DNA of 64,000 nt from Candidatus Altimarinota bacterium (lineage in GTDB: Bacteria > Patescibacteriota > Gracilibacteria > BD1-5 > UBA2023): assembly GCA_014377305.1 (NCBI GenBank), contig JACMPW010000005.1:62001-126000 (forward strand), written 5' to 3'. Numbering within the stretch: the first letter of the stretch is position 1; every line of letters begins with the position of its first letter. Below are positions 1 through 64,000 of this stretch, in pieces. The notes under the pieces were generated by a model that had not been told where the DNA came from, did no database searches, and worked only from the letters and a program-made list of their open reading frames with translations. A program made the position numbers and the translations under genes.

Positions 1-2
1 AG

Positions 3-2249
3 CTCTCTGCCGGTATGGAGGATGGTGCCTGAAACTATATTGCTGCAAATCTAGATGGATGAATTATCTATGTGGATACTACCATACCAGATCCAAATAT
101 ATTTACCAATACAACGGCGACGAGTCTCCTGGCGACAACATCGCAAGCATTCACATTTACCTACAATGATGGAGGGGCACCAGTATCGATTCGATCTGTA
201 TTTGAGAATTTTGCGAATCCTGCTACTACAGTATCTGTATTTGCACCATCAGCATTTGCCTATTCACATACATCATCTCAGAATATCAATACTGTAGATG
301 GATCAGATCGTATCGTAGATGGAGGAACGGCAAGAGCGTATACCTATACTGTGACCCAGATTTGTGATCAGGCAGGGAATTGTTGGAATGGAACAAAAAA
401 CTATACCTACAACATATACGCAAATCCGAACTATGCCCCTCAAAATACTCAAGATATCTCATCACTTTCGAGTGCAGTATCTGATGGAGTACCACGGAAT
501 TTTGTACATACGATAAAAGATGGATACGGTAATGCAATCATCCCAGCTGCAGGCATCTCCCGATTAGTCACTATAGATCTCTCTGCTATCTCGAATCAGA
601 TGTATATCAATCAACATACGAGATCTGCAACTGATGGTACGTCTGTATTTATCACTGTACCGAACAATACCCCTGATCAAGCATTGAGCTTCACTCCTAC
701 ACAGGTGTTTGCAAACCCTACTACATCGACAACTGGAGCATATCCAGTGAGTATCCGAGTATATACACCAACTGCGAATAGCTATAGTCCTACTGACCCA
801 CTTTCTGATCCATCTGCTGTATTCGGATTTGGAACCAATCTGATCGTATCTGATACACTCATCGGCCCAGCAAAAACATTTTCTCAAGTACTTTCGGGTC
901 CAGTATTTAGACCACTCTATACGTCTGCTATCACTGGAGATCTCAGGACTGGTTGATTCATCGAGGGAACTGAGCAAATGAGCATCATCACTATCACTCA
1001 GGCAGCATCATCACTCACAACACCACCTTCTTTTGCTCTCGATCTCGAGTTCTCAGGATCCAATATACCCAATTTTGATCTTGCATGAGGTACCATAGCC
1101 TATGCACCTATTACCAATATTCTCTCTCCACTCATCGGTATCAGTACGCCGAGTAGTGTCACATTTCTCTCACAACTTCGCCAAAAACCTGATACGACTA
1201 TCGCTACACTCTCCAATCTCCAACTCTCGACTCATATCACCTATACTCTCGATGGCAAAAATATCCTCTACAATAGTGATATCATCGGTAAAACACGAGG
1301 ATATTGGGGTACAGCTCAGTCTCTCGCAAATCAGGTAGGTATCAAGATCATAGGCCCGATAGCGTCCAACACTATACGAGCCATCGTCGATGGACAATTC
1401 GCAGATGGGACGAGTATATTCGGATGACTCTCTCGAGTAGACATCCGTAACAAGATGAAACAATCGACCGCTCTCGCTACGCGTAATATGATAGTCGCCC
1501 CAGTATCATCTATTGTCGATAGTCTCACCATCCCAAATAGCTCATCACCACTTGATGCAAAATGAGCCAAAATCGATCTCTCACCAGTGAGCTCTATCTA
1601 CAAGGTAGAGAGGACTGGAGGCAATGTGACCCTCGCACTCACATCTGGTATCTCGGGCAAACGCACTCTCGTAGTGAGATGAGCCAATCTCTATATAACC
1701 CGTGATATGTACTATATGACTGCTGATGATATACTCTGAGTAGTAGTACAAAAAGATGAAGCCGGAAATGGGGGAAATCTCTATATCGATCCGAGTATCA
1801 CCAATATAGTGGGAACGTATATCCTCGATGGGAGTGTACTCAGCTATGATGGTACTACAGAGATCGGAGTAGGGAATATAACAACTCTCAAAAATCAGCT
1901 CTATATCTATGGATCTATCGTGAGTGAAAATACTATAGGTGGATCTCGTATGAATCCACTGAGATGTCCATCCCTCTTGGATGTAGCTTGTACCGATGTT
2001 TCTGTAGCTCAAAAATATGATTTCAACTACCTTCGTCGTTATTATCTCTTCGGTGGTGCCCCTTTTGGCAATGCCAAGGTGATCGGCTGAGGAACATGTA
2101 CGTCTACTACTTGTAGTGGATTCCAGCCTAATCTGATACAAAAATTCAATACACCTATACAGGATCTCGCAGCATATCCAGTGATTATCGAATACAATCC
2201 TCTCATTCGTACGAGTTCACCAGTAGGATTCGAACTCAGTCGAGAGTAG
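3..2249 (+). CDS. Large surface/secreted protein, 5' truncated by window edge
   Basis: The reading frame is open from the left edge and closes at TAG 2247-2249, giving at least 748 residues if UGA is glycine. In-frame TGAs occur at 30, 60, 954, 1086 and several later places. The composition is rich in Thr, Ser, Asn and Tyr with few charged residues. Around residues 25-140 the segments (DTTIPDP; AYTYTVTQICDQAGN) resemble bacterial Ig-like cell-surface repeats. The true start and any signal peptide lie outside the window. A broken S74-type gene follows 28 bp downstream on the same strand. Function beyond an extracellular adhesin or stalk role is inference. Confidence 0.75.
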
Positions 2250-2277
2250 ATATATCATATTTCTTAACATTTTTTCT

Positions 2278-3403
2278 ATGTTCTCTAGGCAACTCAGATA
2301 CTCGCTCTATATAACTATAGTGGCCTTATCTTACATCTCTCTCTGTATCAGCAAGCCAGATTGATGGAGTATTTGGTGACTATTTTCGCAATATCATCAC
2401 TAACGCTCTTACCTGCGGTACGAGTACTGTGATAACAGGATTCGATACTAGTGCTACTACGACCTTTGGTACACAAAAGTGTTCATCATATCAATCTGTA
2501 GTTCAGACAGTACTCGGAACCTCTCATGCTCCTATTGGACAGGCAGTTATCTCACTCAATACCAATGGATCTCTCCGATATGGTGATGTGAACTACTGGA
2601 ATAAAACAGGGAATGATATCTCATATACTGGTACCAATTTTGGTATAGGGACTACCACTCCTGCATATAAACTTGATATCAATGGTGAGGTTATCAATAA
2701 CTGATTCTATAGATCTCGGTGAACCACAGGATGGTACAACGAAACCTATGGATGAGGCGTATATATGACAGATACATCATTCGTTCGTACCTATGGGAAC
2801 AAGGCTATAGCGGCATCTTCATTCTACGATCAGGATAATATGGGATTCTATCTCAATCCTGATTCTATTTCACGCACGAATCGTATAAATTTTTTTCACG
2901 CATACAATATCGATGATGGCAACTACTATCTCGATCCGAGTTGGGCATCTCGTTTTAACTATCTTGGTCGTAACTATGGATTTAACTGGACAGAATATGA
3001 CTGGAACGATACGAGCTACTATGTAGATCAGAATAACACATCATCATTCAACGCTGTATATGCTCATACATTTCTCTATCATCCTGATCGTCGTCTCAAA
3101 AAAAATATAGTACCAGTATCTCACTCACTCGACAAAATCACTTCACTCACTGGATACACATTTGACTGGATCCGAGATGGCACACCGGACATCGGTATCA
3201 TCGCTTAGGAGGTCGAGCGAGTATTCCCAGATATTGTCCATACAGATATAAAAACAGGGATGAAGTCTGTCAAATATGGCAATCTCGTCGCCCCGATCAT
3301 CGAAGCAATCAAGGAAATTGCAACCAAGCAAAACAAACAAGATAAGAAAATACAAGAACTCCAGCATGAGATCAATGAGCTCCGAAAAATCATAAAAAAA
3401 TAA
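2278..3403 (+). pseudogene. Tail-fibre-like secreted protein with C-terminal peptidase S74 (intramolecular chaperone) domain, broken
   Basis: ATG 2278 opens a good signal peptide (MFSRQLRYSLYITIVALSY), but the mature protein runs in the next frame from about 2336 (SASQIDGVFGDYF onward). The switch falls in a TC-repeat tract (2336-2344). The body has in-frame TGA glycines and the fibre motif GIGTTTPAYKLDING. It ends in a peptidase S74/endosialidase chaperone domain (DRRLKKNI, then TGYTFDW, then IGIIA). TAG 3206-3208 replaces the conserved Gln of the IIAQEVE motif; the frame then continues EVERVFPDIV and a Lys/Glu coiled coil to TAA 3401. The residue before DRRLKK is Pro, not the catalytic Ser of the self-cleaving family. 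A frameshift plus a nonsense codon argue for decay; sequencing error or phase variation is the alternative. Confidence 0.7.
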
Positions 3404-3508
3404 TAACTCTCTAGGATACCTCGATAGATATACTTATTACACGCTCTCTTTATTTTGTTGCATTGTATTATTTTTATTATATAATCTACATATCTCTAAT
3501 TCTACATT

Positions 3509-3841
3509 ATGAAATCTCCTCTCAAAATAGGACTCAACCTCCTCACTCTCAGTCTCATATCACTGGGACTATACAATGCCAATAAAGCAGAAGCGATCAA
3601 CACGATCAATGATGGATGGCGGATGGAATCCGCATGGGAGATAGACACACTCGAGTGATGTGTAGCAGTGACAAATCAGTCATGAATCCGATATATCCCT
3701 ACTCGTACCTGGGCTGAGTGGAACCAGTTCAAATCTATCGCCGCATCACAATGAATGAATCTCACCGCTTGCCCTCCTGTCATGCCAGTTTGGTCTGGAG
3801 ATGGAGATGGTGGTGGAGGTGGTGATGGAGCAAGTCTCTAA
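3509..3841 (+). CDS. Small secreted protein, Gly/Asp-rich C-terminus (paralogue of 4951-5304)
   Basis: 110 residues with three in-frame TGA glycines. The N-terminus MKSPLKIGLNLLTLSLISLG followed by NANKAEA is a signal peptide with an AxA-type cleavage site. The mature part contains a TRTWAEWNQFK segment and ends in a Gly/Asp-rich tail. Its first ~37 residues and the TRTW-EW motif recur in the gene at 4951, so the two are tandem paralogues separated by the 325-residue gene. No known domain was recognised. The close spacing to the next gene (19 bp) suggests co-transcription. Confidence 0.75.
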
Positions 3842-3860
3842 TTATATATAATCATACAAT

Positions 3861-4838
3861 ATGAACAAAATATTGATCACAACAGCAGTAGGAATTCTAG
3901 GGTTTTGACTGGCATATCTCATATATACTGCTCTCATACAACCGAGCACAACACCCGTGGCTATCGTAGCGAATTCAAAAAAAGAAAATACAAATGAGAT
4001 CCAATCAGATCCTACGAACTCGCCAAAAATAGTAGACCAAGCCAGATATACACAGGAAAAAAATAAACTCCAGTGATACGTATCTATCGTACGTACTACC
4101 CCAGTGAGTACTGATACTATGGCTACAAAAAAAGAAGCCATCACCTCTCTGAGAAGTATGCTCTACGATGAGCAACTCTATCCAGCCATTCGTGCGAGTG
4201 CTGGAGAAGTATTGATAGATACATTTTTCAACGTAGGAATGCAGCTGGGTGAACCTATTTTTGGATCGGGTACTTTTACGGAGGATGATATTTTTGCCCT
4301 CGCTAAGTATACCTACAGTGTCCATCCAACTCAGAAACTTGCTCTCCTCATTCCTTATATAGGATTGCGATTTTATCCCAATTCCATGAGCCAAGAGAGT
4401 GTACTCAACATTATAAAAATATACACACAAGTAGCTGGAACGAGCAAAGATATGAGCCCATGTGGCAATATGAGCAAGCTCTGATCGATCGTATATCTCG
4501 CTCAGAAAAACGGTATCGATCTCTGAGAGGAGTATTCTGATTTCAATGTATTTTTTAGTACTTGAATCGTCAAGTGTCAAGAAAAAAACAAGTCTCTCGT
4601 AGCATTTATGTGGCTAGCCGCTATCAGTGATACTCCTGCTACCGATATCAGTATCAACAAGTCGAAAGAGCTCTTAGCGCTCATCATAAAAAATAAATCA
4701 GATATAGATGCCCTCACTATCAATCTCAGACAATCATATTTCGTTGCAAAAAAGGAGCCAGATACAGAGAGTATAGTAGCCAGACTCACCCAACAGTATC
4801 CAGAATTCGCATCATATATCGTATCGTACGTACAATAG
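3861..4838 (+). CDS. Membrane-anchored hypothetical protein
   Basis: 325 residues. The ATG at 3861 gives one N-terminal transmembrane helix (residues 3-25), then a linker and a mostly helical extracytoplasmic domain. TGA glycines fall at 3907, 4074, 4482, 4521 and 4563. The repeating helical pattern (SLRSMLYDEQLYPAIRASA; LLIPYIGLRFYP) resembles alpha-solenoid proteins, but no TPR consensus is clear. It sits between two paralogous small secreted proteins. Function unknown. Confidence 0.75.
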
Positions 4839-4950
4839 TCTATACTTCTACATAAAAAAATAAATACTCAATATATTTTTTCGATATGAGGATATTTTTC
4901 TTGCTTCAATGATATATTCTGATATACTAATTCCAATATAATCATATTCT

Positions 4951-5304
4951 ATGAAATCTCCTCTCAAAATAGGACTCAATCTCCTGACTCTCGGACTCAT
5001 ATGACTCGGAGTATACAACGCAAACAAAGCAGAGGCTATCAACAATATCACTGATGGTTACCAAGTAACGGGATCATATGATCTTATGAGTCTTGATGGA
5101 TGTACTACGGCTGTCAATCCGAGTACAAGCGTATTTTTACCGACTCGAACATGGGAAGAGTGGAACTCAGTAAAAGCAGTAGCTCCATCACGATGAATTA
5201 GTCTGATGTCTTGTACTACGTATATGAACACAATTGGTGGTGGTTTTACTGGTGGAGATGCTTGTGGCGATGCTAGTGCTGGCGATGATTGTGGTGATTT
5301 TTAG
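4951..5304 (+). CDS. Small secreted protein (paralogue of 3509-3841)
   Basis: 117 residues starting MKSPLKIGLNLLTLGLIGLG. It shares the signal peptide and the TRTW-EW motif with the gene at 3509 and ends in an alternating Gly/Asp/Cys tail (GGDACGDASAGDDCGDF). Three Cys in the tail and one in the middle could form disulfides outside the membrane, which fits the thiol-redox genes 1.5 kb downstream (inference). The stop is TAG 5302-5304. Confidence 0.75.
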
Positions 5305-5320
5305 TATTTTATTTTTTTTT

Positions 5321-6451
5321 ATGAAGTTAGGATTTTATATAGTTTCCATTTTATTTATTTCCTTAGTAGGATATTTAGTTTATACTAATTCACCTTTTCT
5401 TGCAGTTAGCCTCTCTCGACTTGGTGTATATCCTCATCAGGATAGCCAATGAGTTCCAGTGAGCCTATCAGATACTGTAGTTGTATCCTCAGGAGCTACT
5501 GGTACTATTTTGGTAGGTGATTCACTATCGGGAGTAGTAGTACAGGTAGATAAGTTTCTTAGTATACAAGATGCCAATCCTTTATTTGCAGAGGCCATCA
5601 AACTCTCAAGGAATCAAGATTTCACGGGTTCTTTAGATATTCTCAATAAAATCAAACAAACATCTACTTCTATTGATGAGAAGTCTATAGTAGACTTCAA
5701 TATATCGATTAACAAATTTTTTCTAGATCGTATAGAGTGAACTCTATCATATATCGATCTCTCAAAAGAAACAAGTTATCCACCTCGTATACGAGCTCTC
5801 GCTCTGCAACGTATCTATCTGATGTATCGCAAATACAATGACACTACCATCCTCAGGAAAGCAGTAGATTCGCTATGAATAGTATGGATCTCTGAAGATC
5901 AGGCAAAACTCGAGTATATGAAAAAAGCATATGAAATATATCCACTTCCTGGTTCAGCATTACTTCTTATGCAATCTGAATTAAATAGTATCAATAACCG
6001 AAATGATGCACTCGCTGTATATAAAAAATATAAAATCAATATAGATAGAGGAATATCAGAAATGCAAAAGACTCAAGGTGAGCTTACAGAGGCGACAAGC
6101 GCTATGTTGTATAGGGCTCAAAAAGTAGGTAACCTCTATAGAGATTATGCAATATCAAGTCGTGAAGAAGTCGAGTCACTCTACAAAGATCTCATCCAGT
6201 TTGATCAAGATAGAAAGCTTACGATAAATAAACAATATGCTCTCGTATATTATGCGAACTTCTTGGCAGATATAGGAGATAACACTGCAGCAGAAAGTAT
6301 CCTATCTATACTACTTGCAGATAGACTTGAGGCAGCACTAGTAGAGTGACTTCCAAAAACCAAAGATCTTACAGCACTCAGGAGTATGAATCCTATAACA
6401 GATAAGAGTATACAGGTTTTTATCGATTTTCTCTGACCTATTATCAAATAG
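5321..6451 (+). CDS. Membrane-anchored helical-repeat protein
   Basis: 376 residues from ATG 5321, 16 bp after the previous stop. One N-terminal transmembrane segment (residues 4-28) is followed by a periplasm-facing helical region. Stretches such as AEAIKLSRNQDFTGSLDIL and NKQYALVYYANFLADIGDN resemble degenerate TPR helices. TGA glycines occur at 5450, 5738, 5876, 6347 and 6434. The next gene starts 1 bp after the stop, so it probably belongs to the same operon. Possibly a scaffold protein; the exact role is unknown. Confidence 0.75.
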
Positions 6452-6452
6452 T

Positions 6453-6911
6453 ATGACGTACAAATATATCTATCCGAGTATAGCAATAGTACTATCTATA
6501 CTATTCGGTATTGTCATAGCACTCTCTATACCGACTATACGATATACTCAGTATGTCGAGCCTACTCGAGTAGAGGTATCTCCTACTCAGGCGAGAGCTG
6601 AGATGATGAAGAGTGGTACCGGGAACTATCTTTTTTTTGATGTACGATCACTCAAGGAGTACAATGAGCTCCATGCAGAGAACTCTACGAGCGTCCCTAT
6701 CGCAGATCTCTACAATCTCTGGAGATCTGATCTCCCACGTACCTCAGACAAGCAGATATATCTCATCTGTACGAGTGGACGACTTGCTGCAGTCGCATAT
6801 GACTTCCTAGAACATCATGGATATCGCAACATCCGTCATATCGAGTGAGGTATATCGAACTGGATATCTGAGAATCAACCAGTGATTGCCAAAAAAATCT
6901 TTGATAACTAA
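6453..6911 (+). CDS. Membrane-anchored rhodanese-domain protein
   Basis: 152 residues. A transmembrane helix (residues 8-30) is followed by a single rhodanese-like domain. The motif FFDVRSLKEY is followed by the active-site loop CTSGRLA (Cys at about residue 109), then HHGYRNIRHIEGG, whose penultimate Gly is TGA 6846. Rhodanese domains carry sulfane sulfur or act in thiol chemistry; here it would face the exterior. It is the first of four close genes (rhodanese, DsbA-like, HTTM, DCC) that look like a thiol-redox operon. Confidence 0.85.
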
Positions 6912-6920
6912 TATGAGACT

Positions 6921-7706
6921 ATGGTATGAGTGAGATCGAAAAAAACATTGCATCATGACTACTCATCTAGGCATATATGGATATATGCTATATATGGCAT
7001 ATGAGCTCTACTGAGTATATTCGCAATATATACTATAGTGACTATTATCTGGCCATCAGGATCTAGTGAGAGCCATGTAGCCACAGAAAAACATATCGAG
7101 TATATGCGACCACTCGTATCGGATGACAAGTATAGATGGAGGAGCTCTAGCAAGTATACTCTCGTGATATATGAGAGTCTTGACTGCAAGTATTGTCGCA
7201 AGCTCAATGCGGAAATACATAAAAATATATCATATCTGAGATGAAAATTCAACCTCGTATATCGCAATGCTCCTCTCGTAGATCTCGAGCCTCTTGCAGA
7301 AGAGAAATCTCTCATTACTGAGTGTGTCTATCGAGATGCTTGAGGAGATAAGATGTTTGATTTTATCGATAGAGTCTATGGTGACTATCAGATATTCCAT
7401 CGAGATAATATATGGGTCAAAAATATCGCCAAAAAAATCATGTCTACTCCTCAGTCCCTCGAAAACTGTATGAGTGATCCAGTACAAAAATCTAAAATAG
7501 CGAATGATATCAAGAGTCTTGCTATCGATGGAATCAGTTCAACACCGAGTATTGGTATATTTTATTGAGATAAGCTCGTAGGTCGCTATGCGAGTGGATT
7601 CAATGGTACTATGCGAGTGATCCAGTACCTTGCTAAATTTGAGGACAATGCTGATCAGTTCTGGAGCGATGAGCTCTTTGAGAAGATCCAGAAATGAAAA
7701 ATTTAA
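6921..7706 (+). CDS. Membrane-anchored DsbA/thioredoxin-4-like thiol oxidoreductase
   Basis: 261 residues. ATG 6921 is in frame with the domain (the earlier ATG 6913 is not). An N-terminal transmembrane helix (about residues 21-47) is followed by a thioredoxin fold with active site CKYC (VIYESLDCKYCRKL). A Thr-Pro cis-proline loop (ISSTPSIGIFYG) ends with TGA 7566 as glycine. This layout is that of DsbA/BdbD-type disulfide catalysts outside the membrane. Candidate electron acceptors in the window are the VKOR protein (27220-27699) and the BdbC-like protein (52930-53310). Confidence 0.85.
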
Positions 7707-7724
7707 TTCAATATTACATCAGCT

Positions 7725-9200
7725 ATGTTATCAAATTTGTTGGAAAAATTATTTCGTATTTCTGAAATCAGGGATTCAAAAATTTTGCAGATAGTTGCTC
7801 TGTGTATTTTTTTTATTTTTATTATTAGTTTCAATCTTTGGATGAATAGTATCCCATGAGATATGATCTGTTCACCACATATTACTCATTGTGATTTTTA
7901 CAAATCTATTCTTATATTCGACGGATTTCCTGATAGTTATGATCAGAGTATATTCTATATCATACTTCTATGAGTGATTTTTTTATGACTCTATTCTCTC
8001 TATATCTGAGAATACGGTATTGTATGGTGATCACTTTTCCTCCTCTCTCTCTACAAGTGACTCTATATATATGTGTTTAGTGCGGGGAACTATGATTACT
8101 ATGATATTGTCCTTGTATTGATTTTTCTATTTGCACATAACAAGCTCTATTGGCTGAGGATATGATATGTTCTTCTTTATTTTCTTGCTGCAACTATCAA
8201 ATTCCATCCTGGATGGATATTGGGTACATATTTCTCTGCACTCCAGACAGGATTACCACTCTTTCCGGATATATCTATTCCTCTGTGGTCCAATATTGCT
8301 ATTATCACGCAGATTATACTCTGTTGGATGCTATTATTGAGGAAAAATACTACATTTTTTCTCCTTGCAGAAATATATTTCATGTCGTTTCACTTTTATT
8401 CAGGTATTCTCGTAGAGTATAGATATTTGCTCACCACTATACCATTTATGATAGTGCTATTTATCCTACCCAAAGATATACCATATAAACGATCCTATAA
8501 TATATTTTCTTATATTTTTATATTGCTCCTCTTCGTTGGTCAGTCTGTAGCTATCATGATTCCTGGGGATCAAAAATTGACACTAGAATGAAACAAATAT
8601 GGGCTCTATATGTTCGAGGCAAATCATCAATGTATTGCTACGTATTCTATCATAGATGCTACATGAGCTGTCACTACGACCTCTCGAACATCGAAGCTAG
8701 CACGTGATAGATGCGATCCATATGACGCACTCAAGAGATATCAGCCACTTTGTGGTAAAGATGGTATAGAACGTATAGCAATGACATTTGATCATTCGAT
8801 CAATGGTGAGCCATTCTACCGAATTGTTGATCAGAGAGATATCTGCAACCTACGCTATACAGCATTCGTGAGAAATAGTTGGATAAAATCTGAATATGAT
8901 AGTCCAGCGCTCATAGGATATCCAGTGAGGAATTTTTATGATGGACGTATCAAAACAGAGACAAATATGCCTATAGTTGATGGATCTCTGATACGTCTCC
9001 CGTGACTTGAGCATACTGATCGAGTCTCTATGAGTATTGTTCAGAAAATACTATTTCCATTTGTAGGAAATATCACCATATTGTATTGGACTATATGGAT
9101 AATAACACTCATCATAGTTCTCGCTCTCCATATCAAGAGAATAGTGTATCTCAACAAGACACATATCAAAAACAAGGATATTGATCTCTTATCTCAATAG
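7725..9200 (+). CDS. HTTM-like (vitamin-K-dependent carboxylase-like) multi-pass membrane protein
   Basis: 491 residues with about ten transmembrane helices in the N-terminal two thirds, a soluble extracytoplasmic segment (residues ~290-430) with several Cys, and a final helix. The region AATIKFHPGWILGTYFS followed by LPLFPD resembles HTTM/VKGC-type membrane proteins. The pairing with a DCC-family gene 5 bp downstream is a known neighbourhood for HTTM proteins. TGA glycines are frequent. The substrate is unknown; gamma-carboxylation is not implied. Confidence 0.65.
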
Positions 9201-9205
9201 TCTCT

Positions 9206-9496
9206 ATGAAAATCTATTTCGATAGTCATTGTCGGATATGTCGACGTATCGCAGTATTCTGTCAGGATCATGCGAGAGAACCGTTGGTATTCGTACCAAT
9301 TCGCGAGTCTATCTACGCAACATATGAACACGATACTATCGTAGTCTCTCTCGAGGGAGCTATCTATACATATGGAGCTGCACTCCGTATTATCTTCAGA
9401 TGTATGTCATATCCGTATCGATTTCTTGCATATGTACCAGTGGGTATACTCGATTTTCTCTATTATATATTGAGATATATGCGGAGGTATTTATAG
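9206..9496 (+). CDS. DCC-family (DUF393) thiol-disulfide oxidoreductase-like protein
   Basis: 96 residues with an N-terminal CxxC (YFDSHCRICRRIAVF), as in the DUF393/DCC family, then a short helical C-terminus. The family is usually ~110-130 residues, so this is a compact member. It follows the HTTM-like gene by 5 bp and ends inside the 3' end of the convergent gene 9491-11155 (6 bp overlap). It is probably a redox partner of the upstream HTTM and DsbA-like proteins (inference from context). Confidence 0.8.
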   Translation: MKIYFDSHCRICRRIAVFCQDHAREPLVFVPIRESIYATYEHDTIVVSLEGAIYTYGAALRIIFRCMSYPYRFLAYVPVGILDFLYYILRYMRRYL

Positions 9497-11155
9497 TTCT
9501 ATAGCCTTATAGAGCTCACAAGCATGTGTAGCTATATATATAGTACGTTTCCCGGTCGTATTTTTTTCTATCTGTACTCTATTTACGATCCTCTCAGAGA
9601 GCTGGATGGTGGCACAGACTCTCCCAGTCATGAGATCTAGCTCATAGAGACGACCATCATTGGAACCTATGAATAGCCTCTCTCCATCTATCAGGGGTGT
9701 TGCATATATACGACCACTCGTCTCATATTTCCATACTATCTCTCTACTATCGAGATCATAGGCATATACAATCTTATCGAGAGATCATGCGTAGATCACT
9801 CCTCATGATTGTACAGGGTTACTATAGAATCCGTATCTCGCCTCGAATCTATGATAGAGAGACCCATCGCTCATATGGAGTGCATAGAGTCCACCATCCA
9901 TACTTCCGAATATGACGAGATCCCTTGTATCATCGAATATAGCACTATATTTGACCTCTCCATTTGTCTTGTATTCCCAGAGTAGAGTACCATCTTTTGC
10001 ATCATAGGCTCGCATGGAGTGATCATTGCTTCCACACACTACTATATTATGTTTGCTACTGTATGCAGGGGAGGCATGGGTATATTCACGCATAGTATCA
10101 TAGTTTTTCCAGAGGGGTTTTCATGTTTTGATATCGATAGCGATGATTCCTCATTTTTTTCTCCAGAGACCGAACTCGAGTCAGATATAGATAACTCACT
10201 GCTTGTGATTGATGCACGGAGATGATCCTATCCAGTCGGCATCTATACATGTCCATATGACTCTGCCAGTATGCTTTTCTAGACAATAAAAAATACCATC
10301 ATACGCTCCAAAAAATACAAAGTCTTGATATATAGCAGGGCTCGATAGTATTATTTTGCCTGCAGCACCGAATAGAACCTTGAATGACCAGATAACAGTA
10401 CTAGTACTACTATCAATACATAAGAAGTTTCCATCATCAACTCACATATAGAGTCTATTTTTATCAATGAGTGGTGCAGATTTTGGGGCTACAATATATG
10501 GGTTTGCCTTACACAATATATTTGTTTTATATATATTATACTTATCCTCTCGAGGAGCATCTTTTTTAATCTGTTCTATATTTTTGAGGCCAAGTTCTTT
10601 AGTAAAGTCATCTAATTCAAATGTACTCCATATTTTTATAGATTTTTCGTGAAATTCTTTGTAGTATTCTCTATCTCGAAAACGAAGTGCAACAAATACT
10701 CCAGCTATCTCTATATTGTGTTTTTCTCGTAATATAATTCTCGATTTGTTGAAACTACTCCCACTATTGAGTAGGTCATCTACGAGGATGATTGGAATAT
10801 TCTTGATAATATCTCATTCTATGAGATTTGGGAGACTACTCTTTTTTCGAGATTTCCGTATGTAGAAAGAGTTACAAATAATCCCATCAGTATCTAGGAT
10901 TGCCAGTGCTCATACTATTGGTATAGCCGTTGATTCGAGTCCTCCGATTTGGATACGAGTATATCCAGCCTCCTTCATTGTCTTGAAAAACTCTATAGCA
11001 TAGTTTTCAAGAAATATTTTATTGACTACTTGTCACTTAAAATCCATTACCCACTTTATACTACGATCAGCTACCAGATTGTAATCGGATATAGTTTCAT
11101 TATAGACATTCTCTACTATGATTTTATGGAGTATATTTTGGGATGATGTTGTCAT
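9491..11155 (-). CDS. Type I phosphoribosyltransferase fused to a PQQ-like beta-propeller
   Basis: 554 residues. Residues ~1-190 form an orotate-PRTase-like domain: an early Lys/Asp-rich part, then the PRPP-binding motif IILVDDLLNSGSSF. Residues ~240-554 hold seven to eight PQQ/BamB-type repeats, each with a pattern like FGSxDGxxYALD-xTGxxxW (AYDGIFYCLEKHTGRVIW; SLDKIVYAYD). No signal peptide is seen, so it is probably cytoplasmic. TGA glycines include propeller positions. PRTase and PQQ repeats in one chain is uncommon; the two halves share one uninterrupted frame under code 25. The function is not predictable beyond PRPP-dependent or regulatory chemistry. Confidence 0.8.
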
Positions 11156-11178
11156 ATGATTGCAATATAATATAAGTA

Positions 11179-12540
11179 TTAATCCATACTGACTCGTCGC
11201 ATCTTCTCCTCGCTCATCGGCACATCTGATATGATGAAGTCGCGAGATGGATGGTAAAATGAGAGAGCATCTGTACCTACCTCAGCGATCACCGCATCGA
11301 GTACATTATCGAGAGGCATCTCGATCTGAGTTCCTCGATCCATATCCTTGAGTTGGCAGATTCACTTCTTCGCCTCCATGATACCGATGACGATGACAAA
11401 CCGAGCACCGACACGGTTTGCTTTTTTGAGTTGTACCTTGATCGATGGAGTACCGAGCCCGAGGAGTGAGTTGAGTCATTTTTTGCGAGCCTCGATATTG
11501 AGAGGGAGGGCGAGTTTCTTGGCCTCGTCACCGAGCTGCATGATGTAGAGGTGTATTTTGTCTTTGTTCTTCAGCTGTACTCCTCGTTCGATCATCGCCT
11601 CGATGAGACGCTCCGCACCAAATGCGAACCCAACGGCAGGAACCTCAGTCTTGTATCCGATACTCTTCGCGAGGCCATCGTAGCGACCTCCACCACCCAA
11701 TGCATCTTGTGTCCGACCTGATCCATCTACGAGCTCCCATACCGTATGTGAGTAGTAGTCGAGACCTCGTACGAGGGTATGATCCTCTTCATATTTGACT
11801 CCGAGGATATCGAGATATTCCTTCACCTTAGTGTAGAATTCGAGGGAGTCCTTTTTTAGGAAATCAGTCATCTTCGGTGCTACCTTGAGGAGTTCCTTCA
11901 CATCAGCATTTTTGGAATCCAATAGTCTGAGTGGATTTTTTTCGAGTCGAGCGAGATCGGTTTCATCGAGGAGATGTTTTTTGTTCTCGAAAAATGAAGC
12001 GAGCTCGATCAAATATTTCTCTCGTTCTTTCGCCACTCCAAGGGAGTTGATTTTGACCGTATACGTCCCTGCGAGCCCCAGACCATCGAGGATCTGAGCC
12101 ATAATATAGATTGCCTTAGCATCGAGGATCGGGTCGACCTCACCGATGATCTCGGCTCCGATCTGGTGGAACTGTCGATAGCGACCCTTTTGAGGTCTAT
12201 CATAGCGAAAATGTGGCTCGATATAGTAGAGGTATACTGGCTGTGGCTCCTCGAGCATGTGTTCGAGGTACGCACGCATCACTCCAGGAGTACTCTCAGG
12301 CTTCATCACGACTTCTCGCCCACCCTTATCAGTGAAGTCGAACATCTCCTTTGTCACGATATCTGATCCATCACCGGTGGAGTGTGTTATGAGTGACTTG
12401 AGCTCGAGGATCGGAGTCGTGATACGAGTGAATCCGTTGGTTCGGAATTCGTGACGAGCTACTTTTTTGAGAAAAGTGAAGTACCGTTGATATTCACCGA
12501 ATATATCTTGCATTCATCTGACTCGTGGAGGTATTTCCAT
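11179..12540 (-). CDS. hisS: Histidyl-tRNA synthetase
   Basis: 453 residues, a class II aaRS of usual length. The start at 12540 restores the family N-terminus PPRVRGMQDIF, with TGA 12514-12516 as the glycine. Motif 2 is seen as FRYDRPQKGRYRQFHQ and the HisA motif as LVRGLDYYSHTVWE. GGGGRYDGL and AVGFAFGAERL follow. The C-terminal anticodon-binding domain carries two more TGA glycines. It charges tRNA-His. The upstream palindrome at 12592-12619 separates it from the preceding reverse-strand gene. Confidence 0.95.
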
Positions 12541-12591
12541 GGTATTGTTATGGTTATTGGATCTAACTAGAACTGACAAAAATTCTCGAAA

Positions 12592-12619
12592 CTCCCGAAT
12601 TGATATATCAATTCGGGAG
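12592..12619 (-). terminator. Perfect 28-nt palindrome between two reverse-strand genes
   Basis: Two 14-base arms (CTCCCGAATTGATA and its exact complement) abut with no spacer. It lies after the stop of 12676-13128 and before hisS. No clear U-run follows directly, so it may be a terminator or an RNA stability element. Confidence 0.5.
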
Positions 12620-12675
12620 GTGAGGTAATACAAGAAGAGTATATGGAAAAATCAGCGAAAGGCAATATTTAGCTA

Positions 12676-13128
12676 TTATTTTTGATTCTCAATAGCTGCC
12701 AAGTAAATTGTATGGACTCTATTTTGTATAGGTATACTCGCTATAGTCATCTGAGTTTTTCACACTTCTTTCCAATATAATATGTGGGTTGAATGGATTG
12801 GTTCAAGACTCCACGCAGGTACCTCATCTGGTTTCTTTTTTTCAAAAATCAAGATATCAAAAGTGCCAGAATCTTCTTTTGTAATAAATACAATGTTTCA
12901 TACTTTACTATTAAATTGAGAGACACTGGCCTCAATAAAATGGAGTATATATTCATCGAATTTCCAGTTTCCGAGAAGAACAATTGGAAATGAATTTGCA
13001 GCAACAGTATCTGCAAAGAATGTATGATAGTTGTCTATTGGTCACTCTTGAAAGTATATATCACGTATTACTCCAAATTTTAATATCTTTCGAGCTCCAG
13101 ATGCTGCGAGTGATTCAGAAAATTCCAT
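12676..13128 (-). CDS. Hypothetical protein
   Basis: 150 residues, complete only with UGA = Gly (TGAs within FQEGPID, SKVGNIV and KEVGKTQ). Soluble and mixed alpha/beta in appearance (GNWKFDEYILHFIEAS; TFDILIFEKKKPDEVPAW), with no transmembrane segment or known motif. AT-richer than its neighbours. It is divergent from gatA and upstream of hisS. Function unknown. Confidence 0.65.
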
Positions 13129-13233
13129 ATAAATAATGTTAATTAATATAATAATATATATTATTATATTTTGTCAAAACTTGTTTTATATTTCTTTTTC
13201 ACTATACTCGTGAAATACTCACTCATAAACAAA

Positions 13234-14676
13234 ATGGACTACAAAAATCTCTCTCTCACAGAGCTATCCGATCTCATAAAAAGTGGTAAAACCACGAGTA
13301 AAGAAATATATAATTATTTTCTCGAGCGAACAAAACAATACAACGACGAATTGAATGCGTTCAATACCCTTCCTTCTCAAATACTTACCCCCGCTAAGGG
13401 AGTTATGGGAAATAGTCTCCCAGTAGCTGTAAAAGATATATTCTGTGAGAAAGGAATCCGTACGACGGCGAGCTCGAAGATGCTCGAGAACTTTTTTCCG
13501 CCATATGAATCAACCGTCACTCAGAAGATGAAGGAGGCTGGATTCGTCTCATTCGGCAAAACTAATATGGATGAGTTCGCAATGGGAGGAAGTGGTGAGA
13601 ACTCAGCTTTTGGTCCTGCTCACAACCCATGGGATCCCACTCGTATTCCTGGAGGATCATCATCAGGATCGGCAGTTGCAGTAGCGGCTGGACTCGTACC
13701 AGCCGCTCTCGGGACAGATACGGGTGGATCGATCAGACAGCCCGCGAGTATGTGTGGGATCGTCGGATTCAAGCCTGGATATGGTCGCAACTCTCGCTAT
13801 GGAGTGATGGCGATGGCATCATCGCTCGATACTCCAGGATACTTCACTCGGACAGTCCGCGATGCAGGATTCCTCTATGAGGCGACTGCCTGACATGATC
13901 ATCGTGACTCGACATCACTCACGGCTGAGACGAGACTCGATCCTGTGATATGGGAGCGATCAGATCTCCAGTGAGTCAGAGTCGGGATAGCCCGAGAATA
14001 TAGCGTGGATGGTATCAATCCGGGTGTCCGAGCTGCTATCGATACCGCTGTTGCAAAAATACGCGAACTCGGTGCTGAGGTCATCGATATATCACTCCCA
14101 CACACAGAACATGGGATATCTGCATACTATACAATCTGTCCAGCAGAGGTCGCATCCAATCTTGCCCGATATGATGGGATCCGATATGGTGAGATCACTG
14201 GAGCTTGAGGAGATATCGTTGCCAATAGGTCCGAGGCACTCGGAGATGAGATTCAACGTCGATCTCTCGTCGGATCATATGTCCTCTCTTCTGGATTCTA
14301 TGATGCCTATTTCCGGAAAGCGACTGCAGTACGAGAACTGATTCGTCAGGACTTTGCGAACGCATTTGCCCTGGTAGATGTCATCGTGACTCCGACAGCA
14401 CCAACTGTTGCATGGCGAATCTGAGCAAAGGGAACTGATCCGCTCGCACTCTATCTCGAGGATATATTCACGATCCCGGCTTCACTCGCAGGTATCCCAG
14501 GACTCACAGTACCAGTAGGATACGCTTCTCCTACTGATGATGCTAGCGTCGATCTCCCCGTCGGACTCCAGATCCTCGGTCCACTCCTCGGAGAACAACA
14601 GGTGCTCATGGTGGGCAATGTGATCGAGCAGGCGATGCGGGGAATCGTGGAGAGCAAAAAACCAAAAATATGGTAA
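13234..14676 (+). CDS. gatA: Aspartyl/glutamyl-tRNA amidotransferase subunit A
   Basis: 480 residues from ATG 13234 ([12 protein letters not shown]). An upstream TTG at 13171 would add a hydrophobic stretch absent from the family. The amidase-signature triad is visible: Lys in AVKDIF, cis-Ser in GGSSSGSA, and nucleophile Ser in [15 protein letters not shown] glycines are at 13891, 13972, 14206 and 14422. GatA supplies ammonia to transamidate misacylated tRNA-Gln/Asn; gatB and gatC are not in the window. It overlaps the next gene by 7 bp. Confidence 0.95.
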
Positions 14677-15239
14677 CCAATCTCATCCGTTGTCCATGGT
14701 GTGGTATCACCGACCAACTCTACGTTGACTACCATGACAATGAGTGGGGAGTCCCTGTGCACGATGATCGGGTTCTTTTTGAGTTCCTCAGTCTCGAGTG
14801 ATCACAGGCAGGACTCTCATGGATCACAGTGCTTCGCAAGAGGGAAGAGTATCGATATCATTTCCAGGATTGGAATATCGAGAAAATCTCGAAAATGACC
14901 GATGAGGTACTTGAAAAAATACTCCTCGATCCAGGAATTATCAGGAACAGACTCAAGATATATTCCGTGAGAAAAAATGCGATCACTGCTCTACGTATTC
15001 AACAAGAATTTGGGAGCTTGGATGCATATTTTTGGAATTTTGTGAATCACAAACCTATCATCAATCATCCTCAGACAATGAGTGACTTTGTAGCAAAATC
15101 CGAGATTTCACAAACTATCTCTAAAGATCTCAAAAAACGAGGAATGTCATTCGTTGGATCAACGATCATATATGCCCATATGCAAGCAATAGGTATGGTG
15201 GATGACCATATTGACACTTGCTGGAAGAGCATAACATAA
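14670..15239 (+). CDS. tag: DNA-3-methyladenine glycosylase I
   Basis: 189 residues, the usual length. Zinc ligands of the Tag family are present (Cys in RCPWC, His in DYHDNEWG, C-terminal His and Cys in DDHIDTCW). The core LEGSQAGLSWITVLRKR has its Gly encoded by TGA 14799, an invariant family glycine. It excises 3-methyladenine from DNA. The 7-bp overlap with gatA indicates co-transcription. Confidence 0.95.
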
Positions 15240-15343
15240 CACTACTTACTTCATTATTTTCGTAGCGAGTCACTCTTTTAGATCAGATTCTGATGATTCG
15301 CTGTATTTTTGCATATTCTAGCAAAATATGCTAGTATGATTGT

Positions 15344-15697
15344 ATGGATCAACAACTCATACAAAAAATCAACAATTTTGCTATTCTTCCTTTTAGAGCA
15401 GCTCAATCTATCATCATAGATCTTGCTAAACAACTCACTCAAAATAATGAGGATATTTTTTATCATATTAGTATCACGCTCCCGAATCTCACAGAGTGAG
15501 CCCTCGACCAGTCGATACTCACCAATATCTATAGAGATATCGTAGTTGGGAGTGATACAGTAGATCGAGAAACTCAGGAACGGTTGGTCGCATCTCTCAC
15601 GGCGAGTCACGATACTATCACTCTGATGCTCCAAAAAGAAAAAGAAGAAAGAGAAAAAGAAATCTACTGACTTAGTAATATTATATCTATTTTATAA
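15344..15697 (+). CDS. Hypothetical protein, helical with charged C-terminus
   Basis: 117 residues with two TGA glycines (PNLTEGALDQ; EIYGLSN). Predominantly helical, with a Lys/Glu run near residues 96-108 that suggests a short coiled coil. No transmembrane segment or known motif. It lies 12 bp upstream of the next gene and is probably co-transcribed. Function unknown. Confidence 0.65.
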
Positions 15698-15708
15698 CTC
15701 TATATTTT

Positions 15709-16551
15709 ATGTGAGCTGAATCTCCACAGAGCCTAGAGTCTAGATTGACACAATTTGGTCTGAAACTCAAAAATACTCCTGAAGTGGCTCAAAAGGTAGA
15801 ATCTCCAGTAAAAGATACTATTGCGGGCTCATCACTTGACCCAAAAAAAGACCCACAACATAATCCGCTCACTGCATGATGAAAAGAGGAACAGGATCTC
15901 TCAGGTAATCGCGAATTCATATCTAAATGAGATGTGCTTGCTACTTTCCGTGCTGAATATCAATGACTATTTGCATGAAAACCAGATCTAAATATGAGTA
16001 TTGAGTGAACACAATCCACAGGATATATAGTAGTTATCGATGCCCAGAGAGCATCACTCCAGCTCACTCCAGATACTACGGTAGCCCAAAAAGAAGAGAT
16101 GATCAGGACTTTACTCGTCCAGCAACTCATAGCACGACTCTGAGATGTTGTTGGTAATCCATCGATATATGATGTGTGATTCACTGATCGGCTCAATACG
16201 GGCTATGCTGATCTCATGGCCGCTAAGTCGTATCTCAATACTCTCGGATGAACACACTCACAGTCTCTCACAGGACTTATCGATACAACTATAGCTCGTA
16301 TGCAAGAGGTATACAAGGGCACAGTGCAAAATTTTTGAGTAAAGAATAAGGATCAATGATATGATATAAATATGGTTACAGCAAGAGCTACGAAACTCCT
16401 TCTATCAATACAAATCGAAAATATTAAAACCTGAGAATTCTATACAGTTCGTGGACCAAAGATGGGAGAGCAACCATTTGCGAGCATAGTAGATGCGAGA
16501 TCTCTGATCGCAGCAGATATTGCAAAAAATGGAAATCAGAAACAAGTGTAG
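15709..16551 (+). CDS. Hypothetical soluble protein hidden by ~13 in-frame UGA codons
   Basis: 280 residues from ATG 15709 to TAG 16549. The second codon is TGA, and about twelve more TGAs follow, so no long frame exists under the standard code. The first ~70 residues are Pro/Ser/Lys-rich and probably disordered (HNPLTAGGKEEQDLSG). The rest is helical/mixed (TGYIVVIDAQRASLQLTP; GLIDTTIARMQEVYKG). No signal peptide or known motif. It ends at a strong bidirectional terminator. Function unknown. Confidence 0.75.
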
Positions 16552-16570
16552 CCATATATAGAGTTTGTAT

Positions 16571-16611
16571 ATTATAAAAACCCTACTGAAATTCAGTAGG
16601 GTTTTTATAAT
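16571..16611. terminator. Bidirectional intrinsic terminator
   Basis: A near-perfect hairpin (arms ATTATAAAAACCCTACTGAA and its complement) has an A-run on one side and a T-run on the other. It lies between convergent genes 15709-16551 and 16620-16901. Confidence 0.85.
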
Positions 16612-16619
16612 ATACTATA

Positions 16620-16901
16620 TTAGTATTGGCGAGCTGGACGCTCCTCACGAGGTTGAGCCTCGTTGACAGCGAGCTGTCGACCTTCTACCTCACGACCGTT
16701 CATTGCTTCGATAACTGCAGCCATATCAGCCTCGTTAACGTCAACAAAACAAAAACCTTTTTTACGACCTGTTTCACGGTCAGTTGGCCAGAAAAAGTCT
16801 GCTACTGGAGCAACTTCTTCGAATAATGCACGGAGATCCTGTGCATCGATGCGGAATGGAACGTTTCCAACGAATAATCGTTTTGTACCTGCTGTACTCA
16901 T
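16620..16901 (-). CDS. RNA-binding protein, single RRM domain
   Basis: 93 residues from ATG 16901 (MSTAGTKRLFVGNVPF). RNP2 is LFVGNV and RNP1 is KGFCFVDV, with correct spacing for one RRM. The C-terminus is short and Arg/Glu-rich (QPREERPARQY), like bacterial and cyanobacterial cold-inducible RRM proteins. An in-frame start at 17003 would add 34 residues lacking RRM similarity and was rejected. Probably an RNA chaperone. Confidence 0.9.
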   Translation of the reverse strand: MSTAGTKRLFVGNVPFRIDAQDLRALFEEVAPVADFFWPTDRETGRKKGFCFVDVNEADMAAVIEAMNGREVEGRQLAVNEAQPREERPARQY

Positions 16902-17033
16902 AGAAAGAAAAGAGAGAAAATAAACGCCGCTTCTGATAACGCTCTTTCGGTCTATGGACGCGGAGAGGAAACATAATTCGACGAGACATATTCTATCCAG
17001 CATCTGACAAAAAGCAAATCTCGATTTTTTGCA

Positions 17034-17061
17034 TTGCTTTTCGCTCTCGCTTTGCTATACT
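17034..17061 (+). promoter_or_regulatory. Candidate promoter of uppS
   Basis: TTGCTT (17034-17039), a 16-nt spacer, then TATACT (17056-17061), 23 bp upstream of the uppS ATG. One of a recurrent set in this window. Confidence 0.6.
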
Positions 17062-17084
17062 CTCGGTATCTTTTTGTATACAGT

Positions 17085-17765
17085 ATGCTCCAACATATAG
17101 GACTTATCATGGATGGGAATCGTAGCTGGGCTCGCGACAATCATCTCCCTCAGCTCGAGTGACATCGTAGAGGATATAATAATATTGAGACAATCATAGA
17201 TGCATGTCTGGAGAGGAATATTGCGTTCGTGAGCTTTTGGGCACTCTCAGATGACAATATTCGTGAGCGATCAGATATAGAGGTATCCTATCTATTCGAT
17301 CTATTGACAAGAGGTATAGCGAAGCTAGTAGAACAATCAAATGCTAAAAATGTCCGACTCTACTTTGTCTGAGATCGGATCCTCCTGAGATCTGATTGTC
17401 TGGATGCTCTCACGATAGCAGAGAAAGAAACTGAAAACAATACTCTCATGACAGCTATATTTGCGATATGATATGGTGGACAAGAGGAGATCGCTCGTGC
17501 TGTATGTGCACTTGCTCGTACGGGGGTAGATATGACACAAATAACTCAAGCAGATATTCTCATATATCTGGAGACGAGCCAATTCCCCCCACCAGACCTC
17601 ATAGTACGTACTGGTTGACATGTTCGTCATTCAGGATACTTCCTCTATCAGAGTCCATATGCGGAGTATTATTTCTCTTCTCATAATTGGCCAGATTTTT
17701 CTCCTGAGGATATTGATCTTGCTCTCGGTAGCTACTCAAGCCGAGTGAGAAAATTCTGAAAATAA
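17085..17765 (+). CDS. uppS: Undecaprenyl pyrophosphate synthase
   Basis: 226 residues, cis-prenyltransferase family. The N-terminal catalytic loop GLIMDGNRSWA and the C-terminal signature IVRTGGHVRHSGYF, followed by QSPYAEYYF, are both present. The second Gly of RTGG is TGA 17613. It makes the C55 lipid carrier for cell-wall precursors, in line with the WecA/MraY-like transferase and murC in this window. The convergent gene begins immediately at the stop (17766). Confidence 0.95.
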
Positions 17766-18038
17766 TTATACAGATTTCTTTGGCTCTTCATACATCGGGA
17801 GATTGTATGGATTTTCTTTTGTTCATCATGTTTTTTTCATGACTTCAGCGTTTCGTCTGTCTCGCTCATGATTCTCTATACTCATCACGTCAGCTCATGG
17901 AGTTGGTGCATTGCGTCATTTTTTTATCTGTTGCTTGAGAAAGTCGAGTCACATACGTATGACTCGTTGTCCCATAGTTTCTTGTTGTTCGGGTTTCTTT
18001 TTTGTATCTGGTGGAGTGTAGGTTTCGAGTCGAGCCAT
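17766..18038 (-). CDS. Small hypothetical protein
   Basis: 90 residues, charged and Pro-rich at both ends (MARLETYTPPDTKKKPEQQE; NLPMYEEPKKSV), with four TGA glycines, two of them adjacent. No membrane segment. It abuts the uppS stop and lies 8 bp downstream of folD, so it is probably in the folD transcript. Function unknown. Confidence 0.65.
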
Positions 18039-18046
18039 ATATAGTA

Positions 18047-18889
18047 TTATTTAGATTGTATGAGAAATGCTTTCCAAGTATTCTCGATGAGAGTTGCGAC
18101 GGTCATCGGGCCGACCCCGCCTGGGACAGGAGTGATAGCTTGCACATAGTCCTTGAGATCGTCATAGTCCGCATCTCACCTCCCTATTCCATCTACAAAA
18201 GTAGAACCTACATCAATGATGATTGATGTAGGAGAAACCATTTCTCTCTTCAAAAATCATGATTTTCCGATCGCTACGATGATGATATCTGCTTGTTTTG
18301 TGATTTCAGCGATGTTTTTTGTACTGCTATTGCAGCTCGTGACGGTAGCTCAGGCATTGGTCAGCATGAGTGCCATCGGCTTGCCGACGATATTGGATCT
18401 GCCGATCACGACGACATTTTTTCACTTCGCATCGATCTGGTAATACGAGAGCATCGTCATGATTCATTTTGGAGTACAACTCCAGAGCCCGTCATGTCCG
18501 AGGAACATATTGCCAATTTGTGTTTTCGTGAATCCATCTACATCTTTGTCTGGATCGATACAGTCTATGACGGCGTATCGGTCGATATGGTTTGGGAGAG
18601 GGGACTGGACGATGAGTCCATGGATTTTTTCATTTTTGGATAGTGTGGAGATCTCTCGCTCGAGTTCTGACTGACTGATCGTAGTAGGGAACCGGTAGAG
18701 ACCAAATCCCATACCTACTTCACGTGCCCGTTTTTCCTTCATCCGTATATATGAGAGTGAGGCAGGATTGTCGCCTATGAGGACGACAGCGAGCATAGGT
18801 CTGAGTGCGATACCCGAATATGTGATTTCACTTTTTATTTTTTCGAGGATGGTGGAAGCGACGAGTCGTCCATCGAGGATAGTAGTCAT
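18047..18889 (-). CDS. folD: Methylenetetrahydrofolate dehydrogenase/cyclohydrolase
   Basis: 280 residues. Family signatures: [14 protein letters not shown] (catalytic Lys region), [30 protein letters not shown] (NADP-binding) and [10 protein letters not shown]. The start at 18889 gives [12 protein letters not shown] as expected. TGA glycines lie in the frame, including after SCTPK. It interconverts methylene- and formyl-THF for purine and formyl-Met synthesis. Candidate promoter: TTGCTT-N15-TATAAT at 18897-18923. Confidence 0.95.
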
Positions 18890-18896
18890 GAGAGGG

Positions 18897-18923
18897 ATTA
18901 TAGCAAAAAGAATCAAAAAGCAA
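18897..18923 (-). promoter_or_regulatory. Candidate promoter of folD
   Basis: On the reverse strand TTGCTT (18918-18923), a 15-nt spacer, and TATAAT (18897-18902), 8 bp before the folD ATG. A very short or leaderless message is implied. Confidence 0.55.
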
Positions 18924-18952
18924 AAAAAAAGCCCACCGAAGCGGGCTTTTTA
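18924..18952. terminator. Bidirectional terminator hairpin
   Basis: AAAAGCCC-ACCGAAGC-GGGCTTTT with A and T tracts on the two sides, between folD upstream sequence and the gene 18999-19289. Confidence 0.65.
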
Positions 18953-18998
18953 GTACCATTCCCTTGTATACTCCTTTTCACCTACAAAATGTAGGAAA

Positions 18999-19289
18999 TT
19001 AGAGAATGATGGAGGTAGAAAATCAGATTGCGATCAGCTCAGAACGGTGCCTGAAGGCTGTACTGAGGTCCTTGCGAACCGTGTACAAGTATGCCGTAGC
19101 CGAACGAGCAAGTTTAGTGCCCGTTGTTTCCAGAAAATGTACCAACCGTTTTGGGTTAATTAAACCCTTCAGACTGGTCCATTTTTTTTTGAGGCTACCT
19201 GCGTAGATGACCCCATCTTGCTGGATTGATGCAAGGATATTGTCAAGTGTGACACGATCCTGTTTTTTCTTATCAACTTTCTTAGCCAT
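18999..19289 (-). CDS. Small basic protein with foreign-looking expression signals
   Basis: 96 residues under code 25. The only TGA is codon 89 (19023-19025), which would be the natural stop in the standard code (product of 88 residues ending RSELIAI); readthrough adds GFSTSIIL. It is preceded by a strong Shine-Dalgarno (AGGAGGGG, 6-7 bp before ATG) and a canonical TTGACA-N17-TATGAT promoter, both unlike its neighbours. Codon use is also atypical (mixed CTG/TTG/CTT Leu, GGC/GGG Gly). Lys/Arg-rich, no known domain recognised. Likely a recent acquisition from a standard-code organism (inference). Confidence 0.75.
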
Positions 19290-19373
19290 TTTTGTCCCCT
19301 CCTAGGGAATGATATCAATCAAATTGAAGTTGAGACCGTTATGGCTCTTTGAACTCTTTTTGACGATTCTCTT

Positions 19374-19402
19374 ATCATAGACTTTCTACCCATATTTGTC
19401 AA
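19374..19402 (-). promoter_or_regulatory. Canonical sigma-70-type promoter
   Basis: On the reverse strand TTGACA (19397-19402), a 17-nt spacer, TATGAT (19374-19379), about 85 nt upstream of the ATG at 19289. It differs from the TTGCnT-N16 promoters of native genes. Confidence 0.75.
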
Positions 19403-19419
19403 ATTTATTTTTAAGAAAA

Positions 19420-19447
19420 TTGCGTTTGGGGTTTTGTTCAATATAGA
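19420..19447 (+). promoter_or_regulatory. Candidate promoter of superoxide dismutase gene
   Basis: TTGCGT (19420-19425), a 16-nt spacer, TATAGA (19442-19447), 32 bp before the sod ATG. Divergent from the promoter at 19374-19402. Confidence 0.45.
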
Positions 19448-19479
19448 TATAATAGAATACATCACTAACGCATTTTCCT

Positions 19480-20064
19480 ATGTTCACTCGTCCACTTCTC
19501 ACATACGCCATCGATGCTCTCTCTCCTCATATCAGTCAGGAAACTCTCGAGTTCCACTCTGGCAAACACCATCAGACCTATGTCGACAATCTCAATCGTC
19601 TTGTTGCGGGTACGGATCACGAGTCGCAGACTCTCGAACAGGTCATCCATACGAGCAAAGGTGGCATATTCAACAATGCAGCCCAAATATGGAATCATAC
19701 ATTCTACTTTGACTCGCTCGCACCAATAGCTCATCATATCCCATCTCGTGAACTCTATGCGGCGATCGAGGCCAAGTGGGGAGATCTCGATGTGTTCATG
19801 GCAGAGTTCGACAAGGTAGCACTCGCAACATTCGGCTCTGGATGGGCGTGGCTCGTAGCGAATTCTGACGGATCACTCGATATCATCTCGACATCGAATG
19901 CAGCAACTCCCCTCACAGATATGACTCTCACACCACTCTTGACCTGTGATGTCTGGGAACATGCATACTATATCGACTATCGCAACTCTCGTGTCAAGTA
20001 TCTCGAGAATTTCTGGAAAATAGTGAACTGGAATATGGTATTAGATAGGTATAACACAAAATAA
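19480..20064 (+). CDS. sodB: Superoxide dismutase, iron type
   Basis: 194 residues, no TGA. Metal ligands are His in [12 protein letters not shown], His in IWNHTFYF, and Asp and His in [11 protein letters not shown]. Gln in [14 protein letters not shown] is the Fe-SOD-type outer-sphere residue (Mn enzymes have GGHxNH here), so iron is the likelier metal. No signal peptide, so cytoplasmic. Followed by a strong terminator. It indicates exposure to oxygen despite a reduced gene set. Confidence 0.93.
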
Positions 20065-20068
20065 TAAA

Positions 20069-20103
20069 AAGCCCTCTTAGGTAATCTGAGAGGGCTTTTT
20101 ATT
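20069..20103. terminator. Bidirectional terminator after sodB
   Basis: AAAAAGCCCTCT ... AGAGGGCTTTTT hairpin with flanking A/T runs between convergent sodB and the transferase gene. Confidence 0.85.
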
Positions 20104-21223
20104 ATTTCTTTTTTACTTTTTCGAGTATCTCTGTGAGGAATATAGTGATCATGGCGATAATAACAAATAGTATGATCTTGCCCAGAGTTGGGAGCCATAT
20201 AGCAGCAATTCCGAATACTGTCGAGAGAGAATAGACGATCCATCTGATCTGTGATTGGGTGAGTCCGAGCTCCATCAGACGGTAGTGGAGATGATGAGTC
20301 TGATCTCACTTCATAGGATTTTGCCCCTGGAGGATGCGAGCTGTGATGACATAGACAAAGTCGATGAGATAGATCCCGAGTACTGCCATAGCAGTTGCAA
20401 TCTTGCCACCTCAGATGATCGCGAGAGTAGCTATGAGAAATGCGAGCATAATAGTGCCAGAGTCACCCATGATCACTCTACGAGAGATATCTGATCGAGT
20501 CAGAGCATAGGCGATTGGGATGATGATCGCGAGGATGGCGAGGAGGAATCTACTATTTTCCTGACTCGCGATGGTAGTATCTGTGAGATAGAGCTTCACC
20601 GCGAGACCTGCGAGTATCACGAATGTGATCAGAGCAAATCCGCCAGTCAGACCTGGCACTCAGTCCGAGAAGTTCACCGCGTTGAAAACTATGACATACC
20701 AGATGATAGTCACGAGTACTGGGATCCAGTAGACGAGAATATGGAGAGATCCTATAGTAAAGGTAGAAAAAAACTCGTCGAGAGGAATAATCCCACCGAG
20801 GATATGACTCATATATGAGATCTTGATACTCGTGAGTCCTATAATCGCTCCGACTCATATCTGCATGAGGAGTCTGGCTATCGGAGGGATCCTCACTCTA
20901 CTCTTGCCGATAGTATCGAGATCATCGACGAATGACACCATCGAGATGATGACTCCGACAACGAGGATGATCGTGAATCTGTGTATGAGGAGTCATGAGA
21001 ATCCACCAAAAAATATCACAAGAGGTGAGAGAATCAAAAGAGTCACGATAATAGCAATACCAGCTCCATATGGTGCAGGGAGTCTTCAGCTCTCACTCGG
21101 GTAAAGGTGTGGACGATCGAGAATATCGTATCGGCGTAGCAAAAAAGAAACACTAGAGAGGATAAGTGGAGATACGATAAGTGATGTGATAAAAATGAGT
21201 GCGAATTGGAGGATGGGAGACAT
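20102..21223 (-). CDS. Polyprenyl-phosphate glycosyl-1-phosphate transferase, WecA/MraY family
   Basis: 373 residues with ten to eleven transmembrane helices. Family motifs: FVDDLDTIG (Asp pair), FNAVNFSDGVPGL (Gly = TGA), IMGDSGTIML, and THHLHYRLMELGL, the His cluster typical of the WecA/TagO branch. It would transfer a sugar-1-phosphate from a UDP-sugar to undecaprenyl phosphate, at the start of a cell-surface polymer. The start at 21223 (MSPILQFALIF) is preferred over 21271. WecA/TagO type is favoured over true MraY from the His motif, but the substrate is not certain. Confidence 0.88.
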
Positions 21224-21456
21224 TTGGTGATTTTTAGTACTTTCTGAGTCTAGCCATTTACTTTTTGACAAAAAGTAACAAAAGTCTTTGAGATCTTCTA
21301 TGCTCTACCCTCAAGGGTATATATAATTTTGTTATCTGTATTCAGCTCATTTTCTAGAATTCTAAACTAAGGTATATTTGAAATTCTTGCGAAAACTTCA
21401 CTGACAGATATACAAAATTCATATAAACGAAGAAGCAATCCGAAATAAAATAATGG
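21224..21456. other. Intergenic region with a 21-nt inverted repeat
   Basis: 233 bp between two reverse-strand genes. It contains TTACTTTTT-GAC-AAAAAGTAA at 21258-21278, a 9-bp-arm inverted repeat that embeds a TTGACA-like hexamer. No open frame with coding character was seen. Confidence 0.5.
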
Positions 21457-22218
21457 TTACTTTCTCTCGATTTTTTCTTCTATTTCTCGTTGCTTATCTC
21501 GTATATACTGTTTCAGGGTATCTCTCTTGTAGAACCAGAAGTAGGCAAATATCAGAGCGAGAATACTGAGCATGATTTTCCCGATGTTATCGAGAATGGT
21601 CTCATATCGATCGATAAAAAAAATACCCAAAAGATTCACGCTGGTAGCCCAAAATATAGAACCAATGATATTGTATGTCCAAAAATTGCCCTCCTGCATA
21701 CCACTGGCTCCAGCAATGAAAGGAACAAATGATCGTGTGAAGTTATGGAACTTGCCGAGAACAATGTACCAAAATCCGTTTTTTTCAATCTGTTTCTCGA
21801 GAATATGTTGTTCCGTCCGTCCGAGCCCGATATAGTCACCATATCTATCTATGATCTCATGTCCGTACCACTTACCGATCCAATAGCCGAGATAGTTTCC
21901 GAGCATAGCTCCTATCGTCGCGAGGACAATAGTGATGATCATATGCGACTTACCCCAGAATCCCCCCACTAGGATCATTATATTCATCCCTGGAACTGCT
22001 GTTCCGATGATAGGCATAGACTCGACACACGCACTCGTGAATGCGATAAGATAGTTCCAGTTCCCCAGTGTCTGGATCAGAACTCAGATCCACTCTATAC
22101 CTGATTTTATCCAGTCTGGTCGTACAAAGGTAAGCACGAGTAGGACAAGAGAGAGAATTGTAAAAAATATGGTGATCACTTTCGCAAGAGTGACAAAAAA
22201 TCGCTTCAGTATATACAT
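21457..22218 (-). CDS. DedA-family membrane protein
   Basis: 253 residues. DedA/SNARE-associated signature elements: ESMPIIGTAVPGMNIMIL (E..PI.G..VPG), GAMLGNYLGYWIG, and GKFHNFTRSFVPFIAGASGM (the usual RF.P..R...P..AG). Five to six transmembrane helices and a basic C-terminal tail. TGA 22084-22086 encodes Gly and joins the N-terminal helix to the domain. DedA proteins are linked to undecaprenyl-phosphate/lipid flipping. A hairpin (22201-22225) covers the start codon. Confidence 0.88.
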
Positions 22219-22225
22219 GAAGCGA
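22201..22225 (-). promoter_or_regulatory. Hairpin covering the start codon of the DedA gene
   Basis: An 8-bp stem (TCGCTTCA / TGAAGCGA) with a 9-nt loop; the ATG (22216-22218) sits at the stem-loop junction. It could limit ribosome access; inference only. Confidence 0.35.
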
Positions 22226-22256
22226 TAGTATGGAAAAGCCCGATTTTTGCAAGGAA

Positions 22257-22427
22257 TTATTGTGGTAGTGATTGGATGATGCAGTATCCGATGATTCCTA
22301 GTACCGATCACTCTACAAGAGCCATCACTGCAACAGTTGCAGTATTACCATCCATATGATCCTGTATGGTTGATAGAATATCTTTTCCAGATTCTTTCAG
22401 ATCTGCTATATTTTGAGGTATTTTCAT
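22257..22427 (-). CDS. Small membrane protein
   Basis: 56 residues. A polar N-terminus (MKIPQNIADLKESGKDIL) is followed by one transmembrane helix (about residues 33-52) that contains a TGA glycine. No known family recognised. It lies 39 bp upstream of the DedA gene on the same strand. Confidence 0.6.
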
Positions 22428-22501
22428 ATGTACACTATATATAGAATTTGTAAAATGCAAATCTTTTTGACAAAAATTCGCATTTCAATATATTCAAATC
22501 T

Positions 22502-22570
22502 ATGAAAGTAATTCGTTCTTCACTCCTCGTGCTCGTCCTTCTTCCGTCATCTGGAGGATTTTGAGCGTAA
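22502..22570 (+). CDS. Putative leader peptide (22 residues)
   Basis: A short frame, Leu/Val/Ser-rich (IRSSLLVLVLLPSSGG), with one TGA Gly and a TAA stop at 22568. It is followed 24 nt later by an intrinsic terminator and then the gene at 22642. This is the layout of an attenuation leader; GGAGGA inside the peptide coding region could pair with the terminator's 5' arm. It could instead be a small membrane peptide. Confidence 0.4.
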
Positions 22571-22592
22571 GTGAATATCACAATATCTCTCA

Positions 22593-22622
22593 ATCCCTCC
22601 TGTAAAACGGAGGGTTTTATTT
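22593..22622 (+). terminator. Intrinsic terminator after the leader peptide
   Basis: CCCTCC (22595-22600), an 8-nt loop, GGAGGG (22609-22614), then TTTTATTTTT. Located 20-48 bp before the next start codon at 22642. Confidence 0.75.
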
Positions 22623-22641
22623 TTCTTAGACTATAAAATAT

Positions 22642-22983
22642 ATGCCTAATACTGAATCTTTCTATATGCCTGAAGTAGATCAATATATCGAATATACCTA
22701 TATTCTCTGAGGTGCCTCAGAGTGTATGGAGAAAACTAAACTGTACACCGAGAGAATACGATGAGGTATTGGTAATCGTAAAATCTCGATAGACGGTAAA
22801 ATATATCAGATGCCCCATAATGAACGATACTATACGGAGACACAAATGTATAACTATAAGATCGCTATATATAAATGAAAAGTTGTAGCGATATTGCGAG
22901 CAGTGACGCCCACACAACTGGACTATCTATGAGATCCAGATATCACTGAGATGATGGGATTCCAAGAAGTAGCTATATTATAA
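22642..22983 (+). CDS. Hypothetical protein
   Basis: 113 residues, Tyr-rich, complete only with TGA = Gly (several, e.g. YILGGASE, IRGGIGN). Soluble; no recognised motif. It starts 19 bp after a terminator, so expression may depend on readthrough. Its end overlaps the convergent prmC by 11 bp. Confidence 0.65.
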
Positions 22984-23638
22984 TCTCCCCAAATCTCTCT
23001 ATCCCAGTATAGTCAGCAAAAAATGATGACTGCCACTGTGGATATTTTTTCAACACTGACTCTGCGATCTCTCGTTGGTCGAATCCAAATTCGCAGAGGA
23101 GCTGAAAGTGAGTCAACTCTAACTCTGCGATCTGAGCAAAGACTCTCTCATACATCTCGAATCCTGTGAGCTCTCAGCCAAAGAGTGCGATCCGAGGCTC
23201 ATGAACCGTATCGGCACTCATATGTATCCAGTCATCTGCCTTGATATAGGGGAGATTGGTGAGCAATAGTATCTGAGAATCTCATGGAATTGCTGGCAGA
23301 CTGGTGAGCAAGTCAGACACGATGAATTGGGCTTGCTTCTCTGGAAAATGTGATCGGAAATTCTGCTCACTTACTGCAAGAGCCGCAGGGGATATATCGA
23401 GGAATATGACCTCATCCGCAAGATCCGCGACACTCGTCCCTATGATCCCAGATCCACAACCGATATCGACGACTATAGTTGGTTGGTTTCATTTTTGTTG
23501 GAGGATCTGCCTTGCTCGTTTCACGAGTATCTCTGTCTCGAGTCGAGGGATCAATACATCGGGCGTCACAAAAAAATCCCGACCAAAAAAATGTACTTTT
23601 CAATCTATATATTCGATGGGATAATTTTCTGGATGCAT
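22973..23638 (-). CDS. prmC: Release-factor glutamine methyltransferase (PrmC/HemK-like)
   Basis: 221 residues. SAM-binding motif [16 protein letters not shown], then [15 protein letters not shown], then NLPYI in place of the family's NPPY, and [13 protein letters not shown]. It would methylate the GGQ Gln of release factors; with UGA sense, RF1 is the expected substrate. The N-terminal recognition domain is much shorter than in E. coli PrmC (~50 versus ~85 residues). The start at 23638 was chosen because the same frame has a TAA just upstream (stop of the preceding gene). Confidence 0.8.
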
Positions 23639-23650
23639 TCGGTATGGTTT

Positions 23651-24322
23651 TTAGCTACACTGAGTCACGAACCACTGGAATAGTGGGCGATGCGTATCGA
23701 TACACTCGGGATGCCATTGTGTCCCATAGTATGGTAGATGGATATGTTCGATCGCCTCGATCTCGCTATCATGCTGGCTCGTAGCGGCTACTCGTAGTCC
23801 ATCCCCCAGAGTACCTATCGCCTGATGATGGATAGAGTTGATCCCTATGTCATCGCCAAATACAGTATCTACGAATCATCCACTCACGATACGTGCCATA
23901 TCTACGCATTCGTATCTACGATGAGCTTGATTGTGTATATCGCTCCCCACTATATCTTGTATGAGATCTCCACCATGAGCGACATTGAGGAGTTGCATCC
24001 CTTTGCAGATGCCGAGTATCGGCTTGCCAGTATCCATGACTCATCGCATAGCAGAGGCGAGCCATAGATCTCAGTCGAGGATACAATCATAGGCTCACAG
24101 ATAATCCTGATGATAGAGACTCGGATCGATATCAGCTCCACCTGGGAATACGAATCCATCACATATATCGAGGAAGTAGGCAAGCTGAGTCGTCCCAGAT
24201 GGGATGATGAGAGCGATTGTTCCAGTTGATTCGACCGCTTGTACATAGTGGAATGGGAGACTATTGAGACATCGTCACTCAGATTCCTTATATTGGGCGA
24301 ATATACCGATTTTAGTAGTCAT
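23651..24322 (-). CDS. Class I glutamine amidotransferase-like protein (PuuD/peptidase C26 type)
   Basis: 223 residues. [15 protein letters not shown], nucleophile loop [10 protein letters not shown] (Cys), and TQWHPEC with the catalytic His. These match the gamma-glutamyl hydrolase/PuuD branch of GATase1. Six TGA glycines. It is upstream of prmC by 12 bp and downstream of thrS by 15 bp, suggesting one transcript. The substrate, a gamma-glutamyl compound, is an inference. Confidence 0.85.
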
Positions 24323-24337
24323 ATGATTTTTAGCTTT

Positions 24338-26236
24338 TTATAGTGCCTTCGTCTTGATCTCCGTCTTCATCCTACTGGTAAAATCCGATATAGCCTCAGT
24401 CGTCTTATCCTGAGTCTTGTAGTTGCGGACAGCAACCGTGCGAGCCTGCATCTCAGCGTCACCGACGACGAGGATATAGTTCACATGGTCGATCTCAGCG
24501 TTGCGCATCTTTTTGCCGAGTGAGTCAGTCGAGTCGTCGAACTTGACTCGGAGTCCACTTTTGCGTAGCTCTGCGTATACCTCATCTGCATAGCCGAAGA
24601 AGTTCTCTCCAACAGGTATGATCCGCACCTGCTCAGGGGCGAGCCAGAGTGGGAATGTCCCTGCGAAGTGTTCGATCATGATGCCCATGAACCGTTCGAG
24701 AGATCCAGAGATCGCACGATGGATCACGACTGGTTGCTCGTCTTCGTTTTTCTCATTTTTGAACGAGAGCTTGAATCGAGCAGGCTGGTTGAAGTCACAC
24801 TGGATAGTCGCGAGTTGCCACTCCCGTCCGATCGCATCCTTGAACATGAAGTCGAGTTTTGGTCCGTAGAACGCGGCCTCACCTGGCATCGGCTTGTAGT
24901 TGAGATTATTCGCGATAGCAGCTTCCTCGAGAGCCTGTTCAGCGATCTCCCAGACATCATCACCTCCGAGATACTTCTCTGGAGTGAGTGGATCGCGGAT
25001 CGAGAGTGATACCCAGTATCCGTCCATAAGGCCAAATGTCGTATAGAACTGCTTGATCACATCGACGATAGATGAGACTTCGTCCCGAATCTGCCCGACT
25101 CGACAGAAGAGGTGACCATCATCCTGAGTGATCGAGCGGACACGAGTGAGACCTGAGAGTTGCCCCGTCTTCTCATCGCGGTAGACTGTCGCAGGCTCGA
25201 AGTAGCGAACTGGCATATCACGATAGGAGAACTGATTGTCTGCGAATATCTGCATATGGTGTGGACAATTCATCGGCTTGAGGAAAAAGTTCTCCTTCGA
25301 TGTTCCGCCATAGACCGAGAACATATCCTCGAGGTATTTACCAGCATGACCTGATGTCTGATAGAGTTCCTCCTTTGCGAGATGAGGTGTACAGACACGA
25401 TCGTATCCACGATCTTTGTGGAGATCCCAGAGATAGTCCTTGATCGCTTCACGGATGATCATCCCGTTGGGCTGGATGAGCGGTAGTCCTGATCCGACCA
25501 TATCTGATACGGTGAAGAGCTTCAGCTTCTTCCCGAGTATACGGTGATCTCGTTTCTTCGCCTCCTCCATCATATGCTCGTAGGCATCGAGCTCAGTTTT
25601 GCTCTCAAAAGCGAGACCATAGATACGAGTGAGTTGCTTGTTCTTGGCATCACCTCGCCAGTAGGCTCCTGCGAGCTTGTCGAGTTTGAATGAGTCTTCA
25701 GGAATCTCACTCGTGAACTGGACATGAGGGCCCTGACACATATCGATGAAGGTGGAAGTACGGAAATCAAAATCCGTCTTTCATTGCTTCTCAGGTATGA
25801 CAACCATTCATTCTGCATTCTCGATGCAATATGAATCAGGATTATCGAGGAATTCAAAACCTGCATAGTCAGGATTTTGGAATTTCCCGAGATTCGCGAA
25901 GAAAGATATCACGGTCTCTCACTTCGCCGAAAGATCCTCGATCATCTCGAGCTTGTAATCCTCACCGAGCGCTTTTGTAAAAGCCTTGGCATCTGCGACA
26001 GAGAGAGAGAATTGACGGTATTCCTGTCCATCGCGGACGATGGATCGCATCTTCTTTTCGATATCCCGGAGCTTCGCTTCCTCTAGGGTAGTATCACCGA
26101 AGTCGATGTCATAGTACCAACCCGTATCGATATCAGGACCGATGGCGAGCCGAGCATCAGCACCCATGACCATGCGAGTGGCTTGGGCCATGATGTGGGA
26201 GAGAGAGTGGCGGCGAGTGGAGAGTGGGAGAGGCAT
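24338..26236 (-). CDS. thrS: Threonyl-tRNA synthetase lacking the TGS domain
   Basis: 632 residues. It begins directly at the editing (N2) domain (RRHSLSHIMAQATRM, where the family has HSxAHLLA), so the ~60-residue N-terminal TGS domain is absent. DMCQGPHV ends the editing domain. Catalytic motifs: CTPHLAKEELYQTSGH, MNCPHHM (zinc Cys/His) and RAISGSLERFMGIMIEH. TGA glycines at two sites. It charges tRNA-Thr. Confidence 0.95.
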
Positions 26237-26272
26237 ATGGAAGGAGGTTATTGGTTTATAGGATTGAAAGTT

Positions 26273-26540
26273 TTAAATTTTGGTAGAAAAATAAAGATAT
26301 ATATCAAATCAAACTTTGATTGCTCATATCAATGCAGATACAGCTATCGCAACATTCAGCCAAAAAAGTATTTCTTGATAACTTTTCTGTAGACTTAGAA
26401 TATATTTCTATAGTACTATTTAGATTATCAATGGAATTATCTACTCATTCTATAACAGAAAGTGTGCTATTTATTCCAATGCAAATTCTTCACGGAATAC
26501 TTTCTATAGCTTTAATTAAAGAAACAATATCATCACTCAT
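26273..26540 (-). CDS. Small membrane protein with an apparent frameshift in a homopolymer
   Basis: From ATG 26540 (MSDDIVSLIKAIESIP) the frame stays coding-like to about 26369. A transmembrane segment (WLNVAIAVSALIGAIKVGF, ending FSTKI at TAA 26273-26275) then continues in another frame. The switch coincides with a run of six A/T (26362-26367); dropping one base joins the halves. The uninterrupted frame instead runs to TAA 26256 with a less plausible tail. No homologue recognised. Confidence 0.4.
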
Positions 26541-26558
26541 AATTTAATTAGTTAAAAA

Positions 26559-26984
26559 TTATTCTCATTTGAGCTCTTTGAGTTTTTTATCAAATTCATT
26601 TTCTTTTATCTTTCCATCTTCAATATTTTTACTTACTGTTGTTATGATTTCTTTTTTTGAAAAATAGTCATAGAGGTATCTATTTAGAAGAATTTTTCCG
26701 CCAAGTCAATCATTGTTATCTATTCATGTATACTTATATATTGATAGTTGATATATGCAACTATCATAATTTTTACTATAAAATATCTCTTCAATTTTTA
26801 CATCATATGGATCTCACGTTCTATTCATCCATTCAGCATGGAAATTCATGGCTTCTTTTAGCATATCATCTTTATGTTTCGCACATTCTTGTTTCTTTTG
26901 AAATATAGTATCTTTCTTATCGTTCCAGTCGATGGTACACGATGAGAGGAGGATCAGAGGGATGAGGAGGAGGGTGAGTTTCAT
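26559..26984 (-). CDS. Lipoprotein, hypothetical
   Basis: 141 residues. Signal peptide MKLTLLLIPLILLSSC with lipobox LSSC (Cys ~16), then a charged mature domain rich in Lys and Asp. Four TGA glycines. AT-rich relative to its neighbours. No domain recognised. Confidence 0.7.
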
Positions 26985-27219
26985 TGGGATGAGAATTAAG
27001 GAATATTTTAGTGACTGGATTCCTGCCTTCGCATGAATGACAGGAACGAGAGCAAAATAAACTTGGAGTTTTGGAGATTTCTGATATATTTATCGCAAGT
27101 CTTTTAGCGAAGACACTTTCTCTGTCAGGTATGAGTGCAAAATCATCTCACGATGTCTCATGCAATTCACTGAAGGTAATACGATCTGGGGCGTCTCGTG
27201 CGTCATAAGGATCGTTTTT
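26985..27219. repeat. Intergenic region with REP-like hairpin
   Basis: 235 bp without a gene. At 27019-27038, ATTCCTGC-CTTC-GCATGAAT forms a hairpin within TGGATTCCTGCC...AATGACAGG. It resembles the dispersed palindromic repeat with core GGATTCCCGCCTTCGCGGGAATGAC seen in many bacterial genomes. No second copy was noticed in this window. Confidence 0.4.
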
Positions 27220-27699
27220 TTATTTCCCCTTCCAGATCATGATAGAGAGTACGAATATCGTCACGATGATGACCGAGCACATCGCACAGAGCGGGCAGAA
27301 TACGCCGACGATCGACTCCTGGTAGATGATATACGAGTTGAAACATATCCCACCAGCCGAGAGTCCTGTGAGGATCTTGGCTTCGAGTGTCCTCCGACGG
27401 AGCCAACCCATGAGTGCTATCACTGAGAGGATCGGATATACGACGAGGGCGATCATCGGGAACGGGATGCCGAATATGAGAGATCGAGGATTCTGTAGGA
27501 TCCCACTACAAGAGAGGGTATCAGAGAGATCACATGGCATCATCTGGAGAGCTAGCTTGTCCGCTCAGAACCAGTATTCATACGCAGGGATCGAGAGGTA
27601 TGCAGCGTTCGCTACACCGATGAGAGCGAGGATGAGTATGATGAGGTAGATCTTCCGAGAAGAAGATGTCTCTGGTAATGTTGGAGTAGATGGTTCCAT
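27220..27699 (-). CDS. Vitamin K epoxide reductase (VKOR) family protein
   Basis: 159 residues, four to five transmembrane helices. Conserved loop Cys pair (PCDLSDTLSCSGI) and active-site PLCAMC (CxxC) in the family order. TGA 27565 supplies a Gly in the first loop. Bacterial VKOR replaces DsbB, reoxidising a DsbA-like partner with quinone; the DsbA-like protein at 6921-7706 is a candidate. It is followed by a small secreted two-Cys protein. Confidence 0.9.
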
Positions 27700-27723
27700 A
27701 GGAAAAATGTGAAGGATATAGAA

Positions 27724-27945
27724 TTATTTCTTGGCACAGTATTTCTTAGCGACGAGGCGTTTGATCATCTTACCTGTTTTCTGATTTTTCACGAGAGTAG
27801 AGCAGGTTCCACGGATACCAGACTGGTATTGGATCTGAGTCGGAGTCACAGTCACAGGAGTACCGATCTCGCCTGAGACCGTAGCCGCTGAGAGTGATGG
27901 GGTGATGAGGAGTGTCGAGATGATGAGGAGAATGAGTGATCGCAT
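27724..27945 (-). CDS. Small secreted protein
   Basis: 73 residues. Signal peptide MRSLILLIISTLLITPSLSA with cleavage near SLSAA, then a basic mature domain with two Cys (RGTCSTLV and KKYCAKK), which could be a disulfide substrate of the adjacent VKOR system. The start at 27945 fits the signal peptide better than 27987. Confidence 0.7.
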   Translation of the reverse strand: MRSLILLIISTLLITPSLSAATVSGEIGTPVTVTPTQIQYQSGIRGTCSTLVKNQKTGKMIKRLVAKKYCAKK

Positions 27946-28014
27946 AGGAGAAGGGGTTAGAGAAAAATAGGAATGAATTGGCATCAAAAATCATACATAC
28001 CCTTTGAGGGTAAA

Positions 28015-28046
28015 AAAATCCCTCCCGATATATCGGGAGGGATTTT
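28015..28046 (-). terminator. Perfect 32-nt palindrome, terminator
   Basis: Arms AAAATCCCTCCCGATA and its exact complement, with A/T runs on the outer sides. Lies between ruvB and the small secreted protein gene, both on the reverse strand. Confidence 0.8.
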
Positions 28047-28176
28047 GAGTTATACAAAAAGAGCCTTACGATATCGTCGGGAGAGGATTGTATGTGCTCG
28101 TACCAAGTCATGTGACCATGTCTATAGGTTGGTTATAGATTGGGATGAGTATATCGATTTTTGTTTTTCTCGCAAA

Positions 28177-29193
28177 TTATTTTCATCGAGTATACTTTTC
28201 TCATCTCAGTGTGATCTGTCTTCCTCGTGGGGTCCGCTCGATGAATCCGATCTGCAGGAGATACGGCTCGACGACATCCTCGATAGTGGCGACCTCTTCT
28301 CAGATCACAGAGGCGAGTGTGGAGAGCCCGACGGGTTTGCTATGGAATGTATCGATCAGATGTGATAGGAGCTTGCGATCCAGTATATCGAGGCCGTGAG
28401 CGTCGACACCGAAGCTGTCGAATATGGACTCACATTCTGACTTGGACTCTATAGACTTGCCGACCGTCGCATAGTCACGGAGGATCTTCGCATACCGATT
28501 TGCTATTCTCGGTGTACCACGAGACCGGAGTGCTATAGCCATGATAGCGTCATCGGATATCGCAGAGAATCCCAGTATCGAAAATGATCTTTTTACTATT
28601 TTGGCGAGATCAGCTGGCTCATAGAAGTCGAGTTTCATCACATTGCCGAACCGATCACGGAGCGGATTCGAGAGACTCGATAGCCGAGTCGTCGCACCGA
28701 TGAGGGTGAATCTCGGTATATCCATACGAACACTGGTTGAACCTGTACCAGAGCCGATCATGATATCGATCGTATAGTCCTCCATCGCCGAGTATAGTAT
28801 TTCTTCTATTTGGGGACGAAGCCTGTGTATCTCATCGATGAAGAGGATCTCTCACTCAGTGAGACTCGTAAGGAGTGAGACGATGTCCGATTGCTTCTCG
28901 ATCGCGGGTCCACTCGTCGACTTGATCGCGGATGCCATCTCGTGTGCGATGATGGTCGAGATAGTGGTTTTCCCGAGACCAGGAGGTCAGTAGAAGAGGA
29001 TATGTTCGAGAGTTTGTTTTCGGATTTTCGCCGACTCGATAGCCACAGTCAAGTGTTGCTTCATCTGCGTCTGTCCTACATATTCGGATAGTCGCTGAGG
29101 TCTGAGGGATATTTCTGATATGATATCTTCTTCGCGTGACTCGGGTTTTACTACACGGTTGATATCAGGAGATTTGGAGGATTGGATAGACAT
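28177..29193 (-). CDS. ruvB: Holliday junction DNA helicase RuvB
   Basis: 338 residues, standard length. Walker [10 protein letters not shown] (first Gly = TGA 28984-28986), Walker [10 protein letters not shown] (preceded by LTEGE with Gly = TGA), sensor [18 protein letters not shown], and the C-terminal winged helix ([14 protein letters not shown]). It drives branch migration with RuvA. The adjacent conserved glycines coded by TGA are some of the best evidence for code 25. Candidate promoter at 29202-29229. Confidence 0.96.
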
Positions 29194-29201
29194 ATCCGTC
29201 G

Positions 29202-29229
29202 ATTATATACAAAAAAGTGGAACAGGCAA
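29202..29229 (-). promoter_or_regulatory. Candidate promoter of ruvB
   Basis: Reverse strand TTGCCT (29224-29229), 16-nt spacer, TATAAT (29202-29207), 8 bp before the ATG. Confidence 0.6.
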
Positions 29230-29321
29230 AAGGAAAATAAGAGTAAAAATATATAAAAGTCAAATTATTTATTGACAGAGTATATTTTATTGGTATAGTG
29301 TTTAAAATTTATTGTCATACT

Positions 29322-30233
29322 ATGACCACGCTTGGTAGCATCAATACTGTGGGTAGTCATCCTATATTGGATACTATTTTTCAACATGAAAAATGTAGTG
29401 GTTTCTCAGAATCTCAGAAGCAACAAGTACAAAAGGCGTATGATCTGGCCGTCTCTCTGCATATAGGGCAATTTCGACACAACAAGCAGCCATATATCCG
29501 ACATATCGAGAGATCTATATCAATATATCTGAACGAGACACTCTACTCAGACGAGCCCTGCAATCATGAGTACCTCATGGCACTTATTCTCCATGATTGT
29601 ATAGAGGACCACCCAAATGGACTCCAGGAGATTGCCAGTAACGAATTCGATATCCATATTATTCTCGATATCCTCTGGATGAGTGAGCCTACACCGAGTG
29701 TGATTGCTCAGGTAGAAAAGATACGAGAGACGAACCCATTTGTCTGGAGTGAGATATATCGGAGTGGTTTTCTCGATCTCTATAGCAATATAGAAAAAAA
29801 TAATCCTGAGAAATTTGTTCTACAGCTCACAGCAAATAATCGCCTCACAGATACTATGTCTACTTCTCTGAGAACTCTCTGGTTTCACTTCTTTGCAGAA
29901 AAATATATCACTCAAACAACCCTAGAAGATCAACAAGAAATCTATGCTGAATTTGTATTTCTCTGCATGATTGCTGGTATGCCACGAGAGTTGTTCCGTA
30001 TCAAGGCAACAGAGAGACGAGATAACATGAGAGATATAGAAGGACTACTCCAGCCAAGCAAGATCAGATCTGCAACAAAAACAATGAAGACCACGATGGA
30101 AATATACGTTCCCCGAGCTCGAGAAATATGAGATACTAATCTGGTAGAGTGACTCATTGCTGACAAGATTAGCGAGTTTGCTCGTTTTGTAAAGGATGGA
30201 CTTATCAAGCCACCAAAAACTACTTCCACATAA
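29322..30233 (+). CDS. HD-domain protein, RelA/SpoT hydrolase-like
   Basis: 303 residues from ATG 29322. The N-terminal half has HD-superfamily landmarks: HIGQFRHNKQPYIRHIERS, then ALILHDCIEDHP (HD pair), then KATERRDNMRDIEGL, which matches the downstream Asp region of SpoT/MESH-type HD hydrolases. No synthetase or TGS/ACT domain follows, so it is probably a small metal-dependent nucleotide hydrolase. Two TGA glycines near the C-terminus. (p)ppGpp as substrate is inference. Confidence 0.7.
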
Positions 30234-30525
30234 TCTTCTCTCGTTTTATACTGCCAATACGCTCTAGACTCTCATTGGCATTCGAGAGAATCTGTTCACT
30301 GTATATCCTCAATTCTGCATTAGCTATTGGCTTGGTGGTCGTGATGACTATGGTACGCTCTCAGAGTTTCACACTTTTGACATAGGGAATCAGTTCGAGG
30401 CGACTCATATTGATGAGCGTCTTCTGTACAGCATTCCAGACGAGAGCCGTCTCCATATCCCGAGACTTATCATGGTAGTCGGGATTTTTTTCACGGTCTG
30501 CGAGATGGAGGGGGATGAATGACAT
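30220..30525 (-). CDS. DUF721/DciA-like small protein
   Basis: 101 residues with one TGA Gly. The pattern VWNAVQKTLINMSRL, then KLGERTIVITTTKPIANAEL, then SEQILSNANESL resembles DUF721 (DciA, a replicative-helicase loader) in its W..V, strand-turn-strand and EL...-IL..N spacing. It starts 1 bp after the RNA methyltransferase gene and its end overlaps the convergent HD gene by 14 bp. Assignment to the family is tentative. Confidence 0.6.
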
Positions 30526-30526
30526 A

Positions 30527-31819
30527 TTATTTTTTTGCGACTATTTTGATGATTTCACGACCGACAGTCTGGTTCTCACGACGATAGAGGAGTGATCATT
30601 TCATAGTATTGAGTTTCATCTCCCATGGGAGCAGTGATACGACCTCGAATCCATGCTTGTCTATGATGTCATATATCTCGATGAAGTAGGAGTAGGTACC
30701 GTTGAGATTCCAGAATGGAAAGGTCATAACGATACTATTGCAAAATTTTGCTCGAGAGAGTCCAGCGAAGAACTCATCATACATCCGACCGAGTTTGCGT
30801 CGTTCTTCTTTTGCTCGGTCGAGAGTGATCTCGTGTGGTCGCATGATCTCACCGAGATATCCCTCAGAGACGATAGCAATATTGGTAAATGGAGTGCCTG
30901 GGATTTCTAGTTTATTTTTTGCAGTGGATATATCACGAGCGTCTATCTGCAATACTCTACTCTGAAAGTCTGAGAAGTTCTTGTTTGGAGTGCCTCCGAC
31001 TCGGGTAATCCGCTCTTGCCAGACTCGCTCTTCGGCAATATATTCAGCCAAACTCATTTCTGTAGATCTCACCATCTCAGGAGAGAGATCGCTCCCGTAG
31101 ACACGAGTGATACCCATATTCGCAGCCTCGATGAGTGTCGTCCCGAGACCACAGAATGGGTCATAGATAGAGAGAGGGTTGGTCGTATTCGACACACGCT
31201 GTCCTCAGATCGCCATATTGATCATCATCTGGACGAGTTTCGGTGGCATCATACCGGTGATCATATCCCGAGATTTCGCAGTATCTCGTTTTGCGTAGGC
31301 GTCTATATCCTGACAAGCGAGAGTCCGTCCGATATAGCAATTGTCTGGCATCTGTATGATGCTATATTCATGTCCTGTTTTTGCGAGTTTTTCTTTTTTG
31401 AAACTGGCAGCATTGATATTCTCGTTCTTCACATTGGCGAGACGGATGCTCGATCCTGTATCTTGCATGGTTTTCTTGATCCTGAGTCCTATATCTGAGA
31501 GACGGAACTCGACTCCATATGAGCCGAGTGCGAAGTCGATCTTTCCAGTTCCTTTTTGGCTATTCATGAACTCGATGACATCCGTCGGAAATGATGCAAC
31601 CGTCGTGTCCCCGAGGATAGCGATGATACGGATAGATCCTCCTATAGTGAGGAATTTTCTCTGTAGTTGCTCTACCGAGTATCCGATGATCTGGAATATG
31701 GCGACCGTCTCGGTGTGCGACTGGTATGCGTCGGTACCCCATAGTGCGAATAGCTCGGCGAGTGAGACCTTCCACTCTCGACCGAGGGTGAATGCGTAGA
31801 GATTTTTGGTAGTGTTCAT
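30527..31819 (-). CDS. Trm11/TrmG10-like RNA methyltransferase
   Basis: 430 residues. The N-terminal ~200 residues are consistent with a THUMP-type RNA-binding region. The C-terminal Rossmann MTase has YDPFCGLGTTLIEAANMG and GSDLSPEMV. The usual NPPY motif is replaced (VSEGYLG), as in some Trm11-like proteins. TGA at 31202-31204 (Gly) joins the halves. Probably N2-methylates tRNA guanosine. Candidate promoter TTGGAT-N16-TATACT at 31827-31854. Confidence 0.75.
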
Positions 31820-31826
31820 GCCGCAG

Positions 31827-31854
31827 AGTATAGGCAAATATGCAAAAAATCCAA
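31827..31854 (-). promoter_or_regulatory. Candidate promoter of the Trm11-like gene
   Basis: Reverse strand TTGGAT (31849-31854), 16-nt spacer, TATACT (31827-31832), 7 bp before the ATG. Confidence 0.5.
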
Positions 31855-31879
31855 AAGAAAAGCCCTAGAATATCAAGAG

Positions 31880-32776
31880 TTACACCTCTACCCATGGAGA
31901 TATATTGAATCCGCTCTGAGATTTCGCTCTTGTGCAATAGTCAGCGATACTCTCCATGAAATACGGGGGCAATGCAGTCTGTATTTTACCGATTGTATAG
32001 TATCCCACGAGCATCATCACAGCATAATTGGAATCATCAAAAATAGGAAGATTTATCTGATTTTTCCCATACTCTATACCTGTGGTATTCCCGAAGCAGA
32101 GAAAGAGTTCCTTGTCGTCTTGTACTACCGTTGTTGCGTGTTTCATCTGCTCGTATGAGAATATATCTCTCGCCACCTTACGACCAAAGAGTTCGATAAA
32201 CTTAGTTTCGAACATCTCTCTGAGGAGGACGAACTCATTGGGAATCACTATAAAAAAGCTCGAATAGTCAGCAAAGTTGGTTTTTGCTATTTCATTCTCT
32301 ACTCTACCCGTGATGAATTCTCTGAGTGCGATGAGATCGAGATCGGGAGTCTCGGCAAGCATGTAGCCAAAGTAGGTCGAAGTATTGTAGGTATAGGGTT
32401 CTCGTATCTTGGGCATGATGATGCTCACATCGGCGATATCTCGTCCAGAGCTTTTTGGGCTGGATGATATGAGGAGTGTTTTTTTGTGGTTGTCTTTTGC
32501 AGAGTTGAGTATGATCGGTGCATGTTTCTCACCAGATGCAGAGATCACAACGACATCAGTGATCGATGCTATATTCGCGAGCTTGGAGTCGACCTCTGAC
32601 TCAGTAGCAAAAAATGCCCCGAGATTGCGAAATAATATCCGTCCAGTATAGTATCCATTTCCACTTCCTACCACGAGGGGAGTATTGAACTTTGTCAGGT
32701 CGAGCTTTGGGAGCCTTTCTTTTTTGGAGTAGAGATCGAGTGTCGAGAGTACGATGGCATCAAGGGTAGGATACAT
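31880..32776 (-). CDS. SIS-domain sugar isomerase-like protein
   Basis: 298 residues without internal TGA. The region PLVVGSGNGYYTGRILF, then VVVISASGEKHAPI, then TLLISSSPKSSG has the layout of two sugar-isomerase (SIS) phosphosugar-binding motifs, as in phosphoglucose/phosphomannose isomerases. The C-terminal half is less conserved. The substrate is unknown. Confidence 0.75.
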   Translation of the reverse strand: MYPTLDAIVLSTLDLYSKKERLPKLDLTKFNTPLVVGSGNGYYTGRILFRNLGAFFATESEVDSKLANIASITDVVVISASGEKHAPIILNSAKDNHKKTLLISSSPKSSGRDIADVSIIMPKIREPYTYNTSTYFGYMLAETPDLDLIALREFITGRVENEIAKTNFADYSSFFIVIPNEFVLLREMFETKFIELFGRKVARDIFSYEQMKHATTVVQDDKELFLCFGNTTGIEYGKNQINLPIFDDSNYAVMMLVGYYTIGKIQTALPPYFMESIADYCTRAKSQSGFNISPWVEV

Positions 32777-32853
32777 ATATGGAGAATGTGAGATGATAGA
32801 CTCTGACGATCAAGAGTTTCTCAATTATATTCGTATCGAATAAAATGTAAAAG

Positions 32854-32889
32854 AAAAATCCTCTCTTAAATAGTAGTGAGAGGATTTTT
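32854..32889. terminator. Bidirectional terminator
   Basis: AAAAATCCTCTC and GAGAGGATTTTT arms with a 12-nt loop, downstream of the gene 32895-33431. Confidence 0.8.
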
Positions 32890-32894
32890 GGTGA

Positions 32895-33431
32895 TTATTT
32901 TTTCATACCCGAAAACCTGAGCCGTGTTTTGAGAGACTTGAACATAGTGTCAATATCCTCTCATGGCCTTATGATTATTGGTGTATCATGGAGTGATTTT
33001 GTCTCATCTCAGTCAAGATATTGGATAGCAATATGAGCAAATATAGTATCATTATACTTGTGTACTTTTGCTTGTACTTTTTCTTCTATTTTTCGTCAAC
33101 CTACTTTCTTTTTCTCCAGCAAACCAATTGCTCGTCCCAAGAATCTTTTGATTGCTTTTTTTCATTTTCCATCAATGATCATTGCATCAGCAACATTATC
33201 CGCTACGGCTAGAGTGACTTTTTCTGTTTGATGATGCTCTAGAATAGAATCTATTGGCTCAGCCGGAAAGTGTGATTGTATTTCAGTAACCAGATTCTGA
33301 AGAGCTATTTTGGCTTCATCACTGAAACTGACTTCATTCTTGTCTGGATTGTATGAGACGCCAGGATGAAAAAAAGATTGGGATTGTATCGTAACAGCTT
33401 CATTACTGACTGCATTTCTTTTGTGAGGCAT
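32895..33431 (-). CDS. Hypothetical protein
   Basis: 178 residues. The N-terminal half is acidic (YNPDKNEVSFSDEAKIAL; ILEHHQTEKVTLAVAD) and the middle Lys-rich (GKGKKAIKRFLGRAIGLLEK). The C-terminal RPGEDIDTMFKSLKTRLRF follows. Four TGA glycines. No known family recognised. It lies 10 bp downstream of pnp on the same strand, so it is probably co-transcribed. Confidence 0.65.
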
Positions 33432-33441
33432 ATTTTGAGAG

Positions 33442-35598
33442 TTAAATAACTTCTACAATTTTCTCTAGCCCGATTCGCCCTTTTTCCTTATCAACTCCGT
33501 AGACTCTGACCTTGATGATCTCTCCGACTTTTGCGACATCGTTCACATTTGCTATTCGTTCTGCCACTCCGAACTTGGATATATGTACCATACCCTCTCG
33601 GCCACGAGCGATCTCGACGATCGCACCAACGGTGTCGAGGATCTTCACGATCTTGCCCTCGTAGATGTCACCGACTTCGATATCTTTGAGGATATTTTTG
33701 ATGAAGTCGAGTGCCGCCTTACCACTGATCTGATCCTTCGCCGTGATAGTACAGGTTCCGCTATCTTCGAGATTTACCTCGACACCGTATTCTTTCTCGA
33801 TCCCTTGGATCGTCTCGCCGCCCTTACCGATAACTTCTCGCATTTTTTCCTCAGGGACAAATACTGAGAGGAGGAATGGAGCATATGGAGAGAGCTCGGC
33901 TCGGGATTCACTCATACATTTTCTCATCTCGCCCATGATATATCCCGTCGCGTCGACTGACTTCGCGAATACCTCAGTGATGACCGCCATAGAGAGTCCA
34001 GCGATCTTGCAATCCATCTGGAGTGCGGTGATCCCCTTGCTCGTTCGAGCCACCTTGAAGTCCATATCTCCGAGGAAGTCCTCCTGAGCCTGGATATCTG
34101 CCAATATCTCGTATTTACCACTTACTTCATCATAGATCATGCCCATCGCGACACCTGCGACCATTGATTTGATAGGAACTCCTGCATCCATGAGTGCCAT
34201 CGTCGATCCACAGACAGATGCCATCGATGATGATCCGTTACAGGTCGTCGTCTCAGATACCACACGCATCATATATGGAAAGTCTATCTGAGATGGAAGC
34301 ACTGGTTCGAGAGCCTTCTCAGCAAGACGTCCATGTCCGACCTCCCGTCTTCCCACTCACCTGAGTGGCTTCACCTCACCGACTGAGAACGGAGGGAAGT
34401 TGTAGTGGTGGATATATCGTTTCGTATTTTCCTCGAACATATCGTCGACGAGCTGGATATCTCCAGGACCACCGAGAGTCGCGACCGAGAGCACCTGAGT
34501 CACTCCTCGCTCAAAGAGCGCTGATCCATGAGTCCGTGGTAAAATTGGGGCACTGGCTCGTACTGGACGCACCTCATCACATCGGCGACCGTCGAGTCGA
34601 GTTTTTGTCGTGAGGATAGTCGCTCTCATATGATCTTGGATCACTCACTTCACACTGTCAGCGATATCTCCAATCTTCGGAGTATTGGTCTCCTTATCGT
34701 ATCCGAGCTTCTCAGCTACAGCTTCGACGAGATCATGCATCGCATCATGGAACTCGAGTTTGCCGAGTCCATAGACGGCCTGGATATCTGCATCTGTGAC
34801 ACATTCGCGAACTTTTGCAATAGTATCTGCATCCGTCTCTCCGACGGTGAGTGTCGTTGTTGGGAGTGCGTGTATTTGCTTATATTCTGCTACGAAGTCG
34901 AGCTGAGCGGTACACAGACTCTTCACGATCTCATGAGCGTACTCGAATGCTCGAACCATGAGCTCGTTGGATGCCTCTTGTCCCTGACTCTCTACCATCG
35001 TGATAGCGTCGAGCGTCCCTGCAACCGTGAGGTCGAGATGAGCGGTCGCTATCTGGGCAAATGTCGGATCGAATATAAAATTCCCAGCCTCATCACTCGC
35101 GATGCGGACTCCTGCGACTGGTCCCTCGAACTCTGTGACTCCTGCGAGCATGACAGAGAGACTCGCTCCCGTGATACCATACCAGCCAAAGTCTGAGAGT
35201 CCAGATGATGACATGATCGATGAGATGATCTGCGTGTCAGTGCGGGTTCCTTTCGGGAACATCGGACGTATCGGACGATCGATCATACGAGAGTTGAGGA
35301 TACTCGCCTCAGATGGGCGACCCTCACGCTTCATGAACCGATTCCCACCAATCTTGCCGGTGGCATAGTACTTCTCCTGGAATTCGACCGTGAGTGGGAA
35401 AAAGTCTCCATCCTTCGGATTGCCGATCCCACAAGTGGTGAGGAGGAAGTTGCCAACCTCATCAGTTATCACGACTGATCCAGTAGCGAAGAGAGCGAGA
35501 CGCCCTGACTCGAATGAGATATTTTTGTTACCGATTTTATAGGTTTTGGCTATAACGGCTCTGCCTAGAGCCTGGGAGTCCTTGAGTCAGACGAGCAT
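33442..35598 (-). CDS. pnp: Polynucleotide phosphorylase
   Basis: 718 residues: two RNase PH domains, a KH domain ([20 protein letters not shown]) and an S1 domain ([21 protein letters not shown]). Core motifs: [15 protein letters not shown] preceded by a TGA Gly, [20 protein letters not shown], and [14 protein letters not shown]. The start at 35598 ([12 protein letters not shown]) restores the first strand with TGA Gly at position 4. 3'-5' RNA degradation. Confidence 0.96.
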
Positions 35599-35713
35599 GG
35601 TGAGAAAAAATGAGAAAATAGAGAAACAGCGGAAAATATATCACTCGTCGTTCCAGAGCAGATAGTTGTCTGACGATCTCTTCTAGAATGGCGAGCTAGC
35701 GATATATATAATG

Positions 35714-35787
35714 TGGTGCCCCCGACAAGAATCGAACTTGTGTCTAAGCCTTAGGAGTGCCTTGTTCTTCCACTAAACTACGGGGAC
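35714..35787 (-). tRNA. tRNA-Arg (anticodon CCU)
   Basis: 74 nt with encoded CCA. Acceptor GTCCCCG/CGGGGGC, D-arm GTTT/GAAC, T-arm ACAAG-TTCGATT-CTTGT. The anticodon loop CTCCTAA gives CCT, reading AGG. One A-G mismatch closes the anticodon stem. Confidence 0.9.
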
Positions 35788-35800
35788 GAGATGTTATAAA

Positions 35801-35877
35801 CGAGACTCAGAGTTCGATTGATCGAACTAATGTCTCAGTCTGCGGAGTGCTATGTTCTGCAACTCAAATACGGGGAC
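35801..35877 (-). pseudogene. Decayed tandem copy of the tRNA-Arg
   Basis: On the reverse strand it begins GTCCCCGTA like the intact tRNA and keeps AGAACA, AGCACTCC and AGTTCGAT blocks in register. The 3' acceptor strand and CCA are lost (CGAACTC instead of CGGGGGC). The anticodon position would read CCG and the anticodon stem is broken. The two genes lie 13 bp apart. Confidence 0.75.
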
Positions 35878-35919
35878 GAGTAGAGTTGTGTAGATTATAG
35901 AGAAAAGTCTGAAAAAGGC

Positions 35920-35955
35920 AAAAATAATCCCCCCATTTCTGGAGGGATTATTTTT
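35920..35955. terminator. Terminator at lysS 3' end
   Basis: AAAAATAATCCCCCC and GGAGGGATTATTTTT arms, overlapping the lysS stop codon. Confidence 0.7.
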
Positions 35956-37561
35956 ATTTCTCAGTTTTCTCCTCACCCTGTGTCGGTATCGGTCGCATCG
36001 TAGGGAATAGTACTACATCTCTGAGATTGCCCTGTCCAGTGAATAGTGTCACGAGGCGATCGATCCCGAATCCTGAACCTGTCATCGGAGGGAATCCGTG
36101 TTCCATCGCCTTGAGGAATACCTCATCCACTTCCATCGCCTCTTCATCTCATCCTGCTTTTGCACGAGACTGTACCTCGAACAACTCTCTTTGCACGAGT
36201 GGATCGATGAGCTCACCGTAGGAGTTCACTACCTCCCAACCATTGATGACAAGTTGGTAGCAACAAGCTGTACCATCACCATTTGGCCTCGCAAGGGGCT
36301 TGAGATCTTCAGGATAATCAAATACGAATGTCGGTTGTATGAGTTTGGCTCTGGCGGTTTTTTTATAGATGTCATCGAGGAGATTGGCTCGTCCGACTCC
36401 TGTTATTTTCTCGACTCCGACCTCTTTTGCGATCTTTTGCAATTGCTCCATAGTGTCCGTGAACATATCGACTCCAGCGTATTCTCGGAGCAATTCTGGG
36501 AATCTACGAGAGGCAAAAGTAGCCCCGAGATCCACATCGATCATCTCTCCAGTCTTGTTCATAACTTGTACCACTGGAGATGGGAGACAAGTTGCGACAA
36601 TATGATGGAACATCTCCTCTGTCCATTTTTTGTTCGTGTCGAGATCCGCATACGCCGCGTACCACTCGCACATCGTGAACTCTTGGAGATGGGATGGATC
36701 GGTACCCTCATTGCGAAAGTTTTTCCCGATTTCGAATACTCGAGAAAATCCACCACCGATAGTACGCTTCAAATCTAATTCCAGTGAGATCCGCAGTACG
36801 AAGTCATGATCGAGATCGTTGTGATGGGTCGAGAATGTGCGAGCCATCGCACCACCTGCCTGAGCCTGGAGTATCGCCGTCTCGACCTCATTGAATCACT
36901 TGGACTCAAAAAATCTCCTCATCTCTCGTATGATTTTCGACCTGAGTTTGAACCGAGCAAAGGTCTCGTCGTTTGTAACGAGATCGAGATTGCGTTCGCG
37001 ATAGAGCGTCTCAGTGTCTGAGAGTCCATGGAACTTCTCCGGCAGGGGTCGGATCGCTTTCGTCAAAAAAGTGAACTCCGAGACAAAGAGGGTGAGCTCT
37101 CATTTGTGAGTATAGAATAGCTCTCCAGTCACTCCGATGAAGTCACCGAGATCGATGAATTTCTCTGCGAACTTATATGCGGTGACTGGTTCTGTTTCGC
37201 CTATGAGCTCTGTTTTTTTGGCTCCGTCCACCACTATACTACAACTCTCTCTCGAAAAGAGTATCTGAATCCGATCCGATCCATCTGCGATCGTCGCGAA
37301 GCAGATCTTCCCGAAACTGCGATGGAGTACTACTCGTCCAGCTATAGATATGGCACTCGTCGGAGTCGCGATCACATCCTCTACACTGCGAAATGGAGAA
37401 TTTTTTCACTCTTCCAGTTTTGCTACATATTGGCTATTGATGGCTCAGATAGATTCAGTCATATCATAGCGATAGGCAAATGGATTGACCCCGAGAGATC
37501 TGATACGTTCTAGCTTTTTGATACGGTCGATGGATTCGCCTGAGTAGTTGGGAGTGGACAT
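35954..37561 (-). CDS. lysS: Lysyl-tRNA synthetase, class II
   Basis: 535 residues. An N-terminal OB fold ([18 protein letters not shown]) is followed by catalytic motifs: [17 protein letters not shown] (motif 1, Gly = TGA), [20 protein letters not shown] (motif 2) and [15 protein letters not shown] (motif 3). Slightly longer than typical (~500). Its promoter TTGCCT-N16-TATACT lies at 37589-37616. Confidence 0.95.
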
Positions 37562-37588
37562 AGTGTGGAGATACGAGAGATATCAGCC

Positions 37589-37616
37589 AGTATAGAAAAA
37601 ATGAGAAAAAAGGCAA
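37589..37616 (-). promoter_or_regulatory. Candidate promoter of lysS
   Basis: Reverse strand TTGCCT (37611-37616), 16-nt spacer, TATACT (37589-37594), 27 bp before the ATG. It may lie just past the stop of the upstream small gene (37636-37821). Confidence 0.6.
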
Positions 37617-37635
37617 AGAATTAGATCAATAACTT

Positions 37636-37821
37636 CTATGGTATCAGTACCTGTACTTTTCCACTGATAGAATTCCCGATAAATCCTGATTGAGATGTTG
37701 CGAGCTGTTGCCAAAATGTATCGAGAGTTACTAAACGAACTCATCTCGCTGATGTATCTATAGAAAATGGAGGAAGCTGAGGTACAGTAGAGTGTTGAGA
37801 GAGTGTAGCACGAGTAAGCAT
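37636..37821 (-). CDS. Small hypothetical protein
   Basis: 61 residues from ATG 37821, one TGA Gly (SARGVRLV). Ser/Thr/Gln-rich, Pro-containing, no signal or membrane segment. No family recognised; weak evidence apart from an intact frame under code 25 and the position downstream of a terminator-like hairpin. Confidence 0.45.
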
Positions 37822-38176
37822 AAAATGAAAAGTAAGAAATAAAAGTAGACTCACTATATAAAAAACCTCCCCGAATTTCGGAGAGGTCTATGGTGATTGC
37901 TATATTCACGACAAAGAACCTATCCGAGTGGAGAGATCGTCTTAATCGTGATAATAGTAGTTCATTGAATCATGAAGCGAGTATATACGAAGTGAGAGAG
38001 AAGTCAAAAAAAATTGTAATAGTAAGAAATACTGATGTATTGATAATCTTTTGACAAAAATATTTTAAAACATAAAGTTATAAAAAAGTAATTTACATAA
38101 AATATATTATATATATAGATTGTAAAAATAAAGATCGAAAGTTACAAAATATTGCAGTCGCATTAACCCTTGAACT
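37822..38176. other. AT-rich intergenic stretch with one hairpin
   Basis: 355 bp. Contains an imperfect hairpin at 37861-37888 (ACCTCCCCGAA/TTCGGAGAGGT with flanking A-run). Very AT-rich sequence follows at 38020-38140. I see no supportable gene. Confidence 0.5.
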
Positions 38177-38428
38177 ATGAATTACTGAACTGAACCGATT
38201 ATTGATATCGAGACTATATATAAAACTATCCCATTATGAACAAAAAATCATGCTCGCAGTATATACATTCATAATGGTGGAGAGACATCAATACATATCG
38301 AGAGTCTGTCAGGAATTATTGAAGATAAAACTTGCCGCCTCATAGAGACATATCTGGTTTCTAAACAACACAAGAGGCACATCTCATGGATTCTCAATGG
38401 TGAGATACTCCATATAAATCTTTCTTAA
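38177..38428 (+). CDS. Small hypothetical protein
   Basis: 83 residues from ATG 38177, with TGA at codons 4 and 21, so not a standard-code frame. The sequence reads as a small beta-rich soluble protein (TSIHIESLSGIIEDKTCRLIE; ISWILNGEILHINLS). It is followed by a bidirectional terminator. No family recognised. Confidence 0.55.
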
Positions 38429-38441
38429 TTGCCTATACAAT

Positions 38442-38469
38442 AAAAACCCCAGATTGCTCTGAGGTTTTT
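38442..38469. terminator. Bidirectional terminator
   Basis: AAAAACC...CAGA and TCTGAGGTTTTT arms between the convergent genes 38177-38428 and 38532-39623. Confidence 0.7.
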
Positions 38470-38531
38470 GACAAATGATTTGAACGGCATTGGTCGGTAG
38501 AGAGTATAGTTTTTTTGAGCGAGAAGTCAAA

Positions 38532-39623
38532 CTATTTTACGAATATAGCTTGGAGCGTGTAGAATATCCCTCCAGCGAGAATAGTAGATACTGGGAGTGT
38601 GAGTACCCATGCGAGGAGGATATTCTTGATTGTACCACCCTGGAGTCCACCCTTGCCATGCTCGTGTGCCATCGTACCGGCGACACCTGATGACATGATA
38701 TGAGTTGTTGATACTGGGAGGTGGAGATATGATGCTGCCTCGATCGTGATAGCCGTCATGAGAGATGCGACCGTCGCCTGAGCGTAGGTGAGTTTGTCTT
38801 TACCGATTTTTTCTCCTATAGTGATAACTATCCGTTTCCATCCTACCATAGTACCGAGACCGAGAGAGACTGATATCATGATGATGATCCAATATGGGAT
38901 AGCTTCTGTACCACCGATGATACCAGGGATATCATACATAGTAGGGAAGAACGCTATGAGGATGAGCATAGCGAGACCGACACCTTTCTGTCCATCATTG
39001 GATCCATGAGCAAAGCTCACGAGTATACTCGACCCTATGAGAGTCGACTTGATCCAAGTCTTGGGATACTTGTTCCAAAACCTGCCAGGATGTCAGAAGA
39101 AGTCAGTATTTTTCACATACAAGTGCAAGAGATGCATGGCACCAAATGCAAGCATAAATCCGATAAAAGGAGAGAAGAGAAGCGACTCAAATGTTTCGAT
39201 AACCTTGGTCAATGGGAGCTTCACAGTACTATCCATATAGTTCATCACGAGTGATACACCGAGGATCGATCCGATGAGAGTATGTGAGCTCGATGCAGGG
39301 AGTCCAAGGTACCAAGTACCAAAATTCCAGATGATTGCAGCGATCAAGAGTGCGAGGACGGCACAGATGCCAAATGCCATCCCAGAATGAGCGATCTTGT
39401 CGAGCGGGAGGAGTTTCATGATACCGATAGCGACACCGGTACCACCGACGACGACACCGAGGAAGTTAAAAAAAGCAGCGAGCAGAACTGCTTTTTTTGG
39501 AGCGAGCGAGTTGGAGTATATGACTGGAGCGACAGCGTTCGCTGTGTCGTGGAAACCGTTGATGAACTCAAAAGCACACACGAGTGCGAGACAGAGTCAT
39601 GCGAATAGGAGAGTATAGTCCAT
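38532..39623 (-). CDS. pit: Inorganic phosphate transporter, PiT family
   Basis: 363 residues, about ten transmembrane helices. Family repeats: FEFINGFHDTANAVAP near the N-terminus and SFAHGSNDGQKGVG in the second half (the GxNDxxN/A signature), plus LGLPASSSHTLIG and LPVSTTHIMSSG. TGA glycines include FAGLCLALV. Low-affinity phosphate/cation symport. Divergent from glmS. Confidence 0.93.
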
Positions 39624-39702
39624 AAGGAGGGATTAGGTATGTAGAGAACTCATACTATCTTGTCACAATAGACGCGAAAAAGCAAAAAAATGAGCCATAT
39701 TT

Positions 39703-39730
39703 TTGCTTTTCTCTCTATTTTTTCTATACT
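39703..39730 (+). promoter_or_regulatory. Candidate promoter of glmS
   Basis: TTGCTT (39703-39708), 16-nt spacer, TATACT (39725-39730), 28 bp before the ATG. Confidence 0.6.
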
Positions 39731-39758
39731 TTTTATATTACCTTTTATCTAACGAATT

Positions 39759-41582
39759 ATGTGTGGTGTATTCGGATATCTCGGACAATCAGGACAAGCA
39801 GCTCGTGAGGTACTCGCAGGACTCCAACGACTGGAGTATCGTGGATATGATAGTGCAGGACTCTGCGTCGTCGATGCGGATCATCACACGAGAGTCATAC
39901 GGGCTGTCGGCAAGGTGAACAATCTCCGAGTCAAAACCGATTCGATGGATTTTTCATCATTTTCAACCGGTATCGGACATACTCGCTGGGCGACTCACGG
40001 AGGTATCACAGAGGCAAACTGTCATCCACATACCTCGCAATCGGGCAGATTCGTCGTGATCCACAATGGTATCATAGAGAACTATGCTGACCTCAAGGCA
40101 GAGCTCATAGCGAAGTGATATACATTCCAGTCGGAAACAGACACTGAGGTGACGGTACAGCTCTTCGAAGATATGTTCGATGGAGATTACCAGTCGACAA
40201 TGACACGATTAGTACAGAGGATGCATGGAGCCTATGGGCTCGTATTCATCGATCGTGACAATAGTTGAGTTCTGTTTGGTACCAAAAAATGAAGTCCGAT
40301 GGTACTCGGATTCGGCACAGATGCCCGATATATCTCCTCTGATTATCGCTCCCTGATCGGACTCATCGATGACTATATCATCCTCGAGGATGGAGATATA
40401 TTCCAGATAACATCGGACAACTATCAGATCCTCTCCGAGGGGCATCTCGCTGACCGTACTCGTCAGATCGTCGATGAGAGTGAAAAAATTGCCGAACTCG
40501 GAGACTTCCCGAATTTTATGCTCAAAGAAGTATTCGAACAACCGCGAGTCCTCGAGGATGTGTTTCGTGGTCGTATTGATTTTTCCTCGTATTCTCTCCA
40601 CTCAGATACCCTCGCTCATATCGCGACACTCGGTATCAAGCGGATCACTGTAGTAGCATCAGGGACAAGCTATCACTCAGGTCTCCTCGGTAAGTACTAT
40701 CTCGAGGAACTCGCTGGTATCCCCGTCGATGTCGTCGTGTCGACAGAGTTCAAATACAAGAAAAAATTCGTCACACCCGACGAGCTCTATATATTCGTCT
40801 CACAATCAGGAGAGACGATCGATACACTCGACTCACTCAAGATCGTGAAGGAACAAGGTGGTCATGTATTCGGAATTGTGAATGTCCCAGGATCCGCGAT
40901 TTCGAGAGCAGCTGGACAGGGACTCTTCACGAGAGCAGGAACTGAGGTCGGTGTTGCATCGACCAAGGCGTTCGTCACACAGGTAGCGTGTTTCCTCTTT
41001 CTCGCACTCTATCTCGGTCAGAAAAACGGACTCGACTACCGCAAATATCGAGAGATTATCGATGGTATCAGCAAGTTGCCTGAGGCAATATCGACACTCC
41101 TGTTACAAAATGAAGCTATCAAGCAAGTCGCGGAGAAGTATGCTCATTCTCATAACTTCTTCTACCTCGGGCGTGCTCACGAGCTCGTCATCGCGATGGA
41201 GTGATCACTGAAGCTCAAGGAACTCGCCTATATCCACTCCGAGGCATACTCATCAGGAGAACTCAAGCATGGTTCTATAGCACTGATCGATGCCGAGTTC
41301 CCATCACTCATGATCAACTGAGGTGGTATCCTCTCACCGAAGAACGCATCATCCGCTGAGGAGATCCGAGCTCGTGGCGGTAAGGTGGTGTGAATCATAG
41401 CAAAATGAGATACGAATAAACATATATATGCAGACACGATCGAGTTTGACTCACTCATCTCCGAGCTCAACCCGTTCCTTGAGGTAGTCATCCTCCAGCT
41501 CTGGGCATATCATATTGCCAACTCCCTCGGACGAGATGTCGACAAGCCACGCAATCTCGCCAAATCCGTAACTGTAGAATAA
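39759..41582 (+). CDS. glmS: Glutamine-fructose-6-phosphate aminotransferase
   Basis: 607 residues. N-terminal Cys2 amidotransferase ([33 protein letters not shown]), then two SIS domains ([30 protein letters not shown]) and the C-terminal signature [18 protein letters not shown], whose Gly is TGA 41202. It makes glucosamine-6-phosphate for peptidoglycan. xth starts 3 bp after the stop. Confidence 0.96.
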
Positions 41583-41585
41583 CCT

Positions 41586-42389
41586 ATGCGTATCATTACC
41601 TGGAATGTGAATGGACTCAGAGCCGTCGAGAAAAAATGAGAAATCCAAAATCTCGTATCAAGCTATGATCCAGATATCATCGTGATGCAAGAGATCAAGG
41701 GAACTCCAGACAAGTTCTCTGTATTTCTCAACTCGCCCGATCCGTATCTCGCTTACTACAATCCAGCAGAGAAGCCTGGATATGCAGGGACAGGAGTCTG
41801 GATCCATTCGCGAGTTCTCCTGACTCATGATGTCTCGTTCCTCTCGAGTTTTCCTCTCGATCCTACTGCGAACGAGGGACGAGTGGCACATACTGTCCTC
41901 ACGAACAACATTACACAAAAAGTAACCGATATATTCGGCATCTATTTCCCGAACTGAGGCAAGTCAGAGGAGGCATGGCAGGGCAAGCTCGTGTTCTATC
42001 GAGAGTTCTCGGCATATGTGGATACCCTGCGTGCTGCCTGACATAGTGTCCTCTGGGGTGGGGATATCAACTGTGCTCATCATCCGATCGATCTGGCTCG
42101 ACCAGAGGCCAATGATGGGAAGATAGGATTCCACCCACTGGAGCGCTCATGGATGGATAGCTGTGTAGCGGATGGCTGGAATGATATCTGGCGAGAGGCC
42201 AATCCTGGAGTAGCTGAGATCTACTCATGGTGGGATCCGGTCACCAGATCTCGAGATCGCAATGTCGGATGGCGTATAGATGCTCTCTGGGGAGATGTTT
42301 CCATAGTTGCAAAAACCAAAAAAATCGAATACCTCCAGAACCAGATGGGGTCAGACCATTGTCCGATGATGATTGATATAATTCTCTAA
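41586..42389 (+). CDS. xth: Exodeoxyribonuclease III
   Basis: 267 residues. EEP-family motifs: ITWNVNGLRAVEKKG, IIVMQEIKG (catalytic Glu), WGGDINCAHHPIDLA (where the family has GDxN), WRIDALWGD and GSDHCPMM (catalytic His). Four TGA glycines. AP endonuclease/3' exonuclease in base-excision repair, consistent with the Tag glycosylase at 14670. Confidence 0.93.
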
Positions 42390-42397
42390 CATTTTTT

Positions 42398-43024
42398 ATG
42401 AATAAAACTCGACTTGAAGCCTTCTCCGATGGCGTTTTTGCTATCATCATCACGATTCTCGTCCTCGAGATAAAAGTTCCAGAGCTCGGTGCTATGGCAA
42501 CCAATGAGGAACTCTGGTATATTCTCTCAGATTATGGACATATTTTGATTGGGTATTTTCTTTCTGTGGCGGTCGTAGCGATGTTTTGGCTCTCTCATCA
42601 TTTTCTCTTTCATGTCAGTGCCAAAAATATCGACCGCTGGGTCGTCCAGATTAACACCCTCTTTCTGGCTATACTCGCTTTGATTCCTTTTTCTGCTGGG
42701 TTGATCGGGACCTATCCAAATCTAGAAGTCGCAGGGGTGATCTATGGGATAAATTTGCTTGCCGCAGCACTCTGCAATGGACTCCTATTTAGTTATATCC
42801 AGAAATCAAGTACCATAGAAAATGGAGATGTTTCATCTCGTGTAAAGAAACAAGGATCCATTCGTAGATGGATAACATATATTGGGTTTGGTCTTGGAAT
42901 TATTGCATCCATTCAGGGAATGTATTATATAAGTATCGTACTCTATTGTATACCTATAGTATTTAATAATATTCCTGGAGCACTTGATTTTACAGAGGAG
43001 TTCCTTTGACTTAATTTTGACTAA
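42398..43024 (+). CDS. TMEM175/DUF1211-family potassium channel-like protein
   Basis: 208 residues, six transmembrane helices. The family signature RLEAFSDGVFAIIITILVLEI with the FSDGVFAI filter motif is at residues 5-25. TGA 43007 is read as Gly, adding LNFD before TAA. Bacterial TMEM175 proteins are K+ channels. 8 bp after xth. Confidence 0.88.
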
Positions 43025-43025
43025 T

Positions 43026-43340
43026 ATGGGCTTCACGATGCGGAACGAGTCATTCTCATGTCAGCACTGTCAGGCGGAAGTCACTCTCCATCCGACAGGA
43101 TCAGCACGCAATCACTGTCCAGTGTGTCTCTATTCGCTCCATGTGGATGATGTGAGTCCGGGGGATCGGGCATCGGACTGCCACGGACTCATGCAACCAG
43201 TCGGGATCGATCACAAAAAAAATAAGTGAGATATGATCCGACACAAGTGTGTGAAATGCAGCAAAGAAATACTCAATATCTTAGCTCCAGATGATGATTT
43301 TCTGGGATTTGTGAGAAAGCTAAATAAAACACAATTGTAA
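43026..43340 (+). CDS. RNHCP-domain zinc-ribbon protein
   Basis: 104 residues. RNHCP family hallmarks: FSCQHCQAEV, ARNHCPVCLYSLHVDD, PGDRASDCHGLMQPVGI, and C-terminal HKCVKCSKEI followed by DDD. Two CxxC pairs suggest zinc ribbons. TGA 43227 (Gly) joins the two halves, so under the standard code the second CxxC pair is lost. Start 43026 or 43038. Function of the family is not established; possibly RNA-binding. Confidence 0.85.
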
Positions 43341-43343
43341 CTT

Positions 43344-44300
43344 ATGCAATCATTTTCCTCCACATTCTCCTCATATATCTCCCCAGATGATATCATCGTC
43401 CTCGCCATGAGTGGAGGAGTGGATAGTATGGTGCTTTTTGATCTGATTTTGAAAATACATAAAAAAGAGAACATCATCGTAGCACATCTCGATCACTCGC
43501 TCAGGTGAACAGAATCAGACTGAGATAGAGAACTCGTTGCGAATATATGCAAGAGAGAGGATATCGTATTTGAGGTTGAGAAACTAGATATCGGGAGTAT
43601 GGCAACATCTGAGAAATCTAATCTCGAAGCTATAGCGAGACGAGAGCGGTATACTTTCCTCGAATCAGTTCGTGTGAAACACAATGCAGTATATACACTG
43701 ACGGCTCATCATGCTGTTGATCAGACGGAGACCATCATCGGGAATATGATAAAATGAGCCAAGGTGCGATGACTCTCGGGGATGAGTGTTATTTCTGGTT
43801 TCATATTTCGTCCACTCCTCACTATACTCAAATCAGATATCCTCGCATACGCTAGCTCTCATCAGATAGAGTATAGAGAAGATAGTACCAATGTAGACAA
43901 GTCATATGATCGCAATCGCATCCGTCACGATATCATCCCAGTACTCGAGTCACTCAATCCGAGTATCCACAATACATTCGCAGAACTCGCGGACTATATG
44001 CAGTCACTCGGGGATTTTCTCTCTGAATCTGTTCGAGATTGGCTCAGCAAAAGCTCAAGTGAATCCTGAAAATCGAATACTTTTCTGATTGCATCATTCC
44101 TTGCTCTATCTCCATTTTTCCAATCGGAGATCATCTCATACCTCTATATTCACTCACAAGATGGCTCATCACAGTGACTCTCTCGCTGACTGATCGATGA
44201 GCTGATCCGATTTATCTGAGATCCATGATCATATGGTACCAAAGAAATCAAAAATCTCCGTCTAGAACGGAGAGGAGAAAAAATTATAATTTTATTATAA
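43344..44300 (+). CDS. tilS: tRNA(Ile)-lysidine synthase
   Basis: 318 residues. PP-loop AMSGGVDSMVLFDL, HLDHSLR (family HxdHxlR), LEAIARRERYTFLE, TAHHAVDQTETIIGN and SYDRNRIRHDIIPVLE fit TilS. TGA glycines frequent. It modifies C34 of tRNA-Ile(CAU) to read AUA, a codon used often here. The start is 3 bp after the RNHCP stop. Confidence 0.93.
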
Positions 44301-44310
44301 ATGTACCATA

Positions 44311-45054
44311 TTAGGCTTCTTTCATCCAATCCTTATTCTTCGGTTGTGTCGGTTTTCTATTTTGTTGGAAAAATTCACTTGGAAGTTTTGCTCAAAAATA
44401 ATGAACCAGATATCAATAGAGCATCTCTCGTTGTTCGACATCAAGGTTCTCAAAAAATGGTATTTTTTCTATTTTTCCGTTTGGTCTTTTTCAGATTATA
44501 CTGATTTCATCAATCTTATTTCATTCATTATCTAATGTTTTTTTAATCATATATTCGATACTATCATATCAAAAAATTTTTGGATTCTTTTTCCGTTCTA
44601 TATGTTTTAGTATTTCTCCTCATATCGATGCAACATTATTGATATCAATATTATCAACTGTATAGAATTCTCATTCTATCATTCCTGTGATTGATATATC
44701 TATTGGATATGTGGGTGTACTTTTTCTCAGAGAATCACTAGACTCGTATGATTCATCATAGTGGAGATCTATTTGTATTCTTGCATCCTTCGATTCCATA
44801 TATATTACTGTTGTATCATCTTTTCCTGGTATTACTTGTATGGATAGTTTGCCAGAAAAGTTTTGTGCTTGTAGATTTTCTCTGATTGATCGTATATACT
44901 CTGCTCGTATTTTTTCACGTATCTGTAGAGATTTTTTGAGCTCTTCTTGTTCATTTTTTTGTGTATTTTTCCAGTCTGACAAACCAGGATGTTCTTTTGC
45001 TCATTTTTTATTGAGACCGAATAAGTCTGATTGAGGGGGTAAAAAATTTCACAT
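44311..45054 (-). CDS. Hypothetical protein
   Basis: 247 residues from ATG 45054 (second codon TGA). Helical N-terminal third (EQEELKKSLQIREKIRAEYI), a beta-rich middle (KLSIQVIPGKDDTTVIYMES) and a C-terminal part with EQREMLYGYLVHYFGAKLP. Nine or more TGA glycines; under the standard code only the middle ~100 residues are visible. No known family recognised. Convergent with tilS. Confidence 0.7.
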
Positions 45055-45120
45055 AAGAGAGCAAATATTGGTTATACCCTATCAGTTTAGCAGATGTTAT
45101 CCTTTTTGTCATATTTTTAC

Positions 45121-45147
45121 TTGCTTTTTTCCACTTTTCTTTATAAT
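45121..45147 (+). promoter_or_regulatory. Candidate promoter of rplK
   Basis: TTGCTT (45121-45126), 15-nt spacer, perfect TATAAT (45142-45147). The leader to rplK is about 108 nt and contains a 20-codon open frame (45187-45249, ATG to TAA) ending 12 bp before rplK, which might act as a leader peptide. Confidence 0.6.
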
Positions 45148-45261
45148 GCACGAGCTTCAAACAAAATTATATTTCGATCTCTCAGCATGTATCTCCCCGA
45201 GCATGATGAGTTGCATCAGCATATTATAGTGCACTCGTATGATATGTAATTCCCAATTATT

Positions 45262-45693
45262 ATGGCAAAAAAACCAACCAAAGTTGTAAAACTACAACTC
45301 AAGGCAGGAATGGCTAATCCCGCTCCTCCAGTCGGTACAGCCCTCGGGCCTACCGGTATCCAGATCGCAGAGTTCTGTAAACAATTCAACGACAAGACTC
45401 GAGAGCAGATGGGTAAGGTTCTCCCTACTGTCATCAATATTTACGAGGATCGTAGTTTTGACTTCTACACCAAACAGCCTCCTATGACATGGTGGATCAA
45501 GGATGCACTCCAACTCAAGAGTGGATCAAAGGAGTCACACAAGGTCAAGGTCGGTCATATGACTGTAGCTCAACTCAAGACCATCGCAGAAGGAAAGATG
45601 CCAGATCTCAATGCTAATGATCTCGATCATGCAATGAGTATCGTAGCAGGTTCTGCTCGCTCTATGGGTATCACTACCGATTTGGGCAAATAA
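45262..45693 (+). CDS. rplK: Ribosomal protein L11
   Basis: 143 residues, standard length, no TGA. Hallmarks: KLQLKAGMANPAPPVGTALG and GPTGIQIAEFCKQFN near the N-terminus, SARSMGITTD at the end. Usually followed by rplA; here a tRNA-Glu gene follows 28 bp downstream and rplA is absent from the window. Confidence 0.97.
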   Translation: MAKKPTKVVKLQLKAGMANPAPPVGTALGPTGIQIAEFCKQFNDKTREQMGKVLPTVINIYEDRSFDFYTKQPPMTWWIKDALQLKSGSKESHKVKVGHMTVAQLKTIAEGKMPDLNANDLDHAMSIVAGSARSMGITTDLGK

Positions 45694-45721
45694 TATATTC
45701 TACAGGCTCGCCTGTAGATAT

Positions 45722-45796
45722 GGCGATATCGTCTAGGGGTTAGGACACGGGATTCTCATTCCCGTAACCGGAGTTCGAGTCTCCGTATCGCTACCA
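45722..45796 (+). tRNA. tRNA-Glu (anticodon CUC)
   Basis: 75 nt with encoded CCA. Acceptor GGCGATA/TATCGCT (first pair G-U), anticodon stem CGGGA/TCCCG with loop TTCTCAT, T-arm GGAG-TTCGAGT-CTCC. Its 3' end flanks a probable island. Confidence 0.93.
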
Positions 45797-45827
45797 TAAA
45801 CAAAATCCAACATTTTCAGTGCTTTTA

Positions 45828-45868
45828 AGGGCTTACTTTCCTCTATAGTAAGCTCTTTTTTGTTGTTT
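45828..45868 (+). terminator. Terminator after rplK/tRNA-Glu
   Basis: GGGCTTACT, 9-nt loop, AGTAAGCTC followed by TTTTTT. Confidence 0.8.
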
Positions 45869-45946
45869 ATGGAAAGTTCGAACTTGTTTAATTTTGACTA
45901 TCTACAAATTATATGTTATTATGTACCTATATATTGATATATAATT

Positions 45947-47278
45947 ATGAATAATTCTAATAATGTTTTCGAGAAACTTAGAGATAAAGAAAAAACTTTA
46001 CGAGAAATTGGTTCTAAATTCATTACAAGGATATATAAATGACCATATGTTTTTCTCCAGGCAACCGACTGAGTATACCTCATTGGACAAAAAGTTCCAA
46101 ATATTGATGAGTTAGCTACTGTGAAAAAGGAAGGTAATCTTACACTATTGACTTGAAAAAATGGATACTCAGTTTGATTTATTGATGAACTACTAGAAGA
46201 AAATTGATTTATCGATAATTTTGATTTCTCTCAAGCTATTCCTATCAAAAAAATCTGAGATTTTGAAGCAAGGAAGGAAGATGTTATTTATATTGATTCG
46301 AAACGAGATTTATTCTGGAACTGAAACCTTATTTCCGGATTTGATATAAATCAAGCAGTCCCATTAAAATGAAAGGGGACTAATCATAAAAATAATACTA
46401 ATTATTTAACAGATGGTAATATTGTCCTATTCTGATGAGAAAAAGTATGATTGAATTCAGAAGATTCATATACAGTTCTTGATGAAAATACACTCATAAC
46501 TGATGCTCAAGTTATTGTACAATGAAAAATCCTGGAGTGAGTTTCACCAAAATGAGTTGAAGAAATTAAAGGTGGACATTACATCAATGACGATGGAATG
46601 ATTTTTTATACATGAACAAATGGAGGTGTTTGATGACTTATTCCTGGTAGGTTTTCAAAGGATTCTCTCGCTTTTTGAACCATCAATATTGGATGAGAAA
46701 AAAATACAGGTTTTATACTCGTATGAAAGATGAAACAATGAAAGAATCCTAGTTATAACCCAGATTGATGGCAAGAGGATAGCTATAAAATAAAAGGAGT
46801 GATTGAATGAGGTAGTATGATTTATCAGTGAAAAATATTAAATGGACCACGTAATTGGCTGTTAACTAGGGAATCTTTGAATTGATATCCTGAATATATG
46901 ACAGAAAGATATTGAACTTCAATGGGAGACAGAATGATGGATAATTATCGTAATGAAGTAATGCCAAAGAGTAAAAAATTGAGTACTTATGGGTGGGAGG
47001 GTATCCCAAGTGAATGAAGAATTCATGAGCAAGAAATACGATGATGAGATACGTCTTTTCATTCTCATGATTCTCAAAATAATATCTATTGTAGTGGTGA
47101 TAAAATTATTGACTTCTCGAGACTTATTCAAATAAGGGGTACAAATAAAGAACTATTTGATACTATTATTGATTCATTCAAATACTATAAAGAAGTACAA
47201 GATTTTCTTGATAAGAAATTTAAGATTTATGAAATTGGCTATAATCTAGGAAAGAGAGTCGCCTGAATTATGAAATAA
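45947..47278 (+). CDS. Orphan protein packed with UGA glycine codons
   Basis: 443 residues from ATG 45947 to TAA 47276, with about 30 in-frame TGA codons, i.e. most of its glycines. No long standard-code frame exists here. AT-richer than flanking core genes. It contains repeated short beta-like units with FxDxxL and GKxLxG elements (SVGFIDELLEENG; SYTVLDENTLI), reminiscent of beta-propeller or WG-type repeats but without a firm match. No signal peptide. It sits between tRNA-Glu and a partial copy of tRNA 3'-end-like sequence (47291-47325). Function unknown. Confidence 0.75.
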
Positions 47279-47290
47279 TTCCTCTATAAA

Positions 47291-47325
47291 AGTTCGAATC
47301 TCTTTTTCTCTCGGTCTACCATCAC
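47291..47325 (+). repeat. tRNA 3'-end-like sequence, possible attachment-site remnant
   Basis: AGTTCGAATCTC ... TCTACCATCACAAAA resembles the 3' end of the tRNA-Glu gene and its flank (AGTTCGAGTCTC ... GCTACCATAAACAAAA at 45771-45804), while the middle differs. It could be the distal direct repeat of an integrated element. Confidence 0.4.
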
Positions 47326-47337
47326 AAAACTTACACT

Positions 47338-47371
47338 AAAAACCTCTCCCGAGTACTCGGGAGAGGTTTTT
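47338..47371. terminator. Perfect 34-nt palindromic terminator
   Basis: Arms AAAAACCTCTCCCGAGT and its complement, between convergent genes 45947-47278 and 47402-49912. Confidence 0.85.
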
Positions 47372-47401
47372 ACTTTTTCTATTTACTACTAAAATAATAA
47401 T

Positions 47402-49912
47402 TTATTCTATATCCATGAAATACTGTCTGAGAAACCTCTTAGTCAGGATATCCATGCTATTAATAGTATTTCCTGTTTGTTCAATATGAGATGATACGGT
47501 AAGGCGGGCTATATCGAAATTCCTCTTTGCTTCAAGATAGTTTTCTGACATCTTTTTGATTTGATTATTGACGTTATTAGCTATATCTTCAGTTGAAAGT
47601 GGTGATGATCGTCAGGACTGGAGACGATCTATATATCATCATAGCTTCCCATCTACATCACTTGCAAAGTCAGAAAGATGTTTGCCCAGCTCATCCATAT
47701 AGTTTTTTGCTCACCGTAGTCCTCATATTGATTGTTCAAGTTCAGGTCTTGACCAGATTTTAGGAATTCAGAAATTCTTGGGTGTATCAAACTTACCTGA
47801 TTGTGTCTCGAGTTCGTGGATCACTTGGAGTGGAGCTTTGATATTTCTTTTTACAGTATCAATCAGCGATTTCCTTTTTTCAGCAGCCTCAATAGTATGA
47901 TAGAGTTTTATAAAATTAGGATCTTTTTTTATCCTTTTGAGAAACTCAGTTATAAGGATCTGCTCTTCCGGACTCTTTAATCGAGAGTCCAGATTCATCT
48001 TTTTCTCAGAATCCGTTATAAGGCGTATAAATTCAGCATCAGGTAATTGACTATAATCTCATAGGCTTTTGATACTATTATCAATGTTTCAGGCATATCA
48101 CTTTTTGAGTATAGCTCTTGCTTGTTCAGGTTCTAGTACTTTATCCCTTGTCATGATTCTCATTTTTTCTCTAAGTGTTCATGACGTATAATTACCGAGA
48201 CTTTCATTACTTCATCATAATGCGTGTGCCTCCAATACCAGATCTGCTTGTTTTACCGTGAGTCATTCTCTTTCTATTAAGTATCCCTTTCTTACCGTAT
48301 CTTCAGGAACTCAGCGGATTTTGGCTTCGTTGGCTATTTCTTCATTTAATTTTTGAGCTAATGGGAGATCTGCTTCTTTCGATACTCTTACAGTTTTTCT
48401 GGTCTGCTCAGTAGCTCTACTTAGATTCCTATTCTCTGTTGCTCATATATTTTTTGCAGGTTCTATATTTGATCCTCCTTGAAATATTTTTTGGATTTTT
48501 TCTCCAAGTACTACAGCTCCTATATCTCTTGTAAACTTTAGTATTTTGTTTTTCATATCCTCAGTAAATCACCCTCATATCTTCTTTATTTCTTCTAATT
48601 TTGCTGGAAGGTATTTCGAAATAAGGTCTATCATTTTCGCATATTTTGGTCACTTGCGAACACGATTGATAATGCCTCACACTACAATAATACTGAGTAT
48701 TCCGGTTACTGCTGAACCAGCTCTTTCACTGGCTCATAGTTTCCGTCATTTTTCATCCATACCTGTCATGAGACTACCAAGGTCGATAGCTCATCCAATC
48801 ACATCTCCGAGAATAGGGGTAATCTGAAGAACTTGAGTTATCATAATCATCATATCTGCCATATTTGCTTTTTTTATAGCATCTTCCATAGCTCCTTCAT
48901 TGATATTATCGAATTCACTTCGCATTTGTTCCATGCCAAAAGTTTTTTTTATCTTTGAAAGAGTTCCATCCGCAAGAGCTGTTGCACGAGAATCGCGAAT
49001 TTCATATTCCTTTTTATGCCATGTATTATTTACTTTTGCATAGTCATTTACAATCTCAAGTAGAGTGTATTTTTTGCCTCCGAGATTGGCCGTCATACCT
49101 GAATTATACTGAATTTGGAATCAAGGATTTACCTGTAGAGTGCTTATCAAATTAGATTGCTTTTGTGCAAAATTAGGATCTCTTTTTGCAATTTCTATTA
49201 CTAAGGCGCACCGCATATCCAGAAACAATCATGCATTCATGAGATCTACTCCTGATTTTGTAGCTCGTTCTTTACTTGCTTTTGCTATACTTGCAATGTT
49301 GAGCCCATATTTTCCATCGGTTTCTGTTATCATATTTCCATATTCTGCGAGAGATCTGGCATGATATTCTCCTCAGTTGAGTTTGAGTGAGTCAACTTCG
49401 AAAGCTTCCTTAAGTCAAGTAGCAGCTCCTCCTACATATGTCTGAATATTAGAATCTATGATCATATTGAGATAATGTGCCTGTATCTCTTGTTCTGACT
49501 TTCCTTTCATTTCGAAAGCTTCCATTCAGAGGGATTGAATATTCCTACTTGTTTGAAGAGTTTTGATATCTTCCGGGGTAGTTTGTGAAAGTGTTGATAT
49601 TTTTAACTTTATATCTTCTATGAATTTTCTCTTGGCAATAAATGGTACCTTATCACTTAAGAGTACCCCATCTACTGATTTTTTTAGAGATTCTTCGAAT
49701 TTATTCGTATCAAATGGGACCTTAAGAGAAGCGAAATTTCAATTAATGGCTTTCGAAATACTCCTAATAAGTATATCTCTCTGGAGAGTACTGGTAGTTT
49801 CTGTAGACTTCTTGATTTCTTCAATCCTCTCCTTATTTCCCAGTCATGAGCTCATCTCGAAATCATAGAGAACAAGATACTTAAGGTTTCTAGAAATTCA
49901 CCTTGTATACAT
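47402..49912 (-). CDS. Large protein with a pre-toxin-TG-like segment (polymorphic-toxin-like)
   Basis: 836 residues from ATG 49912 with over 25 TGA glycines. The first ~350 residues are helical. Around residues 345-410 the segment LQITPILGDVIGAIDLGSLM, then TG, GRKLGASERAGSAVTG and IIVVGGIINRV matches the layout of the pre-toxin TG (PT-TG) linker of polymorphic toxins: PxxGDxxD, TG, ER, hydrophobic end. The remaining ~425 residues are Lys/Glu-rich and helical, with no recognised toxin fold. A signal-peptide-like frame (MIRLIGLLLLLL, ATG 49947) lies just upstream in another frame. AT-rich; next to tRNA-Glu and an R-M relic. Confidence 0.65.
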
Positions 49913-50009
49913 AAGAGTAATAATAGTAATCCTATTAATCGTATCATAAGATATTAAATAATGCAAAAAAAATAAATAGAAAGTAATTAATAAATAAACT
50001 TTCTTAGTG

Positions 50010-50838
50010 TTTACCATGGGAATATTTTCTTACACAAAAAGATATCGGAGGTTTTGTTTCCAAAATAAAAATCAATCCGGTCATCCTCATCCAGCCCACA
50101 TGAGAGACTGCGAGGGTGAGTTCGCTCGAGGAACAAGAGATAGAAAAGGTCGAAAAGATACTACGAGCGAAATATGGAATCACTCGTGAGAAAAAAACTC
50201 GCTGTATGGTTCTCAGAAAACACAATAAAAGAAATCCTCGATGGTATCAAAGAATTCGATAGCCCTCAGTCGATGTTCTCATATTCAAGCAAGCTATTGC
50301 GATAGGATGGGATTGTCCGAGAGTCTCGATCCCCCTGATGTTCTGAGAGATACGATCTATCACATTCGAGATACAGACGGTCGGTCGTATCATGCTCTGA
50401 GCAATATAGAGTATGTAGATATCCCAAGTGCGTCATTTATCCATGCTATTTCCGAGATGAGTCTAAAAATGAAACGAGATTCGTAGAAGAGTATCTCGAG
50501 AAAAATCCAGAAATAGAGTACTTGTAAAAAATGGAGTTTCCAAAGCAATATATTTCTGAGTGGAGTACAATTATGAATGACGCAAACGAGTATTTTATCC
50601 AGATTTTATCGTAGCATTCAAGAACTGAAAAATAGGGATATTTGATCCAAAGGATAGAAATACAGACAGTAGTCTCGAAACTCGTCTCAAGGCTGAATTT
50701 CTCCAGCGGTATATTGCCGAGAACCCAGAGTGTACTATTGTATGAGGTATAGTTATCAAACATTGAGAATGATTCCTATTGAATGCTTCATCAAAATATA
50801 GTTTCTCAGAATCTCTATACGGACGGGAATGCCTATAG
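50010..50838 (+). pseudogene. Decayed Type III restriction endonuclease (Res subunit) gene
   Basis: Coding similarity jumps between frames. First GGFVSKIKINPVILIQPTGE with EKILRAKYGITREKKT; then WFSENTIKEILDGIKEFDSP; then DVLIFKQAIAIGWDCPRVSI with FEIQTVGRIM (the helicase WDCPRA/QTxGRxxR motif VI). Finally, after TAG/TAA interruptions, FYPDFIVAFKNGKIGIFDPK gives the PD-DxK nuclease motif, in a frame ending at TAG 50836. At least three frameshifts, no start codon, and the N-terminal helicase half is missing. No modification (mod) gene is near. Confidence 0.8.
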
Positions 50839-50866
50839 AGTTTTGTATCTTTTTATGAGTGAGATT

Positions 50867-51010
50867 TTATTTATTTCGGTTGATAACTCGTACGAGGAAC
50901 AACACGATCGCAAATACGAGTAGTATATGGATGAGTCCACCCATAGTATATGATGAGACGAGTCATAGGATCCATAGCACCAGGAGAATGATAGCAATTG
51001 TTTCGAGCAT
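50867..51010 (-). CDS. Small Lmo0937/DUF5670-like membrane protein
   Basis: 47 residues, two transmembrane segments. IAIILLVLWILGLVSSYTMG then GLIHILLVFAIVLFLVRVI matches the pattern of the short Lmo0937-family membrane proteins (LWLLGLVxSYTxGGxIHxLLVxA). One TGA Gly within LGLVS. Function unknown. Confidence 0.8.
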
Positions 51011-51233
51011 ATGAGATAAGGGTAAGGATGTGAGTAGAGTAGATATAGCTATGGGCACCTAATATGGAAAAGAAAAAACAACCAATATGAGTAATAAGTT
51101 GGTTAAGAGTATTAATTAACAGTGTACAAAATAATCGCAAAAATAAAAAGACAAAACAAAGAACAAAAATAATCTCGCTATTTTTGTTCACTTTTGGTGT
51201 TTTTCTATCCGAATCCTCCTTTTCTAGAATCTT

Positions 51234-51261
51234 TTGCAATCTCTCATCAAAATTATATAAT
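51234..51261 (+). promoter_or_regulatory. Candidate promoter of the EF-hand-like gene
   Basis: TTGCAA (51234-51239), 16-nt spacer, TATAAT (51256-51261), 56 bp before ATG 51318. The 306-bp gap 51011-51317 otherwise holds no gene I can support. Confidence 0.6.
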
Positions 51262-51317
51262 CTGCAACGATAGTTTGGAACTTTTCCGGGCTTCTATTTT
51301 TTTACTCCTCTCTACTT

Positions 51318-51683
51318 ATGGACGATATCATCAAAAAACTCACGGCATCAGGTGTCTCGTCTGATATGATCAAAAAACTCAAATCAGGTCTCGGAGACAA
51401 GTTTGAATCATCTATAACAGCTATGTGACTCAAGGGAGCAGCAGCAAAGCTCGGACTCGACACGACTGATCTCCCAGAGATCGACTTCAAGAATGCTATG
51501 GAAGCGGTTCAAGAACTCGTGGGCAAGGATGTCGATGGTGATGGTAAAACAGGTATTTCCGAGGCTATAGATAATGCCAAACAAGCGATGAAAAATACTG
51601 ATATAGCTGGAGTAAAAACATTTGCACAAAAAAATGCGAGTGGGATATTCGCAAAGATCAAGGGACTATTTGGGGCAAAATAA
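51318..51683 (+). CDS. Small helical protein with an EF-hand-like loop
   Basis: 121 residues, one TGA Gly (TAMGLKG). Two helical halves flank DVDGDGKTGISE at residues ~75-86, which fits the DxDxDG...E calcium-binding loop. No signal peptide. Repeated Lys/Ala-rich amphipathic helices. Ends at a strong terminator. Function unknown. Confidence 0.75.
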
Positions 51684-51691
51684 TCACCTCA

Positions 51692-51732
51692 TAAAAAATC
51701 TCCCTCCCGAGTCTCGGGAGGGAGATTTTTTA
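51692..51732. terminator. Strong bidirectional terminator
   Basis: TAAAAAATCTCCCTCCCGA and its complement separated by 3 nt, between convergent genes 51318-51683 and 51736-52824. Confidence 0.85.
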
Positions 51733-51735
51733 TGA

Positions 51736-52824
51736 CTATCCTTTCAGGTACCAAAATCGACACTCTTCTCCTCCATTGAGGAGTTTTTTGTTCGCGAGCC
51801 CATTTTTGCCGATATCGTGACTCGTGATGAATCCGCCTCACTGTGCACCCACATCTCGTACAAGTCGCTGGTAGATTGCGTCTATTTGGTTGTTTTGTAG
51901 TCGATTCCCATATAGGGGATTCGAGATGATGATGCCCTCAGATGTAGGACTACTCACGTAGTCACCGACTGAGAATATGATATCCCCGTCGACTCCGGCT
52001 CGTTTCGCATTTCATCGTGCCACCCGTATCATCTCGGGATCGATATCGCTAGCCGTGACAGTATATTTGCCACTCGGATAGATCTTACTACGAGCAGTGT
52101 CCTGTACTTGTTGGAGGACGGCACTGTCATGGAAACGGAGCTCTTCAACTCTGAAATGTCGAGCGAGTCCAGGGGCGATATTGCGAGCAATCATCACTGC
52201 CTCGATCGCGATCGTACCAGATCCACACATGGGATCCGAGAGGGGAGTTGTGTATTTCCAGTTAGCAAATGCGACAAGTGCTGCGGCGAGATTTTCTTTG
52301 ATCGGAGCCTCACCCGCCTCTCGTCTATACCCACGCTTGTGGAGTGGATCACCCGTGATATCGAGGAGGATATGAGCCATATTGTCTATGATGAGGATGA
52401 GGATATGGACCTCGATCCCGTTCGTCAGGTTGGGCGTATTGAGTGTGGAGAATATGGCTCGTTGGCTCACACTCTGGATGGTTGGGGTATGCTCGAGAGT
52501 CGATCGGGTAGACGCTGCCTCTACGATGATCCGCTCCTTGCCCGTGAGATAGTCTGTCCACTTGAGTCCGTTCAGTGTATCATAGAGCGTATCGAAATCC
52601 TCGATCTTGCTCGATACCAATTCGATATATACTCGATTCGAGAATCTGCTCCATGTGAGGAGTTCATACATATTCTGATCGGTTCCACTACAAGATATGA
52701 GTCGATCTGTAGTGATGATCTCAGTACAACCGAGTCTCTCACACTCTCTCTTCACGAGTGACTCGAGTCCAGACTGACAGGTGATTACGAGTCGGCGAGT
52801 AGGGGTATTTGTTTCATTTTGCAT
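51736..52824 (-). CDS. THUMP-type RNA methyltransferase, RlmL/YcbY-like
   Basis: 362 residues from ATG 52824. The N-terminal region (VITCQSGLESLVKRECERLG) is typical of RlmL-type THUMP proteins. The MTase core has SDPMCGSGTIAIEAVMIARN, TASDIDPEMI and ISNPLYGNRL (N-P-L-Y for NPPY). Two TGA glycines. Probably makes m2G in 23S rRNA. Candidate promoter TTGCTT-N16-TATACT at 52833-52860. Confidence 0.88.
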
Positions 52825-52832
52825 AGATGGGC

Positions 52833-52860
52833 AGTATAGTACAAAAGTCAAAATAAGCAA
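52833..52860 (-). promoter_or_regulatory. Candidate promoter of the RlmL-like gene
   Basis: Reverse strand TTGCTT (52855-52860), 16-nt spacer, TATACT (52833-52838), 8 bp before the ATG. Confidence 0.6.
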
Positions 52861-52892
52861 AAAAATCCCCACCATCTCGGTAGGGGATTTTT
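52861..52892. terminator. Terminator hairpin
   Basis: AAAAATCCCC and GGGGATTTTT arms with a partly paired loop, downstream of the BdbC-like gene. Confidence 0.6.
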
Positions 52893-52929
52893 GTTTCTAT
52901 TTTTTTGTCTGATTTGCTACATATGATAG

Positions 52930-53310
52930 CTAGAGAATCGTGATGAATACGACGAGTGCCATAAAAGGTATCGTGATAAATCCGAACTGGAGTATCCCGT
53001 TGTTGTCAGTACATGCTGGGAGGAGTCCACCGACTGAACATGGGAGTGATACTATCTCCCCGAGTACCCATCCACGGAAATGATAGTAGTAATGGTATCC
53101 AGCGAAAAATATCCCAAATGCAGAGAGAATCTCGATGATCATATGATTCGTCTTCGTCTTGTAGTAGAGAGATACGAGAACGATGATATCGATCGGGAAC
53201 ATAAAAATCCGTTGCCATCAGCAGAGCTCGCAGACCTCTACCTCGTAGTGGAGCTGATAGACGAGTACGGCTATCGTCGAGAATATCGCGAGAAATCCGA
53301 TCAGTTTCAC
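52930..53310 (-). CDS. Disulfide-bond formation protein, DsbB/BdbC-like
   Basis: 126 residues if started at GTG 53310. Four transmembrane helices. Active site CELCGWQRIFMFP (CxxCxxQR, with TGA 53204-53206 as Gly) and the second loop Cys pair (LPCSVGGLLPACTD). It reoxidises DsbA-like partners with quinone. The same frame continues upstream to ATG 53448 with another membrane helix (MSLDLYSYLLSITVLALGSF) but is cut by TAA 53365-53367. So either the protein starts at 53310 or a longer gene carries a nonsense codon. Confidence 0.8.
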
Positions 53311-53459
53311 GATGTGAAAGTAGGGTATAGATTGGATTTTTGTTCGGATTTTTGTACTACAGATTTAGTCTATATGTGTCAGGAGGGTGAAAGATCCGAG
53401 TGCGAGCACAGTGATAGAGAGGAGGTATGAGTAGAGATCGAGAGACATAAAAATTAAGA

Positions 53460-53960
53460 TTATTTAGTTGATCAATTTATATGCTCGGGACTATTTTTGC
53501 GTCTTGACATAACAAAGGTAAGTAAGAATATAAGTGGGAGAATAGAAAAATATTCAAAACCACAAAAATCAGAACAACTACCAAACCAATCTGATGATTT
53601 CATGCTGAATATAAGCATATAACTTATAATCCAACCTCATAGAGAAAATCAAAAGTACTTTCATTGTAAAGAACCTATAAGTATTGAGAATATGAATAGG
53701 ATAATTACACCAACGAACTCAATAATACCAGCACTTACTTCGTTAACCATATTCATGCATCATCAATAGTAGTAACAATCTTTTGGGTATGTATCAATTT
53801 CTTCTCCACCACAACCAGATTGACAGATCTTGCTTAACCCAGAATCAGTTACTTCAACTATAAAATAAGCAAGATTTGCTCAATTAAATAATTGATAACC
53901 TAGCGTCATTAACGCAAATACTATTATATAAAGAAGTGGATTTACAAGTAAATATTTCAT
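53460..53960 (-). CDS. Multi-pass membrane protein, Cys-rich loops
   Basis: 166 residues, four transmembrane helices. Two extracytoplasmic loops carry paired Cys (KICQSGCGG with DCYYYGGCMN; SCSDFCGFE). About ten TGA glycines. AT-rich. It lies between the BdbC-like and pyrophosphatase genes on the same strand. The Cys pattern and neighbour suggest a disulfide-linked membrane protein; no family recognised. Confidence 0.7.
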
Positions 53961-53969
53961 CATATTTCT

Positions 53970-54554
53970 TTAGTTAAATTTTGGTAAATACTCACTCACA
54001 TATCTCGCCTCACATTCCTTGACCGTCTTCACCGCTTCATCCGCTCCAAAAAACCCATTTACTTTGCAGGTTCCTGGTTTTTTGAGATCCTTGTAGTGTT
54101 CCCAGTAGTATTGAGTTTCTTTTACCCAATGAGCTCCGAGTTGCTCATAACTCGTGATATGATCCATCCGCTTGTCATCGGCGAGTACGGCGATCACCTT
54201 GTCATCGATCTCACCTCCATCATCGAATCGCATGATTCCGATGATGCGAGCCTCCACGAGACAGCCCGGTACGAGTGGCTCTGTGACTCCGATGATCTCG
54301 ATATCGAGAGCATCATTGTCATGATCCCAGGTACGAGGGATCGCTCCATATGCAAATGGATAGGCGAGTGACGAGTATCCGACACGATCGAGTTTGAGTG
54401 TACCAGTTTCAGTGATGATTTCATATTTGTTGATCGTCATAGAGTTGATCTCGACGAGTGCATTGAGTCTGAGCTTTGCTTCATCAGCAAATGCTGGGAG
54501 GATGTGGAGGAGATTGAGCATAGTTTTGCTCGGAGCGATATCGATATTGGCCAT
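53970..54554 (-). CDS. ppa: Inorganic pyrophosphatase, family I
   Basis: 194 residues, no TGA. Active-site signature DHDNDALDIEI (family DxDPxD form), substrate-binding KYEIITETGTLKLDR and FAYGAIPRTW. The C-terminus KKPGTCKVNGFFGADEA is typical. Hydrolyses PPi from biosynthesis. Confidence 0.93.
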   Translation of the reverse strand: MANIDIAPSKTMLNLLHILPAFADEAKLRLNALVEINSMTINKYEIITETGTLKLDRVGYSSLAYPFAYGAIPRTWDHDNDALDIEIIGVTEPLVPGCLVEARIIGIMRFDDGGEIDDKVIAVLADDKRMDHITSYEQLGAHWVKETQYYWEHYKDLKKPGTCKVNGFFGADEAVKTVKECEARYVSEYLPKFN

Positions 54555-54606
54555 TTTGGATGATAGTAGGTGAGAGATAGATGCCTATGAGTCTATAGAT
54601 TCTAGA

Positions 54607-54642
54607 TAAAAAATCAACCCCAAGAATACACTTGAGGTTGAT
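54607..54642 (-). terminator. Terminator of the SIMPL gene
   Basis: On the reverse strand ATCAACCTCAAG, 6-nt loop, CTTGGGGTTGAT followed by a T-run. Confidence 0.75.
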
Positions 54643-54667
54643 CTGTAATCGAAACCCAATCAAAGAA

Positions 54668-55399
54668 TTAGAGAATCTCATAGTTGATAGCGACAGTAGT
54701 TGTGACCTCGAGTTGACCAGCTGAGACGCCACCAGCATCACTCATCTCACCACTATTGGATACCTTCATCATTTGGTTCTGGTATAGATGTGGAGTAGAG
54801 TCTTGACTCTCGTTTATGGAGATCACCTTTCATATCTTGATACCACTCGCTTTTGCTATATCTTCGCCTTTTTGACGAGCCTTCGCGATGGCGAGATTGC
54901 GAGCTTGCCTATAGAGCTCAGTCTTGTCATCTATATCGTATCCAGTACTCTGTATGCGTACGCCAGCTACCGAGCTCACACCAGTGAGGATAGCATCGAC
55001 AGAGTCGAGTTTACGGATTTTGATAGTGAGACCATGCGTCGCTACGAATCCATCTATCGTCGACTTCCCATTATCATAGTTATAGTTCGGATTGATACCT
55101 ACTTGTACGCTCTGTATATCCTTGTCAGCGATTCCATTTGTCTTCATGAGTTCCTTGAGGTTCCCGATCTTAGCTCAAACTAGGGCAAATCATTCTTGTG
55201 TCGTTTTGGTTTTTTCTTCGGCGATGACAGTGAGGAGGAATGTATCAGGGGTCGCAAATACTTTGCCATCTCCGCTCACCGAGATGCTATTCTGATTGCC
55301 ACTCGTTATCGTGGCTGTGTGATTGATATTGCTCCCGACGATCCAAGCAGATATGACGATAGCTAGCCCTATTATGAGAGCTGAGTATGAGGTATTCAT
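54668..55399 (-). CDS. SIMPL-domain (DUF541) protein, membrane-anchored
   Basis: 243 residues. An N-terminal transmembrane helix (residues 5-25) is followed by the SIMPL pattern: ISVSGDGKVFATPDTFLLTV, VGINPNYNYDNGKSTIDGFVA, and ARNLAIAKARQKGEDIAKASG. Three TGA glycines. Extracytoplasmic, function poorly defined (oxidative-stress or signalling links in the family). Confidence 0.88.
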
Positions 55400-55509
55400 A
55401 GTAGATATGGTAGGGGATAAATATAGAAATTGCAGAGACTAGAACTCCTATAGGAACAGTATAGCAAGAAGCGAGTTGAAATCAATAACAATAAAAATCA
55501 TCCATATTT

Positions 55510-55537
55510 TTGCATTTCTCCCGAAGTTCTATATTAT
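55510..55537 (+). promoter_or_regulatory. Candidate promoter of the csaB-like gene
   Basis: TTGCAT (55510-55515), 16-nt spacer, TATTAT (55532-55537), 23 bp before ATG 55561. Confidence 0.5.
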
Positions 55538-55560
55538 ATACTCAACGTTATTACTCTCAT

Positions 55561-56679
55561 ATGTTTGGTTCCAAACCCAAGAAAATAAAAAAGAAAAAAA
55601 TCCTATTCATGGCTGCAGTGGGAGCATATAATCTTTGAGATGAATTGATTCTTAAACTCGAGGTACAATTTATACAAAAACACTATTGAGAGAATATCAG
55701 TATCACCGTATTTACATATGATCCTGCGAGTACTCTGATACTAGATCCGAGTATATCATATGTATCATATTTCCCCAATGATATTCGTCATCACTTTTTT
55801 AGAAATGTTGGCTATCTTTTTCATAATATTTATCTGATTGCTCGTGCTGATGTACTCATTGTCGGTGGTGGTGGTATCATATTTGATAATGAACCAGGTG
55901 TTTCGGTGTGATGGTTGTTTGCACAGTGGTCTATGAGGATCGTGACAGCGAGAATGTTTCATACTATATTGTTATTCTGGGGCATAGGACTCGAACTCAC
56001 TGATATCACCAATAGGATGAGACTCAAATGACTATTTGTATCTGGAGATCTCCTCCTCGTAAGAGATAGTCAGAGCAAGTGACTCCTCGATGCTCTCGAA
56101 ATCCCCTCAATACAGGTACCAGATATAGTATATCTCTATGATGTGCCAGAACTCGCGAAACCCATATCTCCAGTCAAACTCGTAGGTATCTCTATACGAT
56201 GAGGATTTCTCGGATATAGAGATGTGGTCATCCCTGATATCTATGATCATCTTGTAGCCCTAGGGTACAAGCCTATATTCCTTGTATTTTCGACAAGTGG
56301 TGATGAGGAACAGAATGATATAGCGTATATACGTAAAGTAATGCTCTGAAGAACTTATAATGTCACCAAAAATATCACACAAACTCTTGATATGATACCA
56401 TTTCTCTATGCTATGATAGGTATGAGACTACATGCTGGTATCCTTGCTTGCGTACATGAGATACCATATCTTCCGATATCATACGGGCCAAAGACCAATG
56501 ATCTCATTTCTACTCTTGGTATTGAGCATCTTGCTCTGATTGCGAAGAGTATGACTATCGACTGATTTGACTCCAATTGGGAGTCACTCGTGACGAACTA
56601 TGTGTCTGAGCAAGCGAATATGAGAGACAAACATATCTCTATACGAGAACAGCTTCTGAAAAATCTCCGAAACATATAA
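55561..56679 (+). CDS. csaB: Polysaccharide pyruvyl transferase, CsaB-like
   Basis: 372 residues with about a dozen TGA glycines; no long standard-code frame. N-terminal FMAAVGAYNLGDELIL (family GxxNxGDE), LIVGGGGIIFDN, and C-terminal GMRLHAGILACVHEIPYLPIS, as in pyruvyltransferases that ketal-pyruvylate cell-wall polymers used to anchor S-layer (SLH) proteins. It has a basic N-terminus (KKIKKKKIL). It fits the WecA-like transferase as part of surface polymer synthesis (inference). Confidence 0.85.
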
Positions 56680-56832
56680 AAATCTCCAAACATTTGCGAT
56701 GTTAACAAGTCATATCTCATCCGTGAGATATGAAAAAATGAATAAGAGCATCTCTATCAAATATTTATGCACTTCAGCTTGATTTCATAGCCTCTATCAC
56801 TATACTAACCCGGTATTTTATTTTCATTTTTT

Positions 56833-58392
56833 ATGCAAAAACTCGTCATCATATCACTCCTCCTCGTCACACTCTCTGCATGTACACTCCCATGGAGCAA
56901 ATCAGATCAGTCATTCCAGTGACTCTATAAGGCCAATATCCATGCCACTATGACCTCACTTGATGAAGTAGGAGAACTCCTTGGTATCAATCGACATGAG
57001 AGCATAGAGGGGAATATCCTATCACATATACAAGTTCCTGGCATTCTCTCTGGAGTACTCTCGAGTCAATATAGTGCAACCCTCGATGGTCACAATTCAG
57101 AATCATTTTTTCGTAAAATCAGTCTGCTCTATAGCTCTCTTGTGAGCTCTGGATCACTCTCGGCAGATGAGATAGGATTTGCCTGACATGGTGCTGATAC
57201 ATATGTATCATACAAAAATCTCGTAGATATAGGTATGATGAGTGATGATGTCAAAGCAGTACTCAAAAAATATGAAAATAGTTGGCTCTCTATGACACAA
57301 AAAGCAAGTATAGATATGAGTACTGAGGAACTTACAAGCTACAAAATCGGTAAAAATCTCATGACCAAATCACTCTCCGATATAGAAAAATATGCGACCG
57401 ACTACATGATCTGGCGAGATACTGCCGACCTCGGGATGAGTGGATCACTCCACTATTGGTCAGTCGATCTCGATCGGACTCAGATATCTGCACTTGCGAA
57501 GCAACTCTCTCTTGATCTCGTAGGAACTGGTATGACACTCGAAAATATCAAAACTCTTGAATCTAATCTCTCTACGCTATCATTCTCTGGGCGTCTTGCC
57601 TATGATATCGTTGATCCAACAGTATCAGTACTCGATGGATCACTCTCAGCGTCCGGACATATACTCGCAGATATCTCCATCCACAAGGATAGAGATGGGT
57701 GATCTATCCATATAAACAATACACCAGAGAAGATAGGTATTGTTTTTAACTATGGTAAAAAAGAAAATCGATACGTATTTGATACTACATTAACACAAGC
57801 AACAACAGAGATGTGAAAGCTCTCTGGCTATATAGAGCATCAGGGACATAGTCTGCGAGAGATCTCACTCGAAGGATCTGCTCAGGGGATCACCATGAGT
57901 CTCCATCATACGATCGATGGTGATAAGTTCACTGGAAAGCTCTCAGCAGTAGTTGGTACAGTAGAATGGTCTGGTACTACATCGGGAGATAGGCTCACGA
58001 GTCTTCGTATCAATGGTACCTCACCACTTGCATCACTCTCTATGGATCTCACGAGTAGCGGTACTATGGTAGCTGGTCCAGTATCAGTCAAGGCAAGTGG
58101 TGAGACAATATTCTCAGCAAATGTGGCTATGGCGGTAGCTCGGGAACAATTTGCCCTCATAGTTGATGTACTTTCTGAGTCATTGCCAGCTCATTTTGAT
58201 CTCGATATATCTGTGAAGTCATCACCCCTCACTCAGATACTCTCTCCTCCAGTCAGCACTCGAACTCTCCAGGATCTCATGAAAGAGATCGAGGCTCTCT
58301 CACCAGCTCAGTCATTTTCTGAGGTGCCTGAGAGTGATGTTGCTCCTATCGGAACTCCTGGTCACGCTGATGGTACCTGACTCCTCCAATAA
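56833..58392 (+). CDS. Large lipoprotein, hypothetical
   Basis: 519 residues. Signal peptide QKLVIISLLLVTLSAC with lipobox LSAC. The mature part is rich in Ser, Thr and Leu and appears beta-rich with repeated two-strand units. Six TGA glycines. Two small membrane protein genes follow. No recognised domain; probably an extracellular or cell-surface lipoprotein. Confidence 0.8.
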
Positions 58393-58412
58393 TTTTCCAA
58401 TACTAATTTGCT

Positions 58413-58541
58413 ATGCGTAAAATCATAATCATGATCACTGTGATCACACTCATTCTCTCTATCCTCTCGACGGGACTCATCGTACTATTTACCTCTCCTT
58501 CCCCTGTAGCATCTCCTACGGTATCTGGAGAAAACCGATAA
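58413..58541 (+). CDS. Small membrane protein
   Basis: 42 residues, one transmembrane helix (IIMITVITLILSILSTGLIV), followed by a Ser/Pro tail. No TGA. It begins 20 bp after the lipoprotein stop and ends 4 bp before the next start, so probably in one operon. Confidence 0.6.
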   Translation: MRKIIIMITVITLILSILSTGLIVLFTSPSPVASPTVSGENR

Positions 58542-58545
58542 GCCT

Positions 58546-58845
58546 ATGAATACTCCTCTAACAAACGAACAAAAACTCGATGAGATATATTCTATACTCC
58601 AGTCTCAACGTTCGAGTCAGAGTCGAGCTTTTTGGTATAGGATACTCAAGTGGTGTATTATTCTTGGGCTTGGATACTTCACTCTCTCTCATCCATGATA
58701 TGTGACTAGTAAAATCATGGAATATGTATGACCTATCATAGTCGAACAGATGAAGAGTGTGATGTCGACTCAAAAGGAATGACTCCTAAAACAAATGAAA
58801 GATCTCATGCCAACACAAGCAGCTACTACACCAGAAAAATATTAA
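58546..58845 (+). CDS. Membrane protein, hypothetical
   Basis: 99 residues. A charged N-terminus (NEQKLDEIYSILQSQRSSQS), one transmembrane helix (about residues 37-60) and a Met/Lys-rich C-terminal helix. Three TGA glycines. Followed by a terminator-like hairpin (58851-58877). Confidence 0.65.
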
Positions 58846-58887
58846 ATAATTCCCTCTCGATTTTCGGGAGGTTTTTCTTCATTTCCT

Positions 58888-60390
58888 ATGATCATCACTC
58901 CCCTCTGACATACTGAGTTCCTCGTCGATATTGCCAATTCTACCTGAGATACTGTACGGATCCTCGTCGATACTTGGCTCTCTGACTACGCTATCTGAGA
59001 TCTCATGGAACGTAGTATTCGCCTACAACTCGATCCGAGTACACTGAGCTCGATCGATGCGATCTATATATCTCATGCTCATACGGATCATCTCGATCCA
59101 TATACGCTCATGGAGATATATCAGTATTCAAATCCTCTCCTCATCCTGCCTGTGACACTCAGATTCTTGGCTCCGCTATTTGTTCAGTATCTCCCGACTG
59201 CTCAGATCCACTGGCTCGCACCTCGTGAGATATATATCCTGAATTGAGTTGAGATCATGGGTTATATCTTTGCCCAGTCTGATATCACCAACGAAGATGC
59301 TGTGATGATGATATCGATTGCAAATGATGAGGAGCTCATTTTTGCTGAGATCGATACGGTTCCTGATGAGTATGATACGGATATCGCAACTGCGTTATTC
59401 CAGATTTTTGATCGAAAAGAGTATAAAACAAGATGCTATCTCGCGAGTCGCAATGAGCTGGAGTGACAGCTCCGTATGTATGACTATACGGGCAATCGAC
59501 AAAAATCATTCCGCTCGGAGTATATCGCCGGACGCAAAGAGGAGATTAGGGCCAGCTATGAGAAATATGAATATGAGGAGTATTCGGATATGGACAATAT
59601 CATGACTCTTCCAGGATTCGTCCGAGGATATATCGGACAATGACTCCAGTATCCTACATTGCTCTCAGCATCACTCTCAGAACTGTCTATGTTCCCACTC
59701 GATGAGATCGCATCGATGGAATCAGATATTGCGAGGGGATTTGGCTATGATTTCACCCAGCGGGCACTGACTGCAGGTCGCCAATACAAGATAGAAAATG
59801 GAACTATAGAGCAATGACGCAAAGAATGCCCGATTGGCGAGATACAGAAATCAGAATCAAAATCCCAGACAGAATGAGAAAAACGAGCCTATGCTCAGTG
59901 ACCACTCATCCCACGAGAATATACTCCTGATGAGCTCATCATATCTATTGCAAAAATACGCAATATAATAAATCACAGATTCCTCCCATATTGGTCAGCC
60001 TCTCCAGTAGCATCATTGCGCTCTGCTCTGATCCAAAACAGAGATGGAGCGTATAGGATTGGTTTCAAAATAAATACTGAGAACTCTATTATCTTCGAAT
60101 ATGGTTTTGCCTCATCTGAGTTCATAGAGATTCCATATACTGCAAATACTCGAATCGATGAGGACTACTGGCTGCCTGATATCCTCGACTACATCGATGG
60201 ACGACAAGAACTCTACAGCAACTTCTGGCATACACTCGATCCCAAGCGGATATACCGACTCTGGACATGTCTCGGGGCTGACTATATGAACAACTCGATC
60301 GTCATCGCGAAATATCGTCTTCATTTTGAACGAGCAAAGAGAGGAGAGACGGCGAACGAGTGGGTGAGTGATATTATCCAAAAAATATAG
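58888..60390 (+). CDS. Metallo-beta-lactamase-fold hydrolase with extended C-terminus
   Basis: 500 residues. The N-terminal half has YISHAHTDHLDP (HxHxDH zinc motif) after a start-strand GHTEFLVDIAN and DTWLSDYA. The long C-terminal region (~250 residues) contains RKEEIRASYEKYEYEEY and a hexapeptide-free mixed domain. About 14 TGA glycines. The family includes UlaG-like lactonases and related hydrolases; the substrate is unknown. Its start is 43 bp after the previous stop. Confidence 0.8.
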
Positions 60391-60423
60391 TGCTTTTTCG
60401 TATTTTTTCTATATATTAAAATC

Positions 60424-61893
60424 ATGAAAGATAATAAGAAACATCTCCATGTCATCGGTATCGGTGGAATCTGAGTGTCTGCTCTCGCTCGCTACTATCG
60501 TCGTCTCGGCTATAGTGTGTCTGGTTCTGATGGGGCGGATTCTCCATTTCTCGATTGACTCCGCTCGGAGGGATTCGAGATCCAGATCGGACATAGAGCC
60601 GAGAATCTGCGAGATGATACGGATCTCGTCATCTACTCTGAGGCGATTATCACTCAGCCAGATCTCCTCCCTGAGGCACAGATCTACTCCAATGTAGAAT
60701 TGAAAAAAGCCAAAGAAATCGGTATTGAGCATCTCTCGTATCCTGTTGCTTTGGGTCGGATTTTTAACTCGAAACAGGGGATCGCGATCACGGGTTCTCA
60801 CGGCAAGTCGACGACTACTGCGATGACTACGCTGATGCTCGCGAATGACTATACGACCAATCCTACGATAGAGCTCCCAGATGATGGGGCAGCATTCTAT
60901 GCCCCTACTTCTCCTGGTTGTTCTGCGATCATCGGGACGCAGGTACCTCAGTTGAATAATTCGAATTTCTATACTGAGCCACTCACTGATAACTTCGTCA
61001 TCGAGGCATGCGAGTACAAGAGATCGTTCCTTCAGTATCGTCCATATATCACCGTCATCACCAATATTGATCTCGATCATCTCGATTATTATCATGATCT
61101 CGCAGATTATCTCTCAGCGTTCCAGGCGATCGTAGATCAGACATCAGGATTCGTCCTCATATCTGCAGATGATGAGAATAGTAGGCAACTTCAGATTCCA
61201 GAAGAAAAAAAGATCATCGTGGGGAATAATATAATCACCTACTATCCACGAGTCGAGGAGACAACGGATGGAGTAGTGAACACCTATTATGTTGAGAAAA
61301 TGATGCCAATACCAGAAATGACACTCCAAGTACCAGGTTCCCATCTCCTCCAAGATGCTCATCTCGCCTATACAGTCGGCAAGCTTTTCGGGATGCAGGA
61401 TGATATCATAGTGCCCAAGCTCGAGTGATATATGGGATCATGGCGTCGGTCCGAGATCGTCGGGACGACAGTGAATGGCAATATCGTGATGAGTGACTAT
61501 GGACACCATCCGAACGAGATCCGTCCGACTCTCTCAGCTATCCGAGCAAAATACTCAGACAAAAAACTCCTCGTTGTATTCCAACCACATCAGTACTCCC
61601 GTACTCGAGAGTTATTGCAAGAGTTCGCAAATAGTTTTGTAGACGCATCAGAGCTCATCATCCCGAATATATACTTTTCTCGTGACAAAATCGAGGATGT
61701 CGAGTGGATGACTATGGAGCGACTGATCGATGCAATCCAGATTCAAGATGCAAAATTAAAGATTCAAAACGGATACGGTCTAGAAAATACCGCGAAGCTG
61801 ATCCGAGAATACGATATAAAAAATCCAAATTGTTCTATTATATTGTTGCTCGGTGCTGGAGATATAGATGGTATCAGGAGTCAGATACTCTAA
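60424..61893 (+). CDS. murC: UDP-N-acetylmuramate-L-alanine ligase
   Basis: 489 residues. HVIGIGGIGVSALARYY (Gly loop, TGA Gly at 60472), ATP-binding GSHGKSTTTAM, central NIDLDHLDYY, and VMSDYGHHPNEIRPTLSAIR with VFQPHQYSRTREL, which distinguish MurC. Adds L-Ala to UDP-MurNAc. Confirms peptidoglycan synthesis together with glmS and uppS. Confidence 0.95.
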
Positions 61894-61901
61894 AAATATA
61901 T

Positions 61902-62054
61902 ATGCAATTCGACCTCACACATCTCCTCTGGACCACAATCCTCTCACTCGTGATCTCTCATATCTGAGCCAACTATCTCATGTCGAGAACACCACGAGGA
62001 TATTGGTTCTGGTTTACGTGTATCTCTCTCGTAGTTTGATTGATTTTTTTCTAA
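61902..62054 (+). CDS. Small membrane protein
   Basis: 50 residues with two hydrophobic stretches and two TGA glycines (ISHIGANYL; VVGLIFF). Lies 8 bp after murC and 1 bp before the Sua5-like gene. No family recognised. Confidence 0.55.
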
Positions 62055-62055
62055 T

Positions 62056-62568
62056 ATGCTCATTATCATTCCCACAGATACTTGCTACTGACTCGCTGGA
62101 GAACTCACGGGTACTGATTATGCTGAGATATATCGACTCAAGGGGAGAGATTTCGCAAAGCCACTCGCTATCCTCGTCAGGAACTATGCAGATATGGCAA
62201 GTTATATCGATATATTGTCTGAGCAAATAGAGTTTCTCAAAAAATATCCGAGACCATGGAGCTATCTCGGTAAACGTAGTTCTCAATTTAAACTTCCTGA
62301 TTTTCTCGATGGTGATACCTATCTCAGGCTTTCGATCCGAGTCGCTGAGAGTTGTATCTCTGCAGATATCAGAGATCAGATTCTCTATCCATTGTTTCTG
62401 ACTTCTGCGAATTTTTCAGGACAAAATGAATCAAAAACTCTTGCCGAAGCAAGAGAGAGTTTTCCAGATATTATAGGGATTGATGAGGGAATATGCGATC
62501 TGCCACCATCAGACATATTCTATTTTGATGACAGCGGGGAGATAGAATATATGAGGAAATTTTCCTAA
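62056..62568 (+). CDS. Sua5/TsaC-family threonylcarbamoyl-AMP synthase-like protein
   Basis: 170 residues, short for the family (TsaC ~190). IIIPTDTCYGLAGEL (KxR/PTDTxYGL motif, Gly from TGA 62089), RLKGRDFAKPLAILV and LTSANFSGQNES match the YrdC fold. Makes the t6A precursor for ANN-decoding tRNAs. Its stop overlaps the convergent gene by 4 bp. Confidence 0.88.
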
Positions 62569-62894
62569 TCACAAGTTCAGTTTTTTTCGTTGTCTTCTAG
62601 GATGATCTGTGTTATATAGAGCTGTCTTTGCTTCATAGATATGATATGATCGTATAGATCCACGATAAAAAATCGTACATCAGTATCAAAAATGGCGTCA
62701 TTATATTCAAGAGCAGTAACCATGTCGCCTCTTGTAAGAGTATTATTGGTTATAATTGCGTTAATAGAATTATAACTATGATTTTGATCTACTTCTCTAT
62801 TTTGGATTTTTTGAGCAAGAGAGAGAAAATCTCGTATCGATTGTTTTTTATTTTTCGAATCGCGAACTTTGTCGAGATGTATTACCGTATTCAT
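62565..62894 (-). CDS. Hypothetical protein
   Basis: 109 residues; TGA 62577-62579 is read as Gly, giving a C-terminus NEKNGTCD. Polar, with possible helix-turn-helix-like spacing in SLAQKIQNREVDQNH but no firm motif. Its start lies 47 bp inside the 3' end of miaA in another frame, so translational coupling is possible. Function unknown. Confidence 0.6.
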
Positions 62895-63783
62895 ATTTTC
62901 TATTCCAGGTTATCTGCCTCTTGGCATAGTTGCGAGATCGTTGTTGGATGAGTGACTTTGCTTGTTCAAGTGTCGTATTTCACTTGAGTGCATCCACTAC
63001 CTCTCGGTATCCGATCGTCGTGAGTCCAGGACAGTGTGAGCTAAATTGTGATACAATATACTCTATTTCTCATATAAGTCAATTATCAAACATTTCACTC
63101 ACTCGTCTATCGATATTTGCGTAGAGCTCTTTTCTATTAGCATCATCATATGGTGTGATATAGAGGGGTGCGAATCTGGCAGTTTTTTTGCCTATGGATG
63201 TGAGCTTGGATATACCAGTTTGCCTGATGACCTCGAGTCATCGCATCACATATCGATAGTTACCGACCTCGAGTGTATGAGCATACTCTGGATCGATAGT
63301 TGCGAGCATATTCCAGAGTTCTTGGTTTCATTTTGATAGTCTGATATCCTCGAGCTCATCCCGATATTTCCAATCAGGGGGAGTATCAGGATATCCCATC
63401 TCATAGAGGAGTCCATCGATATAGAGACCAGTACCACCACAGAGGATCGGGATTTTTCATTCTGAGTGTATCTGCTCTATGATCGGGAGTGCCATATCGA
63501 TATAGTCGACGACCGACCATATCTGACTCGGATCTATCACATTGATCATATGATGTCGTATTCCCCTCATCTCGCTGGGTTTTATTTTGCCAGTTCAGAT
63601 ATCCATATCTCGGTAGATCTGCCGTGAGTCAGTTGATATGATATCACTCCCGAGATATTCGGCGATATCGAGGGAGAGTGCTGTCTTGCCACAAGCAGTT
63701 GGTCCATAGATGACGATGATCTTAGGAAGTAGGACTTCACTCGATAGATATTCATCGATGGCTTGTTTATATTTTTGGAGCAT
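62848..63783 (-). CDS. miaA: tRNA dimethylallyltransferase
   Basis: 311 residues. P-loop [19 protein letters not shown], then [18 protein letters not shown] (DIG Gly = TGA), [13 protein letters not shown], and C-terminal [12 protein letters not shown] (family RQxTWFR). Makes i6A37 in tRNAs reading UNN codons. With tilS, the Sua5-like protein and prmC it forms a translation-fidelity set. Start chosen at 63783, overlapping the upstream gene by 17 bp. Confidence 0.95.
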
Positions 63784-64000
63784 TGAGAGCTTTTTTGATA
63801 GTGGAGATATGCTGATCGATATCCTCGATAAACGATAGGGTGATGACAAAAAGTGGCACTCAGATGAGGAGTCCGACGAGTCAGAGGAAGTGCTCAGATA
63901 CGAGGAGAATAACAAATGTAACGAATACGGGGATGTGCATATAGGAAGATACTATACGAGGATTGAGATAGTATGCCTCTATAGCGTGCACTACTGCTAT
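63767..64000 (-). CDS. AI-2E family permease, C-terminal part (5' end beyond window)
   Basis: 77 residues visible; the gene enters from the right edge. [20 protein letters not shown] then [20 protein letters not shown] matches the C-terminal membrane region of AI-2E/YdiK-type transporters, with two TGA glycines. The extreme C-terminus is charged. Overlaps the miaA start by 17 bp. Confidence 0.75.

Follow-up and report, generated by a model that had tools for sequence, protein, structure and literature searches.

A phosphoribosyltransferase-propeller fusion of Patescibacteria and its probable place in radical-SAM peptide islands

Introduction

The closest described relatives of the protein analyzed here are orotate phosphoribosyltransferases (PRTases; PyrE) and eight-bladed propellers of the BamB/PQQ type, and the closest described setting is that of the His-Xaa-Ser (Hxs) systems, whose named families in NCBIfam (HxsA to HxsD) include no PRTase or propeller member. 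A fusion of a PRTase to a propeller is undescribed in the literature and databases that we searched, in line with the initial annotation of this DNA, which knew of no characterized protein with this architecture. Likewise, we found no paper that places a PRTase in a radical-SAM peptide pathway. Both absences are weak evidence. The radical-SAM peptide products of Patescibacteria are unstudied, as far as our searches show. Here we describe a PRTase-propeller fusion encoded in a 64,000-nucleotide stretch of a Candidatus Altimarinota genome (the window), together with its relatives and their gene neighborhoods.

Results

The fusion gene occupies window positions 9491 to 11155 as a single, uninterrupted frame of 554 codons (554 amino acids) under genetic code 25. 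The initial annotation had read the same frame; it lies on the minus strand, which had been left unstated. Ten in-frame TGA codons occur in the gene. In standard-code homologues, 30 of the 57 residues aligned with these codons are Gly, compared with a background of 7% Gly (binomial P = 2.5e-19). The code 25 reading, in which TGA encodes Gly, is therefore right.

The N-terminal half of the protein (residues about 1 to 205; 10541 to 11155) is an orotate PRTase-like domain. The match to the NCBIfam pyrE model was weak (3.3e-9), and a profile built from the PRTase domains of the family and searched against the PDB gave orotate PRTases as its best matches (2p1z, 5e-20; 5hkf, 5e-17). In the AF2 model, the acidic PRPP loop VDDLLNSGSS (residues 125 to 134; 10754 to 10783) is located between strand 122-129 and helix 133-146, and the type I class first assigned from this loop stands. 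Alignment of 11 fusion PRTase domains showed that V125, D126, D127, and N130 of the PRPP loop are invariant, as are R100, K101, K104, I112, E113, and G114 of the flexible catalytic loop RKSRKKSSLPNLIEG (residues 100 to 114; 10814 to 10858).

The C-terminal half (residues 206 to 554; 9494 to 10540) is a PQQ/BamB-like propeller (PF13570, 4.6e-51; PF13360, 2e-30). The number of blades, originally given as seven or eight, is eight: the strand order in the AF2 model runs through the PRTase to about residue 205 and then through eight blades, the last of which is closed by strand 206-210, and the top Foldseek match was the eight-bladed Cake8 (target TM of 0.91), with BamB next at about 0.8. The model had a mean pLDDT of 83, and at a pTM of 0.63 the placement of the two halves relative to each other is uncertain. 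Conserved polar residues, about one per blade (S226, K267/S271, S311, H360, K402, Y444, and E521), form a ring; from blade to blade they recur at equivalent positions immediately ahead of the inner strand. Their positions in the model suggest a binding face where the channel opens, and the propeller could plausibly serve as a platform for interaction or sensing, as the initial annotation suggested. Inspection of the sequence revealed no lipobox and, as noted previously, no signal peptide, which argues that the protein should be cytoplasmic.

The fusion occurs in 13 genomes from 9 genera of Patescibacteria, with both code 25 and standard-code members among them. Twelve of the 353 genomes of the class carry it, and the thirteenth genome (G622, from a 380-genome sample of the phylum) belongs to another class. 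Among the 12, G144 has two copies, and the genes of G120 and G111, which are included in the count, are interrupted by a frameshift or the end of a contig. The fusion of the sister species G004 is full length and 77% identical to that of the window genome; across the eight other genera, identity between genera is mostly about 28 to 34%. The full-length copy in G004 and the recurrence in eight other genera exclude a frameshift or chimera as the source of the fusion, and the two halves are one protein, as first read. Its distribution over nine genera marks the fusion as an old architecture and not an accident of assembly. Loci L002 and L003 were rejected as relatives since they match in the propeller only (L002 encodes a TPR-PQQ protein), and matches in plasmid records were rejected because they cover the propeller half alone.

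The genes surrounding the fusion were initially described as thiol-redox rather than nucleotide genes. This description is correct but incomplete, as these genes belong to the 3′ part of an Hxs-bearing island. Another 62 kb of contig precede the window, and the Hxs genes of the same genome are located there (C1:48.6-58.4 kb), about 20 kb upstream of the thiol-redox genes. They encode HxsD, an HxsD-like protein, HxsB, a precursor peptide, and three HxsC-like radical-SAM enzymes. HxsB scored above its curated cutoff (458 bits, 3e-137; cutoff, 370), HxsD slightly below (46 bits; cutoff, 50), and the HxsC-like proteins at 70 to 83 bits, under the HxsC cutoff of 268. The precursor (C1:50781-51206, equivalent to L020:8781-9206) matched HxsA3 at 2e-14 with 53 bits (cutoff, 65) and has the His-Xaa-Ser repeat, ending in (HGS)8.

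Beyond the Hxs genes, the island continues toward the fusion; its genes for which window positions follow are on the plus strand. A large secreted protein is followed by exported peptides, including two small paralogs, one with a Gly/Asp-rich tail (3509 to 3841) and one with a Gly/Asp/Cys-rich tail (4951 to 5304) and a homologue beside the fusion in G004. Next come a TPR-like protein, a membrane-anchored rhodanese (6453 to 6911; PF00581, 1.5e-13), a membrane-anchored DsbA/thioredoxin-4 protein (6921 to 7706; PF13462, 1.5e-10), a polytopic membrane protein (7725 to 9200), and a DCC1-like thiol-disulfide oxidoreductase (9206 to 9496; PF04134, 3e-5, just under the curated cutoff). The fusion gene is convergent with the last of these, tail to tail, and the gene immediately preceding the fusion, in the same orientation and across a 23-bp gap, is hisS (11179 to 12540, minus strand). 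In this genus, hisS marks the island boundary. In the sister species G001, which lacks the fusion, the Hxs cluster abuts hisS at the site taken by the fusion and island in the window genome, and the fusion therefore lies on the margin of that island. One end of the island, just outside the window, is a genuine His-Xaa-Ser system, and the fusion closes the other. A partnership of the fusion with hisS like that of HisZ and HisG was considered and rejected, because the HisRS is of ordinary length and the island of G001 abuts hisS without a fusion.

Radical-SAM enzymes are encoded beside the fusion or on the same island in 7 of the 9 genera, and leader-bearing exported peptides are encoded near it in most. 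The distance from the fusion to the nearest radical-SAM gene is within 2 kb in six genera and 12.8 kb in the window genome. The chance of such proximity was 3 to 11% per genome, and the product over the seven genomes tested was about 6e-10 under uniform placement, a figure that ignores the general clustering of genes and leaves out the fusion genomes that lack a radical-SAM neighbor of this kind, namely G004 and G020 (short or incomplete contigs), G316 to G318, and G622. Across the 353 genomes of the class, fusion and HxsB co-occur (Fisher P = 0.0026); within f1/f2, HxsB is so common that the association is weak.

The most complete gene run was observed in G041, where the fusion is accompanied by HxsD (57 bits; cutoff, 50), HxsB (489 bits, 1e-146; cutoff, 370), an HxsA3-like leader peptide, and SPASM and KedN5/PhpK-like radical-SAM enzymes. 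In G011, a radical-SAM gene is directly downstream of the fusion, HxsB is close, and a leader peptide contains HxS. The fusion contigs of G020, G111, and G120 carry peptides of the HxsA type, several of which contain HGS or HxS repeats; those of G111 and G120 also carry several radical-SAM enzymes, and the HxsB of G020 is on another contig. HxsB is missing from G140 and G144; next to their fusions are genes for other radical-SAM enzymes and for exported peptides rich in Cys and Asp. No radical-SAM gene was found beside the fusion in g183 (G316 to G318) or g349 (G622), apart from a gene of the MiaB type in G316, about 6 kb from the fusion, and G622 had no radical-SAM match anywhere at 1e-5.

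Several features of these peptides were noted in passing. Leaders in several genomes have the pattern G-F-x-x-(D)-E ahead of a hydrophobic stretch, similar to the site at which prepilins are cleaved, and the G041 island contains a weak match to A24 peptidases (L011:2671-3780). An exported Cys/Asp-rich peptide 2 kb from the fusion in G140 (L083:6020-6790) has a tail apparently interrupted by a Hint/intein-like domain (PF05203, 2e-10), with Cys at its start and HN at its end before a Cys.

In g183, the fusion is in a different operon, and the gene directly upstream of it, with a 63-amino-acid open reading frame between, encodes a relative of the window's membrane protein (38% identity in G316). 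The protein of the window, which within the class is shared with g183 alone and presumably resembles HTTM/carboxylase proteins, had no match in Pfam, and its predicted structure (pLDDT of 44) was too low in confidence for use.

The PRTase domains of the fusions formed one clade apart from the PyrE-like proteins of CPR bacteria (support, 1.0; UFBoot, 100). The fusion scored 36.8 bits against the curated pyrE cutoff of 106.8 and 19.5 bits against the gathering cutoff of 27 for PRTase-CE (PF24390). The hood motif SGxKSPxY of CPR orotate PRTases is degenerate in the fusions. An argument that a lost orotate-binding Arg excludes orotate was dropped, as CPR PyrE relatives also lack that Arg.

In IMG/VR, 16 loci (L107 to L122) encode stand-alone PRTases, whose matches to the fusion profile range from 1e-34 to 1e-40, compared with 1e-15 to 1e-20 for CPR PyrE. 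These proteins grouped with the fusion PRTases, apart from PyrE (UFBoot, 100), so the PRTase subfamily extends beyond the fusion and can act without a propeller. Examples are L112:3666-4289 and L116:4770-5417, and L114 has two tandem copies. The contigs resemble T4-like and other tailed phages in content and lack peptide genes; a search of cultured phage records at 1e-5 gave no match to the stand-alone PRTases.

Discussion

The recurrent position of the fusion indicates that it probably belongs to the peptide islands, although in the window genome it is about 21 kb from hxsB, on the opposite strand, and after hisS. Starting from the conserved architecture, the PRPP-side motifs, and this position, we infer a use of PRPP, a docking role, and an acceptor, and we tentatively propose a role for the fusion as an accessory protein that works in the cytoplasm for islands of radical-SAM/ribosomal-peptide maturation. 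The islands served would be of the His-Xaa-Ser type in the window lineage and of related types elsewhere. The conserved polar face of the propeller would be the docking site for the precursor peptide or for a partner enzyme, and the PRTase domain would bind PRPP and move the 5-phosphoribosyl group to an acceptor of the pathway. Candidate acceptors are a peptide side chain or a small base that becomes part of the product. That the PRTase chemistry acts on the peptide or one of its building blocks is itself doubtful, and the more specific scheme in which the propeller grips an Hxs-type precursor for PRPP-dependent tailoring and the PRTase phosphoribosylates it is unlikely. We know of no peptide modification by phosphoribosylation.

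The main alternative follows from the supply of PRPP. A full match to PRPP synthetase was found in none of six code 25 fusion genomes (the window genome, G004, G011, G020, G041, and G120), whereas G111 and all four standard-code genomes tested had one. Among groundwater Gracilibacteria, most reportedly cannot make PRPP themselves and depend on an outside supply (PMC11452946). The PRTase might then be a noncatalytic sensor of PRPP or nucleotides, as in the use of the PRTase fold by PurR, with the propeller as the output or partner-binding half, so that host-derived nucleotide supply would gate the maturation or export of the peptides. The degenerate hood motif agrees with such a sensor. The invariant Arg-Lys..Lys of the catalytic loop, together with the PRPP loop, goes beyond what a sensor needs, and the fusion has no DNA-binding or effector domain; on balance we regard a sensor as rather unlikely. 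Within the genus of the window genome, the fusion-less G001 to G003 have a divergent PRPP synthetase.

Nucleobase salvage, with the PRTase making a nucleotide from a scavenged base, the propeller as a mere scaffold, and the peptide genes as coincidental neighbors, is less probable still. Orotate PRTases are the best homologues, and in G622 (L099:5781-12893) the fusion comes after prs-pyrE-pyrF-pyrD and is followed by genes for a glycosyltransferase and an exported Gly/Ser-rich protein. However, both G622 and G316 have a separate PyrE, the fusion PRTases are a clade of their own, and outside the genus of G622 the genes adjacent to the fusion are radical-SAM or exported-peptide genes and not nucleotide genes. 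The least probable reading, in which the fusion and the membrane protein (7725 to 9200) are a membrane-associated module and the radical-SAM genes are mobile neighbors in the same island, draws on the occurrence of the membrane protein in 4 of the 353 class genomes, in two distant lineages and each time next to the fusion, but a search of the class found that protein in none of its remaining eight fusion genomes, G004 among them.

If the fusion does act in peptide maturation as an accessory protein, phosphoribosyl chemistry or PRPP sensing would enter radical-SAM peptide pathways. The fusion gives a function-by-neighborhood handle on a host-dependent lineage, and its PRTase subfamily, which phage-like contigs and ultrasmall bacteria have in common, stands apart from the PyrE relatives that these bacteria carry.

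Compared with known systems, the fusion shares with orotate PRTases (2p1z and 5hkf) the type I fold, the flexible loop with Arg-Lys..Lys and IEG, and the acidic PRPP loop; it differs from PyrE in its separate clade among the CPR proteins sampled, its degenerate SGxKSPxY motif, its VDDLxNSG loop, and the attached propeller. The stand-alone PRTases of phage-like contigs (PHROG 32468, "phosphoribosyl transferase," a weak match) have FQxxGxE, RKxRK, and VDDLxNS in common with it, but they have neither propeller nor peptide island. With BamB/PQQ-type propellers it shares eight blades and W-motif repeats. Unlike BamB, it is attached to an enzyme domain, has a polar ring conserved within its own family, and lacks a signal peptide and lipobox; it scored 89 bits against the BamB equivalog cutoff of 285 (TIGR03300) and 71 bits against 480 for PQQ-dependent dehydrogenases (TIGR03075). 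The islands of the window genome, G011, and G041 resemble Hxs systems (TIGR03976/03977/03978 and NF038309) in having HxsB, HxsD (just under its cutoff in the window genome), and HxsA-like precursors or leader peptides, and they differ from the named systems in HxsC-like proteins that score under the cutoff and in many further radical-SAM enzymes. Together, these comparisons describe an architecture that is apparently new in a setting of an already known kind, the Hxs-type radical-SAM peptide island.
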